From Stieleria neptunia (GTDB lineage Bacteria; Planctomycetota; Planctomycetia; Pirellulales; Pirellulaceae), in assembly GCF_007754155.1 (NCBI RefSeq), contig NZ_CP037423.1:6444567-6508566 (forward strand): a stretch of DNA of 64,000 nt, in the 5' to 3' direction. Positions 1 through 64,000 of the stretch are shown piece by piece (position 1 is the stretch's first letter; each line of letters begins with the position of its first letter). The notes under the pieces are model-generated. The model made no database searches. It was given only the letters and a program-made list of their open reading frames with translations, and was not told the DNA's origin. The position numbers and the translations under genes were made by a program.

Positions 1-54
1 GGTGGGTTTCCGATTGACAACGCACCCGTTCCACAATCACTTGACACAATCAAC

Positions 55-1147
55 TTGAACGCTGCCGGCATCGATATTGGTTCGACCCAGCACTATGTTG
101 CCGTGCCCTCCGATCGCGACTCATCACACGTTCGCTGCTTCGGCACCTTTACATCCGATCTGGCGTCGCTCGCAGATTGGTTGGAAGAGTGCGGCAATTT
201 GTGTTCTGCGTTCTTACATGCGGCAACGAGCCATGCTCGTCGCCAACGCGAGCGAGCATATCCAACGGATGCAGAAGGCGATGATGGAAATGAATGTCCA
301 GCTCCATCACGTCATTTCGGACATCACCGGCACCACTGGCCTTGCCATTTTGGATGCCATTGTTGCGGGCAGTCGAGACCCTCACCTACTCGCAAAACTT
401 CGCGATCCAAGGTGCAAAAATGACGAGTCGACGATCGCGAAAGCTCTGGAAGGCAATTGGCGTGAAGAACATGTATTTGCGTTAAAACAGGCTCTGGAAC
501 TGTACCGTTTTTACGGTTCCAAACTGTCGGAAGTCGATTCCAAGCTTGAAGAACATTTGGGTACATTTTCCGACCGAAGTGACGGTGAGATTCTGCCGAA
601 GCTGAAGGCTCCTAAAGCTGGAAGCAATAGCCCCCGGTTCGATATGCGCAATCAGCTCTATCGGGTGCTGGGCGTCGACATGACGACCATTGATGGGATT
701 AGCGGTCAATCCGCAATCACACTGATTTCTGAAATCGGTACCGACATGAGTAGGTGGGCAACAGAGAAGCATTTCACTTCTTGGCTTTGCCTATGTCCGG
801 GCAGTAAGAAGACAGGTGGGAAATTGCTCAGTGGTAAAACACGTACAAGTGCGAACCGAGCCGCCGCCGCACTTCGAACAGCCGCCGCGTCCCTGGCACG
901 ATCAAACTGCGCCTTAGGAGCGTTCTTTCGCAGGATCCGTTCCCGTCTTGGTTCACCCAAAGCGATCACGGCGACGGCCCACAAGCTCGCGAAAATAGTT
1001 TATGGGATGCTGAAGTACGGGAGGGAATATGTCGATGTCGGCAACGACTATTACGAACAGCAATACAAGAAGCGAGCAATGGAAAATCTGGCGAAACGGG
1101 CAGCTGCACTCAACCTGCGAGTGGTCCCCAATGAACTAGCTGGGTAG
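55..1147 (+). pseudogene. Decayed IS110-family transposase (internal deletion plus frameshift)
   Basis: This is the remnant of an IS110-type DNA transposase, a family with an N-terminal DEDD RuvC-like domain and a C-terminal transposase_20 domain. The N-terminal piece, with the first catalytic Asp in GIDIGS, reads in one frame to about 195. All later homologous sequence (ICVLRSYMRQRAML, then the C-terminal domain around TIDGISGQSA and CPGSKKTGGKLLSG) reads in another frame. The junction joins WLEECG to ICVLRS. Intact relatives have roughly 70-75 more residues there, holding the other acidic catalytic residues, so the change is a deletion and not a simple frame slip. The first frame is open back to the window edge, so the true start may lie outside. 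No terminal inverted repeats are expected in this family and none were seen. It is almost certainly inactive. Confidence 0.85.
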
Positions 1148-1354
1148 GAAGTTCCTTGAGAGCAGAGCCCGCCTCCGCTTCACCTGGCTTCGCCATCCTA
1201 CCGAACACAACCATCGGACATCGCAGTCATCCCTCAAAAAACCTTCCCCGAGTATTCGAGCGCACCCACTAAAATCCGCGAAGAACCCCCTCTGGGAGAG
1301 ACGGCGTTTGCTGCGCTCGACCGCCGGCTACGTGCTGCAATCCCTTTCGGGATA

Positions 1355-1720
1355 CTACTGCCGCAACACCCACAACGTGACGAGCATCACACCGTTAAGC
1401 AGCACAGTCAATCCAAAAACAATACGAAAGGATTGCTTCCTGGTTTTGTGCCGCAACTTCTCCTGAGCGATTAGCGCCCCCGGCCAACCGCCGATCATGG
1501 CTAGCAGGTGCAGCGTGTTCTCTTGAGTCCGCCAACGACCACGCCGGGCGGCGGACTTATCGATCGCGTACACCAAAAACGTGATCAGGCTGGCGCCTAG
1601 GTAGAACCACAACACCAGAGTTGGCAGTTGGTCGCTCACCACCAACAATCCGACAAACACCAAGAACAACCATGCGGCGATCACAGGCAATGATGTTTTA
1701 TAATAATCGCCGCGATTCAC
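1355..1720 (-). CDS. DUF1294 small membrane protein
   Basis: A 121-residue inner-membrane protein of the DUF1294 type. It has three or four hydrophobic helices (around residues 8-27, 32-48 and 98-118) and the family's conserved core: YAIDKSAARRGRWRTQE, then HLLAMIGGWPGA and the basic RHKTRKQSFR segment. Function is unknown. I chose the GTG start because GGGGAGGAG lies 8-10 bases upstream and the product then matches the family length. The frame stays open about 260 bases further upstream, but that part is low-complexity and overlaps a dispersed repeat. That repeat (positions 1729-1757) appears to supply the ribosome binding site. Confidence 0.75.
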   Translation of the reverse strand: MNRGDYYKTSLPVIAAWLFLVFVGLLVVSDQLPTLVLWFYLGASLITFLVYAIDKSAARRGRWRTQENTLHLLAMIGGWPGALIAQEKLRHKTRKQSFRIVFGLTVLLNGVMLVTLWVLRQ

Positions 1721-1728
1721 CGGTCGCT

Positions 1729-1757
1729 CCTCCCCTCGCTTCGCTCGACCCTCCTGC
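1729..1757 (-). repeat. Dispersed intergenic repeat, copy 1 (GCAGGAGGGTCGAGCG type)
   Basis: Read on the minus strand, this 29-base stretch begins GCAGGAGGGTCGAGCG and ends AGCGAGGGGAGG. It recurs with one base difference at 62168-62196 on the plus strand. Here it lies directly upstream of the DUF1294 start and contributes its purine-rich Shine-Dalgarno-like sequence. Confidence 0.7.
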
Positions 1758-1877
1758 CCAGAGAGTGGCTTTGAAAACTGCACGACCTCCACCAGGGAGG
1801 GTTTCGACAAACGAGGGACTTCATCCCGTCCGCCTGGACGAGGTTTTGACGTGTCCGGCACGTGTCCCCGTCGTTCC

Positions 1878-4800
1878 TTACCGAATCCCGACCGGGCGGC
1901 TTGCGACGCGTTGGTTCTCGGTCGTTTTACCGATCGAAATGCCGACCCAACCGTCACGCAATTCGAACTGCGTGATCCCACTTTGCTCGGGCAATCGTTC
2001 GGCCAACAACTCTGGGGACGTCAACGGCAACGGACGCGTCGGCGAGAGCACCTTGTTGAAAATCGCTCGGACGGGAAATCGCTGTCGCATCGACATGCCG
2101 GGACCGCTGATGCTGAGGTGCCCATCGCGAACCAACGCGGCACTCAGCCCATCGATCTGGGCCGTGTAGGCCGCTCGCACGATAAAGTTTCTCAGTCGCA
2201 AACGATCGCCCTGCAAACGGATGATTCGCATCGTGATCCACACCTTGCCGTCTTCGATTTCCACCGTGATCGGTCGATGCTTGGCAAACTGAATCGAGAT
2301 GTCTTCGGGCAGATCGTCCGGCAGCGGACGGTCGCCCGCACCGAGCACTTCAAAGCATTGCGTCAACACCTGATCGATCGGCAACGTTTCATCCTGGGGG
2401 ACCAATTGTTCCAGCGTGTTGTTGATCGCCGACTGGTGCAATTGCACGCTGAACAGGTTGTCGCGGAGTGCTCGGGGTCGAGGCGTCATGGCGGCCAATT
2501 GCCAATCGCCGGCCATGCGATAGCGTGCCATCAATCGCGACGCCGTCGAACTCATGTCGATCACGCGGGGTTCCAGTTGCAGCCGATTCAACGGGCCGAG
2601 GATCGTTTCGCTGAATTTCGCCGTCGCCTGGTCGACCTTTTCGGTCACGCTGCGATCGATCTCTTCGCCAACCTGCGTTCGAATTCGGTTGCGGCCGATA
2701 CGGTCAGCCAACGATGCTTTTTCGAAATACTGAGTTTCCGCGATGCTCTGGACCAGCGTTCCGACCAATGGCCAGGAATCATAGGTCGTGTTGATCCCAC
2801 GCAGTCGCGATCGCCCGCCGACGTGAACCGCGGGATCACCGAGGAAGATGTCGTCCGGTTTGATGGTGATCGGAGTGGCCGCGGTGTATGGATTCACGCT
2901 GGTCGTCTTGATCGCCGCCGGTCCGCTCCGCCCGATGCTTCGCGTGGAGACGTTGCCGATGGTCTCCAACGTCAATTCCCACGTCGACGGCGATGGGATC
3001 AGCCGCAACTGCAGATCGGTGCTGACGCGACTGACCCCGGTCACACGACTGCCCAGCATGGTGGTTCGCAGGGGAACTTCGCGGGTGGGCAGTTGCGGCA
3101 TCAGGTCGCGCAACAGTTCTTCGCTGAGCGAAAAGCGGACGTTCGCATTGCGGTAATGCGTGTCCAGGTTGGCCGACAATTGTTGGGCCTGGGGATGATT
3201 GGCGTGACCGAGTGCCTGCATCGATTGTGCGATCTCGGCGGTCACCAGATCGATCGCGTTGGATTCCGCCCGTTCGATCTGGTGCAACAGCGCCGAATAG
3301 TCGATCGCGCCGCTGGCCCAAGGCTTGATCGCGACGGCGACATCGCGGACCGCGGGGTCGGCGAGAAAGCGCTGATGCGGTGCCGCCAAATTCGGCCACG
3401 TCAATCGCGACAAGAATTTCTGAGCGACTTCGCGGCGTGCGTTGTCATCACCGGCCCCGAACGCGTCACGAACCGATTCCAACAACAGGAACTTGGACCA
3501 GCCCGCCGCGTCACCGGTCACCACCAGCCGGCTTTCCAATTGATCAATCGCATCGGCGACCGAAGGCAGATCATCACCGACGTGATGCACCGCGGAGAAG
3601 CTGCCCGAATTGATTCTGAAAATCGGTTCCCAGACCGCCAAACGTCGTTCGATCGAATACGCCGCTTGAAGCCACGCCACCCGACGACTGCGCGAACGCA
3701 AGGATTCCGCTTCGACCGATGCAAACTGTTGCAACTGCTTCAATTGATCCAGCAAGGGCTGGACATCACGCTGGCCGAGACGATTGGCCTGGTGAAGTTG
3801 GCTGAGCAGATCACGAACCTGTTTGGACCATTCGAGCAGTTCGTGGTGACCGATCGTTGTGAGCGGCGTCGTTTCCGGATTGAGGTCGAAATCGTCGGCC
3901 GGCAGATCGGTGCGGATGACAATCGATTCAAGGATGTCCAGCTGTTCGATCAATCGATGCGGGACCGGCCACGCGGCCGACCGCGGCTGGGTCAGATTTC
4001 GAGTCGAACCGGAGTCCTCCGCGCCGCCATCGGATTGCCGCGTGATCTCCGTCACCTCGGGCGAAACTCGATCGTCGGGTGAACCGTTGATTTTGCCCCG
4101 CGGTGCAGCGGGCGCGGCCGACTTCTCTTCGGCGCCCAACAGATCCGTGGCGGGTTTGCCCGGTGTCGCTTCGATTTCGTTCACGTCGGGAGCCAGATCG
4201 GCGACCGTCGCGGCGGGTGCTTCAAACGCCGAGGGCAAGGCGACGTCGTAGGTCGGGCGTTCGGCCATGCGGGGCGTGGGGTCATCCAGACGCGCGTACG
4301 GTTGTCCTTGCGACAGCGGGCGTTCATCGGCAAAGAACACATCGGGATCGATGCGAATCACTATCTCGTCGGCCGAGGCGACGTTCGCCGCATCCAGCTG
4401 GACCGAGACGCGTTGCTCCACCGTCGGAGTCAGCTCCAAGACCGGTAGGTCGGCCGTGGACGCCTCGCCCGCGGCGTCATCAAAATTCGCATCGAAGCCG
4501 AAGATGTCGCTGTGGCTGTCCAGCGAGGGGGCCGGGATGCCCGCGATGCGAGGTTGCTGAAGCTCGAAGGACGCATCGTTCCAGGATTCGATCTGCGACA
4601 ACTCGGCCCAGGCATCCGCGACGGCATCGCCGGCCGGGCGGCCCGCCGAAACGGTCGTCTGGGCGGTCGTCTGGGCAGCGGTTTTGCCCGAGGACGCCGG
4701 CATCCGACCGGACGACAAACCCGCCGGGGTGGCGCTGACGCGGGGGGCGTCCGGCCTGGTGGTCCGGGGCAGAATCGACTGCGACAAGCCTGAGGTTTTC

Positions 4801-4976
4801 CAAAGCGTGACGGCACCGGAGACAAGCATTCTTGCCCCCGGATCGGCCTGCATCGCCAGCCAGCTGAGTCCGGTCACGAAAATGGACGCCGTCAGCGGCC
4901 ACATCACGAGGGAACGTTTCACATCCTTGCGCATCGAAAGACCATCGGTCAAAAGAGAAAAGCGTACGGTTTCCAT
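1878..4976 (-). CDS. Large exported protein of unknown function (1032 aa)
   Basis: I do not recognise this family. An N-terminal hydrophobic segment at about residues 25-43 (VMWPLTASIFVTGLSWLAM), preceded by basic residues, suggests a signal anchor or an uncleaved signal. Residues 50-330 are Pro/Ala/Thr/Ser-rich and look disordered. From about 340 to the end the protein looks folded, with an alpha-helical middle part (for example DILESIVIRTDLPADDF) and a C-terminal half with alternating beta-like stretches. It is probably periplasmic. A second Met at residue 15 (MRKDVKRSLV) is an alternative start. It stands alone, upstream of the DUF1294 gene and divergent from the GroES-like gene. Its reverse strand also carries a long open frame, which is compositional. 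Confidence 0.75.
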   Translation of the reverse strand: METVRFSLLTDGLSMRKDVKRSLVMWPLTASIFVTGLSWLAMQADPGARMLVSGAVTLWKTSGLSQSILPRTTRPDAPRVSATPAGLSSGRMPASSGKTAAQTTAQTTVSAGRPAGDAVADAWAELSQIESWNDASFELQQPRIAGIPAPSLDSHSDIFGFDANFDDAAGEASTADLPVLELTPTVEQRVSVQLDAANVASADEIVIRIDPDVFFADERPLSQGQPYARLDDPTPRMAERPTYDVALPSAFEAPAATVADLAPDVNEIEATPGKPATDLLGAEEKSAAPAAPRGKINGSPDDRVSPEVTEITRQSDGGAEDSGSTRNLTQPRSAAWPVPHRLIEQLDILESIVIRTDLPADDFDLNPETTPLTTIGHHELLEWSKQVRDLLSQLHQANRLGQRDVQPLLDQLKQLQQFASVEAESLRSRSRRVAWLQAAYSIERRLAVWEPIFRINSGSFSAVHHVGDDLPSVADAIDQLESRLVVTGDAAGWSKFLLLESVRDAFGAGDDNARREVAQKFLSRLTWPNLAAPHQRFLADPAVRDVAVAIKPWASGAIDYSALLHQIERAESNAIDLVTAEIAQSMQALGHANHPQAQQLSANLDTHYRNANVRFSLSEELLRDLMPQLPTREVPLRTTMLGSRVTGVSRVSTDLQLRLIPSPSTWELTLETIGNVSTRSIGRSGPAAIKTTSVNPYTAATPITIKPDDIFLGDPAVHVGGRSRLRGINTTYDSWPLVGTLVQSIAETQYFEKASLADRIGRNRIRTQVGEEIDRSVTEKVDQATAKFSETILGPLNRLQLEPRVIDMSSTASRLMARYRMAGDWQLAAMTPRPRALRDNLFSVQLHQSAINNTLEQLVPQDETLPIDQVLTQCFEVLGAGDRPLPDDLPEDISIQFAKHRPITVEIEDGKVWITMRIIRLQGDRLRLRNFIVRAAYTAQIDGLSAALVRDGHLSISGPGMSMRQRFPVRAIFNKVLSPTRPLPLTSPELLAERLPEQSGITQFELRDGWVGISIGKTTENQRVASRPVGIR

Positions 4977-5246
4977 TTCCGCCTGGGCTGTGAATCGGCC
5001 AGATCACTTTGGCCGGTCCAGCGCGGTTGCCAAGTGCTGCGAAATCTCGCCAATCTCCATGATGGCTGTTTGCCCGTCGATTTGCCCTAATCGGCAATTC
5101 TTGCCGATTTTACTCATGTTGCCACGGCCCCACCCACGATGCCGGGTGTACGAAAACGCCCTGTCTCGCAAGACTATTGCCTGTGCCCCAGATCCCGACG
5201 ATCGCTGATGTCGGGGCGGAAAAGAATGAATCCTTACGGAGTGGTG

Positions 5247-5576
5247 ATGGCGAAGAAAAAGGCAAACGCGGCGTTCGAATACGTGGAGCCGATTGGCGAT
5301 CGTGTGTTGGTCCGCAAGGACGAACCGAAACGCGAAACCCGCGGCGGCATTGCGCTGCCCGATGCGGCCGAAATCCCGACGATCACCGGACGCATCGTGA
5401 CCATCAGCGCCGTGGTCGAAAACGACGAAGAGCTGCCGTTGCGTCAGTACGACAAGATCCTTTTCCATCCCAAGAACGCGGTGCCGGTCGATCTGGAACA
5501 CGACAATCAGCTGTTTGTCGTCCCGGTCGATGATATCGTCGCGGTGTTCCGCCGGAACAAACCCGAAGACGATTGA
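5247..5576 (+). CDS. GroES-like co-chaperonin (Cpn10)
   Basis: A 109-residue protein of the Cpn10/GroES fold, which caps the GroEL ring in the cytoplasm. It shows IGDRVLVRKDEPK at the start of the beta-barrel, a mobile-loop equivalent ETRGGIALPD matching the SAGGIVL region of E. coli GroES, then GRIVTISAV, YDKILFHPKNA and a C-terminal DDIVAVFR strand. The start ATG has ACGGAG about 8 bases upstream. No groEL gene is adjacent, so this is a stand-alone paralogue, or groEL is encoded elsewhere. Planctomycetes often carry several groES/groEL copies. The product could be a specialised co-chaperonin. Confidence 0.85.
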   Translation: MAKKKANAAFEYVEPIGDRVLVRKDEPKRETRGGIALPDAAEIPTITGRIVTISAVVENDEELPLRQYDKILFHPKNAVPVDLEHDNQLFVVPVDDIVAVFRRNKPEDD

Positions 5577-5967
5577 CACCGCCGCCCAGGGTGGCTCGCC
5601 GGGGGACACCGATTGCATCACGAAAGCTTTTTGCAACCGATTTCGATTCTCTTCCTCTGGCAGAGACGGCGTTTGCGCAGCAAGCAAACGCCACAGAGGG
5701 CCCACGCTGCAGAAGTCTTGGATCCTTCCGCTATGATCCAATCCGTCACCGGGAAAATCGACGTCCCGCGGCGGGCGGCGGCCCGCCAGTGGCGGGCCGC
5801 AAACAATTGAGAACATTTTCGCCGTCCGAGCAGTTACACTACTCGGATAAGTTACATTGGGGGGCGGGCGGTCATCCGCCGAAGATGTCGCATGATCGAG
5901 CTCACTCGCTGTAGGGGGACGCTCGGCCGCGACGGACGTTCGAGTCGCTGATGCCTTATCCGGAACC
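5577..5967. other. Intergenic region with two hairpins, no gene
   Basis: No convincing reading frame is present. Two hairpins can be read. GGCGTTTGC/GCAAACGCC (5668-5676 and 5684-5692) lies about 90 bases after the GroES stop. A GC-rich one, GCGGCCCGCC/GGCGGGCCGC with a 3-base loop, spans 5778-5800. Neither is followed by a T tract. The promoter of the sigma-factor operon must lie in the remaining sequence, but no clear -35/-10 pair stands out. Confidence 0.5.
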
Positions 5968-6612
5968 ATGCCTTCAGTCACCGATTTAATCAGCCGCAGT
6001 CAACAGGGAACCGAAGGCGAGACCGACCGTCTGTTCTCGGTGATGTACGACGACCTGCGCCGCTTGGCAGGCCGATTCCTGCAGAACGAACCGCTGCGGA
6101 ATCGACTCAGCAGCTCGTCGCTGGTCCACCAGGCCTACATGCGGATGGTCGACCACTCCAGAATCAACTGGCAGGGCAAGACGCATTTCTTTGCGATCGG
6201 CGCCACCGTGATGCGACGGATCTTGGTGGATCATGCCCGCAAGGTCCAATCGTTGAAACGGGGCGGTGGCTGGGAGCGACGGCAATTGCACGACGACGTC
6301 ACCTTTGAACTCAATCGAGACGACGACGTGGTCGCGTTGGACGACCTGCTCGAACAGCTCGCCCAACTGAACCCCCGGCAAGCCAAAATCGTCGAGCTGC
6401 GTTTCTTCGGCGGCATGACGATGCGCGAGATCGCCGCGGAAATGAAACTGGGACTCCGCACCATCGAAAAGGAATGGGCCATGAGCCGCGCTTGGATGCG
6501 ACGTGAGCTGCGACGCGACAGCGAAGAAGCCGAGGAATCCGATCCCTCCGTCGACCCCGACACCGACTCCCCTAGTCCTCCTCCCGCGGCATCGGAACCC
6601 GAGACGACTTGA
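5968..6612 (+). CDS. ECF-type RNA polymerase sigma factor (planctomycete Sigma70_ECF family)
   Basis: A 214-residue sigma factor of the ECF group common in planctomycetes (Pfam Sigma70_ECF type). Region 2 covers about residues 20-95 (LFSVMYDDLRRLAGRFL, then LVHQAYMRMVDHS and AKTHFFAIGATVMRRILVDH-like sequence). Region 4 covers about 125-180, with LNPRQAKIVELRFFGGMTMREIAAEM as the helix-turn-helix. The tail after residue 185 is acidic and Pro/Ser-rich. Its stop codon overlaps the start of the downstream membrane kinase, so the two are translationally coupled. The known pattern for such pairs is that the kinase partner controls sigma activity. I infer that here. Confidence 0.9.
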   Translation: MPSVTDLISRSQQGTEGETDRLFSVMYDDLRRLAGRFLQNEPLRNRLSSSSLVHQAYMRMVDHSRINWQGKTHFFAIGATVMRRILVDHARKVQSLKRGGGWERRQLHDDVTFELNRDDDVVALDDLLEQLAQLNPRQAKIVELRFFGGMTMREIAAEMKLGLRTIEKEWAMSRAWMRRELRRDSEEAEESDPSVDPDTDSPSPPPAASEPETT

Positions 6613-9170
6613 TGAATGCGGAGCGTTACGCGCGGGTCCGTGAATTATTTCTAGCCGTCGACGACCTTCCCGCTGACCAGCAACACGCGTTCCTGGTCTC
6701 GCAGTGTGGCGACGACCAGACACTGATCGACGAAGTGATGTCGTTGCTGGACGAGCACGACCACCAATCGGCTCGGCTGGAAGGCAACTCGGCCAAACAA
6801 CCGGCGATCCCGTCCGCCTTGGCAACTTCATCGCCCCCCGGACACCCCGCTCAAGAAACCGACGGTGGTGCATCCACGGCGGGCGCGCCGTTCTTGCCAC
6901 CCAGCCAACGCGACTCAACCAGCGACACATCGACTCTCAAGTCCAAACCGACGCCGGATGAAGCGGAGCGGCAACCGCAGCGTCAGACCTACAGGAGCGG
7001 GGTGAGAAAATCGAGGTCCGGATCCAAACCCGCCCCTTCGAAATCCGCCCAAGTCACACAACAGAGTTCACAACGCACCCATGCCTCGCCCCGGTATCGC
7101 GACGAAGCCGCCCCGGCGCGCCGCCGCCCCTCCGCCGGGATCTGGCAAACTCGGGCGACAAGCCACCGGCGTTTCAATGCCGGATGGCTCTGGCTGGCCA
7201 CCATTTTGCCGACCGCGCTGATCGGATGGTGGACCTACACGAAGGTGGACTCAAACCTGCGCCAATCCGCCGCGAATGAATTGGCCGGCGTGGCCGATGC
7301 CGTTCGGGTCAGCGTCGATCAATTCCTCGACGATCAATCGCGACTGACCGAATCCTGGGCGCGGCACCGCGAGTTGCGGGATGCGATCATCTCGCTGGTT
7401 CAATCGAGCGAACAGGACGAATCGGTCGAGGCGCTGCGCAAGGCCCCCGGCGCGAAACAACTCCGCACGGCACTGGTCACCCAGTCTCAGCAACCGGACA
7501 TCAAGTATGTCGTCTGGGATCGCACCGGAAAGATCCTCGCCAGTTGGTCGGCCGACGGGGCCGACATCGGCGGCAACGTCGCGCCCGACGGGGCGGCCAA
7601 CCTGGCGCGTGCGATGCGCGGTGAAACCGTGTTGTTCGGTCCCGAAATCTTGACCGCCGACGACAGCGGTGTTCAACCCGAAACCCGCCTGCCGGTGATG
7701 GCCGAGATCATGCCGATTCGCGATGACAACGGACGCGTCATCGCCACGATCTCGATTCGTGGCTTTGGCATGTACGACGCCTTGGACCAGATCTTTCGCG
7801 AAGCCTCAGGCGCGGGCGGGCTGGACGTGTATGCCGTCAACGCCAACGGCATGATGGTCACCAACAGCCCCCGCGCGCTCGATTGGTTGACGCTCGACGC
7901 GTCCGATGACGACTCGGTTTCCTGCCGATTAAGAGTCTCCGATCCGGGCACATCCGCGACATCCGCCACTGAATTGGCAAGCCAATTTCGACGCACGCAA
8001 CCGCTGACCTACTCCGTCGCGGCGGCTTCCTCGGGACAATCCGGATCCAAGCTAGAACCCTATCGCAACTACGCCGGCGTCGACGTGGTGGGAGCGTGGC
8101 GTTGGGTCAATCAACGGGGATTGGGGATCGTTGTGGAACGCACCGCGGACTCCGCCTTTGCAACCGCGCAAACCGTCTGGATGGGATTCCTCGCGTTGGG
8201 GATGTTGTTGACCGTCACCGCGCTGACGGCTGCCGGACGGATCGCCAGACGAACCGCGTTGGCACAGGCCGCCGTCCACCCCTTGAGCCGCTATGAGTTG
8301 ATCGCCGAGTTGGGCAGCGGCGGGATGGGAGTCGTCTATCGCGCCAAACATGGACAACTCGGTCGCGATACGGCGTTGAAGGTCTTGCGCGGTGACCGAG
8401 ACAATTTGGAAGACAGGCTGCGATTCGATCGCGAAGCCAAACTGGCCGCGTCGCTGAGCAATCCGCACACGGTCACGATCTACGACTACGGCCGCGGCGA
8501 CGAAGGCGAAGCGTATTGCGTGATGGAATTTTTAAAGGGCATCACGCTCTACGATGTCGTGGCACGAAGCGGGTTCCAGTCCATCGGGCGGGCACTGTTC
8601 ATTCTCCGCCAGGTCTGCGACTCACTCGGCGAGGCTCACAAGTTGGGATTGGTGCACCGAGACATCAAACCCCAAAACATCATGCTCTCCCTGGACGCTT
8701 CCGTCGGTGACTGGGCGGTCGTGTTCGATTTCGGATTGGCCAAACCGCTGCAACCCGACGCGGATTCCTACCAGACCGCGGAAACGATCTGGGCCGGCAC
8801 CCCGATGTACATGGCACCCGAACGCTATCGCGAACCGAATAACATCGACCCCCGTTCGGACATCTATTCCGTCGGATGCATCGCCTACTTTCTGCTGTCC
8901 GGCCGCCCGCCGTTCATCGAGTGTGACCCGGAATCCTTGTTTGCACTGGTGCTGACCGAACAACCGATCAGCATCGGCGTGCATCGCGACCAAGACGTCC
9001 CCGAACCGATCATCGCGCTGGTCAAAAAGTGCATGGCCAAAAGCGTGGACGATCGCTTCGCGACGATCGACGATTTGGCGTTGGAACTGGACCGGCTGAT
9101 CGCGGCACATCCCTGGTCGGTCGAAGAGGCGCGTTCCTGGTGGCGGATCCACGGCGACGAAGTCCGTTAG
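6612..9170 (+). CDS. Membrane Ser/Thr protein kinase with periplasmic sensor domain
   Basis: A Hanks-type kinase of 852 residues. Residues 1-60 resemble the short N-terminal helical region of planctomycete kinases (RYARVRELFLAVDDLP). A long disordered linker follows, then a membrane segment near 191-210. A roughly 300-residue extracytoplasmic region looks like a double Cache-type sensor (KYVVWDRTGKILASWSADG and GGLDVYAVNANGMMVTNS). A second membrane helix sits near 518-542. The kinase domain is at about 560-835: GSGGMGVVYRAK glycine loop, ALKVL lysine, HRDIKPQN catalytic loop, DFGLAK, and GTPMYMAPERY. All catalytic residues look intact. The topology, with the sensor before a C-terminal kinase, is the reverse of the common N-terminal kinase layout. 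The ATG overlaps the sigma stop by one base (TGATG). Confidence 0.92.
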   Translation: MNAERYARVRELFLAVDDLPADQQHAFLVSQCGDDQTLIDEVMSLLDEHDHQSARLEGNSAKQPAIPSALATSSPPGHPAQETDGGASTAGAPFLPPSQRDSTSDTSTLKSKPTPDEAERQPQRQTYRSGVRKSRSGSKPAPSKSAQVTQQSSQRTHASPRYRDEAAPARRRPSAGIWQTRATSHRRFNAGWLWLATILPTALIGWWTYTKVDSNLRQSAANELAGVADAVRVSVDQFLDDQSRLTESWARHRELRDAIISLVQSSEQDESVEALRKAPGAKQLRTALVTQSQQPDIKYVVWDRTGKILASWSADGADIGGNVAPDGAANLARAMRGETVLFGPEILTADDSGVQPETRLPVMAEIMPIRDDNGRVIATISIRGFGMYDALDQIFREASGAGGLDVYAVNANGMMVTNSPRALDWLTLDASDDDSVSCRLRVSDPGTSATSATELASQFRRTQPLTYSVAAASSGQSGSKLEPYRNYAGVDVVGAWRWVNQRGLGIVVERTADSAFATAQTVWMGFLALGMLLTVTALTAAGRIARRTALAQAAVHPLSRYELIAELGSGGMGVVYRAKHGQLGRDTALKVLRGDRDNLEDRLRFDREAKLAASLSNPHTVTIYDYGRGDEGEAYCVMEFLKGITLYDVVARSGFQSIGRALFILRQVCDSLGEAHKLGLVHRDIKPQNIMLSLDASVGDWAVVFDFGLAKPLQPDADSYQTAETIWAGTPMYMAPERYREPNNIDPRSDIYSVGCIAYFLLSGRPPFIECDPESLFALVLTEQPISIGVHRDQDVPEPIIALVKKCMAKSVDDRFATIDDLALELDRLIAAHPWSVEEARSWWRIHGDEVR

Positions 9171-9189
9171 CGGATTGTTAGCAGAATAA

Positions 9190-9246
9190 GTGGGAGAGGC
9201 TTCCAACCTGTCGACACTGAAATGACAGGCTGGAAGCCTATCCCAC
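9190..9246. repeat. Long hairpin between convergent genes (GGCTTCCAGCCTGTC family, copy 1)
   Basis: An imperfect inverted repeat with arms of about 23 bases. The left arm begins GTGGGAGAGGCTTCC and the right arm is GACAGGCTGGAAGCC followed by TATCCCAC. The loop is about 11 bases. A perfect version stands at 52562-52618 and a half copy at 35738-35761. Here it sits between the ends of the convergent kinase and AraC-type genes, so it may act as a two-way terminator, although no T tract follows. Confidence 0.75.
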
Positions 9247-9248
9247 CC

Positions 9249-10394
9249 TCAGCGGAACGAATCGCGGTACTTGCCGGGGGTGATCCCACGCTGCTTTCGA
9301 AACATTACGCTCAGATACTCCGCATGCTCGATGCCGCAACGCCGCGCGATCAAATCCAGCGGGAACGAGGTTTCCCGCAGCAAACGTTCGGCGCGCTGGA
9401 TCCGCGTCGCGACAATCATCTCGTGAGGCGTCTTGCCCAACATCGCTTTGAAACGCAACTCCAACGCGCGACGCGTCATCGATGTCGTGGCCACCACGTC
9501 GCCGACGCGGATTCCCGAACAGGCATTGGCCAAAATGTAGCGCGCGGCGTTTTCGATTTCAGGATCGTCCACCGCAACGGTATCGGTCGAGCGGCGGGTT
9601 GAAATCCCGATCGGAGGCAACAAGGTCCCCGTCGCGGGGACGACCGCACCGTCCATCATCTTCTCCAATAACTCCGCCGCGACGTACCCCGCTTGCTCGG
9701 CATCCGGAATGACGCTGGTCAACGGAGGCGAAGCCAACCGGCACAGCAGTGGATCATCATCGACGCCCAACACGGCGATCGAATCGGGAACACTCCGCCC
9801 CGCTTCATCACACAAATCCAAAATCCGGCGGGCCAAGGAATCATACGCCGCCATCAGTCCGCAGGGACTGGGCAGATCCCGGATCCAACGCAGCAGCTTG
9901 GGCCGCTGACGCGCCCACGTCGTACGCGGCGTTTCCGGCGGAATGTCATACACCGAAACCTCCAACCCACGTGCCCCCGCCGCGGCGACAAACGCGTCGC
10001 GACGCCAACACGCCCAGTTGAACTCGGTTTCACCACAGAACGCCAGCGTCCGCAATCCGCGTTCGCGGAAATGCTCGACCGCCAAGTCCGCGATTTGCTG
10101 GTCGTCGGTTTCCAACCAAGGGATGTCGGGCAGACGCCGCGCCGCACTCAAATCAATCGTCGGCAACCCGGTCGCTCGGACCGCCTGGGCAATCTTGTCA
10201 GTTTCGATTCGCGCCAAGATGCCGTCGCCCGGATAGCGACGCAACCAACTCGGCGGATCCGCTCCACGATGCTGCTCCGGCAAATCGACCTTCCATCGGC
10301 CAAACTCTTCCTGGTATCGCAACACCCCGCGCAGCAGCCCGCGGGCATACTCGTTGCTGGATTCGATTAAAAGCGCCACACTTCGTTGCTGCAT
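9249..10394 (-). CDS. XylR-like AraC-family sugar-responsive transcription regulator
   Basis: A 381-residue regulator in which a periplasmic-binding-protein-like effector domain (about residues 1-275; VALLIESSNEYARGLLRGVLRY, then IAVLGVDDDPLLCRLASPPLTSV) is fused to a C-terminal AraC helix-turn-helix domain (about 280-381; ERLLRETSFPLDLIARRCGIEHAEYLSVMFRKQRGITPGKYR). This is the arrangement of E. coli XylR, which binds xylose. The ligand here is unknown. I chose the Met at MQQRSVALLIE because it begins the binding-protein fold. The frame runs 79 codons further but covers the promoter and the neighbour's start. It is divergent from a Gfo/Idh/MocA oxidoreductase, its probable target. Confidence 0.9.
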   Translation of the reverse strand: MQQRSVALLIESSNEYARGLLRGVLRYQEEFGRWKVDLPEQHRGADPPSWLRRYPGDGILARIETDKIAQAVRATGLPTIDLSAARRLPDIPWLETDDQQIADLAVEHFRERGLRTLAFCGETEFNWACWRRDAFVAAAGARGLEVSVYDIPPETPRTTWARQRPKLLRWIRDLPSPCGLMAAYDSLARRILDLCDEAGRSVPDSIAVLGVDDDPLLCRLASPPLTSVIPDAEQAGYVAAELLEKMMDGAVVPATGTLLPPIGISTRRSTDTVAVDDPEIENAARYILANACSGIRVGDVVATTSMTRRALELRFKAMLGKTPHEMIVATRIQRAERLLRETSFPLDLIARRCGIEHAEYLSVMFRKQRGITPGKYRDSFR

Positions 10395-10403
10395 GTGAAA
10401 TAG

Positions 10404-10454
10404 CTTAGCAATGATGCGCGATATTGCATTGATGGTGTCGTGATTTTTGCTAAG
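10404..10454. promoter_or_regulatory. Candidate operator between XylR-like regulator and oxidoreductase
   Basis: Two inverted half-sites, CTTAGCAA (10404-10411) and TTGCTAAG (10447-10454), lie in the shared upstream region, with their near ends 35 bases apart. Opposed half-sites of this kind are typical of dimeric AraC/XylR-type regulators. Binding is inferred from position and symmetry only. Confidence 0.4.
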
Positions 10455-10575
10455 TTTGTCGCTCGCCACGCTCAAACACCGTGGTTTTGAAACGGCGGCT
10501 CGGCCTCCCCGCGTCGCCGTTGATCCGGCATCGAGATTCGTTTTCCCAACTCCCTCCCCTTCGCAAAGGCTTCCC

Positions 10576-11697
10576 ATGTCCAAACCTGTTCGCGTCGCGA
10601 TGATTGGCCTCGGTTTTGGCGCCGAGTTCATTCCGATCTATCAAGCCCATGCCGGCGCCGAAGTCGTCGCCATTTGCCGACGAAACGAAGTCGAACTGAA
10701 CAAGGCGGCCGACCAATTTGGGATTGAAAAACGTTACACCGATTACGCAGCACTGCTGGCTGATCCGGACATCGATTACGTCCACATCAACAGCCCGATC
10801 CCCGATCACGCATGGATGTCACTGCAAGCGCTCGATGCCGGCAAACATGTGATGTGCACGGTGCCGATGGCAACGACGATCGACGAATGCCGCCAGATCG
10901 TTGAAAAGGTTAAGGAGACAGGCTTGAAGTACATGATGGCCGAAACGGTCGTCTACAGCCGCGAGTTTCTGTTCATCAAACAGATGTACGAGAAAGGCGA
11001 ATTGGGAAAGATCCAACACTTGGCCGCATCACACCCGCAAGACATGGACGGCTGGCCGAGCTATTGGGAGGAGATGATCCCGATGCACTATGCGACGCAC
11101 GTCGTCAGCCCCTGCCTGGGTCTGACCGATGCCCTGGCCGAATACGTCAGTTGTTTCGGGTCCGGTGAAGTCCGCGAGTCGATTGCGAAAAAGTCGGGCA
11201 ACCGATTCGCCGTGGAGAGCTGTCACATCAAGTTGAAAGACAGCGATGTTTCGGCGCACATCTGGCGGTTCCTGTATGACGTCGCCCGCCAGTATCGCGA
11301 GAGCTTTGACGTCTACGGAACCAAAAAGAGTTTCGAGTGGACGTTGATCGAAAACGAACCGCATGTCTTGCACACTGCCAAAAAGCCCGAAGCCGAGATC
11401 GCGGAAAAAATCGAAGTGCCCGACTTTGCTCATCTGTTGCCTGCCGAGATCCAAAAGTTCACGCTGCCCTCGGAAATCCACGACGCCGATCACTTGTCGT
11501 TCGTCCAAGGTGGCGGACACGGCGGATCACACCCGCACCTGGTTCACGAAATGGTCAGCGCGGTCCGCGAAGATCGCGATCCCTGGCCCAACGCGGTCAC
11601 CAGCGCCAACTGGACCTGCGTCGGGTTGTGTGCTCATGAGTCGGCCACCAAGGGTGGAGAGATCGTCAAATTGCCCGAATTCACGCTGCAATCGTGA
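10576..11697 (+). CDS. Gfo/Idh/MocA-family NAD(P)-dependent oxidoreductase
   Basis: A 373-residue cytoplasmic oxidoreductase. The Rossmann fold begins at residue 5 with VAMIGLGFGAEFIPIY (GxGxxA-like dinucleotide loop), followed by VVAICRR. The family's conserved DAGKHVMCTVPMATTIDEC segment corresponds to the EKP motif, but here the Lys/Pro position reads TVPMA. The C-terminal alpha/beta domain contains HPHLVHEMV near residue 315. Substrates in this family are sugars, inositols or their acids. The divergent XylR-like regulator points to a sugar. The start at MSKPVRVAM is set by the Rossmann fold. It is followed at 9 bases by queG, probably only a chance neighbour. Confidence 0.88.
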   Translation: MSKPVRVAMIGLGFGAEFIPIYQAHAGAEVVAICRRNEVELNKAADQFGIEKRYTDYAALLADPDIDYVHINSPIPDHAWMSLQALDAGKHVMCTVPMATTIDECRQIVEKVKETGLKYMMAETVVYSREFLFIKQMYEKGELGKIQHLAASHPQDMDGWPSYWEEMIPMHYATHVVSPCLGLTDALAEYVSCFGSGEVRESIAKKSGNRFAVESCHIKLKDSDVSAHIWRFLYDVARQYRESFDVYGTKKSFEWTLIENEPHVLHTAKKPEAEIAEKIEVPDFAHLLPAEIQKFTLPSEIHDADHLSFVQGGGHGGSHPHLVHEMVSAVREDRDPWPNAVTSANWTCVGLCAHESATKGGEIVKLPEFTLQS

Positions 11698-11706
11698 ACC
11701 ACGCCC

Positions 11707-12753
11707 GTGAATGAATCGCCCCCCGATCCCGCCGGCTGGCTGCCGCTGTTTCGACAGCGGGCCGCGGAATTGGGGTTCATCAACGCCGGGATCGCCCCGG
11801 CGGTTGATTCCGCAGGCTTCACCGATCTGGTCAAATGGATCGAGTCGGGTTACGCCGCCGGGATGCAGTACTTTGCCGACCGTTTGGACGCCTACCGCCA
11901 TGCCGACGGAGTGATGGCGGGGACCAAGAGCATCATCGTGCTGGCGTATCCATACCCGGCCGATGCCGGCCAACCATGCGAGGACGGCCAGGGATCGGTG
12001 GCGCGCTACGCCTGGCCCGGTGTCGACTACCACGACACGATCCATGCCAAACTCAAGCAACTGAAACGTCTGGTCGCCGAAGCCGCGCCGCAGGTTTCCA
12101 CCCGCGGTTGCATCGACACCGCGCCGTTGATGGAACGCGAACTGGCGCAACTGGCCGGGCTCGGTTGGCGGGGCAAGAACACGTTGCTGCTGCATCGCCA
12201 ACTCGGCAGCTACTTCTTTCTGGCGTGTTTCTTGGTCGATGTCGAATTGCCCTATGACGCACCCCATCACACCAGTCATTGCGGCACCTGCACGGCCTGC
12301 CTGGACGCGTGTCCGACCGACGCCTTTCCCGCCCCCGGCGTGCTCGACGCGGGTCGCTGCATCAGTTACTTGACGATCGAACATCGCGATGCGATCCCGC
12401 TGGAACTGCGCGACGCAATCGGCTCCTGGGTGTTTGGCTGCGACGTCTGTCAAACAGTCTGCCCATGGAATCGCAAGCCATCGCGTCGCAGCCAAACGCC
12501 GGCGGAGCAGCGAGTGCTCGATCGCATCGATCTCCAATCGCTGTTTGAAATCGATGAAGAAACGTTTCGCGCCCGGTATCGCAAGTCCCCATTTTGGCGG
12601 ACGCGATTGCGGGGCATGCGCCGAAACGCAGCCATCGTGCTCGGCAATCAAGGCAACCCCGACGCGCTGCCCGCTCTCAAACGCGGCGCCGAGGACGAAG
12701 ACGAAATGGTCGCCGAAGCCTGCCGCTGGGCGATCGAAAAGATCATCCGGTAG
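11707..12753 (+). CDS. queG: Epoxyqueuosine reductase
   Basis: This 348-residue cytoplasmic enzyme reduces epoxyqueuosine to queuosine in tRNA anticodon position 34, using cobalamin and two [4Fe-4S] clusters. The DUF1730/cobalamin-binding part covers about residues 1-190, with CIDTAPLMERELA carrying the family's catalytic Asp and GLGWRGKNTLLL following. The ferredoxin-like cluster motifs are CGTCTACLDACPTDA and CISYLTIE, with CDVCQTVCPWN. A C-terminal HEAT-like helical segment (ALPALKRGAEDEDEMVAEA) matches longer QueG proteins. The GTG start is the most upstream one giving the usual length. No other queuosine genes are adjacent. Confidence 0.93.
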   Translation: MNESPPDPAGWLPLFRQRAAELGFINAGIAPAVDSAGFTDLVKWIESGYAAGMQYFADRLDAYRHADGVMAGTKSIIVLAYPYPADAGQPCEDGQGSVARYAWPGVDYHDTIHAKLKQLKRLVAEAAPQVSTRGCIDTAPLMERELAQLAGLGWRGKNTLLLHRQLGSYFFLACFLVDVELPYDAPHHTSHCGTCTACLDACPTDAFPAPGVLDAGRCISYLTIEHRDAIPLELRDAIGSWVFGCDVCQTVCPWNRKPSRRSQTPAEQRVLDRIDLQSLFEIDEETFRARYRKSPFWRTRLRGMRRNAAIVLGNQGNPDALPALKRGAEDEDEMVAEACRWAIEKIIR

Positions 12754-12955
12754 CCTCGCGACACGCGGCCGACGTTTTTCTGTTGCAACTTTTCAGTTTT
12801 GCAAATAAATCCAAACGGTTGCTGACTCCCTATCCCAGCAGACTGCCGCAACGGACTCTTCAGGCACAACGTGGCGGAAACACCACTGTACAATCGTAGT
12901 CGTACACAAGGCTGATTAGGATCCAAGACAGCGTCGCAGCGACGAAGGAGATCGA

Positions 12956-13960
12956 ATGACTCGACTTTTGGGGTGCCTCGTACTGGCGGCGGTGTTCACC
13001 GGCATGATCAACGCCAGTGAACCGTTCTCTCCGTTGCGGGCTGAAGACGTCGATCGACTGCGCGGCCGTGTGTCGATCGACGGTCGTGAATTTGCGATGG
13101 AATTGGTCGATCGTGATCAAGACGGCGTTTTCGCCGGACAGGCTGATCGGCTGTTGATTGATTTCGATGACGACGGACGATTGCATCCGTTGCGTGAAAA
13201 GTACGCGACCAATCGGCCGCTGCGGCTGCGCGGTTTCGACGCCGCCGAACACTTCGAGCTTCAGCTGCTGGAAAATCCTTGGCGGGCGCGACTGATCCCG
13301 ATTCAAGGCATGGGCAGCGTGGAAGCCCGATTGGATGGGTTGCAAGAGGACGCCGTGCTTTCCAAGCTGACAGCGACGTTGGTCTCGAAAAGTGGAATCC
13401 ATCGCACGATCGATTCGTTGCACGAGGCGATCTCGATCCCGGTGGGCAGCTATCGTCCGGAAGAGGTGTTGATCGAAGCGAATGACGGTCGTTATTGGGC
13501 GATCGGATTCCGCAACAGTGATATCAATCTGGCGTATTCGATCGAAATCACGAAGGATCAGCTCACGCCGTGCGAGTTGTTGGGCGGACTCAACCTCACT
13601 GCCCGCGTCGCCGCACGTGACTATTTCAAAGGCAAGCTGACGGTCTTACCGAGTTTTGTGACCGACACTGGACTGACGCTCGTCGACTGCCGCGTCGGAC
13701 AATTGGAACCGAGTGACGAGAGCCGATTGGTGGCCTCGCTCGTCGGCAATGACGACGCCCAGAAAGTTGTCGATCGGCGCAGTTCAGGATTTGCGTGTGG
13801 GTCCTTGTGTCCACTGGTCTTTGAGACCCACGACTTGATCGATCCGCAGATGGATCTTGTGTTGAAATTTGATATCGGACCGTTGGGCGGCGTTATACGA
13901 CACAGCGCTCCGGTGCGATCGACGGGGTACCAACCACCGGGGAAAACAATCAAAAGATGA
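12956..13960 (+). CDS. Exported protein of unknown function (334 aa)
   Basis: The protein has a clear signal peptide (MTRLLGCLVLAAVFTGMINA, cleavage near residue 21) and no family I can name. The mature part is rich in beta-like stretches. It has a segment resembling a calcium-type loop, DRDQDGVFAGQADRLLIDFDDDG, around residues 52-75. It is probably periplasmic or cell-surface. The start ATG has AAGGAG about 7 bases upstream. Its stop overlaps the ATG of the next gene by 4 bases, so the two secreted products are probably made together and may interact. Confidence 0.75.
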   Translation: MTRLLGCLVLAAVFTGMINASEPFSPLRAEDVDRLRGRVSIDGREFAMELVDRDQDGVFAGQADRLLIDFDDDGRLHPLREKYATNRPLRLRGFDAAEHFELQLLENPWRARLIPIQGMGSVEARLDGLQEDAVLSKLTATLVSKSGIHRTIDSLHEAISIPVGSYRPEEVLIEANDGRYWAIGFRNSDINLAYSIEITKDQLTPCELLGGLNLTARVAARDYFKGKLTVLPSFVTDTGLTLVDCRVGQLEPSDESRLVASLVGNDDAQKVVDRRSSGFACGSLCPLVFETHDLIDPQMDLVLKFDIGPLGGVIRHSAPVRSTGYQPPGKTIKR

Positions 13961-16900
13961 ATCGCATGAACTTTGGCCGACCCATGGCGGCACTGACGTT
14001 ATCCGTTTCCTTCGCCGTTTACGGGCTCGCTGCGGTCCCCGCATCGGCAGCCAGCAATCCTGACGTGGTCAAGATCCGAGTTCTGGATGCCTCGGGACAA
14101 CCACTCGACAGCGCGACGATTCACATGGTCGGATTGTCGGGCTCGCAGGACGTGGGAATGTGGCACCAGACACCGGGCAGCCTTGCCGTACCGGCGATCG
14201 GCAGCGGTGAGTTTGAAGTCGCGATCGATCACGAACAGCAACAATTCTTGCATCACGATCGAGTCTTGATCGTGGTCGCCGCGCCTGGGCATCGGATGAA
14301 AGCGCGCGAAGTCCTTCAGACCCGCTTGCGTTGTGGTGTGCCACTCGAAATCCAGCTCGATCCAGCGGCAGCGGCCACGATCGAGGTGATCGATGACAAT
14401 GGAGCTCCCGTCGTGGGGGCGCGACTCGCGCCAGCGGTTTGGGGCACCACCGTGATACCAAAATTTGAAGGGATTCCGGAATCTGCTACCACCGATGCCC
14501 AAGGCAAGACCCGAGCAACGTGGATTGCCCCGTCTCGTTTGGCGATGGTTTATGTGTGGGGCGAATCGATCGGTTCCCAACGATTGCCCCTAACTCGCAG
14601 CGACGACGGACGGGCTCGTCTCGTGACCCTGCGGACTCGCCAAACGAAGGGACGCTGGACCGCAGAAACCGAACCCGACTCCGATTCGGCGTTTTTCACC
14701 ACACCGGTCACGGTTGCATCGTCGCCCCAGGAGTTTCGGTTCACGCAGGGTGCAACCCAGCCTTACACGTGGGGAACCACCTCGCTGCGCACCGATGGCA
14801 CGCTTGCCCCGCTGCAATTGACTCCGGGAAAACTGGCTTGCAATTCACAGATGCCGGACAACGTCTCGTTAACAACCAAGCATGAACTCAATTCCACTGA
14901 CTTGACGGACGATGTCCAGTCGTATGTGATCGAGTGGTTCGATGGCATTCGCGTGCGTGGTCAGATTGTGGACGAACAATCCGGTGATCCGCTATCCGGT
15001 GTCAATATCCAGCATTTCTCATTTTCTCACCCGGATAACGTCACCGGCGACGATGGGACGTTCCAGATTTGGTTTTCCCCGGGTGAACGGATTTGCTACT
15101 TCCCGATCGATGCACTCGGACGACACATCAAAGCGGGCGGCTTTTACATTTATCCGCAACAGTTGCCGGTCGACGGAAAATTGCAATTGGATCCGCTTCC
15201 CATGCAACGCATGTCGGCTGCAACCGGCCGAGTCGTCGATCAACAGGGGCATCCCGTTGCAGCGGCCCAGATCGATTGCCAATTCAAAGACGAACGCTTC
15301 ACCCGCACGCAAACGTTGTTCAGCAATGCCGAGGGCGAGTTTCGCTTCTTTAGCGTACTTGAAAACGCGACGGTGCATTTGACCGCACGCAACGACCACG
15401 CGATGACCGAACAAGCCGCATCGGTGCAATTGTCGCCCGACGCAGAGGTGGAGTTGCAAATCAATCCTCGCCACGCTGTGACGATCCGTGGCCGTGTCGT
15501 GGATACCAACGGCAGCCCCATCGAGACCGTCAGTGTGACGGTGCGGACGCCCGAAGTGCTGCAACAAGAACTCTACAACGGGCGTGACGCCTTTACCGTC
15601 AACCTGTTCGACGAAAACTCGCCGATTACAACCGATCAACGGGGTGTGTTTGAGTCACCAGCCATCATCGATTGGAAATGCGACGTGTCCGTTGAGTTGA
15701 AGGCACCAGGCTATCGCACGACAGCCACCTATTGGCGAGACGCGGCCATTGCCGGAAACGAGCAAGCCGATCTGGATTTGGGAACGATCAAAATGCGTCC
15801 CCAATGGAAAACCATCGACCAACCGATTCGGGTGATCGACGCGGATTCAAAACGTCCCCTCCAGGGTGCTCGGATCGCCTGTCGCGGCGTGTACGTCGAT
15901 CATCAACGGGGGCGGAGCGATGAAGACGGTCGAGCGATGTTCTCCATCCCCGATAGCACCGCCGTCTTTGCCGTGCATCAAAACGGTTACCACGCCGCCG
16001 TGGTGGTGCGTCGGGCGGGCCAACCACTCGGCCCGATCGAGTTGAAACGGCTTGATGCAGCACCTCTTTCGCCGCCACTGCTGCGACTCCAATCCGAAAG
16101 CCAAGTCGACGCGGCAGGATTTGCCCGTCAACTGATCAAGCGTTTTGAAACGCCCAAGCCCAGCGACACGTTCCACCGAATCTCCAGCTACTATCGTACG
16201 CTTTCGATCGCTGATTTCGAAACCGCGTTTGATGAACTCACCGCGCTCGCGCAGTCGCCCGACATGAAATCCTCCGTCGGAATGATACTGATGCAAATGG
16301 ACTGGCTAAGCGTCGAGCAAAAAAAGCGAGTGCTTCCGTTATTGGACAATGGCGCGGCATTCTCCCATTCGCTATCGCTGGCCGATCAATCGGTCCAGTC
16401 CGAAGAACGGCTCGAACTACTCGGCGAAGCCCTCGTGTTGGCGCGACAGCAGACCGGCGACCCGGCTCTGGTTTCCGCGGGTCGTCTCGCTGCCATCTTG
16501 TTGGAACTGGGTGAGACCGAGACGGCAAACGAACTGTTGTCTGACGCCTACACCGATCACCCCAAACTGGACCAAATCCTGGCTTCCGGTGAGCGGGAAA
16601 AGGTTGCCGGTGTTGCCCGGTACTTTTTGCCGGCCTATGCGTCGATCGCCCCCCAGAAAGCATCGCAACTCATTCGGCTGACTGCCTACGCCGATGAGAT
16701 CGATCGATTGCAGACTCTGGCGGTGCGATTCGCCACCGAATATGGCGATCAGCAGCCCCAATCGCTCTGCAAACAACTGGGACTGGAACAATTGTCCTCG
16801 CGTGGAATGACGAACGGTTTGCTGGATCTGCCGCATCGTGATGTCGAGCGTGGTTTGGCCCTTGCCGAGTTGTGTGACGGCGGCCTGGGCAAAGCAGACT

Positions 16901-17409
16901 TTCTATTCCATCTGGCAAAGACATCCGATGCGGACATCACGACCAAAACGACTCTGGCGCGTCGGGCGCTAGAGATCATGGAGTCGCCCGTCGAGGGACC
17001 GATGATTATCCAGCCCAGGCATTGGTTGGCCGAACGCATCGAAGAAGTCGCAAAATGGAATCCTGCCCTCGCCGAAGAGTACTTGTTTGCTTCGGTCTGG
17101 GTCGAGAATCGGTCCAGTCGCATCACGCCGTTCTTCCCCACCGCGACACTGGCAAAGTTGCTCGCACCGGTGAATCGAGACGTTGCCAAGGCTCTGGTCG
17201 AACCCTGTTTTGACGACTGGTCTTGGTTGTTTGGCCAACGCGATCAGTCTGTGATGTTTTCCCAAGCCTTGCCGTTGCACGCCGCTGCGGCGATCGATCC
17301 CGACTGGACCCGTGGTTTGATCGAAGACCTGTTGGAAAATCACATGGCCGAAAACGAATCTCGGAAGTTACTGATCGTTTCGGGAATCGTCACATCGCTG
17401 GTCGAATGA
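13957..17409 (+). CDS. Large secreted protein with carboxypeptidase-regulatory-like repeats
   Basis: A 1150-residue exported protein whose signal sequence ends near residue 32 (VYGLAAVPASAA). At least five beta-sandwich segments of CarboxypepD_reg/Big-like type can be read: VKIRVLDASGQPLDSATIH (about 37), IEVIDDNGAPVVGARL, VRGQIVDEQSGDPLSGVNI, AATGRVVDQQGHPVAAAQI and TIRGRVVDTNGSPIETVSV. Residues about 700-1150 are alpha-helical, suggesting a TPR-like or solenoid region (LADQSVQSEERLELLGEALVL). Such sandwiches usually mediate adhesion or binding at the surface. It overlaps the preceding secreted-protein gene by ATGA and ends convergent with the aminotransferase gene. Confidence 0.82.
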   Translation: MNRMNFGRPMAALTLSVSFAVYGLAAVPASAASNPDVVKIRVLDASGQPLDSATIHMVGLSGSQDVGMWHQTPGSLAVPAIGSGEFEVAIDHEQQQFLHHDRVLIVVAAPGHRMKAREVLQTRLRCGVPLEIQLDPAAAATIEVIDDNGAPVVGARLAPAVWGTTVIPKFEGIPESATTDAQGKTRATWIAPSRLAMVYVWGESIGSQRLPLTRSDDGRARLVTLRTRQTKGRWTAETEPDSDSAFFTTPVTVASSPQEFRFTQGATQPYTWGTTSLRTDGTLAPLQLTPGKLACNSQMPDNVSLTTKHELNSTDLTDDVQSYVIEWFDGIRVRGQIVDEQSGDPLSGVNIQHFSFSHPDNVTGDDGTFQIWFSPGERICYFPIDALGRHIKAGGFYIYPQQLPVDGKLQLDPLPMQRMSAATGRVVDQQGHPVAAAQIDCQFKDERFTRTQTLFSNAEGEFRFFSVLENATVHLTARNDHAMTEQAASVQLSPDAEVELQINPRHAVTIRGRVVDTNGSPIETVSVTVRTPEVLQQELYNGRDAFTVNLFDENSPITTDQRGVFESPAIIDWKCDVSVELKAPGYRTTATYWRDAAIAGNEQADLDLGTIKMRPQWKTIDQPIRVIDADSKRPLQGARIACRGVYVDHQRGRSDEDGRAMFSIPDSTAVFAVHQNGYHAAVVVRRAGQPLGPIELKRLDAAPLSPPLLRLQSESQVDAAGFARQLIKRFETPKPSDTFHRISSYYRTLSIADFETAFDELTALAQSPDMKSSVGMILMQMDWLSVEQKKRVLPLLDNGAAFSHSLSLADQSVQSEERLELLGEALVLARQQTGDPALVSAGRLAAILLELGETETANELLSDAYTDHPKLDQILASGEREKVAGVARYFLPAYASIAPQKASQLIRLTAYADEIDRLQTLAVRFATEYGDQQPQSLCKQLGLEQLSSRGMTNGLLDLPHRDVERGLALAELCDGGLGKADFLFHLAKTSDADITTKTTLARRALEIMESPVEGPMIIQPRHWLAERIEEVAKWNPALAEEYLFASVWVENRSSRITPFFPTATLAKLLAPVNRDVAKALVEPCFDDWSWLFGQRDQSVMFSQALPLHAAAAIDPDWTRGLIEDLLENHMAENESRKLLIVSGIVTSLVE

Positions 17410-17431
17410 ATGACGGTGGGTGCGGAACGCG

Positions 17432-18640
17432 TCACGCGTTTCGTCGGAACCGAGTCGTTGAAAGTCCTGACAAATTCCGCAACACGTCGGCCAACCGTTC
17501 GTATTGTTCCAAGCTGTTGTAGACCTGGGCGGAAATTCGCAGACAGGGAAGCGTGCCGTTGAGCAGAAAGATTGGCACCTCGATGGCATGTTCGTGATAG
17601 AGCCGATGCTGCAACCCCTTCACCGCGTCACCGTTACCGACGCGATCGGCCGGCAAAGGAACCGATGCCAGAGAGCCGAGCATCTCCGCCGGCGCGGGAA
17701 GGCCACAATCGATTGCATCCAGCAACACTTGCCGCCCCGCCAGCACGAGCGCGTGATTGTCGCGCATCAACTGCGACAACCCGCCTTCTTTCAGGCCTCC
17801 TAGAAACTCGATTGCCGTCGGCACCGAAAGGATCGGCGTCGGGTCGTACGTTCCGACCCAATTGAACTCTGCTAGAAACGGGGTCTGTCCGAGCCCCGGC
17901 GAATTCGCACCGTGGCTGATCGTGGTCGGATGGACCTCAGGCTGTAATTCCCGCCGCACGTACAGAAATCCCGACGTCTTGGGGCCACACAACCACTTGT
18001 GATGATTGGCGGTGTAGTAATCCGGATCCAACTGTGAAAGATCGACGGGCACCATCCCGGGGGCATGTGCCCCGTCGACCATCACGCGAACGCCACGGCG
18101 ATGTGCCAGTTCAATCAATTCTTTGACGGGCAGGACCAAGCCGGTCGGACTGGTGACGTGGTCGATCAACAACAACCGCGTCTTGGGCGAGAGCGTCGCA
18201 TCGACCGCTTCGATGACCTGAGCGTCGGATTCAACCGGGAACGGCAATTCGGCGACCGAGACCCCGGTACCGCAACGCTCGGCCGCGTAACGGACGGCGT
18301 TGTTGCAAGCGTTGTAGCCGTGGTTGGTGATCACCACTTCGTCGCCGCTTGAAAACGGGAACGATCGCAGCACCGCATTGACGCCTTCGGTCGCGTTCCG
18401 CACGAACGCCAAATCAGCCGCGTCGGCCCCGACCAGACCACCGATGCAATCACGGACCCGATCCAGTTTGGGCAACAATGAACGTTCCGGCCCCAGAAAC
18501 TCAATCGGGTCGCGTTCAAGAAGCTCGATCCAACGGCGTTGCGTTTCCAAGACCACGATCGGCGTCGCGCCAAATGAGCCGTGATTCAGGAAATCGACAT
18601 CGGGGTTGAGACGCCAGTGTTTTCGAAATGCGTTTGACAA
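17432..18640 (-). CDS. PLP-dependent class V aminotransferase (isopenicillin-N epimerase/cysteine desulfurase-like)
   Basis: A 402-residue fold-type I PLP enzyme. It shows DFLNHGSFGATP at the N-terminus, NATEGVNAVLRSF for cofactor phosphate binding, VMVDGAHAPGMVPVDLSQL with the Asp/His pair, and the Schiff-base lysine in ANHHKWLCGPK. The closest general type is the isopenicillin-N epimerase-like group of class V enzymes, whose substrates vary. I cannot assign one. It lies just downstream of the DUF1501 gene on the same strand with 13 bases between them, so it may be cotranscribed. Confidence 0.88.
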   Translation of the reverse strand: MSNAFRKHWRLNPDVDFLNHGSFGATPIVVLETQRRWIELLERDPIEFLGPERSLLPKLDRVRDCIGGLVGADAADLAFVRNATEGVNAVLRSFPFSSGDEVVITNHGYNACNNAVRYAAERCGTGVSVAELPFPVESDAQVIEAVDATLSPKTRLLLIDHVTSPTGLVLPVKELIELAHRRGVRVMVDGAHAPGMVPVDLSQLDPDYYTANHHKWLCGPKTSGFLYVRRELQPEVHPTTISHGANSPGLGQTPFLAEFNWVGTYDPTPILSVPTAIEFLGGLKEGGLSQLMRDNHALVLAGRQVLLDAIDCGLPAPAEMLGSLASVPLPADRVGNGDAVKGLQHRLYHEHAIEVPIFLLNGTLPCLRISAQVYNSLEQYERLADVLRNLSGLSTTRFRRNA

Positions 18641-18653
18641 GTGATTCCTCGCA

Positions 18654-20090
18654 TCACGCCAAAATCGGCTCGATCAGTTCTCCATGCACGTCGGTCAATC
18701 GAAAGCGTCTCCCCTGGTACTTGAAGGTCAATCGTTCGTGATCGATTCCCATCAAGTGCAAGATCGTGGCGTTGAAATCGTGGACGTGAACTCCGTTTTC
18801 GATCACGTTGTACCCGAATTCATCGGTCTGGCCATAGCTGATCCCCGGTTTGATGCCGCCACCGGCCATCCAGGTCGTGAAACAGCGTGGGTGGTGATCT
18901 CGTCCGTAGTTGTCGGCCGTCAACACGCCTTGTGAATACGACGTCCGCCCGAATTCCCCACCCCAGATCACCAGGGTGTCGTCAAGCAATCCGAGTTGCT
19001 TGAGGTCTTTGATCAGTGCCGCCGAGGGTTGGTCCGTTTCCTTCGCCTGCCCGCGAATCCCCTTGGGTAAATTCGAGTGCTGGTCCCAGCCCTGGTGATA
19101 CAACTGAATGAACCGCACGTCCCGCTCGGCCAGTCGTCTGGCCAGTAGACAATTCGCGGCAAACGTTCCCGGCTTGCGCGCGTCCTCGCCATACAGCTGG
19201 AACGTCGATTCGGGCTCATCGGAAAAATCGGCGACGTCGGGCACACTCGCCTGCATGCGAAACGCCATCTCATACTGGGCGATCCGCGATTCAATTTCGG
19301 GATCCAACTCCTGTGCGAACTGGTGTTGATTCAGCTCGTTGATCGTATCCAACTGGGCCCGTCGACGGTTCCGGTCGACGCCCTGCGGATTGGACAGATA
19401 CAAGACCGGATCACTTCCACCGCGGAACTGAACGCCTTGGTATTTAGAATCCAGAAATCCATTACCCCACAACCGCGCGTACAGGGGTTGGCCGCCTTGG
19501 CCGGCCGACACCAGCACGATGAACGCGGGCAGATCATCGTTGACGCTGCCTAGCCCATACGACAACCAAGCGCCCAGCGACGGACGTCCGGCGATCTGCG
19601 ACCCCGTTTGAAACATCGTGATCGCGGGGTCATGGTTGATCGCCTCGGTGTGCATCGATTTGATAAAACACACGTCGTCGGCGATGTCACGATGGTGCGG
19701 CAACAGATCACTCAGCCAGGCGCCGGACTGTCCGGCTTGCGAAAATTTGAACTGAGACCCCGCCAGCGGCAGCGACGATTGATTGACCGACATCCCGGTC
19801 AATCGCTGCTGACCGCGCACCTCGGCTGGCAGCTCCTGGCCGTTCATTTGGTTCAACAGCGGCTTGTAATCGAACAGATCCTGCTGCGCCGGGCCTCCCG
19901 ATTGGAACAAATAAATGATCCGCTTGGCCTTTGCCGGAAAGTGCATCCCGCCGGTCTCTGCCGACGCGTCCGACTCGTTGCCGAGCAAGCTGCGTAGCGC
20001 GACCGAACCGAGTCCGACACCGGCGCCACTGCTTTTAAGAAACAAGCGACGATTGGCCGCCATGGGATGACGGCGAGTGTTGATGTTCAT
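18654..20090 (-). CDS. DUF1501 exported protein with Tat signal
   Basis: A planctomycete DUF1501 protein of 478 residues, related in fold to sulfatases/alkaline phosphatases. The N-terminus carries a twin-arginine signal ([25 protein letters not shown]). Typical family signs are [60 protein letters not shown] and the C-terminal [23 protein letters not shown]. The family is usually encoded beside a PSD1/DUF1549/DUF1553 protein, as here. The pair is thought to act together in the periplasm, but the reaction is not established. An in-frame start 22 codons upstream would run into the hairpin repeats and is less likely. Confidence 0.92.
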
Positions 20091-20109
20091 CGATGGTCCG
20101 TTGGTGGTC

Positions 20110-20179
20110 AAAAAGGTGTCCGACACCTTTTTGGCAGACTGGGTAAAATTTTGCAAAAAAGGTGTCGGACACCTTTTTT
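20110..20179. repeat. Pair of GGTGTCCGACACC palindromes
   Basis: Two near-perfect palindromes 22 bases apart. The first (20110-20132) has 11-base arms around GGTGTCCGACACC flanked by A and T runs. The second (20155-20179) has 12-base arms around GGTGTCGGACACC and is the reverse complement of the first. They lie between the PSD1 and DUF1501 genes, both read leftward. Each makes a strong hairpin followed by a T run in either direction, so each could stop or attenuate transcription. The paired layout is REP/BIME-like. Confidence 0.85.
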
Positions 20180-20185
20180 TGAACG

Positions 20186-23100
20186 TTAGCGTTTCCAGAC
20201 GGTTGCGTCCAAGTTCATGATGGCTTGGCAGACGATGGTCATCGCGGCGAGGTGTGGCACGGGGGCGTCCTGTGAACTCGGTGACTGCCCGATCGCAACA
20301 AGCTCCGCGGCGCGCTGTGGATGCTCGCCGAAATAGGTTTGTTCTTGTTCCAGCAGGGACACCAGATGCGTCACTTCGTTCTCGTCCGCTCGGCGACCGG
20401 TCAGCTTGGCAAACGCGAGTTGAATGCGTGCCATGTCATCGCTCTCACCCATCACGCTCTCCGCCAACGCGCGGGCGGCTTCGACGAACTGGACGTCGTT
20501 CATCAGCACCAAGGCTTGCAGCGGGGTGTTGGTCCGTGATCGCTCCATCGTGCAAACCTCCCGCGTCGTCGCGTCGAGCGCCAACATGTTCGGCAACGGA
20601 GCGGTGCGTTTCCAAACCGAATACAAGGATCGCCGATACAGCGCCGTACCGACCGACTGCTGGTAGGGCGGTGACATGCCATTGGATTCACGCCACAGAT
20701 CCGCACCGGGCTGGTACGGCGAAACCGGCGGGCCGCCCTGCTGCTTGTCCATCAACCCCGATGCCGCCAACGCCAGATCACGAATTTGTTCGGCGGAGAG
20801 ACGGTTCGATGGCCCCCGGGCGAGCAACACGTTGTCCGGATCTCGTTGCAGCTTTTCCGCGCTGACACGGGAATCCTGGCGATAGGTTGATGACAGCACA
20901 ATCTGTCGGCACAGGCGTTTGACGTCCCAGCCATGATCGACGAAATCGCGTGCCATCCAATCGAGCAACTCAGGGTGCGTGGGCAATTCACCCTGCAACC
21001 CAAAATTTTCGGGCGTCGCGACCAACGGGCTGGCAAAGAAGCTTCCCCACAACCGGTTGACGGCGACACGCCCGGTCAGCGGATTTCGCGGGTCGGTGAC
21101 CCAGCGGGCCAATCCCAACCGATCGCGCGGGGCGTCGTCTGGGAACGGCAACCCGAATTGCGAGAACGTGTCTCGGTCCACGCGCGTGTCTTCGTTTTTC
21201 GGTGCATCGTATTGGCCGCGGGCGAGCACATAGGCCGGCCGGGCGTGCTGCATCTCTTCCATGATCGGAATTTCATTCATCGCCTCCTCTGCCATCACCA
21301 CCGCCTTTCTGGCCGCGGTCAACACCTGCATCGCCTCTCGACTGGGTGGATCGATTGCGGACGCAAAATAGTCCTTGGTCGGTCGGATCGGCGCGCCGGT
21401 TGCCAGATGTTTCAATTCGGGCGCCGTCAACGCACGATCATAGACGCGGACGTCATCGATCAGACCGCCGGCGAAACCACGGTCGCGAAAACGCTGGCCC
21501 ACGACAAATTCTCCGCCGTGATCGACCACAACGTTGGCTTGTTTCTTGACACGATCACGCAAGATTTCCGTCTCCAGCAATTCGCCGTCGAGATACAGTC
21601 GCAAGCCGGCGGCGCGGGAGGAACCGTCGTAGGTCGCGGTGACTTGGTGCCACGAGTCGGCGGGAATCGGCGCGATCGTTCGAACCGCCATCGCATTGCC
21701 CGGCCACACGCGAGCCATGCGTGATTCGAGGTGTCCATTTTCGATCGTCAAATCCCAGCCGTTGTACCCGCAATCGGTCCCCCGGGTGTGATGCGCGATC
21801 ACACTTCGATAGGGCGTTCGCTGGACATCACGCAACGTCACGACGACCGAGAATGCGGTCCAACGATCGAACGACGGCACACCATGCGTCGTCACCCCGC
21901 GTTCGCCATCGAGAGCGATCGCCCGCCGCGGGACGTCAATCCTTGCCGGGCCGGCATTCGATTGATCGCCCCCGGTGTTGTCGAGCGAATCAGCAGCTTG
22001 ATCGGCGCCGACATCCTTGCCGTCCGAGGCAATCCTTGGGTCCAATCGCGGGATCGAGCAATCCACCACATCCTGCAACGGTGACATCGAAGTCCACGAC
22101 CGATCCGATTGCGACGGGTGGTAGACGTCTTTGATCGTGTTATCAAAGTCGACGTCAAAACCGATCGCCAATCGCAGATCCGCAATCGTCGGCTGGTCGT
22201 CCGATTCGGGTTTCCATGATGCGAAACGCTGTTCAGATCGTTTCAACGTCGCGGCGTATTGTTGTTCGGCAATCCGCAACTGGTCGCGCGCCGCCTGCAA
22301 CGTTGCCTCTTGCTCGGCGGTCGGCAACAACAACGAAGGACAGGGAACTTTTTCGGTGCGATCGTAGACACCGCTTTCGTCGATCGAATTGAAGAACGCC
22401 GACAACGAGTAGTAGTCGCGCATCGGGATCGGGTCGTATTTGTGATCGTGACAGCGACAACATTCCAGGGTCAGCCCCAAGACGGCGGTGCCGAAGGTGT
22501 GAACGCGATCGGCGACATTTTCGATTCGCCATTCTTCGAACACCGCGCCGCCTTCGTTGTTCAGCCGGTGGATCCGGTTGAACGCGGTGGCCAGCTTTTG
22601 TTGACGCGTCGCATCGGGCAACAGATCGCCGGCCAGTTGCCACGTCAAAAATTGGTCATAGGGCAAATTCTGATTGAGCGCTTCGACCACCCAATCGCGA
22701 TATGGCCATTGCGTATTCAACTTGTCGCTTTGATAGCCATAGGAATCGGCGTAGCGGGCGGCGTCCAACCAAGAGACCGCCAGGTGCTCGCCGAAACCGG
22801 ATGACTGCAACAGCCGATCGACGACGGCCTGGTAAACTTCGTCTTGATGGCCACGGTGATCGTCAGCGGCAAGCGCCTGATCAAAGGCTTGCATTTCTGC
22901 CGGGGTCGGCGGCAATCCCGTCAAGTCCAACGTGACGCGACGCAGCCAGCGCCGCGGTGCGGCGGGCGGGTTGGGCAGAAGCTCTTCCCGCTGCAAACGC
23001 GACAACACAAACCGGTCCAACGTCTCGCGGCACCACTCGACTTCATGCGGACTCGGCACCGCCTCCGTCTCGGGTAGTGGTGTGAACGCCCAATGGTCGG

Positions 23101-23440
23101 CGTACACCGCGCCTTCGTCAATCCAGCGTTTCAGCGTCCGCTTTTCCTTTTCGGTCAGACTGAGATTGGATGCAGGGGGCGGCATCTGAAGATCCGCGTC
23201 GTCGCTGTCAATCCGGTCGATGACCTCGCCGGATTCAATCAAATCGATCGCTTCCTCGCGGACGTCAAGCCGCAGCCCGGCTTCGCGATGTCCTTCGTCC
23301 GGCCCATGGCAAAAGTAACACTTGTCCGACAGGATCGGACGCACGTCACGGTTGAAGTCCAAATCTTCGGCCAGACAATGCCACGACGGAACGGTGCAGA
23401 CGACCAAACCGCAGACGAGAACGACGAACGAGCGAACCAT
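20186..23440 (-). CDS. PSD1 cytochrome-c/DUF1549/LamG/DUF1553 exported protein
   Basis: A typical large planctomycete protein of about 1084 residues. After a signal peptide ([23 protein letters not shown]) comes a planctomycete-type cytochrome c domain with the haem motif CYFCH (about residues 43-47). DUF1549 follows (about 150-350; [19 protein letters not shown]). A central LamG/concanavalin-like domain runs at about 510-690 ([28 protein letters not shown]). DUF1553 is C-terminal ([25 protein letters not shown], about 790-1050). The function is unknown. A role in handling complex polysaccharides in the periplasm is suspected for the family. Two Met codons five residues apart are both plausible starts. 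It is divergent from a PAS-AraC regulator. Confidence 0.92.
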
Positions 23441-23575
23441 GTTGAATTGAACCATCCAGAGATGTGCAAATCGGGGGCGACGTGAAAACCATCGCGGGGC
23501 GAGTCTGGCCCCATTATCGCCGATATCGACACCGGCGTCTTGCACCGGAAAAACGCAGTTGTGTAAAATTGCGGC

Positions 23576-24340
23576 ATGGCAAATACCAGCATGCAAGACC
23601 GGTTTTACCAGCGTCTCGATCCCCAGGGGCAGATTTTGGGGCTCTTTGATCTGCTGCCGAGTGTTTCGTTTTTTGTCAAGGATCGCCGCGGACGGTTCAT
23701 TGCGCTCAACCGTCGTGGTTGCGACTACTGCGGCGTCGCCAACGAAGAAGACGCGATCGGACGCACCGACCACGACTTTTTCCCCAAGCGACGCGCCGAC
23801 GAGTATCGCGCCGACGACCTGACGGTGTTGGAGACCGGGCGCGCGATCCGGAACCGCATCGAAAGTGCCCCGGAAGCAGAAGGTTCACCGCGACTGGTGA
23901 TGACCAGCAAGATTCCATTGCGGGATCGCAACGGAAAGGTGATTGGGATCGCCGGATTCTCGCGCCAAGTCGACCAGCTTCGTTCACCCGGCGGGACAGT
24001 CGCGGCGTTTGCCGACGTGATCGCCCACCTGCACCGACACTATGACGATCACTTGACGACTCCCGAATTGGCGACGATGGCCGACCTGTCGGTCAGCCAG
24101 TTCGAGCGACGATTTCGAAAAGCGTTCGGCTGTTCCGTGCGACAGTACCTGGTTCGCGTCCGCGTCGAAAACGCTGCCAAACGATTGACCGAAACCCGGC
24201 AAACCATTTCGCAAATCGCCCTGGCGACCGGGTTCTATGACCATGCCCACTTCAGCCGCAGTTTCCGACGGTTGATGAAGCTTTCTCCGTCCGAGTACCG
24301 GCGGCAATATCAGTCAACTTCACGGTGGGGAAGAAAATAG
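23576..24340 (+). CDS. AraC-family regulator with N-terminal PAS domain
   Basis: A 254-residue regulator with a PAS sensor (about residues 20-130; FDLLPSVSFFVKDRRGRFIALNRRG, then IPLRDRNGKVIGIAGFSRQV). An AraC-type double helix-turn-helix follows (about 150-250; LATMADLSVSQFERRFRKAFG and ISQIALATGFYDHAHFSRSFRRLM). The PAS domain suggests it senses a small molecule or redox state. It is divergent from the PSD1 gene across about 135 bases and is its most likely regulator, a layout often seen with these secreted-protein loci. The ATG is placed at MANTSMQDRFY. A second Met five residues on is possible. Confidence 0.9.
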   Translation: MANTSMQDRFYQRLDPQGQILGLFDLLPSVSFFVKDRRGRFIALNRRGCDYCGVANEEDAIGRTDHDFFPKRRADEYRADDLTVLETGRAIRNRIESAPEAEGSPRLVMTSKIPLRDRNGKVIGIAGFSRQVDQLRSPGGTVAAFADVIAHLHRHYDDHLTTPELATMADLSVSQFERRFRKAFGCSVRQYLVRVRVENAAKRLTETRQTISQIALATGFYDHAHFSRSFRRLMKLSPSEYRRQYQSTSRWGRK

Positions 24341-25151
24341 GGGGGAAAGCTAGACCAGGAGGTTTGGTCGGGATGTGAAAACTATCCCGAGGGGGAGGGT
24401 CATTCAACCAGAACGCATTGGTCATTCGGTACAGAAAGCCCAAAAGCGTTCTTCTGGTGAAAGCTCACTCACCGCAGGGGTGACGCTCCATTGGGCCGAC
24501 AGGGTGATCCGTAGGCTGGGTTGCATGCGTGGCGGTGTGGACTACGGCAAATCAACGTCAATGGACATTGGATTGAAACCGGTTGCCGACAGAAGAACGA
24601 TGCAGGTGTGCGCTTTCGAAGCGGGCATCACGCGTGCTACGTTATTCCGTTGCCGCGCAGCACGTTTGGCTTCCTTGGTGCAAATGGATGAATCGCATCC
24701 GTCGAAACACGCGCTCGCGATCCACGACTGTATGATGAAGGTGAGTCGATCAATCGATCGTTCGAACGGAAGAACGAGACACGACACCACCACACAAACC
24801 TCGCAGACGAGATGATGTTTCGGTGAACCGCTGTCGGTTGATTGATGGGCACCGCATGGAAGAGGCGTCGGTGTTCGTTTTACGTTGTATTGCAAAGAAG
24901 GGGCTTTTTGTGATCGTTGAGAAATCGAAACCAGACTGGGATGGTGATTCAGGCCGCGAGCCCCTTGCGGTGTCTCAGCCGACGAAAGTGGATTCCGCGC
25001 GTGATCGAACTGCAGACCTTCAGGACTTTGTTTCTCACCTCCGCCGGGACGCAGTCGACGATCCGATCCACTATCTGATCCGCAGCAACACCTCGTGTGA
25101 CGGCGAATGACCCACGGCATCGACTTCGGCACCAAACGGGTTGCCGATTGT

Positions 25152-25336
25152 GAGCGGCAGGGCGCAAGTCCTCCGGTCGTTCGAGGGGCGTTTGAGCCGC
25201 GACCGGACGGCTCTCGGGCTGTCGTTTTTGTCGGGTTCTGCTGAGTTAATGGTGAGCCGCTGGCCGTAAGGCCTCGGGCAGGCGTCGCAGTGCCCGGCCG
25301 CTTACGCGCCCGCGGCTCATTAAATCGACCGCCCGC
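25152..25336 (+). repeat. Dispersed nested-palindrome element, copy 1
   Basis: The core (25214-25336) is bounded by CGGGCTGTCG and CGACCGCCCG. Inside are GTGAGCCGC and the opposing GCGGCTCA, enclosing GGCCGTAAGGCCTCGGGCA. The same core recurs at 53214-53338 (same strand) and 34335-34432 (opposite strand). Copies 1 and 2 share a further flank starting AGCGGCAGGGCGC, which also forms the arms of the hairpin at 49111-49183. No transposase is present. Confidence 0.8.
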
Positions 25337-25427
25337 TCGCGCCGTTCCGCCAGCACCGTCGTGCCAAAGTCGGTGCAATCGAGCCGCCCCCCGCCGAGGC
25401 TGCACTTTTTCTAGCGAAACCGAGAAA

Positions 25428-25542
25428 GATCCCCAAATTTTCTTTCCGGCCGCCCCAAGAATGCGATTTGGGTGCCGAACAGGAGAGCGAAACCCGAGCC
25501 GACCCAATGAAGGCTCTTTTTGAACGCCAATTTTTGGGGATC
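25428..25542 (+). promoter_or_regulatory. Inverted repeat that could hide a ribosome binding site
   Basis: GATCCCCAAATTT (25428-25440) is complementary to AATTTTTGGGGATC (25529-25542). The right arm contains the GGGGA that serves as Shine-Dalgarno for the ATG at 25550. If transcription begins upstream of 25428, the leader could fold so that the arm pairing blocks translation. This could be a translational switch or simple structure. It was found by reading only. Confidence 0.35.
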
Positions 25543-25549
25543 TAAGTCC

Positions 25550-26356
25550 ATGTTAAAGAAAGCCATCGTCGCCGGCGGTGCCGTCGCACTTTTGTCAAGT
25601 TTGGCCGTCGGTGTTCCGCTGGCCAGTTACACCCGATGCGGGGTCAGTTGGCTCCGCGATTCTGCCAGCGATGCCGTCCCCCTGGAGTGGGAATTGAAGC
25701 GGGCCCGCCAAATGATCAGCGATTTAAAGCCTGAGATCACCGACAACGCCAAGCGGATTGCCCGCGAGAAGATCGAAGTCGTCCGACTGGAAAAACAGTT
25801 GAATGAAACCGAGTCACGACTGGCCTCGGCCCAGAACGACATCGAACGATTGACCGGCGATTTGGAAGGCGGCAACGAGTACTTCACCTACGCCGGACGC
25901 ACCTACACCTCGGTGCAAGTCAAAGACGATTTGAAGAACCGCTTCAAACGCTTCAAGACGCGCCGCGCGACCGCGGACAAGCTGCAACAAATGCTGACCG
26001 CTCGGCAGTCGACGTTGAGCGCGGCACAACATCGCATGGAAGAAATGCTGAGCGCGAAACGTCAATTGGAAGTCGAGGTCGAGAACTTGCAAGCACGCTT
26101 GGGGGCACTTCGCGTCGCCCAGACCGCCAGCGAGCTGAGCTTGGATGACAGCCACCTGTCCCAAACCCGTCGACTGCTCGACGAGATCGAAACCCGCATC
26201 GACGTCGAAGAGGAGACGATGAGCGTGGACGCGGAATACTTTGGTGAGATCAACTTGGAAGATTCCGGCGACGAAGACCTGCTGGACGACATCGCCAACT
26301 ACTTTGATTCCGAGCCCGGCCAGTCCAAGGCGCTTGTCGCCATTCAATTGAACTGA
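25550..26356 (+). CDS. Membrane-anchored coiled-coil protein
   Basis: A 268-residue protein with an N-terminal membrane anchor or signal (KAIVAGGAVALLSSLAVGVPLA). Long charged helices follow, predicted coiled coil from about 50 to 120 and 140 to 235 (ARQMISDLKPEITDNAKRIA, and EMLSAKRQLEVEVENLQARL). The tail is acidic (EDSGDEDLLDDIANYF). A short non-coil break, YFTYAGRTYTSVQVKDDLK, separates the two coils. It resembles PspA-like helical proteins in composition, but I see no specific match. It precedes the FHA-like/kinase genes on the same strand with about 90 bases between. Confidence 0.75.
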   Translation: MLKKAIVAGGAVALLSSLAVGVPLASYTRCGVSWLRDSASDAVPLEWELKRARQMISDLKPEITDNAKRIAREKIEVVRLEKQLNETESRLASAQNDIERLTGDLEGGNEYFTYAGRTYTSVQVKDDLKNRFKRFKTRRATADKLQQMLTARQSTLSAAQHRMEEMLSAKRQLEVEVENLQARLGALRVAQTASELSLDDSHLSQTRRLLDEIETRIDVEEETMSVDAEYFGEINLEDSGDEDLLDDIANYFDSEPGQSKALVAIQLN

Positions 26357-26448
26357 ATGTCGCGCCCGTTTGCGACGTCACCTGTTCGCCGAAGTAGTCT
26401 ATTCGCGAACGTTGCTGGAAACCTACGCTTCTCCTCTGCTCTTGCCCG

Positions 26449-27081
26449 ATGAACGAAACGATCCGCCCGACGACCGAACCTGCCCAGACGTCCGCGTGGC
26501 GTTTGTGGATCGATCGTTGCGGCGGGTTCGCGTTGCTGGCCGGTGACCGTCTGGCCGTCGGCGGCGCCCGCCCGGATTCAACGACCGACATCCAGGTCCG
26601 GACCGATTGGCGGCGCCGCGAAGGAACGTTGGTTCGCCGCAACGGTGACTATTTCTGGACCGCGGCGGAGGATGAAGAAGCCGCGGGCCGACAGGATTCC
26701 GCCGGCCGATTGCTGGTTTCCGACAGCGTGTTTCCGATCTCGGGTTCGGCCACGTTGCGGCTGCATCAGCCTTCGCCGCTGTCGCGTTCGGCGGTCCTTT
26801 CGCTGGATCCGCCCCATCGGTTTGACCAACACATCGACCAGATTTTGTTGGTCGATCAAACCATCTTGATCGGGCCCAGCGTCGGCGACCATATCCGCTG
26901 CACCGCCGTGGACACTGCGGCGGTGCTGGTGATTCGCGACCAGCGCTGGCAGGCGAAACTGAGACCCGGCGCGTCGACGGACGGATCGTCGCGTCGCACC
27001 AATCGACCGCAACCGGTCGACCTTGTCCCGGGACGCCGAGTCTCGATCGGTGAACTCGACATGATGTTGGAAGAAGTATGA
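26449..27081 (+). CDS. FHA-like (forkhead-associated) domain protein
   Basis: A 210-residue protein whose pattern of short beta strands and glycine turns (FALLAGDRLAVGG near residue 25, and QILLVDQTILIGPSVGDHI near 135) suggests one or two degenerate FHA-like sandwiches, domains that bind phosphothreonine. The match is by pattern and not strong. Context supports it: the stop codon overlaps the start of a Ser/Thr kinase (ATGA), and FHA proteins often sit beside kinases. It has no signal peptide or membrane segment and is probably cytoplasmic. Confidence 0.6.
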   Translation: MNETIRPTTEPAQTSAWRLWIDRCGGFALLAGDRLAVGGARPDSTTDIQVRTDWRRREGTLVRRNGDYFWTAAEDEEAAGRQDSAGRLLVSDSVFPISGSATLRLHQPSPLSRSAVLSLDPPHRFDQHIDQILLVDQTILIGPSVGDHIRCTAVDTAAVLVIRDQRWQAKLRPGASTDGSSRRTNRPQPVDLVPGRRVSIGELDMMLEEV

Positions 27082-29390
27082 AAACTCTCGCCCCCGATAC
27101 TCGCACACTCGTTGGCCGAGACATGACCGAACCACCCATCGACGCGGCCGACGATGCCGCCCAGCAACCCGGCATCGGCAATCCCCACGGCTCTCCGACC
27201 GACAGCGAGGCGGAACGCGGACAGCGTCAGAAAAGAAAAAACGGTCGGGGACTTGCCGCCAAGTTCTTCCGCTGCTGCCAACCGAAGTCCAGGGGGGAAG
27301 CGCGGAAATCGAGCGACCGGGAACCGCAAATTCCGGGTGACGGTTCCGCGAATGGGGATAGAATGCAACCTGCGTTTCGCGAAACTTCGCTCGGATCGCC
27401 CCCCGAAAATCGACCGATGTCCTTCACCTATGCCCCCGGTGCTCAGCCGCTGCCGCCGTACACGATACGGCGTGGAGTCGGTGTGGGCGGGTTCGGCGAA
27501 GTTTATTTTGCGGTCAGCCAGGCGGGCAAAGAAGTCGCGCTCAAGCGGATTCAACGCAACCTGGAAATCGAGCTGCGGGGCGTCTCGCAGTGTCTGAACC
27601 TGAAGCATCCGAATCTGGTTGCCCTGTACGACATTTGCCGGGACGCCGACGGTGGGTCTTGGGTGGTGATGGAGTACGTGGCCGGGGCGAATCTGCGTGA
27701 GGTTCTGGACCGCAACCCGGATGGATTGCCCGAACCCGAGGCGCGGCGTTGGTTTGCCGGCATCGCCGCGGGCGTGGCCCACCTGCACGGCGCCGGTTTG
27801 GTCCACCGCGACCTGAAACCCGGCAACGTCTTCGATGATCTGGGCATCGTGAAGGTCGGTGACTATGGGTTGAGCAAATACATTTCGTCGTCGCAACGGG
27901 GCGGCCACACCGAAAGCGTGGGCACGTTTCATTACATGGCCCCGGAAATCGGCCGTGGCAAGTACGGTCGCGAGATCGATGTCTATGCATTGGGAATCAT
28001 CCTTTACGAACTGCTGACCGGACGCGTGCCGTTTGACGGAGAGAGCTGTCACGAAATCATTGTCAAACACCTCACCGCGCTGCCCGATCTGTCCGGGGTG
28101 ACATCGCCGTATCGGGAAACGATCCTGGCGGCATTGGACAAGGACCCGGCGAAACGACCGGCCACGATTGCCGAGCTCGTTGCCCCGCTGGGACTGTCGG
28201 TGTCCGACGCCGCTGCGGTCCCGACGCTGGTCAGCGAGGTCGCCGGGGACGCACAGCCGCTGCAGGGCCAGGGGCGTGATCACCGGCAACACGCTGCTTC
28301 GGACACCATGCAGCCGGCGGAAAACTTCGCCCCGCTGCTGGGACTGGAGTATTCCGATTCGGCGGCGGCGTCTCCGGCCTCGGCCGACGAACCGCTGCTA
28401 CGAGCGATCCGCTCATCGGCCCACGATTTACGTGCCTGGTGGAAATCGCTGGAGCAATCGCCGCGGTCGCGATTTTGGATCGGCGCCTTCCTGGCGTTTG
28501 TGCTGTTCATCAACACGCATTGGTTGTTGCCCGCGCTTTCGATTCTGGGTGCGTTCTACGTGCCGTACTACATCATTCGACAAATGGTGCTGCATTCGAG
28601 TGAACAGCCCAGCTATGCCAAGGCGCATCGTATCGCGTCACAAGCCGGTCCGTCCAACAAGGCCCGGACCAGGCAAGAATGGCGAAGCGAGGTGCGTCAT
28701 CTGTTGCGGGCCAAGCACAATTTGGTGCGGATGGCGGAGTTGAATACCTCGTGGATCGCGTCGTCGTTGACGGTGTTGACGATGGCGGTTGCCGCGGGCG
28801 TGATCGGGCTCCGCAGTGGCGATGTCAGCGCCGTCGACGTGGCACCGTACTTCTGGATGGGATTGGTCGTGCTGGTCGGCGCGCAGGGCATCCTGGGACT
28901 GGGAAAACTTTGGGAACGCGATGACGGCGAAGGGCTGCCCAGGCGGTTGGTGCTGGCCGGCGTCGGCGCCGGAGTCGGCCTGTTCGCCTATGCATTGAAT
29001 GAATTTTTCCTGCTGTCGCTGGTTCCCGGCGGCAGCGAAATGCTGGGCGCCGAATTGCCGCAAGCACTGTATCGTGAGGATTCGACGATCCGGGCGTCGG
29101 GCATGATGGCTCACTTCGCCTTGTTGTTCGGCGGCATCCGTTGGTGGAAGTCGGTTGATCCGCTGCGGCGAACCCGATTGAGTCTGTGGAGCGTGGCGGT
29201 GGTGTGTGTCGCTGCCTGGGGAGTCCAGCAATTGATTCCTGTGCCGCAACCGATGGGATTGTTGGTCGCCGGCGGGCTGGCGATGGCGACACAAATGTCG
29301 GCCCCTTGGATCAACCCACGCATGTTCGCGGCCAACCCTTGGCCGAGACGCAAGCATCCGTCACCCCGCCTTCGGGAGGCAAACGTATGA
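27078..29390 (+). CDS. Membrane Ser/Thr protein kinase with DYG motif
   Basis: A 770-residue Hanks-type kinase. A polar N-terminal region (1-125) leads to the kinase domain at about 128-380: GVGVGGFGEVYFAV loop, VALKRI lysine, HRDLKPGN catalytic loop, and VGTFHYMAPEIG. The metal-binding motif reads VGDYGLSK, so DFG is replaced by DYG, a change tolerated in some active kinases. After a linker come six or so hydrophobic helices between about 465 and 755, two of them paired near 475-510, so the protein is a polytopic membrane protein. It overlaps the FHA-like gene before it and the small exported-protein gene after it by ATGA at each end. Confidence 0.88.
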   Translation: MKTLAPDTRTLVGRDMTEPPIDAADDAAQQPGIGNPHGSPTDSEAERGQRQKRKNGRGLAAKFFRCCQPKSRGEARKSSDREPQIPGDGSANGDRMQPAFRETSLGSPPENRPMSFTYAPGAQPLPPYTIRRGVGVGGFGEVYFAVSQAGKEVALKRIQRNLEIELRGVSQCLNLKHPNLVALYDICRDADGGSWVVMEYVAGANLREVLDRNPDGLPEPEARRWFAGIAAGVAHLHGAGLVHRDLKPGNVFDDLGIVKVGDYGLSKYISSSQRGGHTESVGTFHYMAPEIGRGKYGREIDVYALGIILYELLTGRVPFDGESCHEIIVKHLTALPDLSGVTSPYRETILAALDKDPAKRPATIAELVAPLGLSVSDAAAVPTLVSEVAGDAQPLQGQGRDHRQHAASDTMQPAENFAPLLGLEYSDSAAASPASADEPLLRAIRSSAHDLRAWWKSLEQSPRSRFWIGAFLAFVLFINTHWLLPALSILGAFYVPYYIIRQMVLHSSEQPSYAKAHRIASQAGPSNKARTRQEWRSEVRHLLRAKHNLVRMAELNTSWIASSLTVLTMAVAAGVIGLRSGDVSAVDVAPYFWMGLVVLVGAQGILGLGKLWERDDGEGLPRRLVLAGVGAGVGLFAYALNEFFLLSLVPGGSEMLGAELPQALYREDSTIRASGMMAHFALLFGGIRWWKSVDPLRRTRLSLWSVAVVCVAAWGVQQLIPVPQPMGLLVAGGLAMATQMSAPWINPRMFAANPWPRRKHPSPRLREANV

Positions 29391-30052
29391 AAACGCTCTT
29401 TCCCGCCGCCTCGGCCTGTTTCGTCGTCGCGTTTGTCGCGTCGGTCGGACTCGCCGAATCGTCTCTCGAAGCCACGGCCAACCGCGCCGGTGAAACCGTA
29501 TCCGAGCAGCCGCGTGCCGAGTCATCCGCGTCGGCCGACTCGGAGTCGTCCGCCAAGCCGAAACGCGCGGAACTGTCGGTCGCGCCGATGGACCACGTGA
29601 CCTATCCCGACGATCGACCGGGCTGGATCGAAACCGAGCCGGACCTGCAATCCCCCGTCCATAGTTGGGTGGTCACGACCAGTGGCGCCGAGACGATGGA
29701 ACAGTGTGAAGCGGAACTGGAAGTGCTCAAGCCGGCCGCGGTGGCGCTGTACATCAAGGAAACGACCGGGTGGCTGTGCGACGATGCGTTTTTAGATCAG
29801 CAGTGGATCGAAGACGAACTCATCGATCGGCGGTATCTCGGTACGCTGAAAATGGGCGACCGCGAATTGTACGAGATCGCGGTCGAGCTGAAGTTTGATG
29901 CCGACAGCCGAAAACGAATTCGAAGGGCAATGAATAACTCCGTCGTCGGTGAGCGATTGCGGGCGACGGCAGGACTGTTTGCGTTGGCGCTGGTCGGACT
30001 GTGCTGCACCGGAGGCGTGCTGGGGGTGTTCAGCCGCCGTTACGCGTCCTAA
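29387..30052 (+). CDS. Exported protein with C-terminal membrane helix (221 aa)
   Basis: An unknown family. The signal peptide (MKTLFPAASACFVVAFVASVGLA) is followed by a Ser/Ala/Glu-rich linker, then a folded region from about residue 65. It starts PMDHVTYPDDRPGWIE and contains HSWVVTTSGAETMEQCEAEL. A C-terminal membrane helix (LFALALVGLCCTGGVLGVF) is near 195-215. The layout is a single periplasmic domain anchored at its C-terminus. The start overlaps the kinase stop (ATGA), so this is probably a partner of that kinase, perhaps its periplasmic sensor or target. Confidence 0.75.
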   Translation: MKTLFPAASACFVVAFVASVGLAESSLEATANRAGETVSEQPRAESSASADSESSAKPKRAELSVAPMDHVTYPDDRPGWIETEPDLQSPVHSWVVTTSGAETMEQCEAELEVLKPAAVALYIKETTGWLCDDAFLDQQWIEDELIDRRYLGTLKMGDRELYEIAVELKFDADSRKRIRRAMNNSVVGERLRATAGLFALALVGLCCTGGVLGVFSRRYAS

Positions 30053-30256
30053 CCGATCGCGTCCACCGCGCGTTGATTCGATTCAGACGCACCCGGCAGC
30101 GATTGGGTCGCTCGCCCGATTTCGAGACCGGTACGATGTGAATCAGCGGATTTTGCCCCACTGGCCGCCTGCGGTGGGATAGCCGATCGCGTACACCTGT
30201 CTACAATCTGCGGTAAGCTTTCCCATTGGTGATTCCCGGGCCAGGCAGCAGAAACG

Positions 30257-30880
30257 ATGATCATGACAGATGAAATTGCCCCCGTTTACAATGCCGCGAC
30301 GATCGGAGCGGACAGTATCCTGCTCGTAGACGACACGTTGATTTTGCGTGATCGACTGGCGATGGCGCTGCGGCAACGCGGGTTTCGCGTGCAGACGGCC
30401 GGCAGCTATGACGAAGCGGTGGAAGTCTTCCAGCACTCGCCCACCGACCTGGCCGTCTTGGACCTGAGAATGCCGGGCCGATCGGGATTGGATTTGCTGC
30501 GGAAATTGTTGCAGATGAATCCGAATGCACGAATCATCATGCTCTCGGGGTTCGGCAGCATTCCCGCGTCGATCGATGCAGTCCGCGCCGGAGCAATCAA
30601 TTTCCTCAGCAAGCCCGCCGATGCGGATGACATCTTGGCGGCGTTTGCCCGCGGCGACGAACCGTCGGTGCCGACCGGCGAAGTCAGTTTCCCGGCGCCC
30701 AGTCTGGCCCGCAACGAGTGGGAGCACATTCACCGGGTGCTGTCCGATTGCGGGGGCAACATCAGCGAAGCGGCCCGCCGGTTGGGGATCCACCGGCGGT
30801 CGTTGCAACGCAAGCTGCGGAAACGCGCACCGGAAGATCCGGCGAGCCCCGAAGTCGTCGAAGACGACGAACTCGAGTGA
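30257..30880 (+). CDS. RegA/ActR/PrrA-type response regulator
   Basis: A 207-residue two-component regulator. The receiver domain (about 19-130) has acidic residues Asp25/Asp26 in LLVDDT, phosphoacceptor Asp69 in LAVLDLRMPGRSG, and the conserved Lys in FLSKPAD. A Fis-type helix-turn-helix closes the protein (GGNISEAARRLGIHRRSLQRKLRKR, about 164-190). In proteobacteria this class (RegA, ActR) governs redox-linked gene sets. No histidine kinase gene is adjacent, so its partner is encoded elsewhere. A Met two codons into the frame is an equally good start. Confidence 0.92.
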   Translation: MIMTDEIAPVYNAATIGADSILLVDDTLILRDRLAMALRQRGFRVQTAGSYDEAVEVFQHSPTDLAVLDLRMPGRSGLDLLRKLLQMNPNARIIMLSGFGSIPASIDAVRAGAINFLSKPADADDILAAFARGDEPSVPTGEVSFPAPSLARNEWEHIHRVLSDCGGNISEAARRLGIHRRSLQRKLRKRAPEDPASPEVVEDDELE

Positions 30881-31498
30881 AAACCGCCCCACCCGGGGTC
30901 TGTCCCCGGAGCGCTATCATCGACCGTCCCCGATCGACCCACCGGGGTCTGTCCCCGGTCCGCTATCCACCGGGGTCTGTCCCCGGAGCGCTAAATAGGA
31001 CGAATGAGACCTATGGGACAAATGAGTCCTATGCGTCCTCTCTGTCCCATTGGTCCCATTTCGCGCTGTTCTCGATCGACCCATCGGGGTCTGTCCCCGA
31101 CCCATCGGGGTCTGTCCCCGACCCATCGGGGTCTGTCCCCGGTAGATGCGGGGCGTGTGGGGTTGAACACTTTTCGATCGGAGTGTGACGATTCGCGCAG
31201 CCGCGGTCCGCGGGTGTCGTCATTCTGGGTGCTCCCGTTGATTTTGTTGAGGGGATGCCTGGCTGCCATTGGACCCGCTCAATGGCTGAGAACGCGGGAT
31301 GGGGCCACGGGTCGATGGCCGCTCTGGCCCCGATTTCACCGTCAGAACCGTCAAAAGGTACGCCAATTGCTAAGCAAATTAAAAATCTGGGCGACTTGCA
31401 CAAACCTTGTTGATGAGCAAAACTTCGCCAATCAGATTGATGTCGCCCCCCCGTACCCGCGGCACCGAACGAGACACCCCTAACAGAAGGAAAACCCC
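30881..31498. other. Intergenic region dominated by repeats
   Basis: Apart from the hairpin array in its first 260 bases, I see no gene. Frames crossing it encode repetitive products that mirror the repeats and are not believed. The last 150 bases are AT-richer (for example CTAAGCAAATTAAAAATCTG near 31370) and probably contain the promoter of the following small Cys-rich gene. Confidence 0.5.
30893..31142. repeat. Array of six GGGGTCTGTCCCC hairpins
   Basis: Six copies of a near-palindrome, CCGGGGTCTGTCCCCGG or TCGGGGTCTGTCCCCGA, start at 30893, 30942, 30970, 31084, 31105 and 31126. The last three repeat with an exact 21-base period. Each can form a stem of 6-7 base pairs with a 5-base loop. 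Between the third and fourth copies lies a different repeat-like segment (30994-31060) with direct repeats of AATGAG and CCTATG and the pair TGGGACA/TGTCCCA. The array starts 13 bases after the response-regulator stop. Confidence 0.85.
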
Positions 31499-31858
31499 AT
31501 GAAAGGTCTTCGAATTTTTGCGGCTTGCACGGCGTTGATGATCGGTTCACTTGCCGCTGTGAACGCGTCGGCTGGTTGCTGTGAGCCCGCACCGGCTCCT
31601 TGCTGTGAATCGGCACCGGTTTGCTGCTGCCCGCCGCCCCCAGTCCCCGTGACGTTCTGCGTCGTGGATCCCGTGACCTGCTGCAAGTACCCCGTCACCG
31701 TTTGCGTTCCCTGCGAATGCGCCGGTGAGATCCCTTGCTACGTCGGCTGCCGCAAAGGATTCCTGGGTCGTAAGATCCTGACGTACAAGTTCCAGTGCTG
31801 TGGCGAATGCGTCGACATCGTGATCACCAAGCACGGTCGCGTGATCGTCCGCGACTGA
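31499..31858 (+). CDS. Small secreted cysteine-rich protein
   Basis: A 119-residue exported protein. The signal peptide ends near residue 25 (LMIGSLAAVNASA). The mature part has 18 Cys in about 94 residues, with CC and CCC clusters and a Pro-rich stretch (CCCPPPPVPV). It ends in a less Cys-rich beta-like tail (ECVDIVITKHGRVIVRD). Such proteins are common in planctomycetes and may form disulfide-linked cell-surface material, which is inference. AGAAGGA about 8 bases upstream gives a good ribosome binding site. No specific family name can be given. Confidence 0.85.
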   Translation: MKGLRIFAACTALMIGSLAAVNASAGCCEPAPAPCCESAPVCCCPPPPVPVTFCVVDPVTCCKYPVTVCVPCECAGEIPCYVGCRKGFLGRKILTYKFQCCGECVDIVITKHGRVIVRD

Positions 31859-31866
31859 GAGAACGA

Positions 31867-32802
31867 TTAAAGAACAGGTTCCACCGCTTTGGTCTCGCGA
31901 TCGAAGCGGTAGACCTGTTTTTTTTGTGGGTCGGCGACGTACAGATACTTGTCGTCGGCCGTGATGCCGACCGGTCCGCCCAACGGTTCGCCTTCGAACC
32001 ACTTTTCCGTCGTCCCATCGGCAGAAAACCGCCAAATCGCCTTGCCGTACCCGTCGGTGACAAAGCCCCCGTCGCCGGTCCAGACCAGACCATTGGGAAA
32101 CGCGTAGGGGCGACCGCCGACGACGGTTTCGGCGGTGTTCTTCTGCACGTCGATTTTCTGAATCGCTTCGGCGTCCGGCGTCACCGCCCACAGGTTCCCC
32201 TCGTCGTCCAGTGACAACCCGCGCGCATTGACACGGGCGACCAACTCGGGCTTTCCACCTTCGATCGGAAGCCGAAACACGGCCCGACGCTCGGCATCGC
32301 CGACATAGATCGTCTTGCCGCCGTCGCCGACCGCGATCGCCATCGGAATCCCCAGGTACCCATTATTCAGTGCCACCAATTTGGCGCCGGGCTGCTTGGC
32401 ATGATAGATCTCGCGGGTCGCGGAATCGCCGATCAGTATGCCCCCATTTGGATGGGGGGTCACGCACCACGGTGCGTTCATCGGCTTGCGCAACAGCGGC
32501 GTCCCGGGCGTGAACACCTTGAAATTCTCTCCATCCTGGATCCAAACGCCCGGTAAGAATCGGTCCACGACCAGCAACTTTCCATCATCGATCGCGACCG
32601 CTCGCGGGTAATTGACGGTCGCCTTCTCGGTCTCAATCGGCTCGGGGACATCGATCTCCTTGCTCACCACGGCGTCCTCAGCCGCCTCCTGAGCCTGCGC
32701 CGATCCGATCGCGATCGCCACCCCCAAGGGGATGGCGAGCAAGGCGACCAGGATGGAATGGTGGCAGGATATTCCGATTGCGCAAAGTTTTCTAATGATC
32801 AC
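31867..32802 (-). CDS. Exported beta-propeller protein (SMP-30/NHL-like)
   Basis: About 311 residues. A hydrophobic signal near residues 18-36 (ILVALLAIPLGVAIAIGSAQA) is followed by repeated blades of the SMP-30/gluconolactonase or NHL type: AVAIDDGKLLVVDRFLPGVW, IAVGDGGKTIYVGDAERRAVF, LSLDDEGNLWAVTPDAEAI and GITADDKYLYVADPQKKQVY. I see no clear catalytic metal ligands, so binding is as likely as catalysis. The start is uncertain. The GTG chosen lacks a good ribosome binding site, and the frame continues 33 codons upstream. Starting at the hydrophobic stretch is also possible. It is divergent from the Cys-rich surface-protein gene. Confidence 0.8.
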   Translation of the reverse strand: MIIRKLCAIGISCHHSILVALLAIPLGVAIAIGSAQAQEAAEDAVVSKEIDVPEPIETEKATVNYPRAVAIDDGKLLVVDRFLPGVWIQDGENFKVFTPGTPLLRKPMNAPWCVTPHPNGGILIGDSATREIYHAKQPGAKLVALNNGYLGIPMAIAVGDGGKTIYVGDAERRAVFRLPIEGGKPELVARVNARGLSLDDEGNLWAVTPDAEAIQKIDVQKNTAETVVGGRPYAFPNGLVWTGDGGFVTDGYGKAIWRFSADGTTEKWFEGEPLGGPVGITADDKYLYVADPQKKQVYRFDRETKAVEPVL

Positions 32803-32954
32803 GATTGGGAGTGCCGAACATAAAACAAGAAATGTACCGAGAAGCGGTTTCTGATGTCGCAACGCCTCCCAGCGGAAAGATTTGGAACATGATAACGTCA
32901 AGCCACTCGATTACGCGGGTCTTGCCTGGTCGAAACACGTCGAGTCCTGGAAAT

Positions 32955-34304
32955 ATGTCCGCAACCGGCCTTTGCCGCCGCGTTGGCCAGTCTGCCGCGT
33001 GGCTTCTGGTGTTCATCGCCGTATTGCCGGTGCTGGTGGTCCCGACGTTGGCCGACGAGCCGGTCGTGCGTGCGGCGGCCGACGTCTTTGAAAGCGAACG
33101 CGTCGATCTTTCGGCTGTGAAACCGGTCAAACGAGCGGCGCGCAACGTCGCCGTTGGTCACGCGGTCGAAACCGACGGCGTGGTACGGCCGGTGTCGTAT
33201 TACGAGGGCGAAATGGGCTACGGTCCCAGCGTCTTTGAATCGAGCTGCGGCTGCGAGACGGTTTGTGATTGTCCGGTGGGCGACGTCTTCGTGGAACCCG
33301 GTTGCGGGATCGAAGCGTCCTGCGGGTTTGAAGCGTCTTGCGGAGCCGAAACGTGGATCGAGCCGACGTGTGGATGCGATGGTGTCGGATGCGACGCCTG
33401 CTGCGACGGCTACGACCCGACCTGTGGATGCAACGCGTGTCGCGGCGGCATCGGTGGTTTCATCGATTGCTTGTTCCCGCGACTGCGAATCCAGTGGGCC
33501 CAACTGGACCTGTTTGCCGGCGTGGCCGGGCACACCGGGCCGATGAACTTTGCCAACATCAGCGCGACGGGAACCGACCGTCGCGGGACGGGCAGCTTTG
33601 GGTTCTATGAAGGGTTCAACAAAGGGACCGCGGTTCGCTTTTTCGGAGCCGACATCGCCTGGCAATCCGGAGTTCGCTTCACCCAAAACAATCTTTCCGG
33701 AGCCGGGTTCACGGACGAGACGCGGGGCCAAATCTTTTTGACCAGCGGCATCTTCCGTACGGTCGACTACGGTTTCCAGTACGGCTTGGTGTTGGACTAT
33801 CTGTACGAAGACTGGTACTACCGCAGCGACCTGATTCAGATCCGCGGTGAACTGGGTTGGGTCAATCGCGGCGGAAACGTGTTCGGATTTAAATTTGCAG
33901 CCGGCATCGACGACGACACCGCGACCACGAGCGTTTTGAACAACAGCGGAACCGTCATCCGCAATGACATCGCGATGGAAGCGTTGACACAGTATCGATT
34001 GTTCTATCGCCAACGCTTGGCCCGCCTCGGTTCCTGTGAAGGCTTCGCCGGCTGGACCGACAATGAGGACGGGTTGCTGGGTATGGAAATCGATCTTCCG
34101 ATCCACGGCAACTTGCTCTGGAACACCTCGGCGACGTACCTGATTCCCAACGAGGAAACGGGCAGCGGCGGCAGCCAGGAAGAAGGCTGGAATCTGGCGA
34201 TCGGATTCACCTACCGCCCGGGCGGACTCGGTGGACAATCACGCTACTCACGGCCGCTGCTGAAGGTCGCCGACAACGGAACGATGATGGTCGATCGAAA
34301 GTGA
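32955..34304 (+). CDS. Cysteine-rich outer-membrane-type protein
   Basis: A 449-residue exported protein. The signal peptide begins at residue 1 (LLVFIAVLPVLVVPTLA core). Next comes a basic region, then a Cys-rich segment of about 70 residues with 15 Cys (CGCETVCDCPVGD and CGCDGVGCDACCDGYD). About 280 residues follow with alternating hydrophobic/aromatic beta strands typical of an outer-membrane barrel (YGFQYGLVLDYLYEDWYYRS, WNLAIGFTYRPGG). It resembles planctomycete-specific surface proteins of BBP7-like kind, but the exact family is uncertain. The chosen ATG directly precedes the signal peptide. The frame is open 50 codons earlier. Confidence 0.8.
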   Translation: MSATGLCRRVGQSAAWLLVFIAVLPVLVVPTLADEPVVRAAADVFESERVDLSAVKPVKRAARNVAVGHAVETDGVVRPVSYYEGEMGYGPSVFESSCGCETVCDCPVGDVFVEPGCGIEASCGFEASCGAETWIEPTCGCDGVGCDACCDGYDPTCGCNACRGGIGGFIDCLFPRLRIQWAQLDLFAGVAGHTGPMNFANISATGTDRRGTGSFGFYEGFNKGTAVRFFGADIAWQSGVRFTQNNLSGAGFTDETRGQIFLTSGIFRTVDYGFQYGLVLDYLYEDWYYRSDLIQIRGELGWVNRGGNVFGFKFAAGIDDDTATTSVLNNSGTVIRNDIAMEALTQYRLFYRQRLARLGSCEGFAGWTDNEDGLLGMEIDLPIHGNLLWNTSATYLIPNEETGSGGSQEEGWNLAIGFTYRPGGLGGQSRYSRPLLKVADNGTMMVDRK

Positions 34305-34334
34305 GACAGTGACGGCGTTAGCGGAACGGCGCGA

Positions 34335-34494
34335 GCGGGCCGGTCGTTTTTGTGAGCCGCGACGCTGCCCGAGGCCTTACGGCCAGCGGCTCACCATAGA
34401 CTCAGCAGATCCCGACCAAATCGACAGCCCGCGAGCCGTCCGGTTGCCGCTCGAAAACATCTTGAAAGACCGGGGGGCTCGCGCCCTGCCGCTA
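34335..34494 (-). repeat. Dispersed nested-palindrome element, copy 2
   Basis: This is the same element as at 25152-25336, in the opposite orientation. On the minus strand, CGGGCTGTCG (from CGACAGCCCG near 34422) precedes CTGCTGAGTCTATGGTGAGC and GGCCGTAAGGCCTCGGGCA. Compared with copies 1 and 3 it lacks an internal stretch of about 27 bases. The AGCGGCAGGGCGC flank lies at 34468-34494. It ends about 115 bases before the SGNH-hydrolase start. Confidence 0.78.
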
Positions 34495-34608
34495 ACAAGC
34501 GTTGGTTGGACGGCGTCTGTTCCGTCTGATAATCTAAACCGACTCCCCCGCGCCTTTTCCATCAGGCGAATTTTTTTCTTTGTTTGTGCGGCTTGCTGCA
34601 GGACGATC

Positions 34609-35694
34609 GTGGTCAAAAAAAAATCGCCTTCCCAAAGCAAGCAGCCTCCGCCGGAACCTCCCCAGCCACGCCGCACCATCTCCGCTGGCCGGAAGGTCAT
34701 CCTGAGCGTTGTGGTCGTCGCATCGTTCTTTGTGGTCGTCGAAGCGCTGCTGCGTGTGGCGGGGTATCGCGTTCCCGTGGGCGTCGAGCGAATGGAATTT
34801 ACGTTTCCAATCGACGACTACAACACGAATTCCCCCCAACCGTTCTTGGCTCGCGACGAGACGCTGTTTTGGCGTCCGCGTCCGGGTGCGCTCGGCCACA
34901 ACAGCATGGGTTTTTACGGCCCCGATTTCTCTGCCGACAAACAGGACGGGGTGTTTCGAATCGTCTGTCTCGGCGATTCCTGCACGCATTTCGGACCGAT
35001 CACGTATCCCGACATGTTGCGGGCTTACTTGGACAAGGTCGCGCCCGGTAAGTTTGAGGTCATCAACGCCGGCGTCATCGGCTACACCTCCTTTCAAGGC
35101 AAACGGTTGTTGGAAACCGAGGCGATCCAGTGGGACCCCGATTTGGTGACCGTGTACTTCGGCTGGAATGACCATTGGCTGGCGCGAGGGTTTCAGGACA
35201 AGGATCAACAGTCGGGCGAATCGACGGTGGCCGACGGTCTAGGAAACGCTCGCCTTTTCCAGCTGATTCAAAGTTTTGTACAGCGTCACCCGGCCGCCGC
35301 TTCGGGGATGCGGGTGGAGCCGGAGGATTATCGTGCCAACCTCAGTGCAATCAGCGCGACCTGCCAGGCCAATGGGATTCGTTGTTGGTATCTGACCGCG
35401 CCGCACGCCTTCGACATCGGGGTTCCGCCGTATCTGGTCGAATCCGGGGAAGCCAAGAATCTGGAGGACTTGCTTGAGATTCATCGCAGCTACAACCAGA
35501 TCGTCCGAGACGTCGCCGACGCGCGCGGTGACACGCTGATCGATTTGGAAAAGGAGATCGACCCGATGAATAAGCTGGAGTTGTTCATCGATGATCACAT
35601 TCATCTGTCGCAACAGGGCCGGCTGTTGGTCGCCAAGCGGATGGCGGACGAACTGCGTGCGTCAGGAGTCTTGCAAGTCGATGCGGACCAGTAG
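34609..35694 (+). CDS. Membrane-anchored SGNH/GDSL hydrolase
   Basis: A 361-residue protein with an N-terminal membrane anchor after a basic/Pro-rich tail (KVILSVVVVASFFVVVEALL, about 27-46). An SGNH-hydrolase domain follows: IVCLGDSCTHFG (nucleophile Ser block), the Gly block near FEVINAGVIGYTSFQG, YFGWNDHW (Asn block), and the catalytic Asp/His in IDDHIHLSQQG. These enzymes act as esterases on lipids or acetylated glycans. The substrate here is unknown. The GTG start has AGGA 6 bases upstream. The open frame extends upstream, but that part lies in a repeat element. It is convergent with the MoxR operon. Confidence 0.88.
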   Translation: MVKKKSPSQSKQPPPEPPQPRRTISAGRKVILSVVVVASFFVVVEALLRVAGYRVPVGVERMEFTFPIDDYNTNSPQPFLARDETLFWRPRPGALGHNSMGFYGPDFSADKQDGVFRIVCLGDSCTHFGPITYPDMLRAYLDKVAPGKFEVINAGVIGYTSFQGKRLLETEAIQWDPDLVTVYFGWNDHWLARGFQDKDQQSGESTVADGLGNARLFQLIQSFVQRHPAAASGMRVEPEDYRANLSAISATCQANGIRCWYLTAPHAFDIGVPPYLVESGEAKNLEDLLEIHRSYNQIVRDVADARGDTLIDLEKEIDPMNKLELFIDDHIHLSQQGRLLVAKRMADELRASGVLQVDADQ

Positions 35695-35737
35695 TGGCGT
35701 GATCCGTTAGGACCGTCGGACGACAAGTCGCGCCCGA

Positions 35738-35761
35738 TGACAGGCTGGAAGCCTACCCCAC
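35738..35761 (+). repeat. GGCTTCCAGCCTGTC family, half copy
   Basis: A single arm (TGACAGGCTGGAAGCC followed by TACCCCAC) of the hairpin found complete at 52562-52618. No opposing arm is visible nearby. It lies between the convergent SGNH-hydrolase and MoxR genes. Confidence 0.65.
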
Positions 35762-35775
35762 TCTCCCACCGGTTT

Positions 35776-36882
35776 TCAATCTCGGGGGACTTCGATGCCT
35801 CGGATCATGGCCAGCAATTCTTCGTCGACGTCGCGTCCTTCGATTTCGGCTTCGGCGCTCAGCTGAACGCGATGGCGAAGTGCCGGAATCGCGACTTCGA
35901 CCACGTCATCGGGGATCGCGTAATCGCGACCGCCGAATCCCGCCAGCGTCCGGGCGCATTGCATCAACGCCAACCCGGCGCGTGGCGAGGCACCGATGTG
36001 AAACGCCGGCCACGAACGCGTCGCGCGAACGATCTTGTTGATGTAGTCGACCAGTGCGTCTTCGACGTTGACCGTCCCGCACAGCTGGATCAGTTTGCGA
36101 ACGGTGTCGGGGTCGGTGATCGTCCGCACCTCGTTCTCCAGCCGTTCATTCAGATTCACCTGCTTGCTGTGCAGTTTCAAGATTTCCGCTTCTTGGGCTT
36201 CGTTCGGGTAGTCGACCTTCAACTTGAACATGAACCGATCCAGTTGAGCTTCCGGCAGGTTGTAGGTGCCTTCGCTTTCCAACGGGTTTTGCGTCGCCAT
36301 GACCAGGAACGGCTGGGGCACGACGTGGCTGGTTCCGTCGATCGTGACGCGGTATTCCTGCATGATTTCCAACAGCGCCGCGTGCGTCTTGGCGGGCGAG
36401 CGGTTGATTTCGTCGGCCAACAACAGCTGCGTGAACACCGGCCCGGGACGAAAGCGAAACTCGCTCTTTTGCATGTCAAACACGGGGGCGCCGGTGATAT
36501 CCGAAGGCATCAGGTCGGCGGTGAATTGGATTCGGCCGAATTCGCAGCCGAGTGCCCGTCCGAGCGTGCGGACGAACAGTGTCTTGCCCAGCCCGGGCAC
36601 CGATTCGATCAGCACATGGCCGCCGGAAAACAGCGCGGTGAGTGTTCCGAGCACCAGTTCGTCTTGGCCGACGTACAATTTGGCGACTTCGGCCGAGACC
36701 GCTTGGTAGAGCCGTTCCACCGGTTCGAACCGTTCGCTTTTGCCTTGAAACGCAATCGGACCGCCTGCCGGCTCGGCGGCCGGCGAAGCGGGGGTGGGCG
36801 CGTTCACGGTTGCGCCGTGGGATGCCAGCAGGTCGTCGGAACCTGATCCGGCTTGTGTGTTTCCAGGAGTCGGGTCAGTCAA
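35776..36882 (-). CDS. MoxR-family AAA+ ATPase
   Basis: A 368-residue cytoplasmic ATPase of the MoxR type, chaperone-like proteins that help assemble or activate other proteins. After a Pro/Ala-rich N-terminus (1-50) come Walker A (VPGLGKTLF), Walker B with LLADEINR, sensor 1 around PFLVMATQNPLESEGTYNLPEAQLDRF, and the C-terminal lid domain with GASPRAGLALMQCAR. It is the last gene of a six-gene leftward operon (RDD, SpoIIM, membrane protein, DUF4129, DUF4350, MoxR) with overlaps or a few bases between genes. DUF58 proteins, the usual partners of MoxR, are not encoded next to it. Confidence 0.93.
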   Translation of the reverse strand: MTDPTPGNTQAGSGSDDLLASHGATVNAPTPASPAAEPAGGPIAFQGKSERFEPVERLYQAVSAEVAKLYVGQDELVLGTLTALFSGGHVLIESVPGLGKTLFVRTLGRALGCEFGRIQFTADLMPSDITGAPVFDMQKSEFRFRPGPVFTQLLLADEINRSPAKTHAALLEIMQEYRVTIDGTSHVVPQPFLVMATQNPLESEGTYNLPEAQLDRFMFKLKVDYPNEAQEAEILKLHSKQVNLNERLENEVRTITDPDTVRKLIQLCGTVNVEDALVDYINKIVRATRSWPAFHIGASPRAGLALMQCARTLAGFGGRDYAIPDDVVEVAIPALRHRVQLSAEAEIEGRDVDEELLAMIRGIEVPRD

Positions 36883-36885
36883 CGG

Positions 36886-38436
36886 TCAGCCTCGATCAGG
36901 TGGGGTGGAATCGTCTTGACGACGATCGGTAGATTCGGGATGGATTGGACTCGTGTCAACCGCCTTGGCCGTTTCGCCGGGCGGGGCTCCGGCCGGTTCG
37001 TCGGCCGGTTCGTCGGCAATCGGTTGTGGCGATGCATTCGGTTGCGGGGCCGTCGTGTTCGGGCCCATCCGTTTTGGCCCCAACCCAACCGGCCCCAACC
37101 CGATCGGCTCGGGCACGTGCAAGTGGAGCGCCGGGTCGGGGGCATGAACGGGTTCTTCAATCACCCACGGCCCCGCGGTTTCATCACGGACGTGTTTCAT
37201 GTAGTCACTGATCCGTCGCCTGGCGAAGGTCTCACCGCCGCGCCGCCGCATCAAGGTCGCCACCGCGGTCAGGTGGTCTCCGAAGTGCGTCAAGACGCCG
37301 CGATCGACTCGTTTGGGGCGACCGAAGATCGGCATCAACATCAAGCAAATCACGAAGCCCAAGATCGCGATGTGAAAGGTGACGAAGCTGAGCGGGAACT
37401 CGGTGAAAAATTCCGCACCGGAAGCTCGGGGAACTTCATTGCTGCGGTCGCTGATCGGCAACGAATACGATGCCGTGGCGAAGCTCACTTGCGGCGGAGC
37501 CCCGTCGGCGAAAAGTCGTTCTCGCCGGTCCACGCGCCGGGACTGAATCAACGGCGCAAACGACGCACTGATCAGCCGCTCGGCGATCGCCTGGTTTTCT
37601 GGTCGTGTCAATCCATAGTTGGTCAACAAGGATCCGCCGGCCACCACCACGACTTGCGAGTCGCCCCAGGCTTTGCTGGTGATGCGGGCCACGAGGGTAT
37701 CACCGTCTTCGGACACCACGATCGACTGGAATTCGGTTGTCGTTGACGTCGGTGTCACATTTTGTCCCATCGGCCAGACCGGCGAACCCGGCCCGACCGG
37801 TTGAAACACAACGGTCCCCTGCTGTGACTTGTTCTTGCGATCATACGCTTCCAAAACCCATTCCACGCGACGCGGATCTGGGGATTCGGCCAGACCACTC
37901 CACGCTTCATCGCGCGCCGCTTCGGTATCCGCCAACACCAATCGGGTTCGCTGCACTTTGGGCTGGATCGATAGCCAACCGTTGGACGGCAAGGCCGTTC
38001 GCAACAGTTGCCACTGGTGTTCTTTGATCAGGTTCTCGGCATATTTTCTGCGATATTCCAGCCGTTGCTGCGGTGGCGCGAGCGGTCGGGCGTCGCGATA
38101 AAACTCCGTTTCACTGCCGCTGTCGGGGACCACATAAATCAACGTCTTGTCTTTCATCCGCAACCATCGGTCCAGCCACCGCGTCGTGTTGGCTTCGATT
38201 CCCGTCGGATGTCCGGGCGTCCAGACGATCACCGAGCTGCGTTTGGATCGATCCGTCAAACGATTTAAATCACGCGTGGCAAAACCGGCGTTGCTGAATG
38301 CGTTGCGAAAGGTGGTGAATCCGTTGACGCTGCGTTTGGCGAGGATTCCAACGCTGGGTCCGTAACTGGTGCGCAGTCCGCTGTCACAACCGGCCAGGAC
38401 CAACAGCATGAGGGTCGGGAGCAGGATGCGTTTCAT
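36886..38436 (-). CDS. DUF4350-type lipoprotein
   Basis: A 516-residue protein starting with a lipoprotein signal (LMLLVLAGCDSG, Cys at residue 17). The family typically sits in MoxR operons. Readable parts are YGPSVGILAKRSVNGFTTF and TLIYVVPDSGSETEFYRDARP in the N-terminal half, and VVVVAGGSLLTNYGLTRPEN, matching the class I glutamine-amidotransferase-like DUF4350 fold. A membrane helix lies near 350-372 (FHIAILGFVICLMLMPIFG), with a Pro/Ala-rich cytoplasmic tail after residue 430. It overlaps the preceding DUF4129-like gene by ATGA, and only 3 bases separate it from moxR. Its biochemical role is unknown. Confidence 0.85.
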   Translation of the reverse strand: MKRILLPTLMLLVLAGCDSGLRTSYGPSVGILAKRSVNGFTTFRNAFSNAGFATRDLNRLTDRSKRSSVIVWTPGHPTGIEANTTRWLDRWLRMKDKTLIYVVPDSGSETEFYRDARPLAPPQQRLEYRRKYAENLIKEHQWQLLRTALPSNGWLSIQPKVQRTRLVLADTEAARDEAWSGLAESPDPRRVEWVLEAYDRKNKSQQGTVVFQPVGPGSPVWPMGQNVTPTSTTTEFQSIVVSEDGDTLVARITSKAWGDSQVVVVAGGSLLTNYGLTRPENQAIAERLISASFAPLIQSRRVDRRERLFADGAPPQVSFATASYSLPISDRSNEVPRASGAEFFTEFPLSFVTFHIAILGFVICLMLMPIFGRPKRVDRGVLTHFGDHLTAVATLMRRRGGETFARRRISDYMKHVRDETAGPWVIEEPVHAPDPALHLHVPEPIGLGPVGLGPKRMGPNTTAPQPNASPQPIADEPADEPAGAPPGETAKAVDTSPIHPESTDRRQDDSTPPDRG

Positions 38437-39392
38437 TTGCCCGCTCCGTAGGCTTGGGTAGCCGATTCCAGCATTTCATTCTGCCGCCACAGTTGTTCGA
38501 ACACGTGGGCAGAAATCTCGTGCCGGCCGAAATAAGATTGCTCGAACGCGTCGGCCGTGGCGCGCAACCAGGTGGCGATGGTGTCGTGGTGGTTCCGGGT
38601 TTCGCGAACATAACGGCCGTTCGTCTTTCCGCGACTGAGGCGTAGCAGGCCGTTGCGATCCAGCAACAACAGCTGATGGCCGAGCATCAAGATGATGGCC
38701 TGGTCAAAGCGTCCCTCGCCCATCAAACGTTCGCATTCGGTCCGCAAGTTCACATCCGTTCGCCGCAATTCGGGCGGCAAGTGCTTGATCCGTTCCAAGG
38801 TCTGTTCGTCGGGCAATCCCTTCACGTCGGCTGCGGACGCCGTCGACGTGCGGTTTTCCATTCGCAATTCCGCCCGCGAGATGGCATAGACCGTGATTCC
38901 AACGATCCCCAGCACCATCGCGGCCAGCAACACCCAGCCGAAGAGATTGCCCCAGGTCACGGAGGTGCCGAACAAACCGGTTGCCGTGGCCGCTCCAGTG
39001 GTCGTCGTGTTAGATGGTCGATCGGGCTGAGCAATCTTTTTCGGTTTGGGCAACCAACGGCTCTCGCGATGGATCGAGTCGTCTTGGCGGATTTCCAATT
39101 CGATCGGCACCAGTTGCCTGGATTGCGGGTCGTACCAGGGCGTGGAGTCCAGCGACTCGTTGACGCTCCCGTCAACCTCGATCGTCGGCGGCGGTTTCAC
39201 AGCATCGCCCGACGCCGCGAGTGCCAAAACACGGCCGTTCGGTTCGCCGTCGGCGGCAAACAAATCGACCGAAGGCGGCACCACCATTGCCAGAACGATC
39301 GCAAGCAGTCCCACCACGATTCCCGCCCGATTCGGTTGCCGCGGGTGGGGCCGACCATCTGCTGACGTTGAACGGAACAGTTTGTGTCCCAT
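38433..39392 (-). CDS. DUF4129-like membrane protein
   Basis: A 319-residue protein. The signal or anchor lies near residues 20-45 (IVVGLLAIVLAMVVPPSVDLF). A periplasmic part follows, then a membrane helix around 165-187 (LFGWVLLAAMVLGIVGITVYA), then a cytoplasmic C-terminal region of DUF4129 type (GRFDQAIILMLGHQLLLLDRNG, and LSRGKTNGRYVRETRN). The family accompanies MoxR/DUF4350 genes and is also fused to transglutaminase-like proteins elsewhere. It has no known activity of its own. Its start overlaps the upstream stop by one base and its end overlaps the next start by four, marking tight coupling. Confidence 0.8.
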   Translation of the reverse strand: MGHKLFRSTSADGRPHPRQPNRAGIVVGLLAIVLAMVVPPSVDLFAADGEPNGRVLALAASGDAVKPPPTIEVDGSVNESLDSTPWYDPQSRQLVPIELEIRQDDSIHRESRWLPKPKKIAQPDRPSNTTTTGAATATGLFGTSVTWGNLFGWVLLAAMVLGIVGITVYAISRAELRMENRTSTASAADVKGLPDEQTLERIKHLPPELRRTDVNLRTECERLMGEGRFDQAIILMLGHQLLLLDRNGLLRLSRGKTNGRYVRETRNHHDTIATWLRATADAFEQSYFGRHEISAHVFEQLWRQNEMLESATQAYGAGK

Positions 39393-40390
39393 CACGATGC
39401 GTCTCCGATTGCAGGAGCGGCGTCCAACGGGATCGGCGGCGGGACCGTTTCGATCGGCGGCTGCGCGGGAACCTTGGGCACGCCGGCTTCTTCGCCGAAT
39501 TGACGCAATGCCTCGGCCCGCACGGCCAGCTCGACGTCCCAGCCCTCCAGACGGATACGAGTATCCAGATAGGCGATCATCCGAACCACCACGCTCAACC
39601 CGCCGACCAACCAAAGCGCCAACGGATAGAGCACCAACAGCGTCACCAATCCGATATTCCAATAACCGGTCGCAATCCCACGCACCCACACCAAGCTATA
39701 GAACAGCCCGGCGAAGAGGATGGTCAGCGTGGTGGCGACCGCGATCCAGCGGCTGCCGACGTCGCTTCCGGCCGGGCGATGCAGGGCGCGTGCACGACGT
39801 CCGAGCGTGATCTCGTTGGCATTCTTGCTTCGCAGCGGACACATCTCCAACAAAATCATCTCCGGCAAAAACGGCCGCCCGGCGCGAACCACCAGCGCGA
39901 CAAAGAACAGGATCACCGGAAGCGTGATGTCGACGAAGGTGTCATAGGGTTGGAACCATCGAGCCGCGACCAGGATCATCACCGGGATCGCCAAACGCCG
40001 AATCCCCAAACAGTAAAACCAACGCCAGAATTGTTGACGCGAGATTTTGAGCGCGCTGCGCCAACTGGGTTTTTGTTCGAACACCGCTTGGCCCAAGTAA
40101 ATCGTCGTGACGACTCCCGCGGCCGGTGTTTGCAAAAACACCAGCAGCGCCATCCAGGTCGCGTAGCGGATCAATTCCCAGGTCGCTTCGGAATCATCCA
40201 AGCCGTATTGCGCTTCGGTCAATGGAATCCACGACAGCAGCAGCGCGTTGGCGACCATCCAGGGCCAGGCACCGAGCAGGAACCCGACCAACAGCATTGA
40301 CGGGTAGCGGTGCAACAGCACCAGCGCCAAGTCGCCGATTTCCGTCAAGGTTCGGACACGGACGGCCACATGGGTTTGATCAAGTTGCAT
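39392..40390 (-). CDS. Polytopic membrane protein of the MoxR operon
   Basis: A 332-residue protein with at least six hydrophobic segments (SMLLVGFLLGAWPWMVANALLL, WMALLVFLQTPAAGVVTTIYL, LAIPVMILVAARW, TLPVILFFVALVV, WIAVATTLTILFAGLFYSLVW, IGLVTLLVLYPLALWLVGGL) and a Pro-rich cytoplasmic C-terminus. I cannot name the family. GGAGACGGCG directly before the ATG gives a ribosome binding site, inside the 3' end of the SpoIIM-like gene, which it overlaps by 11 bases. The context suggests it is part of a membrane complex with the RDD and SpoIIM-like proteins. Confidence 0.78.
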   Translation of the reverse strand: MQLDQTHVAVRVRTLTEIGDLALVLLHRYPSMLLVGFLLGAWPWMVANALLLSWIPLTEAQYGLDDSEATWELIRYATWMALLVFLQTPAAGVVTTIYLGQAVFEQKPSWRSALKISRQQFWRWFYCLGIRRLAIPVMILVAARWFQPYDTFVDITLPVILFFVALVVRAGRPFLPEMILLEMCPLRSKNANEITLGRRARALHRPAGSDVGSRWIAVATTLTILFAGLFYSLVWVRGIATGYWNIGLVTLLVLYPLALWLVGGLSVVVRMIAYLDTRIRLEGWDVELAVRAEALRQFGEEAGVPKVPAQPPIETVPPPIPLDAAPAIGDAS

Positions 40391-41456
40391 CGCCGTCTCC
40401 TTCGTCCGCGGAGAGACGCGAATCGACCAGATCGGCGTACCGCGCCGTCCGCACCAACGATCCACCGTCGCTTTCGTGTCGTGGGAACCCGAGCACGACG
40501 AAATACAGCGTGATCATGCCACTGGAAAAGATCGACCAGGCCACCTTGATCAAGTAAGGCGCCCCGCTGGGTGACAAAAACCCTTCGGTGAAGGCTGCCA
40601 AGATAAACATCGTCGCGCTGGCCGCCATGACCGGCACCGAATCTCGTCCGGATTGACGGACCGAGTCGACGCGCGACAGCCCGCGGGTGTAGAACAACCC
40701 CATGCCCAATCGCAATCCCGCGCCGGCCGACAACGCGATCGCCGTCAATTCAAAGGGGCCGTGCGCGGTCACGAATTCGAAGAAATGATCGGCCCCCTCG
40801 ATCCCGTCACGCGACATGTAACCGAAGGTCGCGCCGAGGACGATGGCGTTGTAGGCGAGGGTGACCAGACAAGGAATCAGCAAAATGCCATAGGCAAAGC
40901 ACTGCAGCCCGATCCCGGTGTTGTGACGGATGTAGAACGCCGCCCGCGCGGTGTATTCTTCGGGACGGACGGCCAGCGGTTCTTTGAAAGATTCCGCCGT
41001 CCCCTCAAGCATTTTGGTGCCGCAGATCCGTTCGGCGAAACCTGGAAATTGCTCCTCGGCGGCGCCCATCACCATCGACAGCGCGAACAGCCCGAAGAAA
41101 ACCAGCGTGGCGACGCGGACGCAGCCGTCGTTAAAGATCCGCTGCGGGGCTTCGTGAAATAAGATGCGAAACCAACCGCCCGGGGCCGGGGTGTGGGTGC
41201 GATAAAGTTGATTGTGGGCGCGGGCGACCAAGCGGTGCAGATAGGTCACGGTGTTGGGCGGCAATTGGTAGGCATCGGCCAGCGCCAGATCCGCACAGGC
41301 GGCCCGATACAGCGAGGAAAACCGTGCCACGCCCGACGCCCCGCGGTGCTTGGGGCTGACCGAATCGGTGCTGCCACGCAGTTCCATGGCCTCGCACAAT
41401 CGTTCCAGTTCGGTCCAATCGACACGACGTTTTTCTAACAGCTTGGCGACGTTCAC
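40380..41456 (-). CDS. SpoIIM-like (stage II sporulation protein M) membrane protein
   Basis: A 358-residue membrane protein of the SpoIIM/DUF95 family. An N-terminal cytoplasmic helical part (1-95; YLHRLVARAHNQLYRTH) is followed by several membrane segments. The conserved family pattern is YIRHNTGIGLQCFAYGILL, then ITLAYNAIVLGATFGYM-like sequence, then the HGPFELTAIALSAGAGLRLG segment. In spore formers SpoIIM acts with other proteins in engulfment. In planctomycetes it is a regular member of the MoxR operon and its role is not known. It overlaps the RDD gene by 4 bases. Confidence 0.88.
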   Translation of the reverse strand: MNVAKLLEKRRVDWTELERLCEAMELRGSTDSVSPKHRGASGVARFSSLYRAACADLALADAYQLPPNTVTYLHRLVARAHNQLYRTHTPAPGGWFRILFHEAPQRIFNDGCVRVATLVFFGLFALSMVMGAAEEQFPGFAERICGTKMLEGTAESFKEPLAVRPEEYTARAAFYIRHNTGIGLQCFAYGILLIPCLVTLAYNAIVLGATFGYMSRDGIEGADHFFEFVTAHGPFELTAIALSAGAGLRLGMGLFYTRGLSRVDSVRQSGRDSVPVMAASATMFILAAFTEGFLSPSGAPYLIKVAWSIFSSGMITLYFVVLGFPRHESDGGSLVRTARYADLVDSRLSADEGDGDAT

Positions 41457-42622
41457 TGGCCGTCCCCCGCAGTCCGGGGTGGGTCAGTTGCCGGCGCAGC
41501 GGGCGCCCCGGTGGACGCGGGTGGCGGCGGGGGAGGATTCGCCGCCGCGCTCGACGACGGGCTGCTCCAAACGTCGCCGCGCTGCGTTGTCGGTCCCTGC
41601 GCTGTCGGTCCCTGCGTTGTCGGTCCCTGCGTTGTCGGTCCCTGCGTTGTCGGTCGCCGCTGAACGGGTTGACGCTGTGCCGGTTTGCCCAGTTCATCCG
41701 GGATGACGCTCTGCAGCGGCTCGGCCAACCCCGACGGTTTGTCGGCATCTTTGGCCAGCGGGCTGTAGCCGGCCAACGGGCCCAGGTCAGCCGGCTCGGT
41801 CATCGAATCGGCCAGGAACGTTTTGTAATAAAGCGCGTACAACAGCAAGTCGGGGTCAATGTCCTGGCGAAATTCAAACCGCTCGATCAGTGGATCGGAC
41901 AGGTTTCGAGCGACTTCGCGACGACGCGGCGGGGTCAAAAAGTGTCGCCGTTCGACATAGGTCGCCAGGGTTCGGGCCATTTTTCGTGTGACCAAGTAAT
42001 CGCCGGGAATGTAGGACGCCAACGCCGGCACCCGTGCATCGTCGACTTTGGCGATCGGCAATTGCCATTTTCGCTCGTCCACCACGACCATCGTTCCGGC
42101 CGCCAGATCCCCCAGACGCTGCATCCGCTGGGTCATCGTCATCGAGACCAATCCGATGATGCCCGTGGGGATGAAATAAATCGGCGGGACGTCGGGGTCC
42201 CAGGTGTTGATCGCCGCGACGGGCGCCAGATCCGCAATGCGAAGCAAATTGCGGAGCAACGCGCTGCGTGGCGAAACGGGGCGGCCGTCGACTTCGATCA
42301 CGCGGATGCCACAAAACCACTTCCCCACCGTGCGGCCGTTGAAATACGCCTCGCCGATCGTGCCGTAAAACCAATTGATCACAAAGATCAAGATCACGAT
42401 GAAGGCAAACGTCAGCGGCCCGTAAAACGTCGACAATGCGCTGAGCAGGCCGCCGATGATCAAAATCGCCAACCCGACCCCCAAAATCACGCCCCAGCGG
42501 ACCGCCAAATCAATCAAATACGCCGGCAAACGACGGAACGGCCCCGCCAATTGGTACTCAAAGGCGATGTTCTCCGGCGTGACCACGGCGATGGTCGTGT
42601 CGAGCGGTTGGACTGCAGCCAT
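41453..42622 (-). CDS. RDD-family membrane protein
   Basis: The first gene of the MoxR operon, 389 residues. The RDD domain spans about residues 15-165, with the motif around LIDLAVRWGVILGVG, two or three helices, and a conserved Arg/Asp-containing FNGRTVGKWFCGIRVIEVDGRPVS. The cytoplasmic C-terminal half ends in a Pro/Gln/Thr repeat (PTTQG units) encoded by a 15-base tandem repeat, then a Pro/Ala-rich tail. RDD proteins are thought to be transporters or ion-handling proteins. Function here is unknown. Confidence 0.85.
   Translation of the reverse strand: MAAVQPLDTTIAVVTPENIAFEYQLAGPFRRLPAYLIDLAVRWGVILGVGLAILIIGGLLSALSTFYGPLTFAFIVILIFVINWFYGTIGEAYFNGRTVGKWFCGIRVIEVDGRPVSPRSALLRNLLRIADLAPVAAINTWDPDVPPIYFIPTGIIGLVSMTMTQRMQRLGDLAAGTMVVVDERKWQLPIAKVDDARVPALASYIPGDYLVTRKMARTLATYVERRHFLTPPRRREVARNLSDPLIERFEFRQDIDPDLLLYALYYKTFLADSMTEPADLGPLAGYSPLAKDADKPSGLAEPLQSVIPDELGKPAQRQPVQRRPTTQGPTTQGPTTQGPTAQGPTTQRGDVWSSPSSSAAANPPPPPPASTGAPAAPATDPPRTAGDGQ
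41583..41657. repeat. 15-base tandem repeat in the RDD gene
   Basis: Five units of TGCGTTGTCGGTCCC, with one base variant in the second unit and a divergent end in the fifth. They encode PTTQG/PTAQG pentapeptides on the minus strand. In-frame unit gain or loss would change the length of the tail. Confidence 0.85.
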
Positions 42623-42965
42623 GCAATTGATTGAGAAGCGAAAACGGTCATCCCGGTGGTCCCTTGATTATCACCCCCCAAGGGCACAGGACGCAACCGT
42701 CGGCTTTTTTAAGTTCCAAGTTCCAAGTTCCAAGTTCCAGAATGGTTCGATATTTTCTTGTCAGCCATTTTCTTGTCTGCTTTTGGTTTTTCACCACGCA
42801 TTTTTCTGCCCCCCCTTTTTCTGCCAACTGACTTGGAACTTGGAACTTGGAACTTGGAACTTGGAACTTGGAACCCGAAACCTGGAACCCGAAACCTGGA
42901 ACCCGAAACCTGGAACCCGAAACCCGCCGCCCCCGCTCGGCTCCGGCTTTGCTAAACTCTCCGCC
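42623..42965. other. Intergenic region with heptamer repeat arrays
   Basis: This is the shared upstream region of the divergent RDD and transporter genes. Besides the repeats at 42711-42738 and 42831-42925, it holds a T-rich middle part (42745-42825). I see no small gene. Reading frames crossing it give repetitive products only. Confidence 0.5.
42711..42925. repeat. Opposed AAGTTCC / GGAACTT heptamer arrays
   Basis: Four AAGTTCC units (42711-42738) face six ACTTGGA units (42831-42872) across a T-rich spacer of about 90 bases, so the two arrays are complementary and could pair. The second array continues into a 14-base repeat of CCCGAAACCTGGAA type to about 42925. The arrays lie just upstream of the transporter start. 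Confidence 0.85.
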
Positions 42966-44498
42966 ATGATCAAAGACCAAAGTGAAATCATTTCCCCTCC
43001 GACCTCGTTTGGGCGGATCTTATTGGCGGTAGGGCCGGGGCTGATCGTGGCGGGGTCGATTGTCGGCAGCGGCGAATTGATCGCCACGACCAAGACGGGG
43101 GCCGAAGCGGGATTCAGTCTGTTGTGGCTGATCGTGATCGGCTGCGTGATCAAGGTGTTTGCGCAAATCGAATTCGGTCGCTACGCGCTGATCAGCGGCA
43201 AGACCACCCTGGTGGCGCTCGACGAAGTGCCGGGGCCGCGGATCAAGGGGCGTGGGAATTGGTTGGTCTGGTACTGGTTGATCATGTGGTTGGCCAGCAT
43301 TTCACAATTGGGCGGCATCGTCGGCGGGGTCGGCCAGGCGCTGTCGATCAGCGCCCCGCTGACGGGTCAAGGCGTCGCGTACAACGAGGCCGCCGATGCG
43401 GAACAATTGGCCCGTTTTGACGCGTTTCGAGCGGCGCATGACCGTGGTGAATCGGAGTTCGAGGTGTCGACGCCGAATACCTGGGCCAGCTACGACGCCA
43501 CCTATCCTCCGGCGACCGCGGACGAACACCTGCATCCCCATGACACGGCGATCTGGGCCATCCTCATCTCGTTGATCACCAGCGTGATCCTGGTCGTGGG
43601 GCGTTACAACCTGATTCAATCCTTCTCCACCGCGCTGGTGGCGTCGTTCACGCTGTTGGTCGTTGTCAACGTTTACTGGCTGCAAAGCGAAGCCGAATTC
43701 GCCTTCAGCGCCAAAGAGTTTCTTTCCGGATTGATGTTTTCGTTTCCGGAGAAGACGGCGGGGATCAGCCCGATTCGCACCGCGCTGGCGACGTTCGGGA
43801 TCATCGGCGTCGGCGCCGCCGAACTGATCACGTACCCGTACTGGTGCCTGGAAAAAGGGTACGGGAAATTCACCGGCAAGAACGATGGCAGCCAGGCGTG
43901 GAAACAGCGTGCGGCCGGATGGATGCGGGTGATGCATGTCGATGCTTGGGGGGCGATGCTGATCTACACCTTCGCCACCGTCGCGTTCTTCCTGCTGGGC
44001 GCTTCGGTCCTGCATCGCATCGGGTTGAACCCCGAGAAAGGCGACATGGTGCGGACCTTGGCGGTGATGTTTCAACCGGTTTTCTCGGAATGGGCCGCCA
44101 CGGTGTTTTTGTTCGGTGCCCTGGCGGTGCTGTATTCCACGTTCTTTGTCGCCAACGCGTCCCACGCCAGAACGTTTTCCGACGCGCTCCGCGTGATCGG
44201 CTTGATCGCCCACGACGAACAAACGCGAGACCGATGGATCCGGATCCTCAGCGGCGTGTTCCCGGTCCTGTGCGTGGTCATCTTCATCGCCTTTCCCGCA
44301 CCGGCGCAACTGGTTTTGATCAGCGGGATCGCGCAGGGCATCATGTTGCCGATGCTGGCGGGGGCGGCACTGTTTTTCCGTTACAAACGATCGGTGGACG
44401 GTTTAGAACCGAACAAGATTTGGGACGTGTTCCTGTGGCTGTCCGCCGCGGCGATGCTGGTCACCGGCGGCTGGACGGTGTTTGCCGTTTTGTCGTAG
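42966..44498 (+). CDS. Nramp-related membrane transporter with altered metal motifs
   Basis: A 510-residue polytopic inner-membrane protein with the general pattern of the Nramp/LeuT-fold family (GPGLIVAGSIVGSGELIATT in helix 1, IEFGRYALISGKTTL, LTSVILVVGRYN-like later helices). The canonical helix-1 DPGN reads GSGE here. Helix 6, usually with MPH, reads GVGAAELITYPYWCLEKG, so the usual transition-metal ligands are not seen. An extra polar loop of about 70 residues (about 120-190; NEAADAEQLARFDAFRAAHD) is inserted between helices. I infer that the substrate may not be Mn or Fe. The start is the ATG just before MIKDQSEII. The frame continues upstream into repeats. Confidence 0.82.
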   Translation: MIKDQSEIISPPTSFGRILLAVGPGLIVAGSIVGSGELIATTKTGAEAGFSLLWLIVIGCVIKVFAQIEFGRYALISGKTTLVALDEVPGPRIKGRGNWLVWYWLIMWLASISQLGGIVGGVGQALSISAPLTGQGVAYNEAADAEQLARFDAFRAAHDRGESEFEVSTPNTWASYDATYPPATADEHLHPHDTAIWAILISLITSVILVVGRYNLIQSFSTALVASFTLLVVVNVYWLQSEAEFAFSAKEFLSGLMFSFPEKTAGISPIRTALATFGIIGVGAAELITYPYWCLEKGYGKFTGKNDGSQAWKQRAAGWMRVMHVDAWGAMLIYTFATVAFFLLGASVLHRIGLNPEKGDMVRTLAVMFQPVFSEWAATVFLFGALAVLYSTFFVANASHARTFSDALRVIGLIAHDEQTRDRWIRILSGVFPVLCVVIFIAFPAPAQLVLISGIAQGIMLPMLAGAALFFRYKRSVDGLEPNKIWDVFLWLSAAAMLVTGGWTVFAVLS

Positions 44499-44529
44499 CG
44501 ACCCGTGGTGGCGGTGGCGTGCCAGCCTG

Positions 44530-45630
44530 TCAAGATTCCGATCCCGGGCCGGACATCGATTCCACCTTCAGGATCACGTCGCGAAGTCGCCGGTAGCAGT
44601 GATCGCGAGTGAATTCACGTTCCATCGTTTCCAATCCGGCGCGGGCGATCCGCCGGCGGAACGGCACGTCTTGAATCAATCGACTCAGCGCGTCGGACCA
44701 TTGTTGGTCGTTTCCGGCCAACACACCGTTGTCGCCGTCTCGGATCAACGTTTCATTTTCCCCCAGGCGCTGGCCGATCACGGCGGCTTCGCCAGACATG
44801 TACACCTTGGTCTTGAGGGTTCCCCGATACAGTGATTCCGCAACGTTGAACATGGGGAAAATGCCGATGTCCATCGCGAGCACTTCCTTGACCATCGTTT
44901 GTTGGTCGTACGACGGCAGCACGCTGTAACGCACGTTTTCGAAACGGGGAATCCGATCGGGATCCGCGCCGACCAATCGCAAATGGACATCGGGGTGTCG
45001 CGAAAAACACTCCTCCAGCGGTTCAAAGATTCGGTACAGGGCATCGGCGGTGTACTTGCCTCCGATCCAGCCGATGCGGCATTGGCGTTGATCGCGTTGG
45101 ATCGACGCGCGCAACGGATCGAACACGTCCAACTGCGGCCCATCGGGAACGACGACGACGTTGGGGCAGTGTTTGCGTGTGTATTGCGCGGTGTATTCGT
45201 TTTCGCAGATCACCGCGTCGGAGGTCGCAAGCATTTCGTGGATGTGTTGCCATCCCTGGGCTTGAAAACAGGGCAGCCAGAGCGCGTCGATCAGGTCGGT
45301 GATCAGGCGTGTCCGGGGCAGATCCGCCAAACGCTGATGCAGCGACCACGAGGGGACCGTCATCATCATCACGACGTCGCATTGGCGTGCGATGTCCACG
45401 ATCTGCGATTCACGTCGGCGGATGATTGCCGATTCGGCTGCAATCGCCGGCCGCCGCAGACTCGGACGCCACGGCCAACGTTTCATCACCGCATTCATCG
45501 GCTCACTGGTCCGGCCGATGAACGTGGCCTCCAATTCCGTGTCGCGCTGGAAACACTCACGGAACTGCAACGCCCGAACCGTGGTGCTCGGTGTTTCCAG
45601 TGATTCGTAAACGAGCAGTACTTTCTTCAA
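44530..45630 (-). CDS. Glycosyltransferase (GT4-like)
   Basis: A 366-residue cytoplasmic enzyme with a GT-B style layout. The N-terminal half begins KKVLLVYESLETPSTTVRA, and the C-terminal half contains the nucleotide-sugar side (CRIGWIGGKYTADALY, then DIGIFPMFNVAESLYRGTLKTKVYMSGEAAVI, with Glu/Lys positions like those of GT4). It shows IRDGDNGVLAGNDQQWSDAL near the end, typical of GT4 proteins. The donor and acceptor sugars are unknown. It ends the leftward glycan operon and starts 4 bases after the DegT aminotransferase stop. Confidence 0.85.
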   Translation of the reverse strand: MKKVLLVYESLETPSTTVRALQFRECFQRDTELEATFIGRTSEPMNAVMKRWPWRPSLRRPAIAAESAIIRRRESQIVDIARQCDVVMMMTVPSWSLHQRLADLPRTRLITDLIDALWLPCFQAQGWQHIHEMLATSDAVICENEYTAQYTRKHCPNVVVVPDGPQLDVFDPLRASIQRDQRQCRIGWIGGKYTADALYRIFEPLEECFSRHPDVHLRLVGADPDRIPRFENVRYSVLPSYDQQTMVKEVLAMDIGIFPMFNVAESLYRGTLKTKVYMSGEAAVIGQRLGENETLIRDGDNGVLAGNDQQWSDALSRLIQDVPFRRRIARAGLETMEREFTRDHCYRRLRDVILKVESMSGPGSES

Positions 45631-45634
45631 CGCT

Positions 45635-46789
45635 TTACCAACCCGATTGAATCACATCACACACCCGGTCTGCATCGGCCAGGGACATGTGGGTGTGCAG
45701 GGGCAAGACCAAATAGCGTTCTTCCAGGGCGTTCATATTGGGGAGTTCGCCCTCTCGGAAATTGGCGAACACGCTGTAGCGGTCGTTGCGAAAATGAACC
45801 TGTCCGGATTCAATTGAAGCGTCCCGGAGCTTTCGCTCCAGGTCTTTCCGTCGATCGACCAACACCGTGCACAGCCAAGCGGCATGCACACGATCTTTGA
45901 ATTCTGCGCCGACGACTTCGATGCCGTCGATCCCCTCGAGTCGTCCGATGTAGCGAGCCAGAATCGACTGGCGAAGGGCGAGCACGTCGTCAAGCGTTTC
46001 GAGCGCCGCCAAGCCCATCGCCGCACCGATATCGGTCATTTGATACTTGTAACCGATTTCGCTGATGTCGTTCTGCCACGTCCCTCCCTGTTTGGCTTCG
46101 CGATCAATCCCGAACCAGCGAATGCGTTTGGTTTTGGCGACCAGCTGCGGATCGCGGATCATCAACATGCCCCCATCGCCGGTCGTGATGTGCTTGATCG
46201 CTTGGAAGGAAAATGCGGTGAAGTCGGACATCGCACCGACCGGCACGCCCTTGTAGCTCGCACCGACGGCTTGCGCGGCGTCTTCGATCAACGGCACGCC
46301 CGCATCGGTTGCGATCGCCTGCAATTCGTCCATGTCACAGGGCAAACCGCCGTAATGGACACAAACGATCGCCCGAGTCCGATCGGTGATCAGCGATCGC
46401 ACGTGTTGGGGGTCGATGTTCATCGTGCCCAATTGCGCATCGGCGAATCGGATTCGAATCCCATGATAGAGCAACGGGATATTCGTTGCGGTGCAAGTGA
46501 AGACGGGGACGATGACCTCGTCGCCCGGTTTCAGGTTGCAGAGCACGTAGGCCAGGTGGATCGCGTCGGTGCACGACCCGACGGCGACCGGATGGTGGCC
46601 CGATCCCAGCGCCAGCCGAAACGCTTCTTCGAAACGTTCCACTTTCGGGCCTTGCCCGATCCAACGTGTCCGCAGGGTGTCGGCGACGCCTTCGATCGCG
46701 GACTCGGGCACATGGGGATGAAACAAAACGATGTTCTTTCCGTCGACCGGCAAAATCGACTCGTCTCGCGTATCGACGAACTTTGGCAT
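45635..46789 (-). CDS. DegT/DnrJ/EryC1/StrS sugar aminotransferase
   Basis: A 384-residue PLP enzyme of the sugar aminotransferase family, which makes amino sugars from keto-sugar nucleotides. Signs are ALGSGHHPVAVGSCTDAIHLAYV, PVFTCTATNIPLLYHGIRIRF, PLIEDAAQAVGASYKG with the cofactor Asp, and the Schiff-base Lys in SFQAIKHITTGDGGML. It shares an operon with glycosyltransferase, methyltransferase and sulfotransferase genes, so it probably makes an amino sugar for a surface glycan. Confidence 0.93.
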   Translation of the reverse strand: MPKFVDTRDESILPVDGKNIVLFHPHVPESAIEGVADTLRTRWIGQGPKVERFEEAFRLALGSGHHPVAVGSCTDAIHLAYVLCNLKPGDEVIVPVFTCTATNIPLLYHGIRIRFADAQLGTMNIDPQHVRSLITDRTRAIVCVHYGGLPCDMDELQAIATDAGVPLIEDAAQAVGASYKGVPVGAMSDFTAFSFQAIKHITTGDGGMLMIRDPQLVAKTKRIRWFGIDREAKQGGTWQNDISEIGYKYQMTDIGAAMGLAALETLDDVLALRQSILARYIGRLEGIDGIEVVGAEFKDRVHAAWLCTVLVDRRKDLERKLRDASIESGQVHFRNDRYSVFANFREGELPNMNALEERYLVLPLHTHMSLADADRVCDVIQSGW

Positions 46790-46821
46790 AACGGGTGTCC
46801 GAACGTTGGAATCTGCTGCTG

Positions 46822-47484
46822 CTATTTGGTCGCTTCCACGCGAATGTCACGCCATGGCTGTTCGTGGAATTTCGGCTCGGTCACAACGATCTGCGAAAAA
46901 GATGCATCGCGAAGTTCTTGCTGCAGGTGCCACGCCGACCAACCAAACGAGTACGGAGTGAACGCAATTTGGTTCGTGATCTCGCTCAAATCAAACGCAA
47001 ATACTCCCCGGACCCCCTCCAGATAGGCTGGCAGATCACCTTCGGATTCCAGCAGATGTTTCGCACACTTTTCAATCGCAGGCAATTCGATCACCAGTGT
47101 TCCGCCGGGCATCAACAGTCTGTGGGCGGCGCGAAAAAAGTTTCGCGCCTGCCACAAATTGAGATAGCTGAGCGAGTGGATCATCAGGATTTCTCGAGCG
47201 CTGGCCGCGGCAAACGCCTGCTCCAGTTCCCCAAAGTCCATGTAGAAATCCGCGCACGCGGCCGGGTCGGCATCGATGTTGATGTAACCGTCCAGGTGCA
47301 TCGGCCCGCAGCCCAGGTTCAACTTGATCTCCCGCTTTTCCAGCAGGGGGCCCGAAACACGTGGAACGACCTTGGGCCCCAGCACCGCAGTGCTGGGCAT
47401 GATTCGTTTGGCGATTTCATAGCGGCTGCGACGACCGATTCGGGCTGCCAGCACCGCGGCTTGCTTGATCAGACGCACGCTCAT
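46822..47484 (-). CDS. SAM-dependent class I methyltransferase
   Basis: A 220-residue methyltransferase. The SAM-binding loop reads LNLGCGPMHLDGYINIDAD (residues about 55-73), with the acidic residue in NIDAD. Motif IV is near REILMIHSLSYLNLWQA, and the conserved RLLMPGGTLVIELP follows. The type is common in glycan and lipid biosynthesis clusters. The ATG overlaps the sulfotransferase stop by 4 bases. The target is unknown, perhaps a sugar hydroxyl or a glycan. Confidence 0.87.
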   Translation of the reverse strand: MSVRLIKQAAVLAARIGRRSRYEIAKRIMPSTAVLGPKVVPRVSGPLLEKREIKLNLGCGPMHLDGYINIDADPAACADFYMDFGELEQAFAAASAREILMIHSLSYLNLWQARNFFRAAHRLLMPGGTLVIELPAIEKCAKHLLESEGDLPAYLEGVRGVFAFDLSEITNQIAFTPYSFGWSAWHLQQELRDASFSQIVVTEPKFHEQPWRDIRVEATK

Positions 47485-48251
47485 TCCAGCATCACCTGCA
47501 AGCCTTTTTTGATCGCCATCACGCGCCACTTGAACGCCGTCCAGGCTTTGGTGCCCAGACGGTCACGGTGCATCGTGCGCCGATACACCTGCTCGTGCTC
47601 TTTGGTGTAGGGAAGTTCCAGGTAGTCGTGGATGCGACGCCCCACGGCCACCGGTTCAAGACACAGCTCTTCATAACCGACTTCATGATACCAACGATGG
47701 GCACGTCCGAACGTTTCCACACGCTCGAAATGGGCCATGGTCAGCTTCTTCCAGTGCTCCGGGTCCTTGTAGACACCGACACCGGGTTTTTCACGGTGCG
47801 ACAACGATGCCGCGATGTCATCAGGATCCCGTCGGATGAACAGAATCTTGCAGTCCGGGAACACGTCCAGGTACAGCGGCAACAACACACAGGTCCGGGC
47901 GTCTTTGATTCCCCACGGCGATGTGCCGTCATAACCCCATTGCATCAGATCGATGCGCCATTGCTCGAGCATGAAGTTGCCGACGGTCGCCCGATAGCTC
48001 ATCACCTCTTCGACCGACAGGATCGGATAGTTGGCCCAGTTGGAACCGCCGCCCATCAGCAGTTCGTCGTTGATGTAATTGGAAAAGAAGTGAGATTCAC
48101 ACTGCGTGGCATTGTTGACCATGAACAACCCGCAAGCGTGAAGGCAGCGTGACAATGCCGTGCTGCCGGAATTGTGCATCCCCATCACCAACACCGGATC
48201 CGGCGATTCGCCTTGGAATTGGGTCGGGATCGGTTTTCTCGCGCCAGCCAC
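47481..48251 (-). CDS. PAPS-dependent sulfotransferase
   Basis: A 256-residue cytoplasmic enzyme that moves sulfate from PAPS. The 5'-phosphosulfate loop reads VLVMGMHNSGSTALSRCL (residues about 20-37). The 3'-phosphate region is FIRRDPDDIAASLSHRE (about 137-153). This is the general glycan sulfotransferase pattern. Its presence with glycosyltransferase, aminotransferase and methyltransferase genes suggests a sulfated surface glycan. It is 3 bases downstream of the small coiled-coil gene. Confidence 0.88.
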   Translation of the reverse strand: MAGARKPIPTQFQGESPDPVLVMGMHNSGSTALSRCLHACGLFMVNNATQCESHFFSNYINDELLMGGGSNWANYPILSVEEVMSYRATVGNFMLEQWRIDLMQWGYDGTSPWGIKDARTCVLLPLYLDVFPDCKILFIRRDPDDIAASLSHREKPGVGVYKDPEHWKKLTMAHFERVETFGRAHRWYHEVGYEELCLEPVAVGRRIHDYLELPYTKEHEQVYRRTMHRDRLGTKAWTAFKWRVMAIKKGLQVMLE

Positions 48252-48253
48252 GC

Positions 48254-48481
48254 CTACTTCGCTGCCTTGATCTCGGCCGCTTCGGCTTCCAGCTTGGCGA
48301 TCTCGGTTTCCAAATCCTTCAATTCATCCAAGTCATCAGCCTGCTGCCGCGAACCGGCCAATTGTTGCCGCAAACTGGTCAGTTTTTTGTTGATAACGTC
48401 CAGTCGTTTCTTTTGCTTCTTGTCCACGAAGATCCTGCTTTTCAAACCGTAGGGCGAAAGGGTGACTCGGGGTCGATTCAT
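48254..48481 (-). CDS. Small coiled-coil protein (75 aa)
   Basis: A 75-residue protein with one long heptad-like helix from about residue 27 to 74 (DVINKKLTSLRQQLAGSRQQ, and ELKDLETEIAKLEAEAAEIK). It has no signal and no known family. It is the first gene of the leftward glycan operon, 3 bases before the sulfotransferase start. It may be a scaffold or regulator of that pathway. I believe it is real because of its position and clear helical pattern. Confidence 0.7.
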   Translation of the reverse strand: MNRPRVTLSPYGLKSRIFVDKKQKKRLDVINKKLTSLRQQLAGSRQQADDLDELKDLETEIAKLEAEAAEIKAAK

Positions 48482-48536
48482 CCATCGACCCCCGTGCCAT
48501 CAATAGAACTTCAGCGGCGGGCGGATCGCAAGACGC

Positions 48537-48884
48537 TTAGAACCCGATTCCGATCGAGATCCCGCTGCGGCCGTAGCCGTAACCCGGATAACCGCCAAAG
48601 CGGACGCTCGGCCCAATGTAACCGCCATAACCCGGCCGGTAACCATAGCCCGGTCGATACGACGAATAGGGACGGTAGCCGGGAGACACGTAGCGGTACG
48701 CCGGAGCGCGAGAGACGCCGGAGTAAACGCGTGGCACGGCGACCGGAGCCCGATATGCGTAGCCCGAACGGACCACCGGGCGGGCGACCGAGCGGCGGTA
48801 ATAACAGTCCCCTGCCTGGCTGGTCGATTCGGAAACGGCCAGGGAGCCGACGCATACCGCGGCGGCGAGTAGTAGTTTGTTCAT
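48537..48884 (-). CDS. Secreted Gly/Tyr-rich protein
   Basis: A 115-residue exported protein. The signal peptide (LLLAAAVCVGSLAVSESTSQA, cleavage near residue 24) is followed by a Tyr/Arg/Pro/Gly-rich region with repeats of SYRPGYGYRPGYGG and GYGYGRSG type, ending ISIGIGF. Such composition is typical of flexible cell-surface or appendage proteins. No family is recognised. It lies just upstream of the glycan operon on the same strand. Confidence 0.78.
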   Translation of the reverse strand: MNKLLLAAAVCVGSLAVSESTSQAGDCYYRRSVARPVVRSGYAYRAPVAVPRVYSGVSRAPAYRYVSPGYRPYSSYRPGYGYRPGYGGYIGPSVRFGGYPGYGYGRSGISIGIGF

Positions 48885-49351
48885 GACGAACGCAAGTCCT
48901 TGAGAATGGGGAGTGACGTGGCTGGATGCCCGCGGCGAACCCTTCGGTCACGGGCAGCACCCGAATTGATGAATCCACCTGCACACGCCGGACCAAAAGT
49001 ATCGCCGATTCAGACGAATTCGGCTATCGGTCCGCCGGGCGTTCAAGGCTACCGGATTGCCCCCCTACAGGTAACGCCGTGAAGCATTTTCCCATGTGTT
49101 TCTTGAGGTTTTAGCGGCAGGGCGCGAGCCCTCCGGTTCTTCATCTCTGCCAACACACCGGAGGGCTCGCGCCCGACCGCTAAGAATGCTTCACAGCGTT
49201 GCCCTACAGGCGTCATGCCTGACATTTTGCGAGGGACGGACCATTCTGGCGCTTGGGATTCACACCTGCCGAAAGGCACCTGTGTTGCCAAACACCGCAC
49301 GTCGCTCACCAGAGGGTGACCGTCACATCGAAATGACGGCGCGCGGGTGTC
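48885..49351. other. Intergenic region with a large inverted repeat
   Basis: No gene is seen. The centre is taken by the nested inverted repeat at 49070-49203. The sequence near 48890-48945 probably holds the promoter of the secreted protein gene. The rest shows nothing I can name. Confidence 0.5.
49070..49203. repeat. Long nested inverted repeat (AGCGGCAGGGCGCGAGCC type)
   Basis: The inner arms, 49111-49137 and 49157-49183, match over 27 bases with two mismatches (left arm contains AGCGGCAGGGCGCGAGCCC, right arm GGGCTCGCGCCCGACCGCT). The outer arms, 49070-49088 and 49185-49203, also pair (GTGAAGCATT with AATGCTTCAC). The whole is flanked by two copies of CCCTACAGG, just left of 49072 and at 49202-49210. 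The inner arm is shared with the flanks of the elements at 25152 and 34468. Confidence 0.8.
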
Positions 49352-50011
49352 TCATTTCCAGCCTTTCGCTTGCCCCTCGGCATAGATTTGCGCGATGTCT
49401 TCTTCGCTGATCCCGTGAACCAACGCCATGTGCGTGACTTCGCGATCGACGACCGAACCGAGCGTTTTGTTGAGCGCCTGTCCGGCGGCTCCCCCGCTGG
49501 GAATCTTCTTGGCTTTGCCGAACGAGGACGCGATCATCTGGCTGTAGTCGCGATAGATCTGCTGTCGCGTCGATTCGGGCAGATTGACTTCACGATACTC
49601 GGTGTCGGCGGGGGTGTCGTCCAGGTTCAGGTTTTCGACGACGGTGGCTTGGGTGCGGACCGGCAGCTTGGGTTTTTCGGGCTCTTCCTCCGCCCCGCCG
49701 GAAAACACGACCAGCAGAATCAGCCCGACGACGGCCAGACCGGCGACGCCGCCGACGACCAGCCACTGTCCGATCCTGTCCTCCGAACGGCCGTCGTCGT
49801 CTTCGTCGAAGCCGGCGGATTTGGAATCGCCGCCGCGTCGGCTCTTGGGCTGCCCCGTCCCGGCGGCGGCCCCGGATGTGGCCCCGGCGGCAGCCCCGGC
49901 AGTGGAGATCGCGAACGTTTCGCCGCACGACGGGCATCGCGTCGACGCCATCGATGCGGGGACATTCATCGACGCGTTGCATCGTGGGCAGCGGACACTT
50001 TTGATCGACAT
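49352..50011 (-). CDS. Zinc-ribbon protein with one membrane helix
   Basis: A 219-residue protein. The N-terminal zinc ribbon has CPRC and CPSC (residues 8-31). A Gly/Ala-rich linker with an acidic stretch follows, then a membrane helix (WLVVGGVAGLAVVGLILLVVF, about 83-103). A C-terminal domain of about 110 residues starts PVRTQATVVENLNLDD and contains QIYRDYSQMIASSF. I do not recognise a function. Proteins of this layout, a cytoplasmic ribbon plus an anchored outer domain, are frequent in planctomycetes. It follows the PilZ gene on the same strand with 14 bases between. Confidence 0.8.
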   Translation of the reverse strand: MSIKSVRCPRCNASMNVPASMASTRCPSCGETFAISTAGAAAGATSGAAAGTGQPKSRRGGDSKSAGFDEDDDGRSEDRIGQWLVVGGVAGLAVVGLILLVVFSGGAEEEPEKPKLPVRTQATVVENLNLDDTPADTEYREVNLPESTRQQIYRDYSQMIASSFGKAKKIPSGGAAGQALNKTLGSVVDREVTHMALVHGISEEDIAQIYAEGQAKGWK

Positions 50012-50025
50012 CGACGGTTCCTCGG

Positions 50026-50565
50026 TTAGAGATCTTTGCGATGCATCATCCAGCGACGTTGAAGATCCATCACGATTCGCCGAACCGTTGGCGGCGGATC
50101 GACGTGTTCACCTTTGAATGCTTCTGGAAAGAACAAACCGAATCCTTTCGGTTCGATGCGACGCACGATCGCTTCGAGTTCGATCTCCGTTTTGTTCATC
50201 GTCAGCCGGGCGCGAAGTTCGTCGTTGATGTCCAGCGGGATCGTGCGGTCCTTGGGGACTTCCACAAACACACCGGTCATGCTGATGTTGGTCGGCTTGG
50301 ACTCACAGCGTTCTTTACCGGAGATCAGGGTGACGCGCAGCCCGCTGTCTTCGATGACGGGAACCCGGAACGACTCCCTGCGGTTTTCTTCTTGCGTCTG
50401 GGTTTCGGTTTCTTCGGGCGGTGAGAGCAGGTGCACGAAATCAACGAGCCCCTTGACCGACTTGGGATCGAAGGAGACGGATTTTTCGGGATCTTCGCTG
50501 CTGGAGATCTTCAACGTTTCGCCGTCATAGAAAATCTCAATGTCGCGTAGGGTGATTTCTGCCAT
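50026..50565 (-). CDS. PilZ-domain protein (probable c-di-GMP receptor)
   Basis: A 179-residue cytoplasmic protein. A leading domain of about 60 residues (ITLRDIEIFYDGETLKI) is followed by a PilZ barrel from about residue 62. The c-di-GMP signature is present: the Arg-rich RRESFRV segment and the strand motif NISMTGVFVEV (N-x-S-x-x-G). Its ATG overlaps the stop of the polyphosphate kinase gene by one base (TGATG), so the two proteins are made together. It may place polyphosphate synthesis under c-di-GMP control, which is inference. Confidence 0.88.
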   Translation of the reverse strand: MAEITLRDIEIFYDGETLKISSSEDPEKSVSFDPKSVKGLVDFVHLLSPPEETETQTQEENRRESFRVPVIEDSGLRVTLISGKERCESKPTNISMTGVFVEVPKDRTIPLDINDELRARLTMNKTEIELEAIVRRIEPKGFGLFFPEAFKGEHVDPPPTVRRIVMDLQRRWMMHRKDL

Positions 50566-51404
50566 CAGATTTTCTGGGCGTCCTTTGCTAAGTCGTACAA
50601 ACGTCGAATCTCGTCCAAGTCGACTTCGACGGGGGGAAATTGTGGATCCATCTCACTGAGCGTCTTGGCGACGATGGAGGAGATGGCGGCGTCGCGAAAC
50701 CACTTGTGGTCCGCGGGGATCACATACCAAGGGGCATCCTTGGTGCTGCAATGTTCAAATGCGTCTTCATACGCCCGACGGACTTCGTCCCATTGATTGC
50801 GGGCTTCATAATCGCCGGGATTCAGTTTCCAGTGTTTGGCGGGGTTTTCCAAACGCTTTCGAAAGCGTTCTAGCTGTTCTTCGGGGCTGATGTGAAGATA
50901 AAACTTGAGGATTCGTGTGCCGTTGGCGACCAAATTGCGTTCGAAGTCGTTGATGATTTCGTAACGCGGCCGCCAAACGGATTCGGGGACCAGGTTTTGG
51001 ACTCGGACCGCGAGCACGTCTTCGTAATGCGATCGGTTAAAAATCGCAACCTTGCCGCGTGCCGGGGTGCAGCGGTGGATCCGCCACAAAAAATCGTGGG
51101 CGAGTTCCACGCGGCTGGGGGCTTTGAAGGGGTGCGTTCGGCAGCCCTGCGGATTCATCTTGCCCAACACCTTGCGGATCACACCATCCTTGCCGGCGGC
51201 ATCGGGGGCCTGCAGCACAATCAACAACGACTGCTTGGCCTCGACATACATGCGGTACTGCAGATCCTGGATCGTGGCGATCGTGTCTTCCGTCGCGGCG
51301 ACCGCATCCGCCTTCCCATCAAAGGGGCCTTTGGTTTTCGTTTCGCGTTTTTTCAGCGAAACCGACTCGGATGGTTTGACGCGAAATTCTTTCTCAAAAT
51401 CCAT
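50565..51404 (-). CDS. Polyphosphate kinase 2 family protein
   Basis: A 279-residue PPK2-type enzyme that transfers phosphate between polyphosphate and nucleotides. Walker A reads LQAPDAAGKDGVIRKV (about residues 66-81). The conserved MNPQGCRTHPFKAPSR and HDFLWRIHRCTPARGKVAIFNRSHYEDVLAVRV cover the lid and Walker B region. The sequence fits the PPK2 subgroup acting on AMP/ADP, but subclass cannot be set by reading. The start at MDFEKEF fits the family length. A TTG start 21 codons upstream is less likely. It is coupled to the PilZ gene. Confidence 0.9.
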   Translation of the reverse strand: MDFEKEFRVKPSESVSLKKRETKTKGPFDGKADAVAATEDTIATIQDLQYRMYVEAKQSLLIVLQAPDAAGKDGVIRKVLGKMNPQGCRTHPFKAPSRVELAHDFLWRIHRCTPARGKVAIFNRSHYEDVLAVRVQNLVPESVWRPRYEIINDFERNLVANGTRILKFYLHISPEEQLERFRKRLENPAKHWKLNPGDYEARNQWDEVRRAYEDAFEHCSTKDAPWYVIPADHKWFRDAAISSIVAKTLSEMDPQFPPVEVDLDEIRRLYDLAKDAQKI

Positions 51405-51472
51405 GAAGCGATCGCCGTGTCTGGAGGAGCATTGGGAAAAAATACGCTTTTTGACGATTCCGTTCAATCATT

Positions 51473-52462
51473 CTAGCTGGCACGCTTCTCGCTCGTCTCG
51501 CGAAAGAGTCCCGCGATCACGTCTTCCAACGGCGGATCTTCCACGGCCACGTCTTCGATCGGGTGATCGGCCAGACAGCGTGATAACACCCGTGGGACCT
51601 CCGCCCGCGCGACCTTCAGCCGCACTTTCGGCCACGTCTGAGACAACACCTCCCCGAACGCCCGCAGATCCGGATGGTGCTCCTCGGCAAATTGAAGCGT
51701 GATGATTTTGTAGCCGGAAAACTTGTCCACGATGCCCGACAGCGAACCGTCGTACTCGATTCTGCCGCGGGCGATCACCACCACACGCTTGCACAACGCG
51801 GCGACGTCCTTCATGTAGTGGCTGGTCAGCAGGATCGTGATTTTACGTTTTTCTTGGTAGTAACGCAGGAATTGTTGGATATTGTGCTGGGCGATGACAT
51901 CCAGCCCGATCGTCGGTTCGTCCAAAAACAGCACATCAGGGCTGTGCAACAAGGCCGCGATCAATTCCATCTTCATCCGTTCGCCCAGCGAAAGCTCCCG
52001 CACCGGCTGGCTCAGCAACGAACCGACCTCCAGCAGATCCGTCAGCTCATCCATCGTGCTGCGGAACTGATCTTCCGGGACGCCGTAGATCTGTTGCTGC
52101 AGCCGATAGGACTCCTGCGCCGGCAGATCCCACCAGAGCTGGTTCTTCTGCCCCATCACCAGTGCGAATCGGCGGCGATAGGCGTTTTTTCGTTGCCACG
52201 GCACATAGCCCATCACCGTCGCATTGCCGCTGGTCGGGTCGATCACGCCGGACAACAATTTTAGCGTCGTCGTTTTGCCGGCTCCGTTGGGCCCCAAAAA
52301 CGCCACGAACTCCCCCGCCTGGACGTCCAAATCGATGCCGCGGACCGCATGGACCTCCTGGTATTCGCGGTGAAAGAGCCCCTTGAGACTCTCCCTCAGA
52401 CCTTCTCCCTTGCGATAAACGCGATAGGACTTCGTCAGGTCTCGGACTTCGATGATCGACAT
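51473..52462 (-). CDS. ABC transporter ATP-binding protein (NatA-like, COG4586 type)
   Basis: A 329-residue ATPase. Walker A is LGPNGAGKTT, the Q-loop is near ALVMGQKNQLW, the signature is RELSLGERMKMEL, and Walker B is VLFLDEPTIGLD. The H-loop follows in ILLTSHYMKD. The C-terminal 90 residues form an extra domain (SGYKIITLQFAEEHHPDLRA). This type works with ABC-2 permeases to export or import through the inner membrane. No permease gene is beside it, since ispF lies upstream on the other strand and ppk2 downstream, so it must pair with a distant permease. Confidence 0.92.
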   Translation of the reverse strand: MSIIEVRDLTKSYRVYRKGEGLRESLKGLFHREYQEVHAVRGIDLDVQAGEFVAFLGPNGAGKTTTLKLLSGVIDPTSGNATVMGYVPWQRKNAYRRRFALVMGQKNQLWWDLPAQESYRLQQQIYGVPEDQFRSTMDELTDLLEVGSLLSQPVRELSLGERMKMELIAALLHSPDVLFLDEPTIGLDVIAQHNIQQFLRYYQEKRKITILLTSHYMKDVAALCKRVVVIARGRIEYDGSLSGIVDKFSGYKIITLQFAEEHHPDLRAFGEVLSQTWPKVRLKVARAEVPRVLSRCLADHPIEDVAVEDPPLEDVIAGLFRETSEKRAS

Positions 52463-52561
52463 GGCACTCGGGTGACGCTGGAGAAAGAGGACAAGCGGCG
52501 GTATTGTAGTGGCGAGATCCGTTTGCCACGAGCCAGCCTTGGAGCACGCGAAATCATCCCC

Positions 52562-52618
52562 GTGGGATAGGCTTCCAGCCTGTCATCTCCGCATTGACAG
52601 GCTGGAAGCCTATCCCAC
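52562..52618. repeat. Perfect 24-base hairpin (GGCTTCCAGCCTGTC family, copy 2)
   Basis: Perfect 24-base arms (52562-52585 and 52595-52618), GTGGGATAGGCTTCC followed by AGCCTGTCA against its exact complement, with a 9-base loop. It is the cleanest of the three copies in the window. It lies between the divergent ABC ATPase and ispF genes, so it cannot be a terminator for either; it may affect the promoters or be a mobile repeat. Confidence 0.88.
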
Positions 52619-52645
52619 TTTTCCCCGCCCCAACCACACACCACC

Positions 52646-53149
52646 ATGCCTTCGACGACCGCCAACGTGCCAAACCTCCGCATCGGCCTGGGTTACGACT
52701 CGCATCGCTTGGGTGCCGGGGGCCCGCTGCGGATCGGCGGCATCGACGTGCCGGCGGATCTGCACGCGATCGGTCACAGCGATGCCGACGTGCTACTGCA
52801 TTCGATCACCGATGCGTTGCTCGGCGCGATCTGCGCCGCGGACATCGGACGCCTGTTCCCCGACACCCGTGACGAAAACGCGGATCGCGACAGCCGCGAC
52901 TTCGTCCAAGCAGCGCTCGACCAAGTTCACCAGCGGGGACTGGGAATCGTCAACCTGGACTGCGTGATTCTGGCCGAGCGTCCCAAAATGGCGCCTCACA
53001 TCGACGCCATGCGGGGGCATGTCGCGGACATGTTGGGCATCGACGTCGATCGGGTCAGTATCAAGGCCAAGACCGGGGAAGGCGTCGGCGAAATCGGCAC
53101 GGGGCAGTCGATCGCCACCCGCGTCGTCGTGTTGTTGGCCGGTCGCTGA
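52646..53149 (+). CDS. ispF: 2-C-methyl-D-erythritol 2,4-cyclodiphosphate synthase
   Basis: A 167-residue enzyme of the MEP isoprenoid pathway that cyclises CDP-methylerythritol phosphate to the cyclodiphosphate. IspF forms trimers in the cytoplasm and uses a zinc ion. The metal-binding Asp/His are in GLGYDSHRLG, with the family block HAIGHSDADVLLHSITDALLGA and the Asp-rich LFPDTRDENADRDS. It continues to IVNLDCVILAERPKMAPHI, with TGEGVGEIGTGQSIATRVVVLL at the end. The start MPSTTANVPNLRIG gives the usual length plus about 8 residues. IspD is not adjacent. Confidence 0.95.
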   Translation: MPSTTANVPNLRIGLGYDSHRLGAGGPLRIGGIDVPADLHAIGHSDADVLLHSITDALLGAICAADIGRLFPDTRDENADRDSRDFVQAALDQVHQRGLGIVNLDCVILAERPKMAPHIDAMRGHVADMLGIDVDRVSIKAKTGEGVGEIGTGQSIATRVVVLLAGR

Positions 53150-53213
53150 GGTGGGGGCCCGTAGGCTGGCGCTAATCGGCTGATCACGGTTGGATATCAG
53201 CCGGATCGCGCCA

Positions 53214-53338
53214 GCGGGCTGTCGATTGAGTCGGGATCTGCTGAGTCAATGGTGAGCCGCTGGCCGTAAGGCCTCGGGCAGCGTCGCAGTGCCCGGCCGC
53301 TTACACGGCGCGCGCGGCTCACAAAAACGACAGCCCGC
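53214..53338 (+). repeat. Dispersed nested-palindrome element, copy 3
   Basis: A 125-base element with inverted ends GCGGGCTGTCG (53214-53224) and CGACAGCCCGC (53328-53338). The inner pair is GTGAGCCGC/GCGGCTCAC around GGCCGTAAGGCCTCGGGCA. It matches copy 1 at 25214 almost base for base, and copy 2 at 34335 with an internal gap. It lies between the ispF and methyltransferase genes, which are convergent. Confidence 0.85.
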
Positions 53339-53404
53339 CAGCGTCCCGGCGGCACCTCCGCTTGTCTTTACGGCGCGGTATTGAACGCAAGCCCGCGCGG
53401 ATCG

Positions 53405-54022
53405 TCAATCGCGGACCTTGCGCAACAACCGCATCTCGTTGGGCCCGATGAACATCAACAACATCGCGCCGATCGCGGCGTAGCGATCAAAGACATCTTC
53501 GTGGAATTCGTCTTCGCCCGGCCAAGGATACGAATAGACCAGCGCAAAGTCATCCAAGTCCAAGCCCCACGCTTCATACGCCGATTCACCGGCATGCCCC
53601 AATGACGGCAACGTCGGATCGAAGGCAAGTCCCGCCGCACCGGGCGGCAAAAAATTGCCTTCCAACAAATCAACTTTCGCCGGCCAACTCGCGATCGTCT
53701 TCCGCGCTTGCACAATCAAGTCCACATGGGCCTCGATCGCGTGTGCATTCCACCCCAGCTCATCGGCCAGACAGGCGACGGCGGCAAAACCACAGCCCCA
53801 CTCCAGAAACCGGCTTCCGATCAGGGGTTGCTGTTGGCGAACCCAGTCGAGCGTCTGGTAGACCAATTCGTAGTCCGCGGCGACGAACTGCTCGGCCCGA
53901 TGCTGGTCCCAGCAATCTTGAAACGCCTCGATCCGCGCACGCATCGACGACAGTTTTGCGGCGACCGCAGGCGGAATCGGTCGCGTGTCGATCTGGGACG
54001 GTAGCTCAATCGGGTGCAGCAT
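53405..54022 (-). CDS. Methyltransferase-like protein
   Basis: A 205-residue protein with a class I SAM-methyltransferase core: SRFLEWGCGFAAVACLADELG as the SAM loop (about residues 70-90), NAHAIEAHVDLIVQARKTI next with an acidic residue, and LVYSYPWPGEDEFHEDVF near the motif IV region. The N-terminal 60 residues are helical. The target cannot be read. It stands alone on this strand, with a gap of about 230 bases from the HD-GYP gene stop upstream. The ATG is at MLHPIELPS. Confidence 0.75.
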   Translation of the reverse strand: MLHPIELPSQIDTRPIPPAVAAKLSSMRARIEAFQDCWDQHRAEQFVAADYELVYQTLDWVRQQQPLIGSRFLEWGCGFAAVACLADELGWNAHAIEAHVDLIVQARKTIASWPAKVDLLEGNFLPPGAAGLAFDPTLPSLGHAGESAYEAWGLDLDDFALVYSYPWPGEDEFHEDVFDRYAAIGAMLLMFIGPNEMRLLRKVRD

Positions 54023-54145
54023 CGCGGTACTATAACGCGAGAAGACGCAACGGGGTCCCCGTGCTCACACCGATGGCTGATGAAATCATGGAGGTCGAGA
54101 GACTTGTTCCACCCCGTTGGGGTTGGCGGCCTGATGGTGACCGAT

Positions 54146-54199
54146 GCTTGGGGTGCGCTAACGCGCCCCCAAGCTTTGATGTCGCACGCCGCGGGCGTG
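54146..54199. repeat. Two GC-rich hairpins after the HD-GYP gene
   Basis: The first hairpin pairs GCTTGGGGTGCGC (54146-54158) with GCGCCCCCAAGC (54163-54174). The second pairs CACGCC (54185-54190) with GGCGTG (54194-54199) around GCG. They follow the stop of the leftward Amt-kinase/HD-GYP unit by about 55-110 bases and could end its transcript. No T run follows, and the layout looks like another planctomycete intergenic repeat. Confidence 0.55.
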
Positions 54200-54253
54200 T
54201 GACACCGTTGGCCCGGTTGGCACCCTCGAGTGGTTCCCACGACGCCCAACCGC

Positions 54254-55372
54254 TCAACCGACCGACATCCCGTCCGCACTGATCGGGGCCGCACTGATCC
54301 CGTCCGCACTGATCCCGTCCGCACTGATCGGGGCCGCACTGATCGGCTGCAGCGTGTCGACGTCGCGACTGTCGTCGAATTGTCGGCGAATCGCCATGAA
54401 GGTGGTTTCGATTTCCAGAAAGGCATCGACGACATCGGGATCAAAGTGGCTGCCGCGACCTTGGACGATGATCGATTCAGATCTTTCGTGCGAATAGGCG
54501 TCTTTGTAGACTCGGTTCGTCGTCAACGCGTCGTACACATCCGCCAGCGCCACGATCCGCGCCGACAGCGGAATGGCATCTCCAACCAGGCCTTCGGGGT
54601 AACCGCTACCGTCATATTTTTCGTGGTGCGAAAGCGCGATGTCATACGCCATCTTCAAAAACGATGCTTCGGGGCTCCGTTGAATCGCCCCTTGCAAGGT
54701 CTCGGCGCCGATCCGGGGATGTGCCTTGATGGCCAGGAATTCTTCGTCGGTCAATTTGCCCGGTTTCAACAGCACGGCATCGGGCACGCCGACTTTCCCG
54801 ATGTCGTGCAGGGGGCTGGTTTGATAGATCAGTTGAATGTACTGGGGTGTGATCGTCTCGGCGAACTTGGGGTTGTGTACCAACTGTTCGGCCAGACAAC
54901 GCGAGTAGCATTGAACGCGTTCGATGTGATGTCCGGTTTCCGGGTCACGACTTTCGGCCAGCTTTGCCAGCGAAAAAATCAACGCCTCGCGGGTCTCCAA
55001 TTGCAGCACGCGTTTGCCGACGTTGACGCGGGCGATCAACTCGCTGGGATGAAACGGCTTGCTGACGAAATCATCGGCGCCAGAAACCAGCCCTTCGACG
55101 CGTTGGGCAACCGAATCCATCGTGGTCAACAGAATCAAATAGACGTAGCCGCCGAAATCACCGTTTCGAATCTGGCAACAGAGGTCGATGCCGTTCATTT
55201 CCGGCATCTGCCAATCGCTGATCACCAAACGGGTATTGCCTTCTTTGAGCCGCTCGAGCGCCCCGCGCCCGTCTTCGGCGGTGACGACCTCAAAACCGCC
55301 TTGTCGCAACGTCGACGAGATCATTTGTCGAATGATGGGATCGTCATCGACAATCAAAATGCGGTCATTCAT
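54254..55372 (-). CDS. Response regulator with HD-GYP c-di-GMP phosphodiesterase domain
   Basis: A 372-residue protein. The receiver domain (1-125) has Asp10/Asp11 in ILIVDDDP and phosphoacceptor Asp53 in LVISDWQMPEMNG, with the Lys in FVSKPFHP. The HD-GYP domain (about 130-325) shows the metal ligands in ESRDPETGHHIERVQ, LHDIGKVGVPD, and HHEKYDGSGYPEGL, the GYP signature. All look intact, so it should hydrolyse c-di-GMP. The C-terminus ends in repeats of ISADG/ISAAP. Its ATG overlaps the stop of the Amt-histidine kinase gene by 4 bases, making it the direct output of that kinase (inferred). Confidence 0.93.
   Translation of the reverse strand: MNDRILIVDDDPIIRQMISSTLRQGGFEVVTAEDGRGALERLKEGNTRLVISDWQMPEMNGIDLCCQIRNGDFGGYVYLILLTTMDSVAQRVEGLVSGADDFVSKPFHPSELIARVNVGKRVLQLETREALIFSLAKLAESRDPETGHHIERVQCYSRCLAEQLVHNPKFAETITPQYIQLIYQTSPLHDIGKVGVPDAVLLKPGKLTDEEFLAIKAHPRIGAETLQGAIQRSPEASFLKMAYDIALSHHEKYDGSGYPEGLVGDAIPLSARIVALADVYDALTTNRVYKDAYSHERSESIIVQGRGSHFDPDVVDAFLEIETTFMAIRRQFDDSRDVDTLQPISAAPISADGISADGISAAPISADGMSVG
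54268..54345. repeat. 15-base tandem repeat at the 3' end of the HD-GYP gene
   Basis: About five units alternating CCCGTCCGCACTGAT and CGGGGCCGCACTGAT encode the repeated ISADG/ISAAP C-terminal tail. Units are multiples of three bases, so copy changes keep the frame. It resembles the 15-base repeat in the RDD gene in unit length and position. Confidence 0.8.
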
Positions 55373-58300
55373 GGTTCAACCTCGGCCAGTTTTTGATCAA
55401 TCCAATCGAGACAGCGCTCGATTTCCGATTCCAGTTGTTTCAATGTTTGTGGCAAATCTTTCTGGTCACCGTTTCGGACGGCGGTTTCGATCGCTCCGGC
55501 AAGCGTGGCAATTGGGACCGCCGACATCGTGGCCGCAACGCCCTTGAGTCGATGGGAACTGGCGCCGGCCCGTTGCAGATCTCCGTCACCAATGGCGTCA
55601 CTCAACCCGCCAAATTGTTCCGGCAATTGCCGTTTGAACATGCGAATCACTTCGTAGGATGTCGCTTCGCTGTCGCCGCAACGCTGAACGACTTCGTGCC
55701 AATTCAATGCCGCTTCCGACGCAAGATGGCTGAACGGGCCGACCGGCGCGTTGGACCGGGTGTCGAGGACCGCGTTGTTGTCGATCGGTTCGGCTTCGAA
55801 CACATCGCGGAGGGTGCGCGCGAACACCGTTTTCGAAATCGGCTTGGCGAGGTGGGCGTTCATTCCGGCGCGAAAACAACGTTCGACCTGTCCCGCCAAC
55901 GCTTGGGCGGTGACCGCGATGATCCGCAGCGGACGATCCGGCGGCAAATCGAGTTCACCGGCCTGATGCAATCGCCGCAGCTCGCGGGTCGCATCAAAGC
56001 CATCCATCACCGGCATCTCGCAATCCATCAGGATCACGTCATAGCTGGCGTCTTTCGCCATCGTGATGGCCGCCGCGGCCGATGCGACGGTGTCGGCTCG
56101 AAAATCAAGTCGCTCCAACAGTTCCGATGCCACGGTGGTGTTGATTTCATTGTCGTCGACGACCAGCACCCGACGTCCCTTGCCGATGGATTCGTCGCCC
56201 GCGTCCCGGCGATTGCGATTGGGTTGCCCCAACTTCGGCAAATCACTCAGCGACGTCTCGATCGCTTCCAACAACGCAGACGGCCGGACGGGCTGGCTGA
56301 GCAGCACTTCGGCGGGGTGCTCGCGGTCCGATTCACCGATCAGGACGCGTCGTTTGATCGCCTCCAAACCATCCGGCCACGTCTCATCGGCCGGCCAACC
56401 GATCAAACTCGTTTCGACCATTAACAGGTCGATGTTGTCGTTGGATCCGTGGACCGCCCGGAGCGTTTGCCGGGCCGAGGGGACGGAACTGGCCACCAGA
56501 CAGTTCGCGCCCCAACGTTCCAGATAGTCCTGAATGACATCGGTTTCCCCGTTGGCCGGTGCGATCAACAGCACCGACTTTCCTGCGATTCGCGAATGAC
56601 TTCGCTGCGCCAGGATATTGGTTTTGGGCACGTCTTCGATCGTCGCATCCGGTTCCATCGCGGGGATCACACAGCAGAACGTGGAACCGACATCGAGTTC
56701 GCTGTGGACCCGAATCCGACCGCCCATCGCGACCACCAACTGCTGGCAGATGTTCAGTCCCAATCCGCTGCCGCCGAAACGCCGCGTGGTTGACGCGTCG
56801 GCTTGCGCGAACGCTTCGAAGATCTTCGATTGTCGCTCCAGCGGGATGCCGATGCCGGTGTCGCTGACCTCGATCTGCAACCATTGATCACCGCCCGACG
56901 CGGCGGCATCGGGTGTCGATTCGGATCGGTCCAGCCGCACCCGCAAATTGACTCCGCCGACCAGCGTAAATTTGATCGCGTTGCTGATCAGATTGATCAG
57001 GATTTGTTGCAGCCGCACCGGATCGCCGAGCAGGATTTCGGGAACGCCGTGTTCGAAATGCGCTGACAGATGCAGCCCCTTGGACTTGGCTCGGTGGTAC
57101 AGCATTTCGACGGTTTCGTCCACCAGATCGACCAGTGAAAACGGAACCGATTCCAGTTCCAATCGGCCGGCTTCGATCTTGGAAAGGTCCAGAATGTCGT
57201 TGATGATCGCCAACAACGTGGTGGACGACCGTCTGGCGATTTGCAAGTACTTGGCTTGTTGTCGCGAAAGTTCACCCTCGTCCATCAATTCCAACATCGA
57301 GACGATGCCGTTGAGCGGGGTTCGCATTTCGTGACTCATCCCCGCCAGAAACTCACTCTTGGCGTTGTTGGCCGCCTCGGCCTGTTCTTTTTGCAAACGC
57401 AGTTGCTCGGACGACAACCGCTGGGTGATGTCAACAACGGTGCCTTCGAAATACCGGACACTTCCCTCTTCGTCTCGAACCGCACGGGCGTTTTCGCTGA
57501 TCCAGATCTCCGATCCGTCGCGGCGTCGCAATCGGGCTCGGAAATCGCTGACGCGATCGTGCAGCGCGATTTCACGCAGAAACTGATCGCGTGTTTCGCC
57601 GTCGGCGTAGACCTCGGCGGCAACATTTCGAACCGACGCGTAAAGCTGTTCGGCGGATTCGTAGCCGCACAGTTTTGCCAACGCCGGGTTGGCGCTGCGA
57701 AACGATCCGTCGGGATACGTCTGGTAGATCCCCTCGACGGCGCCGTTGAAGATACTTTCGTATTGTTGCTGGGCCTCTCGCCGGCCGGCGAACTCCTGGT
57801 CCACCTCCGCAATCACTCGATTGTATGCCGCGGCGATTTGGCCGATTTCCGTAAACGGTTCGATCTTGACGCGGTGACTGAATTCGCGGCCCTTTCGGTG
57901 CCGAGACATCTGTGTCAACAGATCTTGCAGTTCAGAATTGGCTTGATGCTCCGCGATGTTCAACCCGATGTATTCATGTCGCCGCGGCACCCGCAGCGGA
58001 TACACCGCGTTGATGGCATACAAGACGACAAAGCTCAATCCGAACGCCCATGCGAACGCGGCGGCGCAGCCGTACGATTGCACCGCCAGCTGGCCCGCCC
58101 AATCGTTTCCGTTGCCCCACGCCGCCGGATCGGTCAACAACGCGATCGCCAACGTGCCCCAGACACCGGCGAATCCATGTGCCGGGATGGCGCCGATCAC
58201 GTCGTCGATCGCCAGCCGATGCAGCATCCACGTGGATGCCAGACAAATCACTGCGGCGATGCTGCCAACGATCAGCGAGGTAAAGGGGCTCAACAGATGA

Positions 58301-59133
58301 CACCCCGCGGTGACCGCGACCAGCCCGGCGATCACGCCGTTGCCAACCATCGCAACGTCCGGACGGCCCAATCGAAACATCACGATCGCCAAGGACGTGA
58401 TGCCACCCGCCGCAGCCGAAATCATGGTGTTGACCAAAATCTTCGGAACCTCGTCGGTCAGCCCCAATCCGCTGCCGCCGTTAAAGCCCAGCCAGCCGAA
58501 CCAAAGCACCACGATGCCGATCACGACCATCGGCAAATTGCTCGACTGGATCGCTCGGGGATGCGTGCCGAACCGCCCCAACCGGGGACCGACGATCAGA
58601 ACCGCCGCCAACGAAACCCAGGCCCCCACCGAATGCACCACGGTGGATCCGGCAAAATCGATGAACCCCAGCGACGCAAGCCACCCCGAACCGCTGCCCG
58701 CAACGATCCCGCCCCAGGCCCAGTGACCAAAGACCGGATACACGATCGCGCTGACAAAAACGCTGATGATCACGTAGCTGCGAAAACGAATCCGCTCTGC
58801 CACCGCACCGCTGATGATCGTCGTCGCCGTCCCGCAAAAGACGACTTGAAACAGAAAGAATGCCAACAAGCCCGACCCGACGTCGGCGCCCAACAAGAAA
58901 TGCGAGGAACCCAACCAGCCCGTCAGCGACGCGCCATACATCAATCCGAAACCGACGACCCAATACGCAATCGCCGAGACACAAATGTCGATTAAGTTCT
59001 TGATCGCGACATTGATGCTGTTCTTGGCCCGCGACATTCCGCTTTCAAGCAAGCAGAAACCGGCCTGCATCAACAACACTTGGCCGGTGCAGAGCAGGAC
59101 CCACAACAAATCAATGGATGTCAGATCGTTCAT
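55369..59133 (-). CDS. Ammonium transporter fused to hybrid histidine kinase (Amt-PAS-HK-REC-REC-Hpt)
   Basis: A 1254-residue membrane sensor. Residues 1-385 form an Amt/MEP ammonium channel with the key residues Asp159 (FIDFAGSTVVH), His167 and His319 (DDVIGAIPAHGFAG), equivalent to E. coli AmtB Asp160 and the twin histidines. A linker reading EIGQIAAAYNRVIAEVD (about 429-445) precedes a PAS domain at about 460-575. HisKA has phospho-His601 (GMSHEMRTPLNG). An HATPase follows (about 700-830; DTGIGIP, GGSGLGL). A degenerate receiver (853-964) lacks the acidic pocket, and a true receiver has Asp1037 (VILMDCEMPVMDG). Hpt closes it with His1194 (SSHRLKG). Such Amt-kinase fusions are known from planctomycetes (the anammox Kuenenia Amt5). 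The position aligning with AmtB Phe215 is Leu here. It overlaps the HD-GYP gene by 4 bases. Confidence 0.94.
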   Translation of the reverse strand: MNDLTSIDLLWVLLCTGQVLLMQAGFCLLESGMSRAKNSINVAIKNLIDICVSAIAYWVVGFGLMYGASLTGWLGSSHFLLGADVGSGLLAFFLFQVVFCGTATTIISGAVAERIRFRSYVIISVFVSAIVYPVFGHWAWGGIVAGSGSGWLASLGFIDFAGSTVVHSVGAWVSLAAVLIVGPRLGRFGTHPRAIQSSNLPMVVIGIVVLWFGWLGFNGGSGLGLTDEVPKILVNTMISAAAGGITSLAIVMFRLGRPDVAMVGNGVIAGLVAVTAGCHLLSPFTSLIVGSIAAVICLASTWMLHRLAIDDVIGAIPAHGFAGVWGTLAIALLTDPAAWGNGNDWAGQLAVQSYGCAAAFAWAFGLSFVVLYAINAVYPLRVPRRHEYIGLNIAEHQANSELQDLLTQMSRHRKGREFSHRVKIEPFTEIGQIAAAYNRVIAEVDQEFAGRREAQQQYESIFNGAVEGIYQTYPDGSFRSANPALAKLCGYESAEQLYASVRNVAAEVYADGETRDQFLREIALHDRVSDFRARLRRRDGSEIWISENARAVRDEEGSVRYFEGTVVDITQRLSSEQLRLQKEQAEAANNAKSEFLAGMSHEMRTPLNGIVSMLELMDEGELSRQQAKYLQIARRSSTTLLAIINDILDLSKIEAGRLELESVPFSLVDLVDETVEMLYHRAKSKGLHLSAHFEHGVPEILLGDPVRLQQILINLISNAIKFTLVGGVNLRVRLDRSESTPDAAASGGDQWLQIEVSDTGIGIPLERQSKIFEAFAQADASTTRRFGGSGLGLNICQQLVVAMGGRIRVHSELDVGSTFCCVIPAMEPDATIEDVPKTNILAQRSHSRIAGKSVLLIAPANGETDVIQDYLERWGANCLVASSVPSARQTLRAVHGSNDNIDLLMVETSLIGWPADETWPDGLEAIKRRVLIGESDREHPAEVLLSQPVRPSALLEAIETSLSDLPKLGQPNRNRRDAGDESIGKGRRVLVVDDNEINTTVASELLERLDFRADTVASAAAAITMAKDASYDVILMDCEMPVMDGFDATRELRRLHQAGELDLPPDRPLRIIAVTAQALAGQVERCFRAGMNAHLAKPISKTVFARTLRDVFEAEPIDNNAVLDTRSNAPVGPFSHLASEAALNWHEVVQRCGDSEATSYEVIRMFKRQLPEQFGGLSDAIGDGDLQRAGASSHRLKGVAATMSAVPIATLAGAIETAVRNGDQKDLPQTLKQLESEIERCLDWIDQKLAEVEP

Positions 59134-59798
59134 TCCTCGTGCAGATCCCTTTGTTCAAAACCGTTGCCCCTGTTGGTCCCGACGGATCTCTTCCGTCGGT
59201 CGCCGTCAAGTCCACCATGCAATGATCACTTGAGGCGTCACGCTATCGTTAAGCGGTAAGACGGTCACGGAATGAAAATCCCAGCCGATTGCGGTCTTCC
59301 ACCTGACAAATAAAACCGAACGGGCTGAGCCTGCCGATTGGTCGGATCGTTCACCGTGAAGGAAAACCCGCATGAAAAATCGCAGCCGCTTGCCGCCACA
59401 CGCGTGTTTCGGCGACTCTTGGACTTGGGCGAAGTAACAGGGGATGCAGCAACCGTTGGTGTCTAGCCTTCAGGGACCGTCCTGCTTGGGGCTAGCGCGA
59501 AACGTGACAAATCTGAATGATCTGACCGATTGGGTGAGAGGTGGTTGGCGGAGGGGTGTACGACGTCCTTTCTAGGTCGTCGCGCAGAGCCCCACGGGCG
59601 ACGGCCCGGAAGGGCCATCGTACATCAGAAAAGCGATCGCCTTAAGCTGGACGGTCTCTTCAGGCGATTCCCGTTCGCTGCGACGCAGCGACAGTAGGCG
59701 GCTAAAGCGTGTACACCAACACGTATGCCCGTGCCATTGGTCGCTGCCGCCTTTTCCGCTCAACAAACACAACGCCGCAGTTGAATCCAGACAAAGCT
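59134..59798. other. Intergenic region with composite inverted repeat
   Basis: No convincing gene. From 59556 to 59624 lies a composite inverted repeat: TGTACGA faces TCGTACA at its ends, with GACGTCC/GGTCGTC-type arms and GGCCCGGAAGGGCC (59603-59616) inside. The short minus-strand frame across it is spurious. The remainder, including the upstream side of the Amt-kinase gene (59134-59300), shows no feature I can name beyond being its likely promoter region. Confidence 0.5.
59556..59624. repeat. Composite inverted repeat (TGTACGA...TCGTACA)
   Basis: The terminal inverted pair TGTACGA/TCGTACA encloses two smaller stems, one around CGACGTCC...GGTCGTCG and one exact (GGCCC-GGAA-GGGCC). It is about 69 bases, lies between the Amt-kinase and molybdopterin-protein genes, and has the look of a non-autonomous repeat. 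Confidence 0.65.
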
Positions 59799-60842
59799 CT
59801 AGAACAACGTCACGGATTGCGATCGCAACCAAGCCCGCTGCTGCGGTGTCAGCGCGTCGAAGGACGTTGTGGTGATCTTGGTCGTCGCGTCGATCAAGGC
59901 AGCCTGCGAAAGCCCGCCGTCGGCATTCACCACGCCGAAGCTGACGCCGAACAGTGATGCATCGCGCAGGTCGGCGCCGCGGAGGTCGGCGGCTGAAAAA
60001 TCGGCGCCTTCCAAATCCGCCCCGCGAAGGTTCGCATCACGCAGATCGGCGGATTGCAAATGCGCGTTGGAAAGATTGGCGCCACGAAAATCCGCGCGAC
60101 GCAGGTTCGTTTCCCGCAGATCCGCGTTGCGCAACAGCGAGTTGGATGCATGGAGCTTTTCCAGATCCAGACCGCGCGCTTCCAAACTCAACAGATCACG
60201 GCCGCTGAAATCACGTTGGCGAATCAGCCGAGCGGCGTCTTGCTTTCCCAGACTCGCGGCGATGTACCGCTGCTCTTTCCAAGGATCGGCCCCGTTGTGG
60301 TAACCGGCTTCGGATTCCCAATAACCGAGTCGATCGTCGGACAGAAACTCGATGCGTTGCAGCCACTTGACGCTCTTGTAAAAGTACTTGCCCGGCACGA
60401 CCATCCGTACCGGTCCGCCGTGTTCGCTCGACAAGGATTCGCCGTCGGCTTTCAACGCGATCAAGGGATCCAGGGTCAACAGTTCCTGCAGCGGCAGCGA
60501 CGTGCTATGCGAGCGTTCGCTTCGAGCGACAAACGAAACAAATCGGGCCTGCGGATTCCAAAGCGGCTGACCGTTTGGCGCGGCGACAAGTTCCGCAAAC
60601 CGAACGCCTTCAAACTCCATCTGCAACTTGGACCACCGCGTCACGCAATGCACATCGATCCGTCGTGTCGTTTGAGGCATCGTCGCCAGTTGGTGCAAAT
60701 CCACACGACGCTCGGTCCACACCTGGCCGCCAACCGTGATCGTCCACGGAAGATCGCTGTGGCGGGGCGCCCGTTCGCCGACGACGGGCCAACGATCGCG
60801 GCCGACCAATTGCTGATGGGGAGGGAGCGGTTTGGGGTTCAT
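59799..60842 (-). CDS. Molybdopterin-binding oxidoreductase domain fused to pentapeptide repeats
   Basis: A 347-residue protein. Residues about 28-205 match the sulfite-oxidase-type molybdopterin domain (Oxidored_molyb): LPWTITVGGQVWTER, the molybdenum-ligand Cys66 in RRIDVHCVTRWSK, HGGPVRMVVPGKYFYKSVKWL and the closing RLGYWESEAGYHNGADPWKE. Residues about 215-315 are pentapeptide repeats of A(D/N)LRx type (NADLRETNLRRADFRGANLS), which fold into a beta-helix. No Tat or Sec signal is visible, so it may stay in the cytoplasm, unlike most relatives. The start chosen is just after a long tandem repeat. I know of no established function for this fusion. Confidence 0.85.
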   Translation of the reverse strand: MNPKPLPPHQQLVGRDRWPVVGERAPRHSDLPWTITVGGQVWTERRVDLHQLATMPQTTRRIDVHCVTRWSKLQMEFEGVRFAELVAAPNGQPLWNPQARFVSFVARSERSHSTSLPLQELLTLDPLIALKADGESLSSEHGGPVRMVVPGKYFYKSVKWLQRIEFLSDDRLGYWESEAGYHNGADPWKEQRYIAASLGKQDAARLIRQRDFSGRDLLSLEARGLDLEKLHASNSLLRNADLRETNLRRADFRGANLSNAHLQSADLRDANLRGADLEGADFSAADLRGADLRDASLFGVSFGVVNADGGLSQAALIDATTKITTTSFDALTPQQRAWLRSQSVTLF

Positions 60843-60858
60843 GCGTGGGGGGGAGATT

Positions 60859-60994
60859 AGGAGACAAGGAGACAAGGAGACAAGGAGACAAGGAGACAAG
60901 GAGACAAGGAGACAAGGAGACAAGGAGACAAGGAGACACGGAGACACGGAGACACGGAGACACGGAGACACGGAGACACGGAGACACGGAGATG
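60859..60994. repeat. 8-base tandem repeat (AGGAGACA then CGGAGACA)
   Basis: Ten units of AGGAGACA (60859-60938) are followed by six of CGGAGACA (60939-60986) and a variant unit, all in exact 8-base register. It lies directly upstream of the molybdopterin-protein start. The plus strand is purine-rich, so the transcribed leader would be pyrimidine-rich (CTCCTTGT). The array is likely unstable in length. Confidence 0.92.
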
Positions 60995-61131
60995 AGGAGA
61001 GCTCGCTAGAGGTAGTGTGTCAACGCTATGTTTGACAGTAGTGGAACGGGTACAGCGTTTCGGCGGGGCGAGATGCATTGCCGAATGTCTTGGCGAGACA
61101 CCCACACGCGCCGTACAACAGCGACTTAAAG

Positions 61132-62037
61132 TCACTCCGGCGCCAATTTCAATTGTTCGACCAGGTCCACCATCGGGTCGGTCAGCAATCGTCCCTTCCG
61201 CCACATCAACACGATCCTGCGCTGACCAAGTTTGTCGCTGAGTGATCGTGAGGCGAGTTTCTTGCTCAACACGCCGTTGCTGCGGCCGGCCAGGATGCCG
61301 ATCCCCATGCCGGCGGCGACACAGGCGATGGTAAAGGCGCTGTTGTCGGTTTCGACGCTGATCTTGGCCTGCAAACCTTCCCGGTGCAACGCCTGGTCCA
61401 GCGCGTCTCTTCCATGCGTCCCCGCCAACGTGACCACCAGAGGGTGCTCGGCCAACTCCTCCAGCCCCGCCGCACGTGACTTCATGTAGGGATGCGATCT
61501 CTTCGCCACCGCCAGAAATTCGACCGTGTAGGCCGGTTCATAGTGAAGGTGGGCTGACTTGCGGTCCGGCCCCGGTTCCAAGGCCATCGCGAGGTCGGCT
61601 TGGTCGTCCATCAGCAACTCTTCGGCCCGGCGATCGCTGCCCTGACGAATCACCAAGTGGTTGGGGTGCCGTTTGTGAAACGCCGCCAACGGAGCCGCAA
61701 GGTCTTCGAGCATCATCCGCGCCCCGGCGACCACACGTATCGTTTGGTCGATCGAGGATCGTGCCACCACATCAAATGTCGATTCGACCTGAACCAAGAT
61801 CGAACTGACATGTTCGTACAAGGTCTCCGCCGCCGCGGTCGGCTCGACATGCCGTCCCGCCCGCGCAAACAACTCCACCCCATAAACCTTCTCCAACGCC
61901 TGGATGTGTTGCCAGACCGACGGCACCGAGAGGTGCGAAACGCGGGCCGCCGCCGCGTAACCGCCTTCTTGCATCACCAACTGAAACGTCCGCAGTTGAG
62001 CGAAATTCAAATCTTCGGACTGGATCGAACGCGGCAT
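61132..62037 (-). CDS. LysR-family transcription regulator
   Basis: A 301-residue regulator. The winged helix-turn-helix covers residues 1-62 (LNFAQLRTFQLVMQEGGYAAAARVSHLSVPSVWQHIQALEK). The co-inducer domain follows from about 90 to 295 (TIRVVAGARMMLEDLAAPLAAFHKRHP, then FTIACVAAGMGIGILAG). It is CysB/CbbR-like only in general form, and its ligand is unknown. The ATG at MPRSIQSEDLNF starts the DNA-binding domain. The frame continues upstream over the shared promoter. It is divergent from a dicarboxylate-type dehydrogenase gene, its probable target. Confidence 0.92.
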   Translation of the reverse strand: MPRSIQSEDLNFAQLRTFQLVMQEGGYAAAARVSHLSVPSVWQHIQALEKVYGVELFARAGRHVEPTAAAETLYEHVSSILVQVESTFDVVARSSIDQTIRVVAGARMMLEDLAAPLAAFHKRHPNHLVIRQGSDRRAEELLMDDQADLAMALEPGPDRKSAHLHYEPAYTVEFLAVAKRSHPYMKSRAAGLEELAEHPLVVTLAGTHGRDALDQALHREGLQAKISVETDNSAFTIACVAAGMGIGILAGRSNGVLSKKLASRSLSDKLGQRRIVLMWRKGRLLTDPMVDLVEQLKLAPE

Positions 62038-62076
62038 GACGGACCATTCAGAAATACCAAATGAATGTTTCAGACT

Positions 62077-62082
62077 ATTATA
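62077..62082 (-). promoter_or_regulatory. Candidate -10 element of the LysR-type gene
   Basis: A perfect TATAAT on the minus strand, about 40 bases upstream of the start codon, within the most AT-rich part of the divergent region. No well-spaced -35 is seen (TTGGCT is 12 bases away). It could also overlap the regulator's binding site. Confidence 0.35.
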
Positions 62083-62167
62083 TTGTAACGAATGAGCCAA
62101 AGGTTTTACAATTGGCACCTCAAAACTCGTGGCGACGCAAGTCACAAAACTTGAAGTCACCCTCCTG

Positions 62168-62196
62168 GCAGGAGGGTCGAGCGCAGCGAGGGGAGG
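62168..62196 (+). repeat. Dispersed intergenic repeat, copy 2 (GCAGGAGGGTCGAGCG type)
   Basis: The same 29-base sequence as at 1729-1757, with one base change in the middle. It lies about 105 bases upstream of the dehydrogenase start. Confidence 0.7.
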
Positions 62197-62300
62197 TCGA
62201 TCGGTTGTGACGGCGTGAAATCGAGCCACAACGAACCCTCCCCGGCCGCTCGTACCTCGCGTTCAACCTTCCCCTCCCCATCCTTCTTCTCTTGAATCGT

Positions 62301-63440
62301 ATGAGTTCTTATCGAATCGCGTTGTTGCCGGGCGATGGCATTGGACCGGAGTGCATGGACGCAACGCACCGGGTACTCGACCACATGGTCAACCAGATCG
62401 ACGGTTTGGATCTGGGGTTCACGTCACACCGCGCGGGTGCAGAACTGTATCGCGACACGGGTGAAACGCTACCGGCGGCGGTACTGGACGATTGTTTGGC
62501 CGCCGATGCGGTGTTGTTGTCCGCGATCGGTCTGCCCGACGTGCGCTACCCCGACGGCACCGAAGTCCAGCCGACGATGATGGTCGGATTGCGACGTGCG
62601 TTGGCGGTGCATTCGGCGGTCCGTCCGGTCAAACTTTATCGCGGCGCCCCGGGCGTGCTCAAAGACACCGGCCCGGGCATCGATTTTGTCATCATCCGAG
62701 AAAACCTGGAAGGACTGTTTGCATCCTTCGGCGGCGGCAGCAGGGTCGGCGACGAGGTGGCCACCGACACGCTGGTCGTGACCCGCAAAGGCACGTCGCA
62801 GGTTTCGGATTTTGCCTTCCGGCTGGCCCGGCGTCGCAACGGACGTCCCGTCGACGGCAAAAAAATGGTCACCTGTGTCGACAAGGCGAACGTGTTCCAA
62901 AGCATGGCGTTCTTTCGCAAAGTCTTTTTTGATGTCGCGAAAGACTATCCCGAAATTCAAGCCGACGCGGTGTATGTCGACGCGATGAGTTTGTACATGG
63001 TGCAAAACCCCTGGGACTTTGACGTCTTGGTGATGGAAAACCAGTTCGGCGACATTCTGTCGGATCTGGGAGCCGGCTTGGTCGGCGGGCTCGGCCTCGG
63101 CCCCTCGGCCGAGATCGGCCAAGAGCACGGTCTCTTTCAACCTTCCCACGGGACCGCACCGCAACTGGCCGGCAAGAACGTCGCCAATCCGCTGGCGACC
63201 ATACTGTCGGCCGCGATGATGTTGGACTGGCTGGGCGACAAACACAACGACGCCGTTTGTCTGGGCGCGGCCGTGGACTTGGAACAGGCGGTCGAGAAAG
63301 TGATCACCGACGGCAACGTGATCACACCCGACATGGGCGGCAACGCCACCACGTCCCAAGTCGCCGATGCAGTCTGTGACGCGTTGGGATGCGACACGCC
63401 GGGCCACGACGCACGCAGCGTCGCCACCCCCGCCACTTGA
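62301..63440 (+). CDS. Isocitrate/isopropylmalate dehydrogenase family protein
   Basis: A 379-residue NAD-dependent beta-decarboxylating dehydrogenase. Signs are IALLPGDGIGPECMDA at the N-terminus, VIIRENLEGLFASFGGG as the active-site loop, VTCVDKANVFQSM with the catalytic Lys, and the metal-binding Asp residues in VYVDAMSLYMVQNPWDFDVLVMENQFGDILSDLGAGL. SHGTAPQLAGKNVANP is the cofactor region. The family covers 3-isopropylmalate, isocitrate and tartrate dehydrogenases. I cannot choose between them. The absence of other leucine genes and the divergent LysR regulator favour a catabolic or specialised role. The ATG three codons into the open frame is taken as the start. Confidence 0.88.
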   Translation: MSSYRIALLPGDGIGPECMDATHRVLDHMVNQIDGLDLGFTSHRAGAELYRDTGETLPAAVLDDCLAADAVLLSAIGLPDVRYPDGTEVQPTMMVGLRRALAVHSAVRPVKLYRGAPGVLKDTGPGIDFVIIRENLEGLFASFGGGSRVGDEVATDTLVVTRKGTSQVSDFAFRLARRRNGRPVDGKKMVTCVDKANVFQSMAFFRKVFFDVAKDYPEIQADAVYVDAMSLYMVQNPWDFDVLVMENQFGDILSDLGAGLVGGLGLGPSAEIGQEHGLFQPSHGTAPQLAGKNVANPLATILSAAMMLDWLGDKHNDAVCLGAAVDLEQAVEKVITDGNVITPDMGGNATTSQVADAVCDALGCDTPGHDARSVATPAT

Positions 63441-63525
63441 TTTCCACGCCTCGATTCCAAAACGTCGTTCCCCACGAAGCGTTTTCCCATTCCCCTGATT
63501 TCCCTCCCCTCCCCACCGGGCAAAC

Positions 63526-64000
63526 ATGATGAGACGAACCACACGACTGAAACCTCGCATCGTCACCACATTGGTGCTGCTCATTGCAGCCGTCACCGCA
63601 GCGTCTGTGCAGGCACGGCGCCCGATCGTCGATCAATCGGTCGTGTTCGCCGAACAGGACGGCTTGGTGGCCGTCGAAGCGGAACACTTTTTCAAACAAA
63701 CCGACGACGACGTTCGTGCGTTTTACTTGACGCATTCCGAATGGACGCCGTCGATCACACCGGACGGCGATCCGTCCCACGTCGCTGGAGCCAGCGGTGG
63801 CGCCTACTTGGAAATTCTGCCCGATACGCGTCGCACCCACGGCGACAAACTGATCCGCGGCACCAATTTTTCACCCCAGCCCGGCGCGATGGCCGTGCTG
63901 CACTACAAGGTCGACATCTCCACACCGGGGACCTACTACGTTTGGGTCCGCGCCCATTCGACCGGATCCGAAGACAACGGTCTGCACGTGGGGATCGATG
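63526..64000 (+). CDS. Secreted protein with glycan-binding-like domain (partial)
   Basis: The gene runs off the window after about 158 codons. A signal peptide is clear (LKPRIVTTLVLLIAAVTAASVQA). The mature start, FAEQDGLVAVEAEHFFKQ, and later YYVWVRAHSTGSEDNGLHVGID, match the carbohydrate-binding-like C-terminal domain of glycoside hydrolase family 115 proteins and related CBM-type domains. It is probably a secreted polysaccharide-binding or degrading protein. The start is the first of two tandem ATG codons. It follows the dehydrogenase by 85 bases. Confidence 0.8.
   Translation, partial: MMRRTTRLKPRIVTTLVLLIAAVTAASVQARRPIVDQSVVFAEQDGLVAVEAEHFFKQTDDDVRAFYLTHSEWTPSITPDGDPSHVAGASGGAYLEILPDTRRTHGDKLIRGTNFSPQPGAMAVLHYKVDISTPGTYYVWVRAHSTGSEDNGLHVGID

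Follow-up and report, generated by a model that had tools for sequence, protein, structure and literature searches.

RpfG is a regulator made of a receiver and an HD-GYP domain, and it is paired with RpfC, an Hpt-bearing hybrid kinase that senses a fatty-acid signal through a membrane domain other than Amt; the partner of the hybrid kinase BarA is a DNA-binding regulator. Ks-Amt5 of 'Candidatus Kuenenia stuttgartiensis' (PDB 6EU6) is an ammonium sensor histidine kinase, described in the accessible parts of its paper as a protein of 679 aa in which the kinase follows Amt directly and HAMP, PAS, receiver and Hpt domains are all absent (PMC5764959), and its response regulator is, in the available excerpts, 'yet to be identified' (PMC5764959, PMC12918730). 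Ks-Amt5 is the one Amt kinase for which we found biochemistry. In Azospirillum brasilense, PII contacts two c-di-GMP enzymes and thereby links internal nitrogen state to c-di-GMP, according to the accessible portion of the report (PMC7646526).

Here we describe two neighbouring genes of Stieleria neptunia, found in a window of 64,000 nucleotides (the whole stretch of DNA that was analysed), and we think it likely that together they form a dedicated phosphorelay leading from ammonium to c-di-GMP.

Domains and residues of the two genes

Gene A (55369..59133, minus strand, as are all features below) encodes a hybrid kinase of 1254 aa with the order Amt, HAMP-like connector, PAS, HisKA, HATPase, degenerate receiver, receiver and Hpt, and gene B (54254..55372) encodes a receiver-HD-GYP response regulator of 372 aa. 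The start of gene B lies over the stop of gene A in the motif ATGA (55369..55372), and a Shine-Dalgarno-like GAGG (55380..55383) is found within gene A, 7 bases 5′ of the ATG of gene B. A preliminary description had presented the locus as an Amt-kinase fusion with an adjoining receiver-HD-GYP gene, and a second reading of the sequence together with profile searches confirmed this as a whole, as well as both reading frames, the four-base overlap and the domain order, except that the connector had been missed. A promoter scan gave one site, with 1.4 expected.

The Amt domain (residues 10–399; 57937..59106) scores 375.3 bits with PF00909 (cut-off 23.2) and 384.1 with TIGR00836 (cut-off 343.3); with profiles above their curated cut-offs and the conserved Asp and twin His present, gene A belongs to the Amt/Mep/Rh family. 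Beyond the connector follow a PAS domain (residues 468–571; 57421..57732; PF13426, 37.2 bits), HisKA with the phospho-accepting His601 (residues 591–656; 57166..57363; PF00512, 84.9 bits), HATPase_c (residues 703–825; 56659..57027; PF02518, 96.6 bits), a receiver with the acceptor Asp1037 (residues 989–1103; 55825..56169; PF00072, 74.8 bits) and an Hpt domain with His1194 (residues 1161–1241; 55411..55653; PF01627, 51.6 bits). The set of residues needed for a BarA-like phosphorelay (HisKA, HATPase, receiver Asp and Hpt His) is thus intact. When gene A was compared with 33 further Hpt-bearing Amt kinases (n = 34), D159, H167 and H319 of the Amt domain, the relay residues H601, D1037 and H1194 and the HATPase residues N718 and D758 were each present in 34/34, so that the Amt, kinase and Hpt residues named in the preliminary description are not only present but invariant. 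Its plural 'receivers' does not hold in the same way, as Pfam detects one receiver only; the stretch at residues about 855–960 (56254..56571, limits approximate) has no Pfam match and is degenerate, with Glu907 at the acceptor position, where 27 of the 34 kinases have Asp, 3 have Glu, 1 has Cys and 3 have a gap.

Gene B consists of a receiver with the acceptor Asp53 (residues 5–117; 55022..55360; PF00072, 97.2 bits) and an HD-GYP domain (residues 136–314; 54431..54967; PF13487, 100.7 bits, cut-off 27.2). Asp53, the GYP motif and H149, H189, D190, H218, H249, H250 and D278, which we take to be the HD metal ligands, were each found in 30/30 paired regulators, in agreement with the earlier reading of these sites as intact. 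Gene B is accordingly a predicted c-di-GMP phosphodiesterase regulator. Cyclic dinucleotides other than c-di-GMP can also be substrates of HD-GYP enzymes, and gene B could belong to a cognate phosphorelay whose output is another cyclic dinucleotide or mainly protein contacts; we judge this quite improbable. It would fit with a substrate range that cannot be read from sequence and with the best NCBIfam match, the NosR family (NF053512), scoring 167.9 bits, far under its cut-off of 400, whereas the intact HD-GYP residues in 30/30 regulators, a PilZ gene nearby and the GGDEF-EAL partner at one other locus (L173), which again points to c-di-GMP, all argue for hydrolysis of c-di-GMP as the output. 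The genome itself contains seven GGDEF matches and can therefore probably make c-di-GMP.

Conservation of the pair and its link to the Hpt domain

The adjacency is not confined to this genome, so the refuting condition named in the preliminary description, two genes side by side in a single genome, does not hold. Directly downstream of the Hpt-bearing Amt kinases with enough DNA (n = 34) we found a receiver-HD-GYP gene in 30 cases, a receiver-PAS-GGDEF-EAL gene in 2 (L173, by Pfam, and L174, by motif and reading) and neither in 2 (L179 and L191); GGDEF was assigned by motif, and among neighbouring regulators Pfam confirmed it for L173 only. Among Amt kinases with no detected Hpt, by contrast, 2/65 (L142 and L175) have a c-di-GMP-type receiver neighbour, and when 16 of the 65 were also run against Pfam, none gave an Hpt match. 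Hpt and c-di-GMP-type neighbour thus occur together in 32/34 versus 2/65 (Fisher p 3e-21, kinship ignored), a split made with our own profiles of the Amt, kinase, Hpt, receiver and HD-GYP domains, built from 12 HD-GYP-paired loci. Read from sequence, the pairing depends on the Hpt domain. Left out of the counts were L078 (same contig as L025), L081 (same as L163), L192, in which the kinase is split into several frames beside an intact HD-GYP gene, as well as ten Amt kinases that showed no partner and had less than 1200 bases downstream. Small receiver genes adjoin some other Amt kinases (e.g., L126, L149 and L294), and the profiles saw no output domain in them.

The preliminary description had also suggested that the two genes are translationally coupled through the four-base overlap. 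This stands for the present genome but not as a general feature: the overlap is found in 9/30 pairs (ATGA in 7, GTGA and TTGA in the other two, with start codons picked mechanically), while the remaining pairs abut, overlap further or are separated by up to 138 bases, which rules out strict retention of the overlap.

Many of these loci are kin, and the pairing could be inherited synteny without partnership, in which case gene A would signal elsewhere and another kinase would drive gene B. Counting flanks of a few kilobases a side, 31/561 locus pairs have at least two flanking genes in common, which is what such a reading would draw on; yet when those pairs are linked, the 34 loci still fall into 20 gene neighbourhoods, 16 of them with the HD-GYP pair, so that the pair persists despite turnover of its flanks. 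Moreover, 63/65 Amt kinases with no detected Hpt also have no such partner, a second lineage shows the arrangement with its own kinase core and HD-GYP, and the same HD-GYP family is found beside stand-alone Hpt genes. We therefore regard synteny alone as very unlikely and favor a cognate pair. In the genus Stieleria, gene A is found in 8/14 genomes and gene B in none of the other 6 (E 1e-70). A comparison of the positions of the nine HD_5 genes and 14 Hpt-bearing frames of the genome studied here showed them adjacent only at genes A and B, which puts the adjacency beyond chance. This single coincidence also rules out the pairing as a common habit of Hpt kinases, as do the hybrid Hpt kinases L246 and L247, which have no adjoining HD-GYP gene.

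This HD-GYP family also occurs apart from Amt: 22/32 matches lie away from the Amt kinases found. In the 12 Amt-free regions examined, the HD-GYP gene follows an Hpt in 10, namely 5 times after an Amt-free kinase with a C-terminal Hpt and 5 times directly after a stand-alone Hpt gene, and two regions (L202 and L205) have no Hpt; the Amt-free Hpt kinases L199 and L203 have no adjoining HD-GYP gene. The suggestion of the preliminary description that phosphate passes from the Hpt to the HD-GYP receiver is in this way supported indirectly, by the co-occurrence in 32/34 versus 2/65 and by the stand-alone Hpt upstream in 5/12 regions. At L033 and L034 the kinase core falls outside the main group, and the HD-GYP groups with other paralogues of the S. 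neptunia genome (support 98, starred) in trees that were quick or made with FastTree, without bootstraps. As both the kinase core and the HD-GYP lineage differ at these two loci, the Amt/HD-GYP wiring probably arose twice.

The Amt module as sensor or transporter and the HAMP-like connector

Ks-Amt5 binds ammonium at an intramembrane site with Q24, E31, N47, D50, T51, T109 and T112, and in gene A the equivalents Q23, E30, N46, D49 and T105 are identical, S108 is similar and I50 differs. Across the 34 fusions, these five identical residues vary little or not at all. The main site residues are found also in 19/32 standalone Amts (29 loci together with L001, L002 and L023), so their presence is not diagnostic of a sensor, and we discard them as proof of one. 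The pore blockers F27, Y30 and F34 of Ks-Amt5 correspond to F26, L29 and M33 in gene A; since two of the three are not kept, gene A may still transport. In a tree of the same quick or FastTree kind, without bootstraps, the fused Amts group together (support 86, below the starred level), with 33/37 rows labelled standalone falling outside. Four short-frame Amts lie inside the fused group: L093 and L094, with a separate kinase gene adjoining, L109, which reaches the contig end, and L124.

Between the Amt and PAS domains of gene A there is a HAMP-like connector (residues about 403–443; 57805..57927). Its Pfam HAMP score is 14.5 bits, below the cut-off of 25, and in a model its fold is helix-connector-helix, like that of solved HAMP domains. 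The strict connector motif occurs in 116/143 Amt frames of at least 600 aa at annotated loci. The connector segments used for alignment were chosen by a motif that already requires N, E and H, and 92/115 of them were aligned and scanned. A connector universal to Amt fusions is ruled out by this count and by its absence from all 14 Ks-Amt5-like loci (L281–L294), which are 14 places taken from a larger set of Amt matches. The connector is a new element here, and Ks-Amt5 is without it. A shared HAMP-like connector is indicated behind several types of Amt receptor, including kinases, GGDEF-EAL proteins and chemoreceptor-like proteins.

These observations bear on whether the signal is external ammonium at all. 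The two genes could be a cognate pair in which Amt is a transporter or anchor, and PAS or the nitrogen state of the cell (e.g., via PII) sets the kinase. Such a reading draws on the site residues of the standalone Amts, the two lost pore blockers, the position of PAS between Amt and kinase, and the related kinase core and HD-GYP that occur without Amt in L196–L198. On the other hand, the fused Amts form a group of their own that leaves out most standalone rows, and the connector follows Amt in most fusions, as would be expected if movement of Amt is the input. We hold a non-ammonium signal to be unlikely, though less so than the other alternatives, and favor ammonium as the ligand. HAMP and DHp domains are mostly dimers. 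The Amt of Ks-Amt5 is a trimer in the accessible part of its description (PMC5764959), and this mismatch counts against the relay model for gene A.

Proposed relay and comparison with known systems

In the relay that we favor, external ammonium would bind the Amt module and change the shape of the HAMP-like connector and PAS, which would set autophosphorylation of His601; phosphate would then pass to Asp1037 of the intact receiver, on to His1194 of the Hpt domain and from there to Asp53 of gene B, altering its hydrolysis of c-di-GMP. If gene A behaves like Ks-Amt5, low ammonium would give more phosphorylation, and if phosphorylation activates the HD-GYP domain, low ammonium would give less c-di-GMP. 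With somewhat less assurance, we lean towards a distinct class of ammonium receptor, an Amt-HAMP-PAS-hybrid kinase-Hpt protein with a c-di-GMP-degrading response regulator encoded adjacent to it, whose logic has at least two origins in planctomycetes, and towards Amt receptors repeatedly controlling c-di-GMP through a HAMP-like connector. Nitrogen supply would then be tied to c-di-GMP through external sensing in planctomycetes, an Amt kinase would have a nameable regulator and output, and outside ammonium may help decide cell lifestyle via c-di-GMP. As the adjacent partner has a predicted enzymatic function and is kept in 30/34 loci, ammonium-dependent phosphotransfer to a defined regulator is directly testable. 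We recognised no description of the Amt-Hpt kinase/HD-GYP gene pair in open PubMed Central papers.

Gene A resembles Ks-Amt5 in its Amt fused to HisKA-HATPase and in the identical equivalents of 5/7 ammonium-site residues, and differs from it in having PAS, the HAMP-like connector, receiver and Hpt, none of which is found in Ks-Amt5 (its linker was read in L281). No receiver or HD-GYP gene adjoins L281, whose protein matches Ks-Amt5 at 100% identity across the 397 residues used in the search. Among solved structures the nearest Amt domain is that of an Amt-GGDEF protein named 'Ammonium transporter' (PDB 8QJ3, 8QJ4 and 8QPF; 372 bits versus 303 for 6EU6), whose match to gene A spans the connector region and which has c-di-GMP as messenger in common with the present pair. 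It carries a fused GGDEF output, the opposite enzyme, with no kinase and no phosphorelay; as this protein has been solved (8QJ3/8QPF), control of c-di-GMP by Amt is not in itself new. We found no publication for 8QJ3/8QPF in open PubMed Central papers. Amt-GGDEF-EAL fusions exist in other phyla.

Hybrid kinases of the BarA/RcsC type have the same order of HisKA, HATPase, receiver and Hpt, and the NCBIfam BarA model gives 424 bits on gene A, under its cut-off of 890; gene A differs in its Amt sensor and its HD-GYP partner. By description, RpfG/RpfC likewise joins a receiver and HD-GYP to an Hpt-bearing hybrid kinase, with a different sensor domain. In Azospirillum, finally, nitrogen state is also tied to c-di-GMP, but there, as far as the accessible portion of the report describes it, sensing is internal and involves no Amt kinase (PMC7646526).

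The overlapping gene pair

Gene A (59133..55369, minus strand) encodes a protein of 1254 aa, and gene B (55372..54254, minus strand; 372 aa) lies directly downstream of it. The preliminary description had proposed an Amt-kinase fusion overlapping a receiver-HD-GYP gene, and we find both reading frames and the overlap present: the end of gene A and the start of gene B share the four bases ATGA, and GAGG stands 7 bases upstream of the gene B start. In A, Pfam matches comprise an ammonium transporter domain (residues 10-399), a PAS domain between Amt and HisKA, HisKA (591-656), HATPase (703-825), a single receiver (989-1103) and Hpt (1161-1241); in B, they comprise a receiver (5-117) and HD_5 (136-314). 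More than one receiver had been described in A, of which the one at 989-1103 stands, whereas an earlier receiver-like stretch is degenerate, with Glu907 in the window protein where 27 of 34 aligned kinases have Asp. In this alignment, built from 34 Hpt-bearing Amt kinases and 30 receiver-HD-GYP regulators, the other residues picked out beforehand are all invariant, namely Asp159, His167 and His319 of Amt, His601 of HisKA and His1194 of Hpt, as well as Asp53 and the HD-GYP residues of B. Receiver Asp1037 of A is likewise invariant.

Three Amt genes occur in the genome, whose sequence is one 10.98-Mb contig. A PilZ-domain gene (50026-50565, minus; 35.7 bits, cut-off 22.5), a possible c-di-GMP receptor, follows gene B at a distance of about 3.7 kb in the same orientation, with an opposite-strand reading frame (52646-53149) in between. 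Upstream of gene A, an SPCLLVSL-like peptide is repeated in runs in overlapping frames (60610-61204, minus), which suggests that the DNA here holds a short tandem repeat.

Recurrence of the pair and of its partners

Relatives of A were sought in 60 relatives and, more widely, in 396 order-level and 392 phylum-level genomes; E 1e-140 was passed in 31 of the order genomes and 27 of the phylum genomes. Within the genus, A occurs in 8 of 14 genomes, and no B was found at E 1e-70 in the six that lack A. Pairing was counted in fetched, annotated loci with enough DNA downstream of the Amt kinase. The adjacency proposed from the single genome recurs: a receiver-HD-GYP gene directly follows 30 of the 34 Amt kinases with fused Hpt. 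Two more (L173, L174) are followed by a receiver-PAS-GGDEF-EAL gene, identified by Pfam in L173 (9051-11249, plus) and by reading the sequence in L174, which stands where receiver-HD-GYP otherwise sits; the last two have neither partner. Among 65 Amt kinases without detected Hpt (none by Pfam in the 16 tested), one has an HD-GYP neighbour (L175) and one a receiver-GGDEF neighbour (L142). The kinase of L175 seems to belong to a different type; its matching protein, P0083, has no HisKA listed. The association of Hpt with neighbour gives a Fisher p of 3e-21, which ignores kinship and is descriptive only. The pairing is poorly explained by recent kinship alone: two or more flanking genes are common to only 31 of the 561 locus pairs, and when loci are linked by common flanks, 20 neighbourhoods result, of which 16 hold the HD-GYP pair. 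A and B are a real, conserved gene pair, and are probably cognate. In one locus, L192, the kinase gene is split into several frames beside an intact HD-GYP gene, through either assembly error or decay; in its near-twin L178 the kinase is unbroken.

Relatives of B at E 1e-70 occur in 26 of the 60 relatives' genomes, and 22 of the 32 matches listed sit elsewhere than the Amt kinases found. In the 12 of these regions that we looked at, the HD-GYP gene is preceded by an Amt-free kinase with C-terminal Hpt in five and by a small stand-alone Hpt gene in five, and no Hpt lies beside it in two. As 10 of 12 Amt-free regions have Hpt upstream, the HD-GYP family of B tends to follow Hpt whatever the sensor, with Amt apparently one input that can be exchanged for others. 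Both the kinase tree and the regulator tree place an Amt locus (L168) next to an Amt-free one (L197). No HD-GYP was found beside the Amt-free Hpt kinases L199 and L203. Loci L033 and L034 have an Amt and PAS part in common with other Amt kinases; their kinase core falls in a supported group (96) separate from that of the main family (97), and in the regulator tree their HD-GYP joins two further HD-GYP genes from the window's own genome (98). Because kinase core and HD-GYP both group elsewhere, the joining of an Amt kinase to HD-GYP appears to have happened twice, L175 aside.

The Amt module and its connector

A segment of about 60 residues after the Amt domain is common to the 34 kinases and recurs in GGDEF, chemoreceptor-like and other Amt fusions; of 143 Amt frames with at least 600 aa, 116 carry its strict motif. 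All 92 aligned segments have E, G, L, N, E, H and, further along, another N, although the invariance of the first N, E and H is partly due to selection by motif. Among Pfam families HAMP matches most often (59 of the 92 segments at E up to 1; the runner-up family matches 4), with the window protein's own score under the cut-off. The modelled structure is a helix, a 13-residue connector and a helix. Eight of the best 13 structural matches are titled HAMP, and the other five are sensor kinases or chemoreceptors that hold HAMP; Z then falls from 5.4 to 2.6, and helical models can give middling Z by chance. In the Amt tree, the fused Amts form a group (support 86) from which 33 of 37 standalone-labelled rows are excluded.

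Other arrangements were seen. L037 (3931-6198, plus) encodes Amt linked by the HAMP-like connector to an MCP (chemoreceptor) signalling domain (Pfam MCPsignal, 116 bits), and L038 (4158-6038, minus) and L039 (4181-6064, plus) have this arrangement as called by motif; all three, from relatives of the window's genome, are candidate ammonium chemoreceptors. In two Phycisphaeraceae MAGs, the Amt, with its connector, and the hybrid kinase are encoded by adjoining genes, an unfused version (L093, 5983-9947, plus, gap 29; L094, 5980-9767, plus, overlap 4). In the cyanobacterial L136 (3399-7022, plus), Amt-kinase-receiver is fused with a cyclase domain of the adenylate/guanylate type (PF00211, 76.3 bits).

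Comparison with known systems

The ammonium sensor kinase Ks-Amt5 is described without HAMP (PMC5764959), with which the linker of L281, as read, agrees; the strict connector motif is absent from all 14 Ks-Amt5-like loci. Against the seven ammonium-site residues of Ks-Amt5 (PMC5764959), A has five identical, one similar and one different, and it retains only one of the three pore blockers, so that the Amt module of A may transport. The main site residues are also carried by 19 of 32 standalone Amts; the site marks an Amt subfamily, which makes ammonium sensing by A plausible only. According to PMC5764959 and PMC12918730, the response regulator of Ks-Amt5 is still to be identified, and we saw no receiver gene beside Ks-Amt5 in the genome of L281.

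Among solved structures, the Amt domain closest to that of A belongs to an Amt-GGDEF protein (PDB 8QJ3/8QPF), whereas A is an Amt kinase. A GGDEF motif also occurs in 18 Amt frames among the fetched loci, from Proteobacteria and sulfate reducers (L095, L103, L110-L112, L117, L121, L129, L131, L132, L135, L137, L139, L143, L144, L151, L153, L157); an EAL-like part follows GGDEF in L095, L117 and L144, the three sequences read, and was confirmed against solved structures in L144. Amt control of c-di-GMP is therefore not new in itself, and PII control of c-di-GMP (PMC7646526) is another nitrogen link. As far as the open-access literature searched goes, the phosphorelay predicted here, in which two conserved neighbouring genes link an Amt kinase to HD-GYP, would be new; A and B would extend Amt-kinase signalling in a new form, with c-di-GMP breakdown as its probable output.
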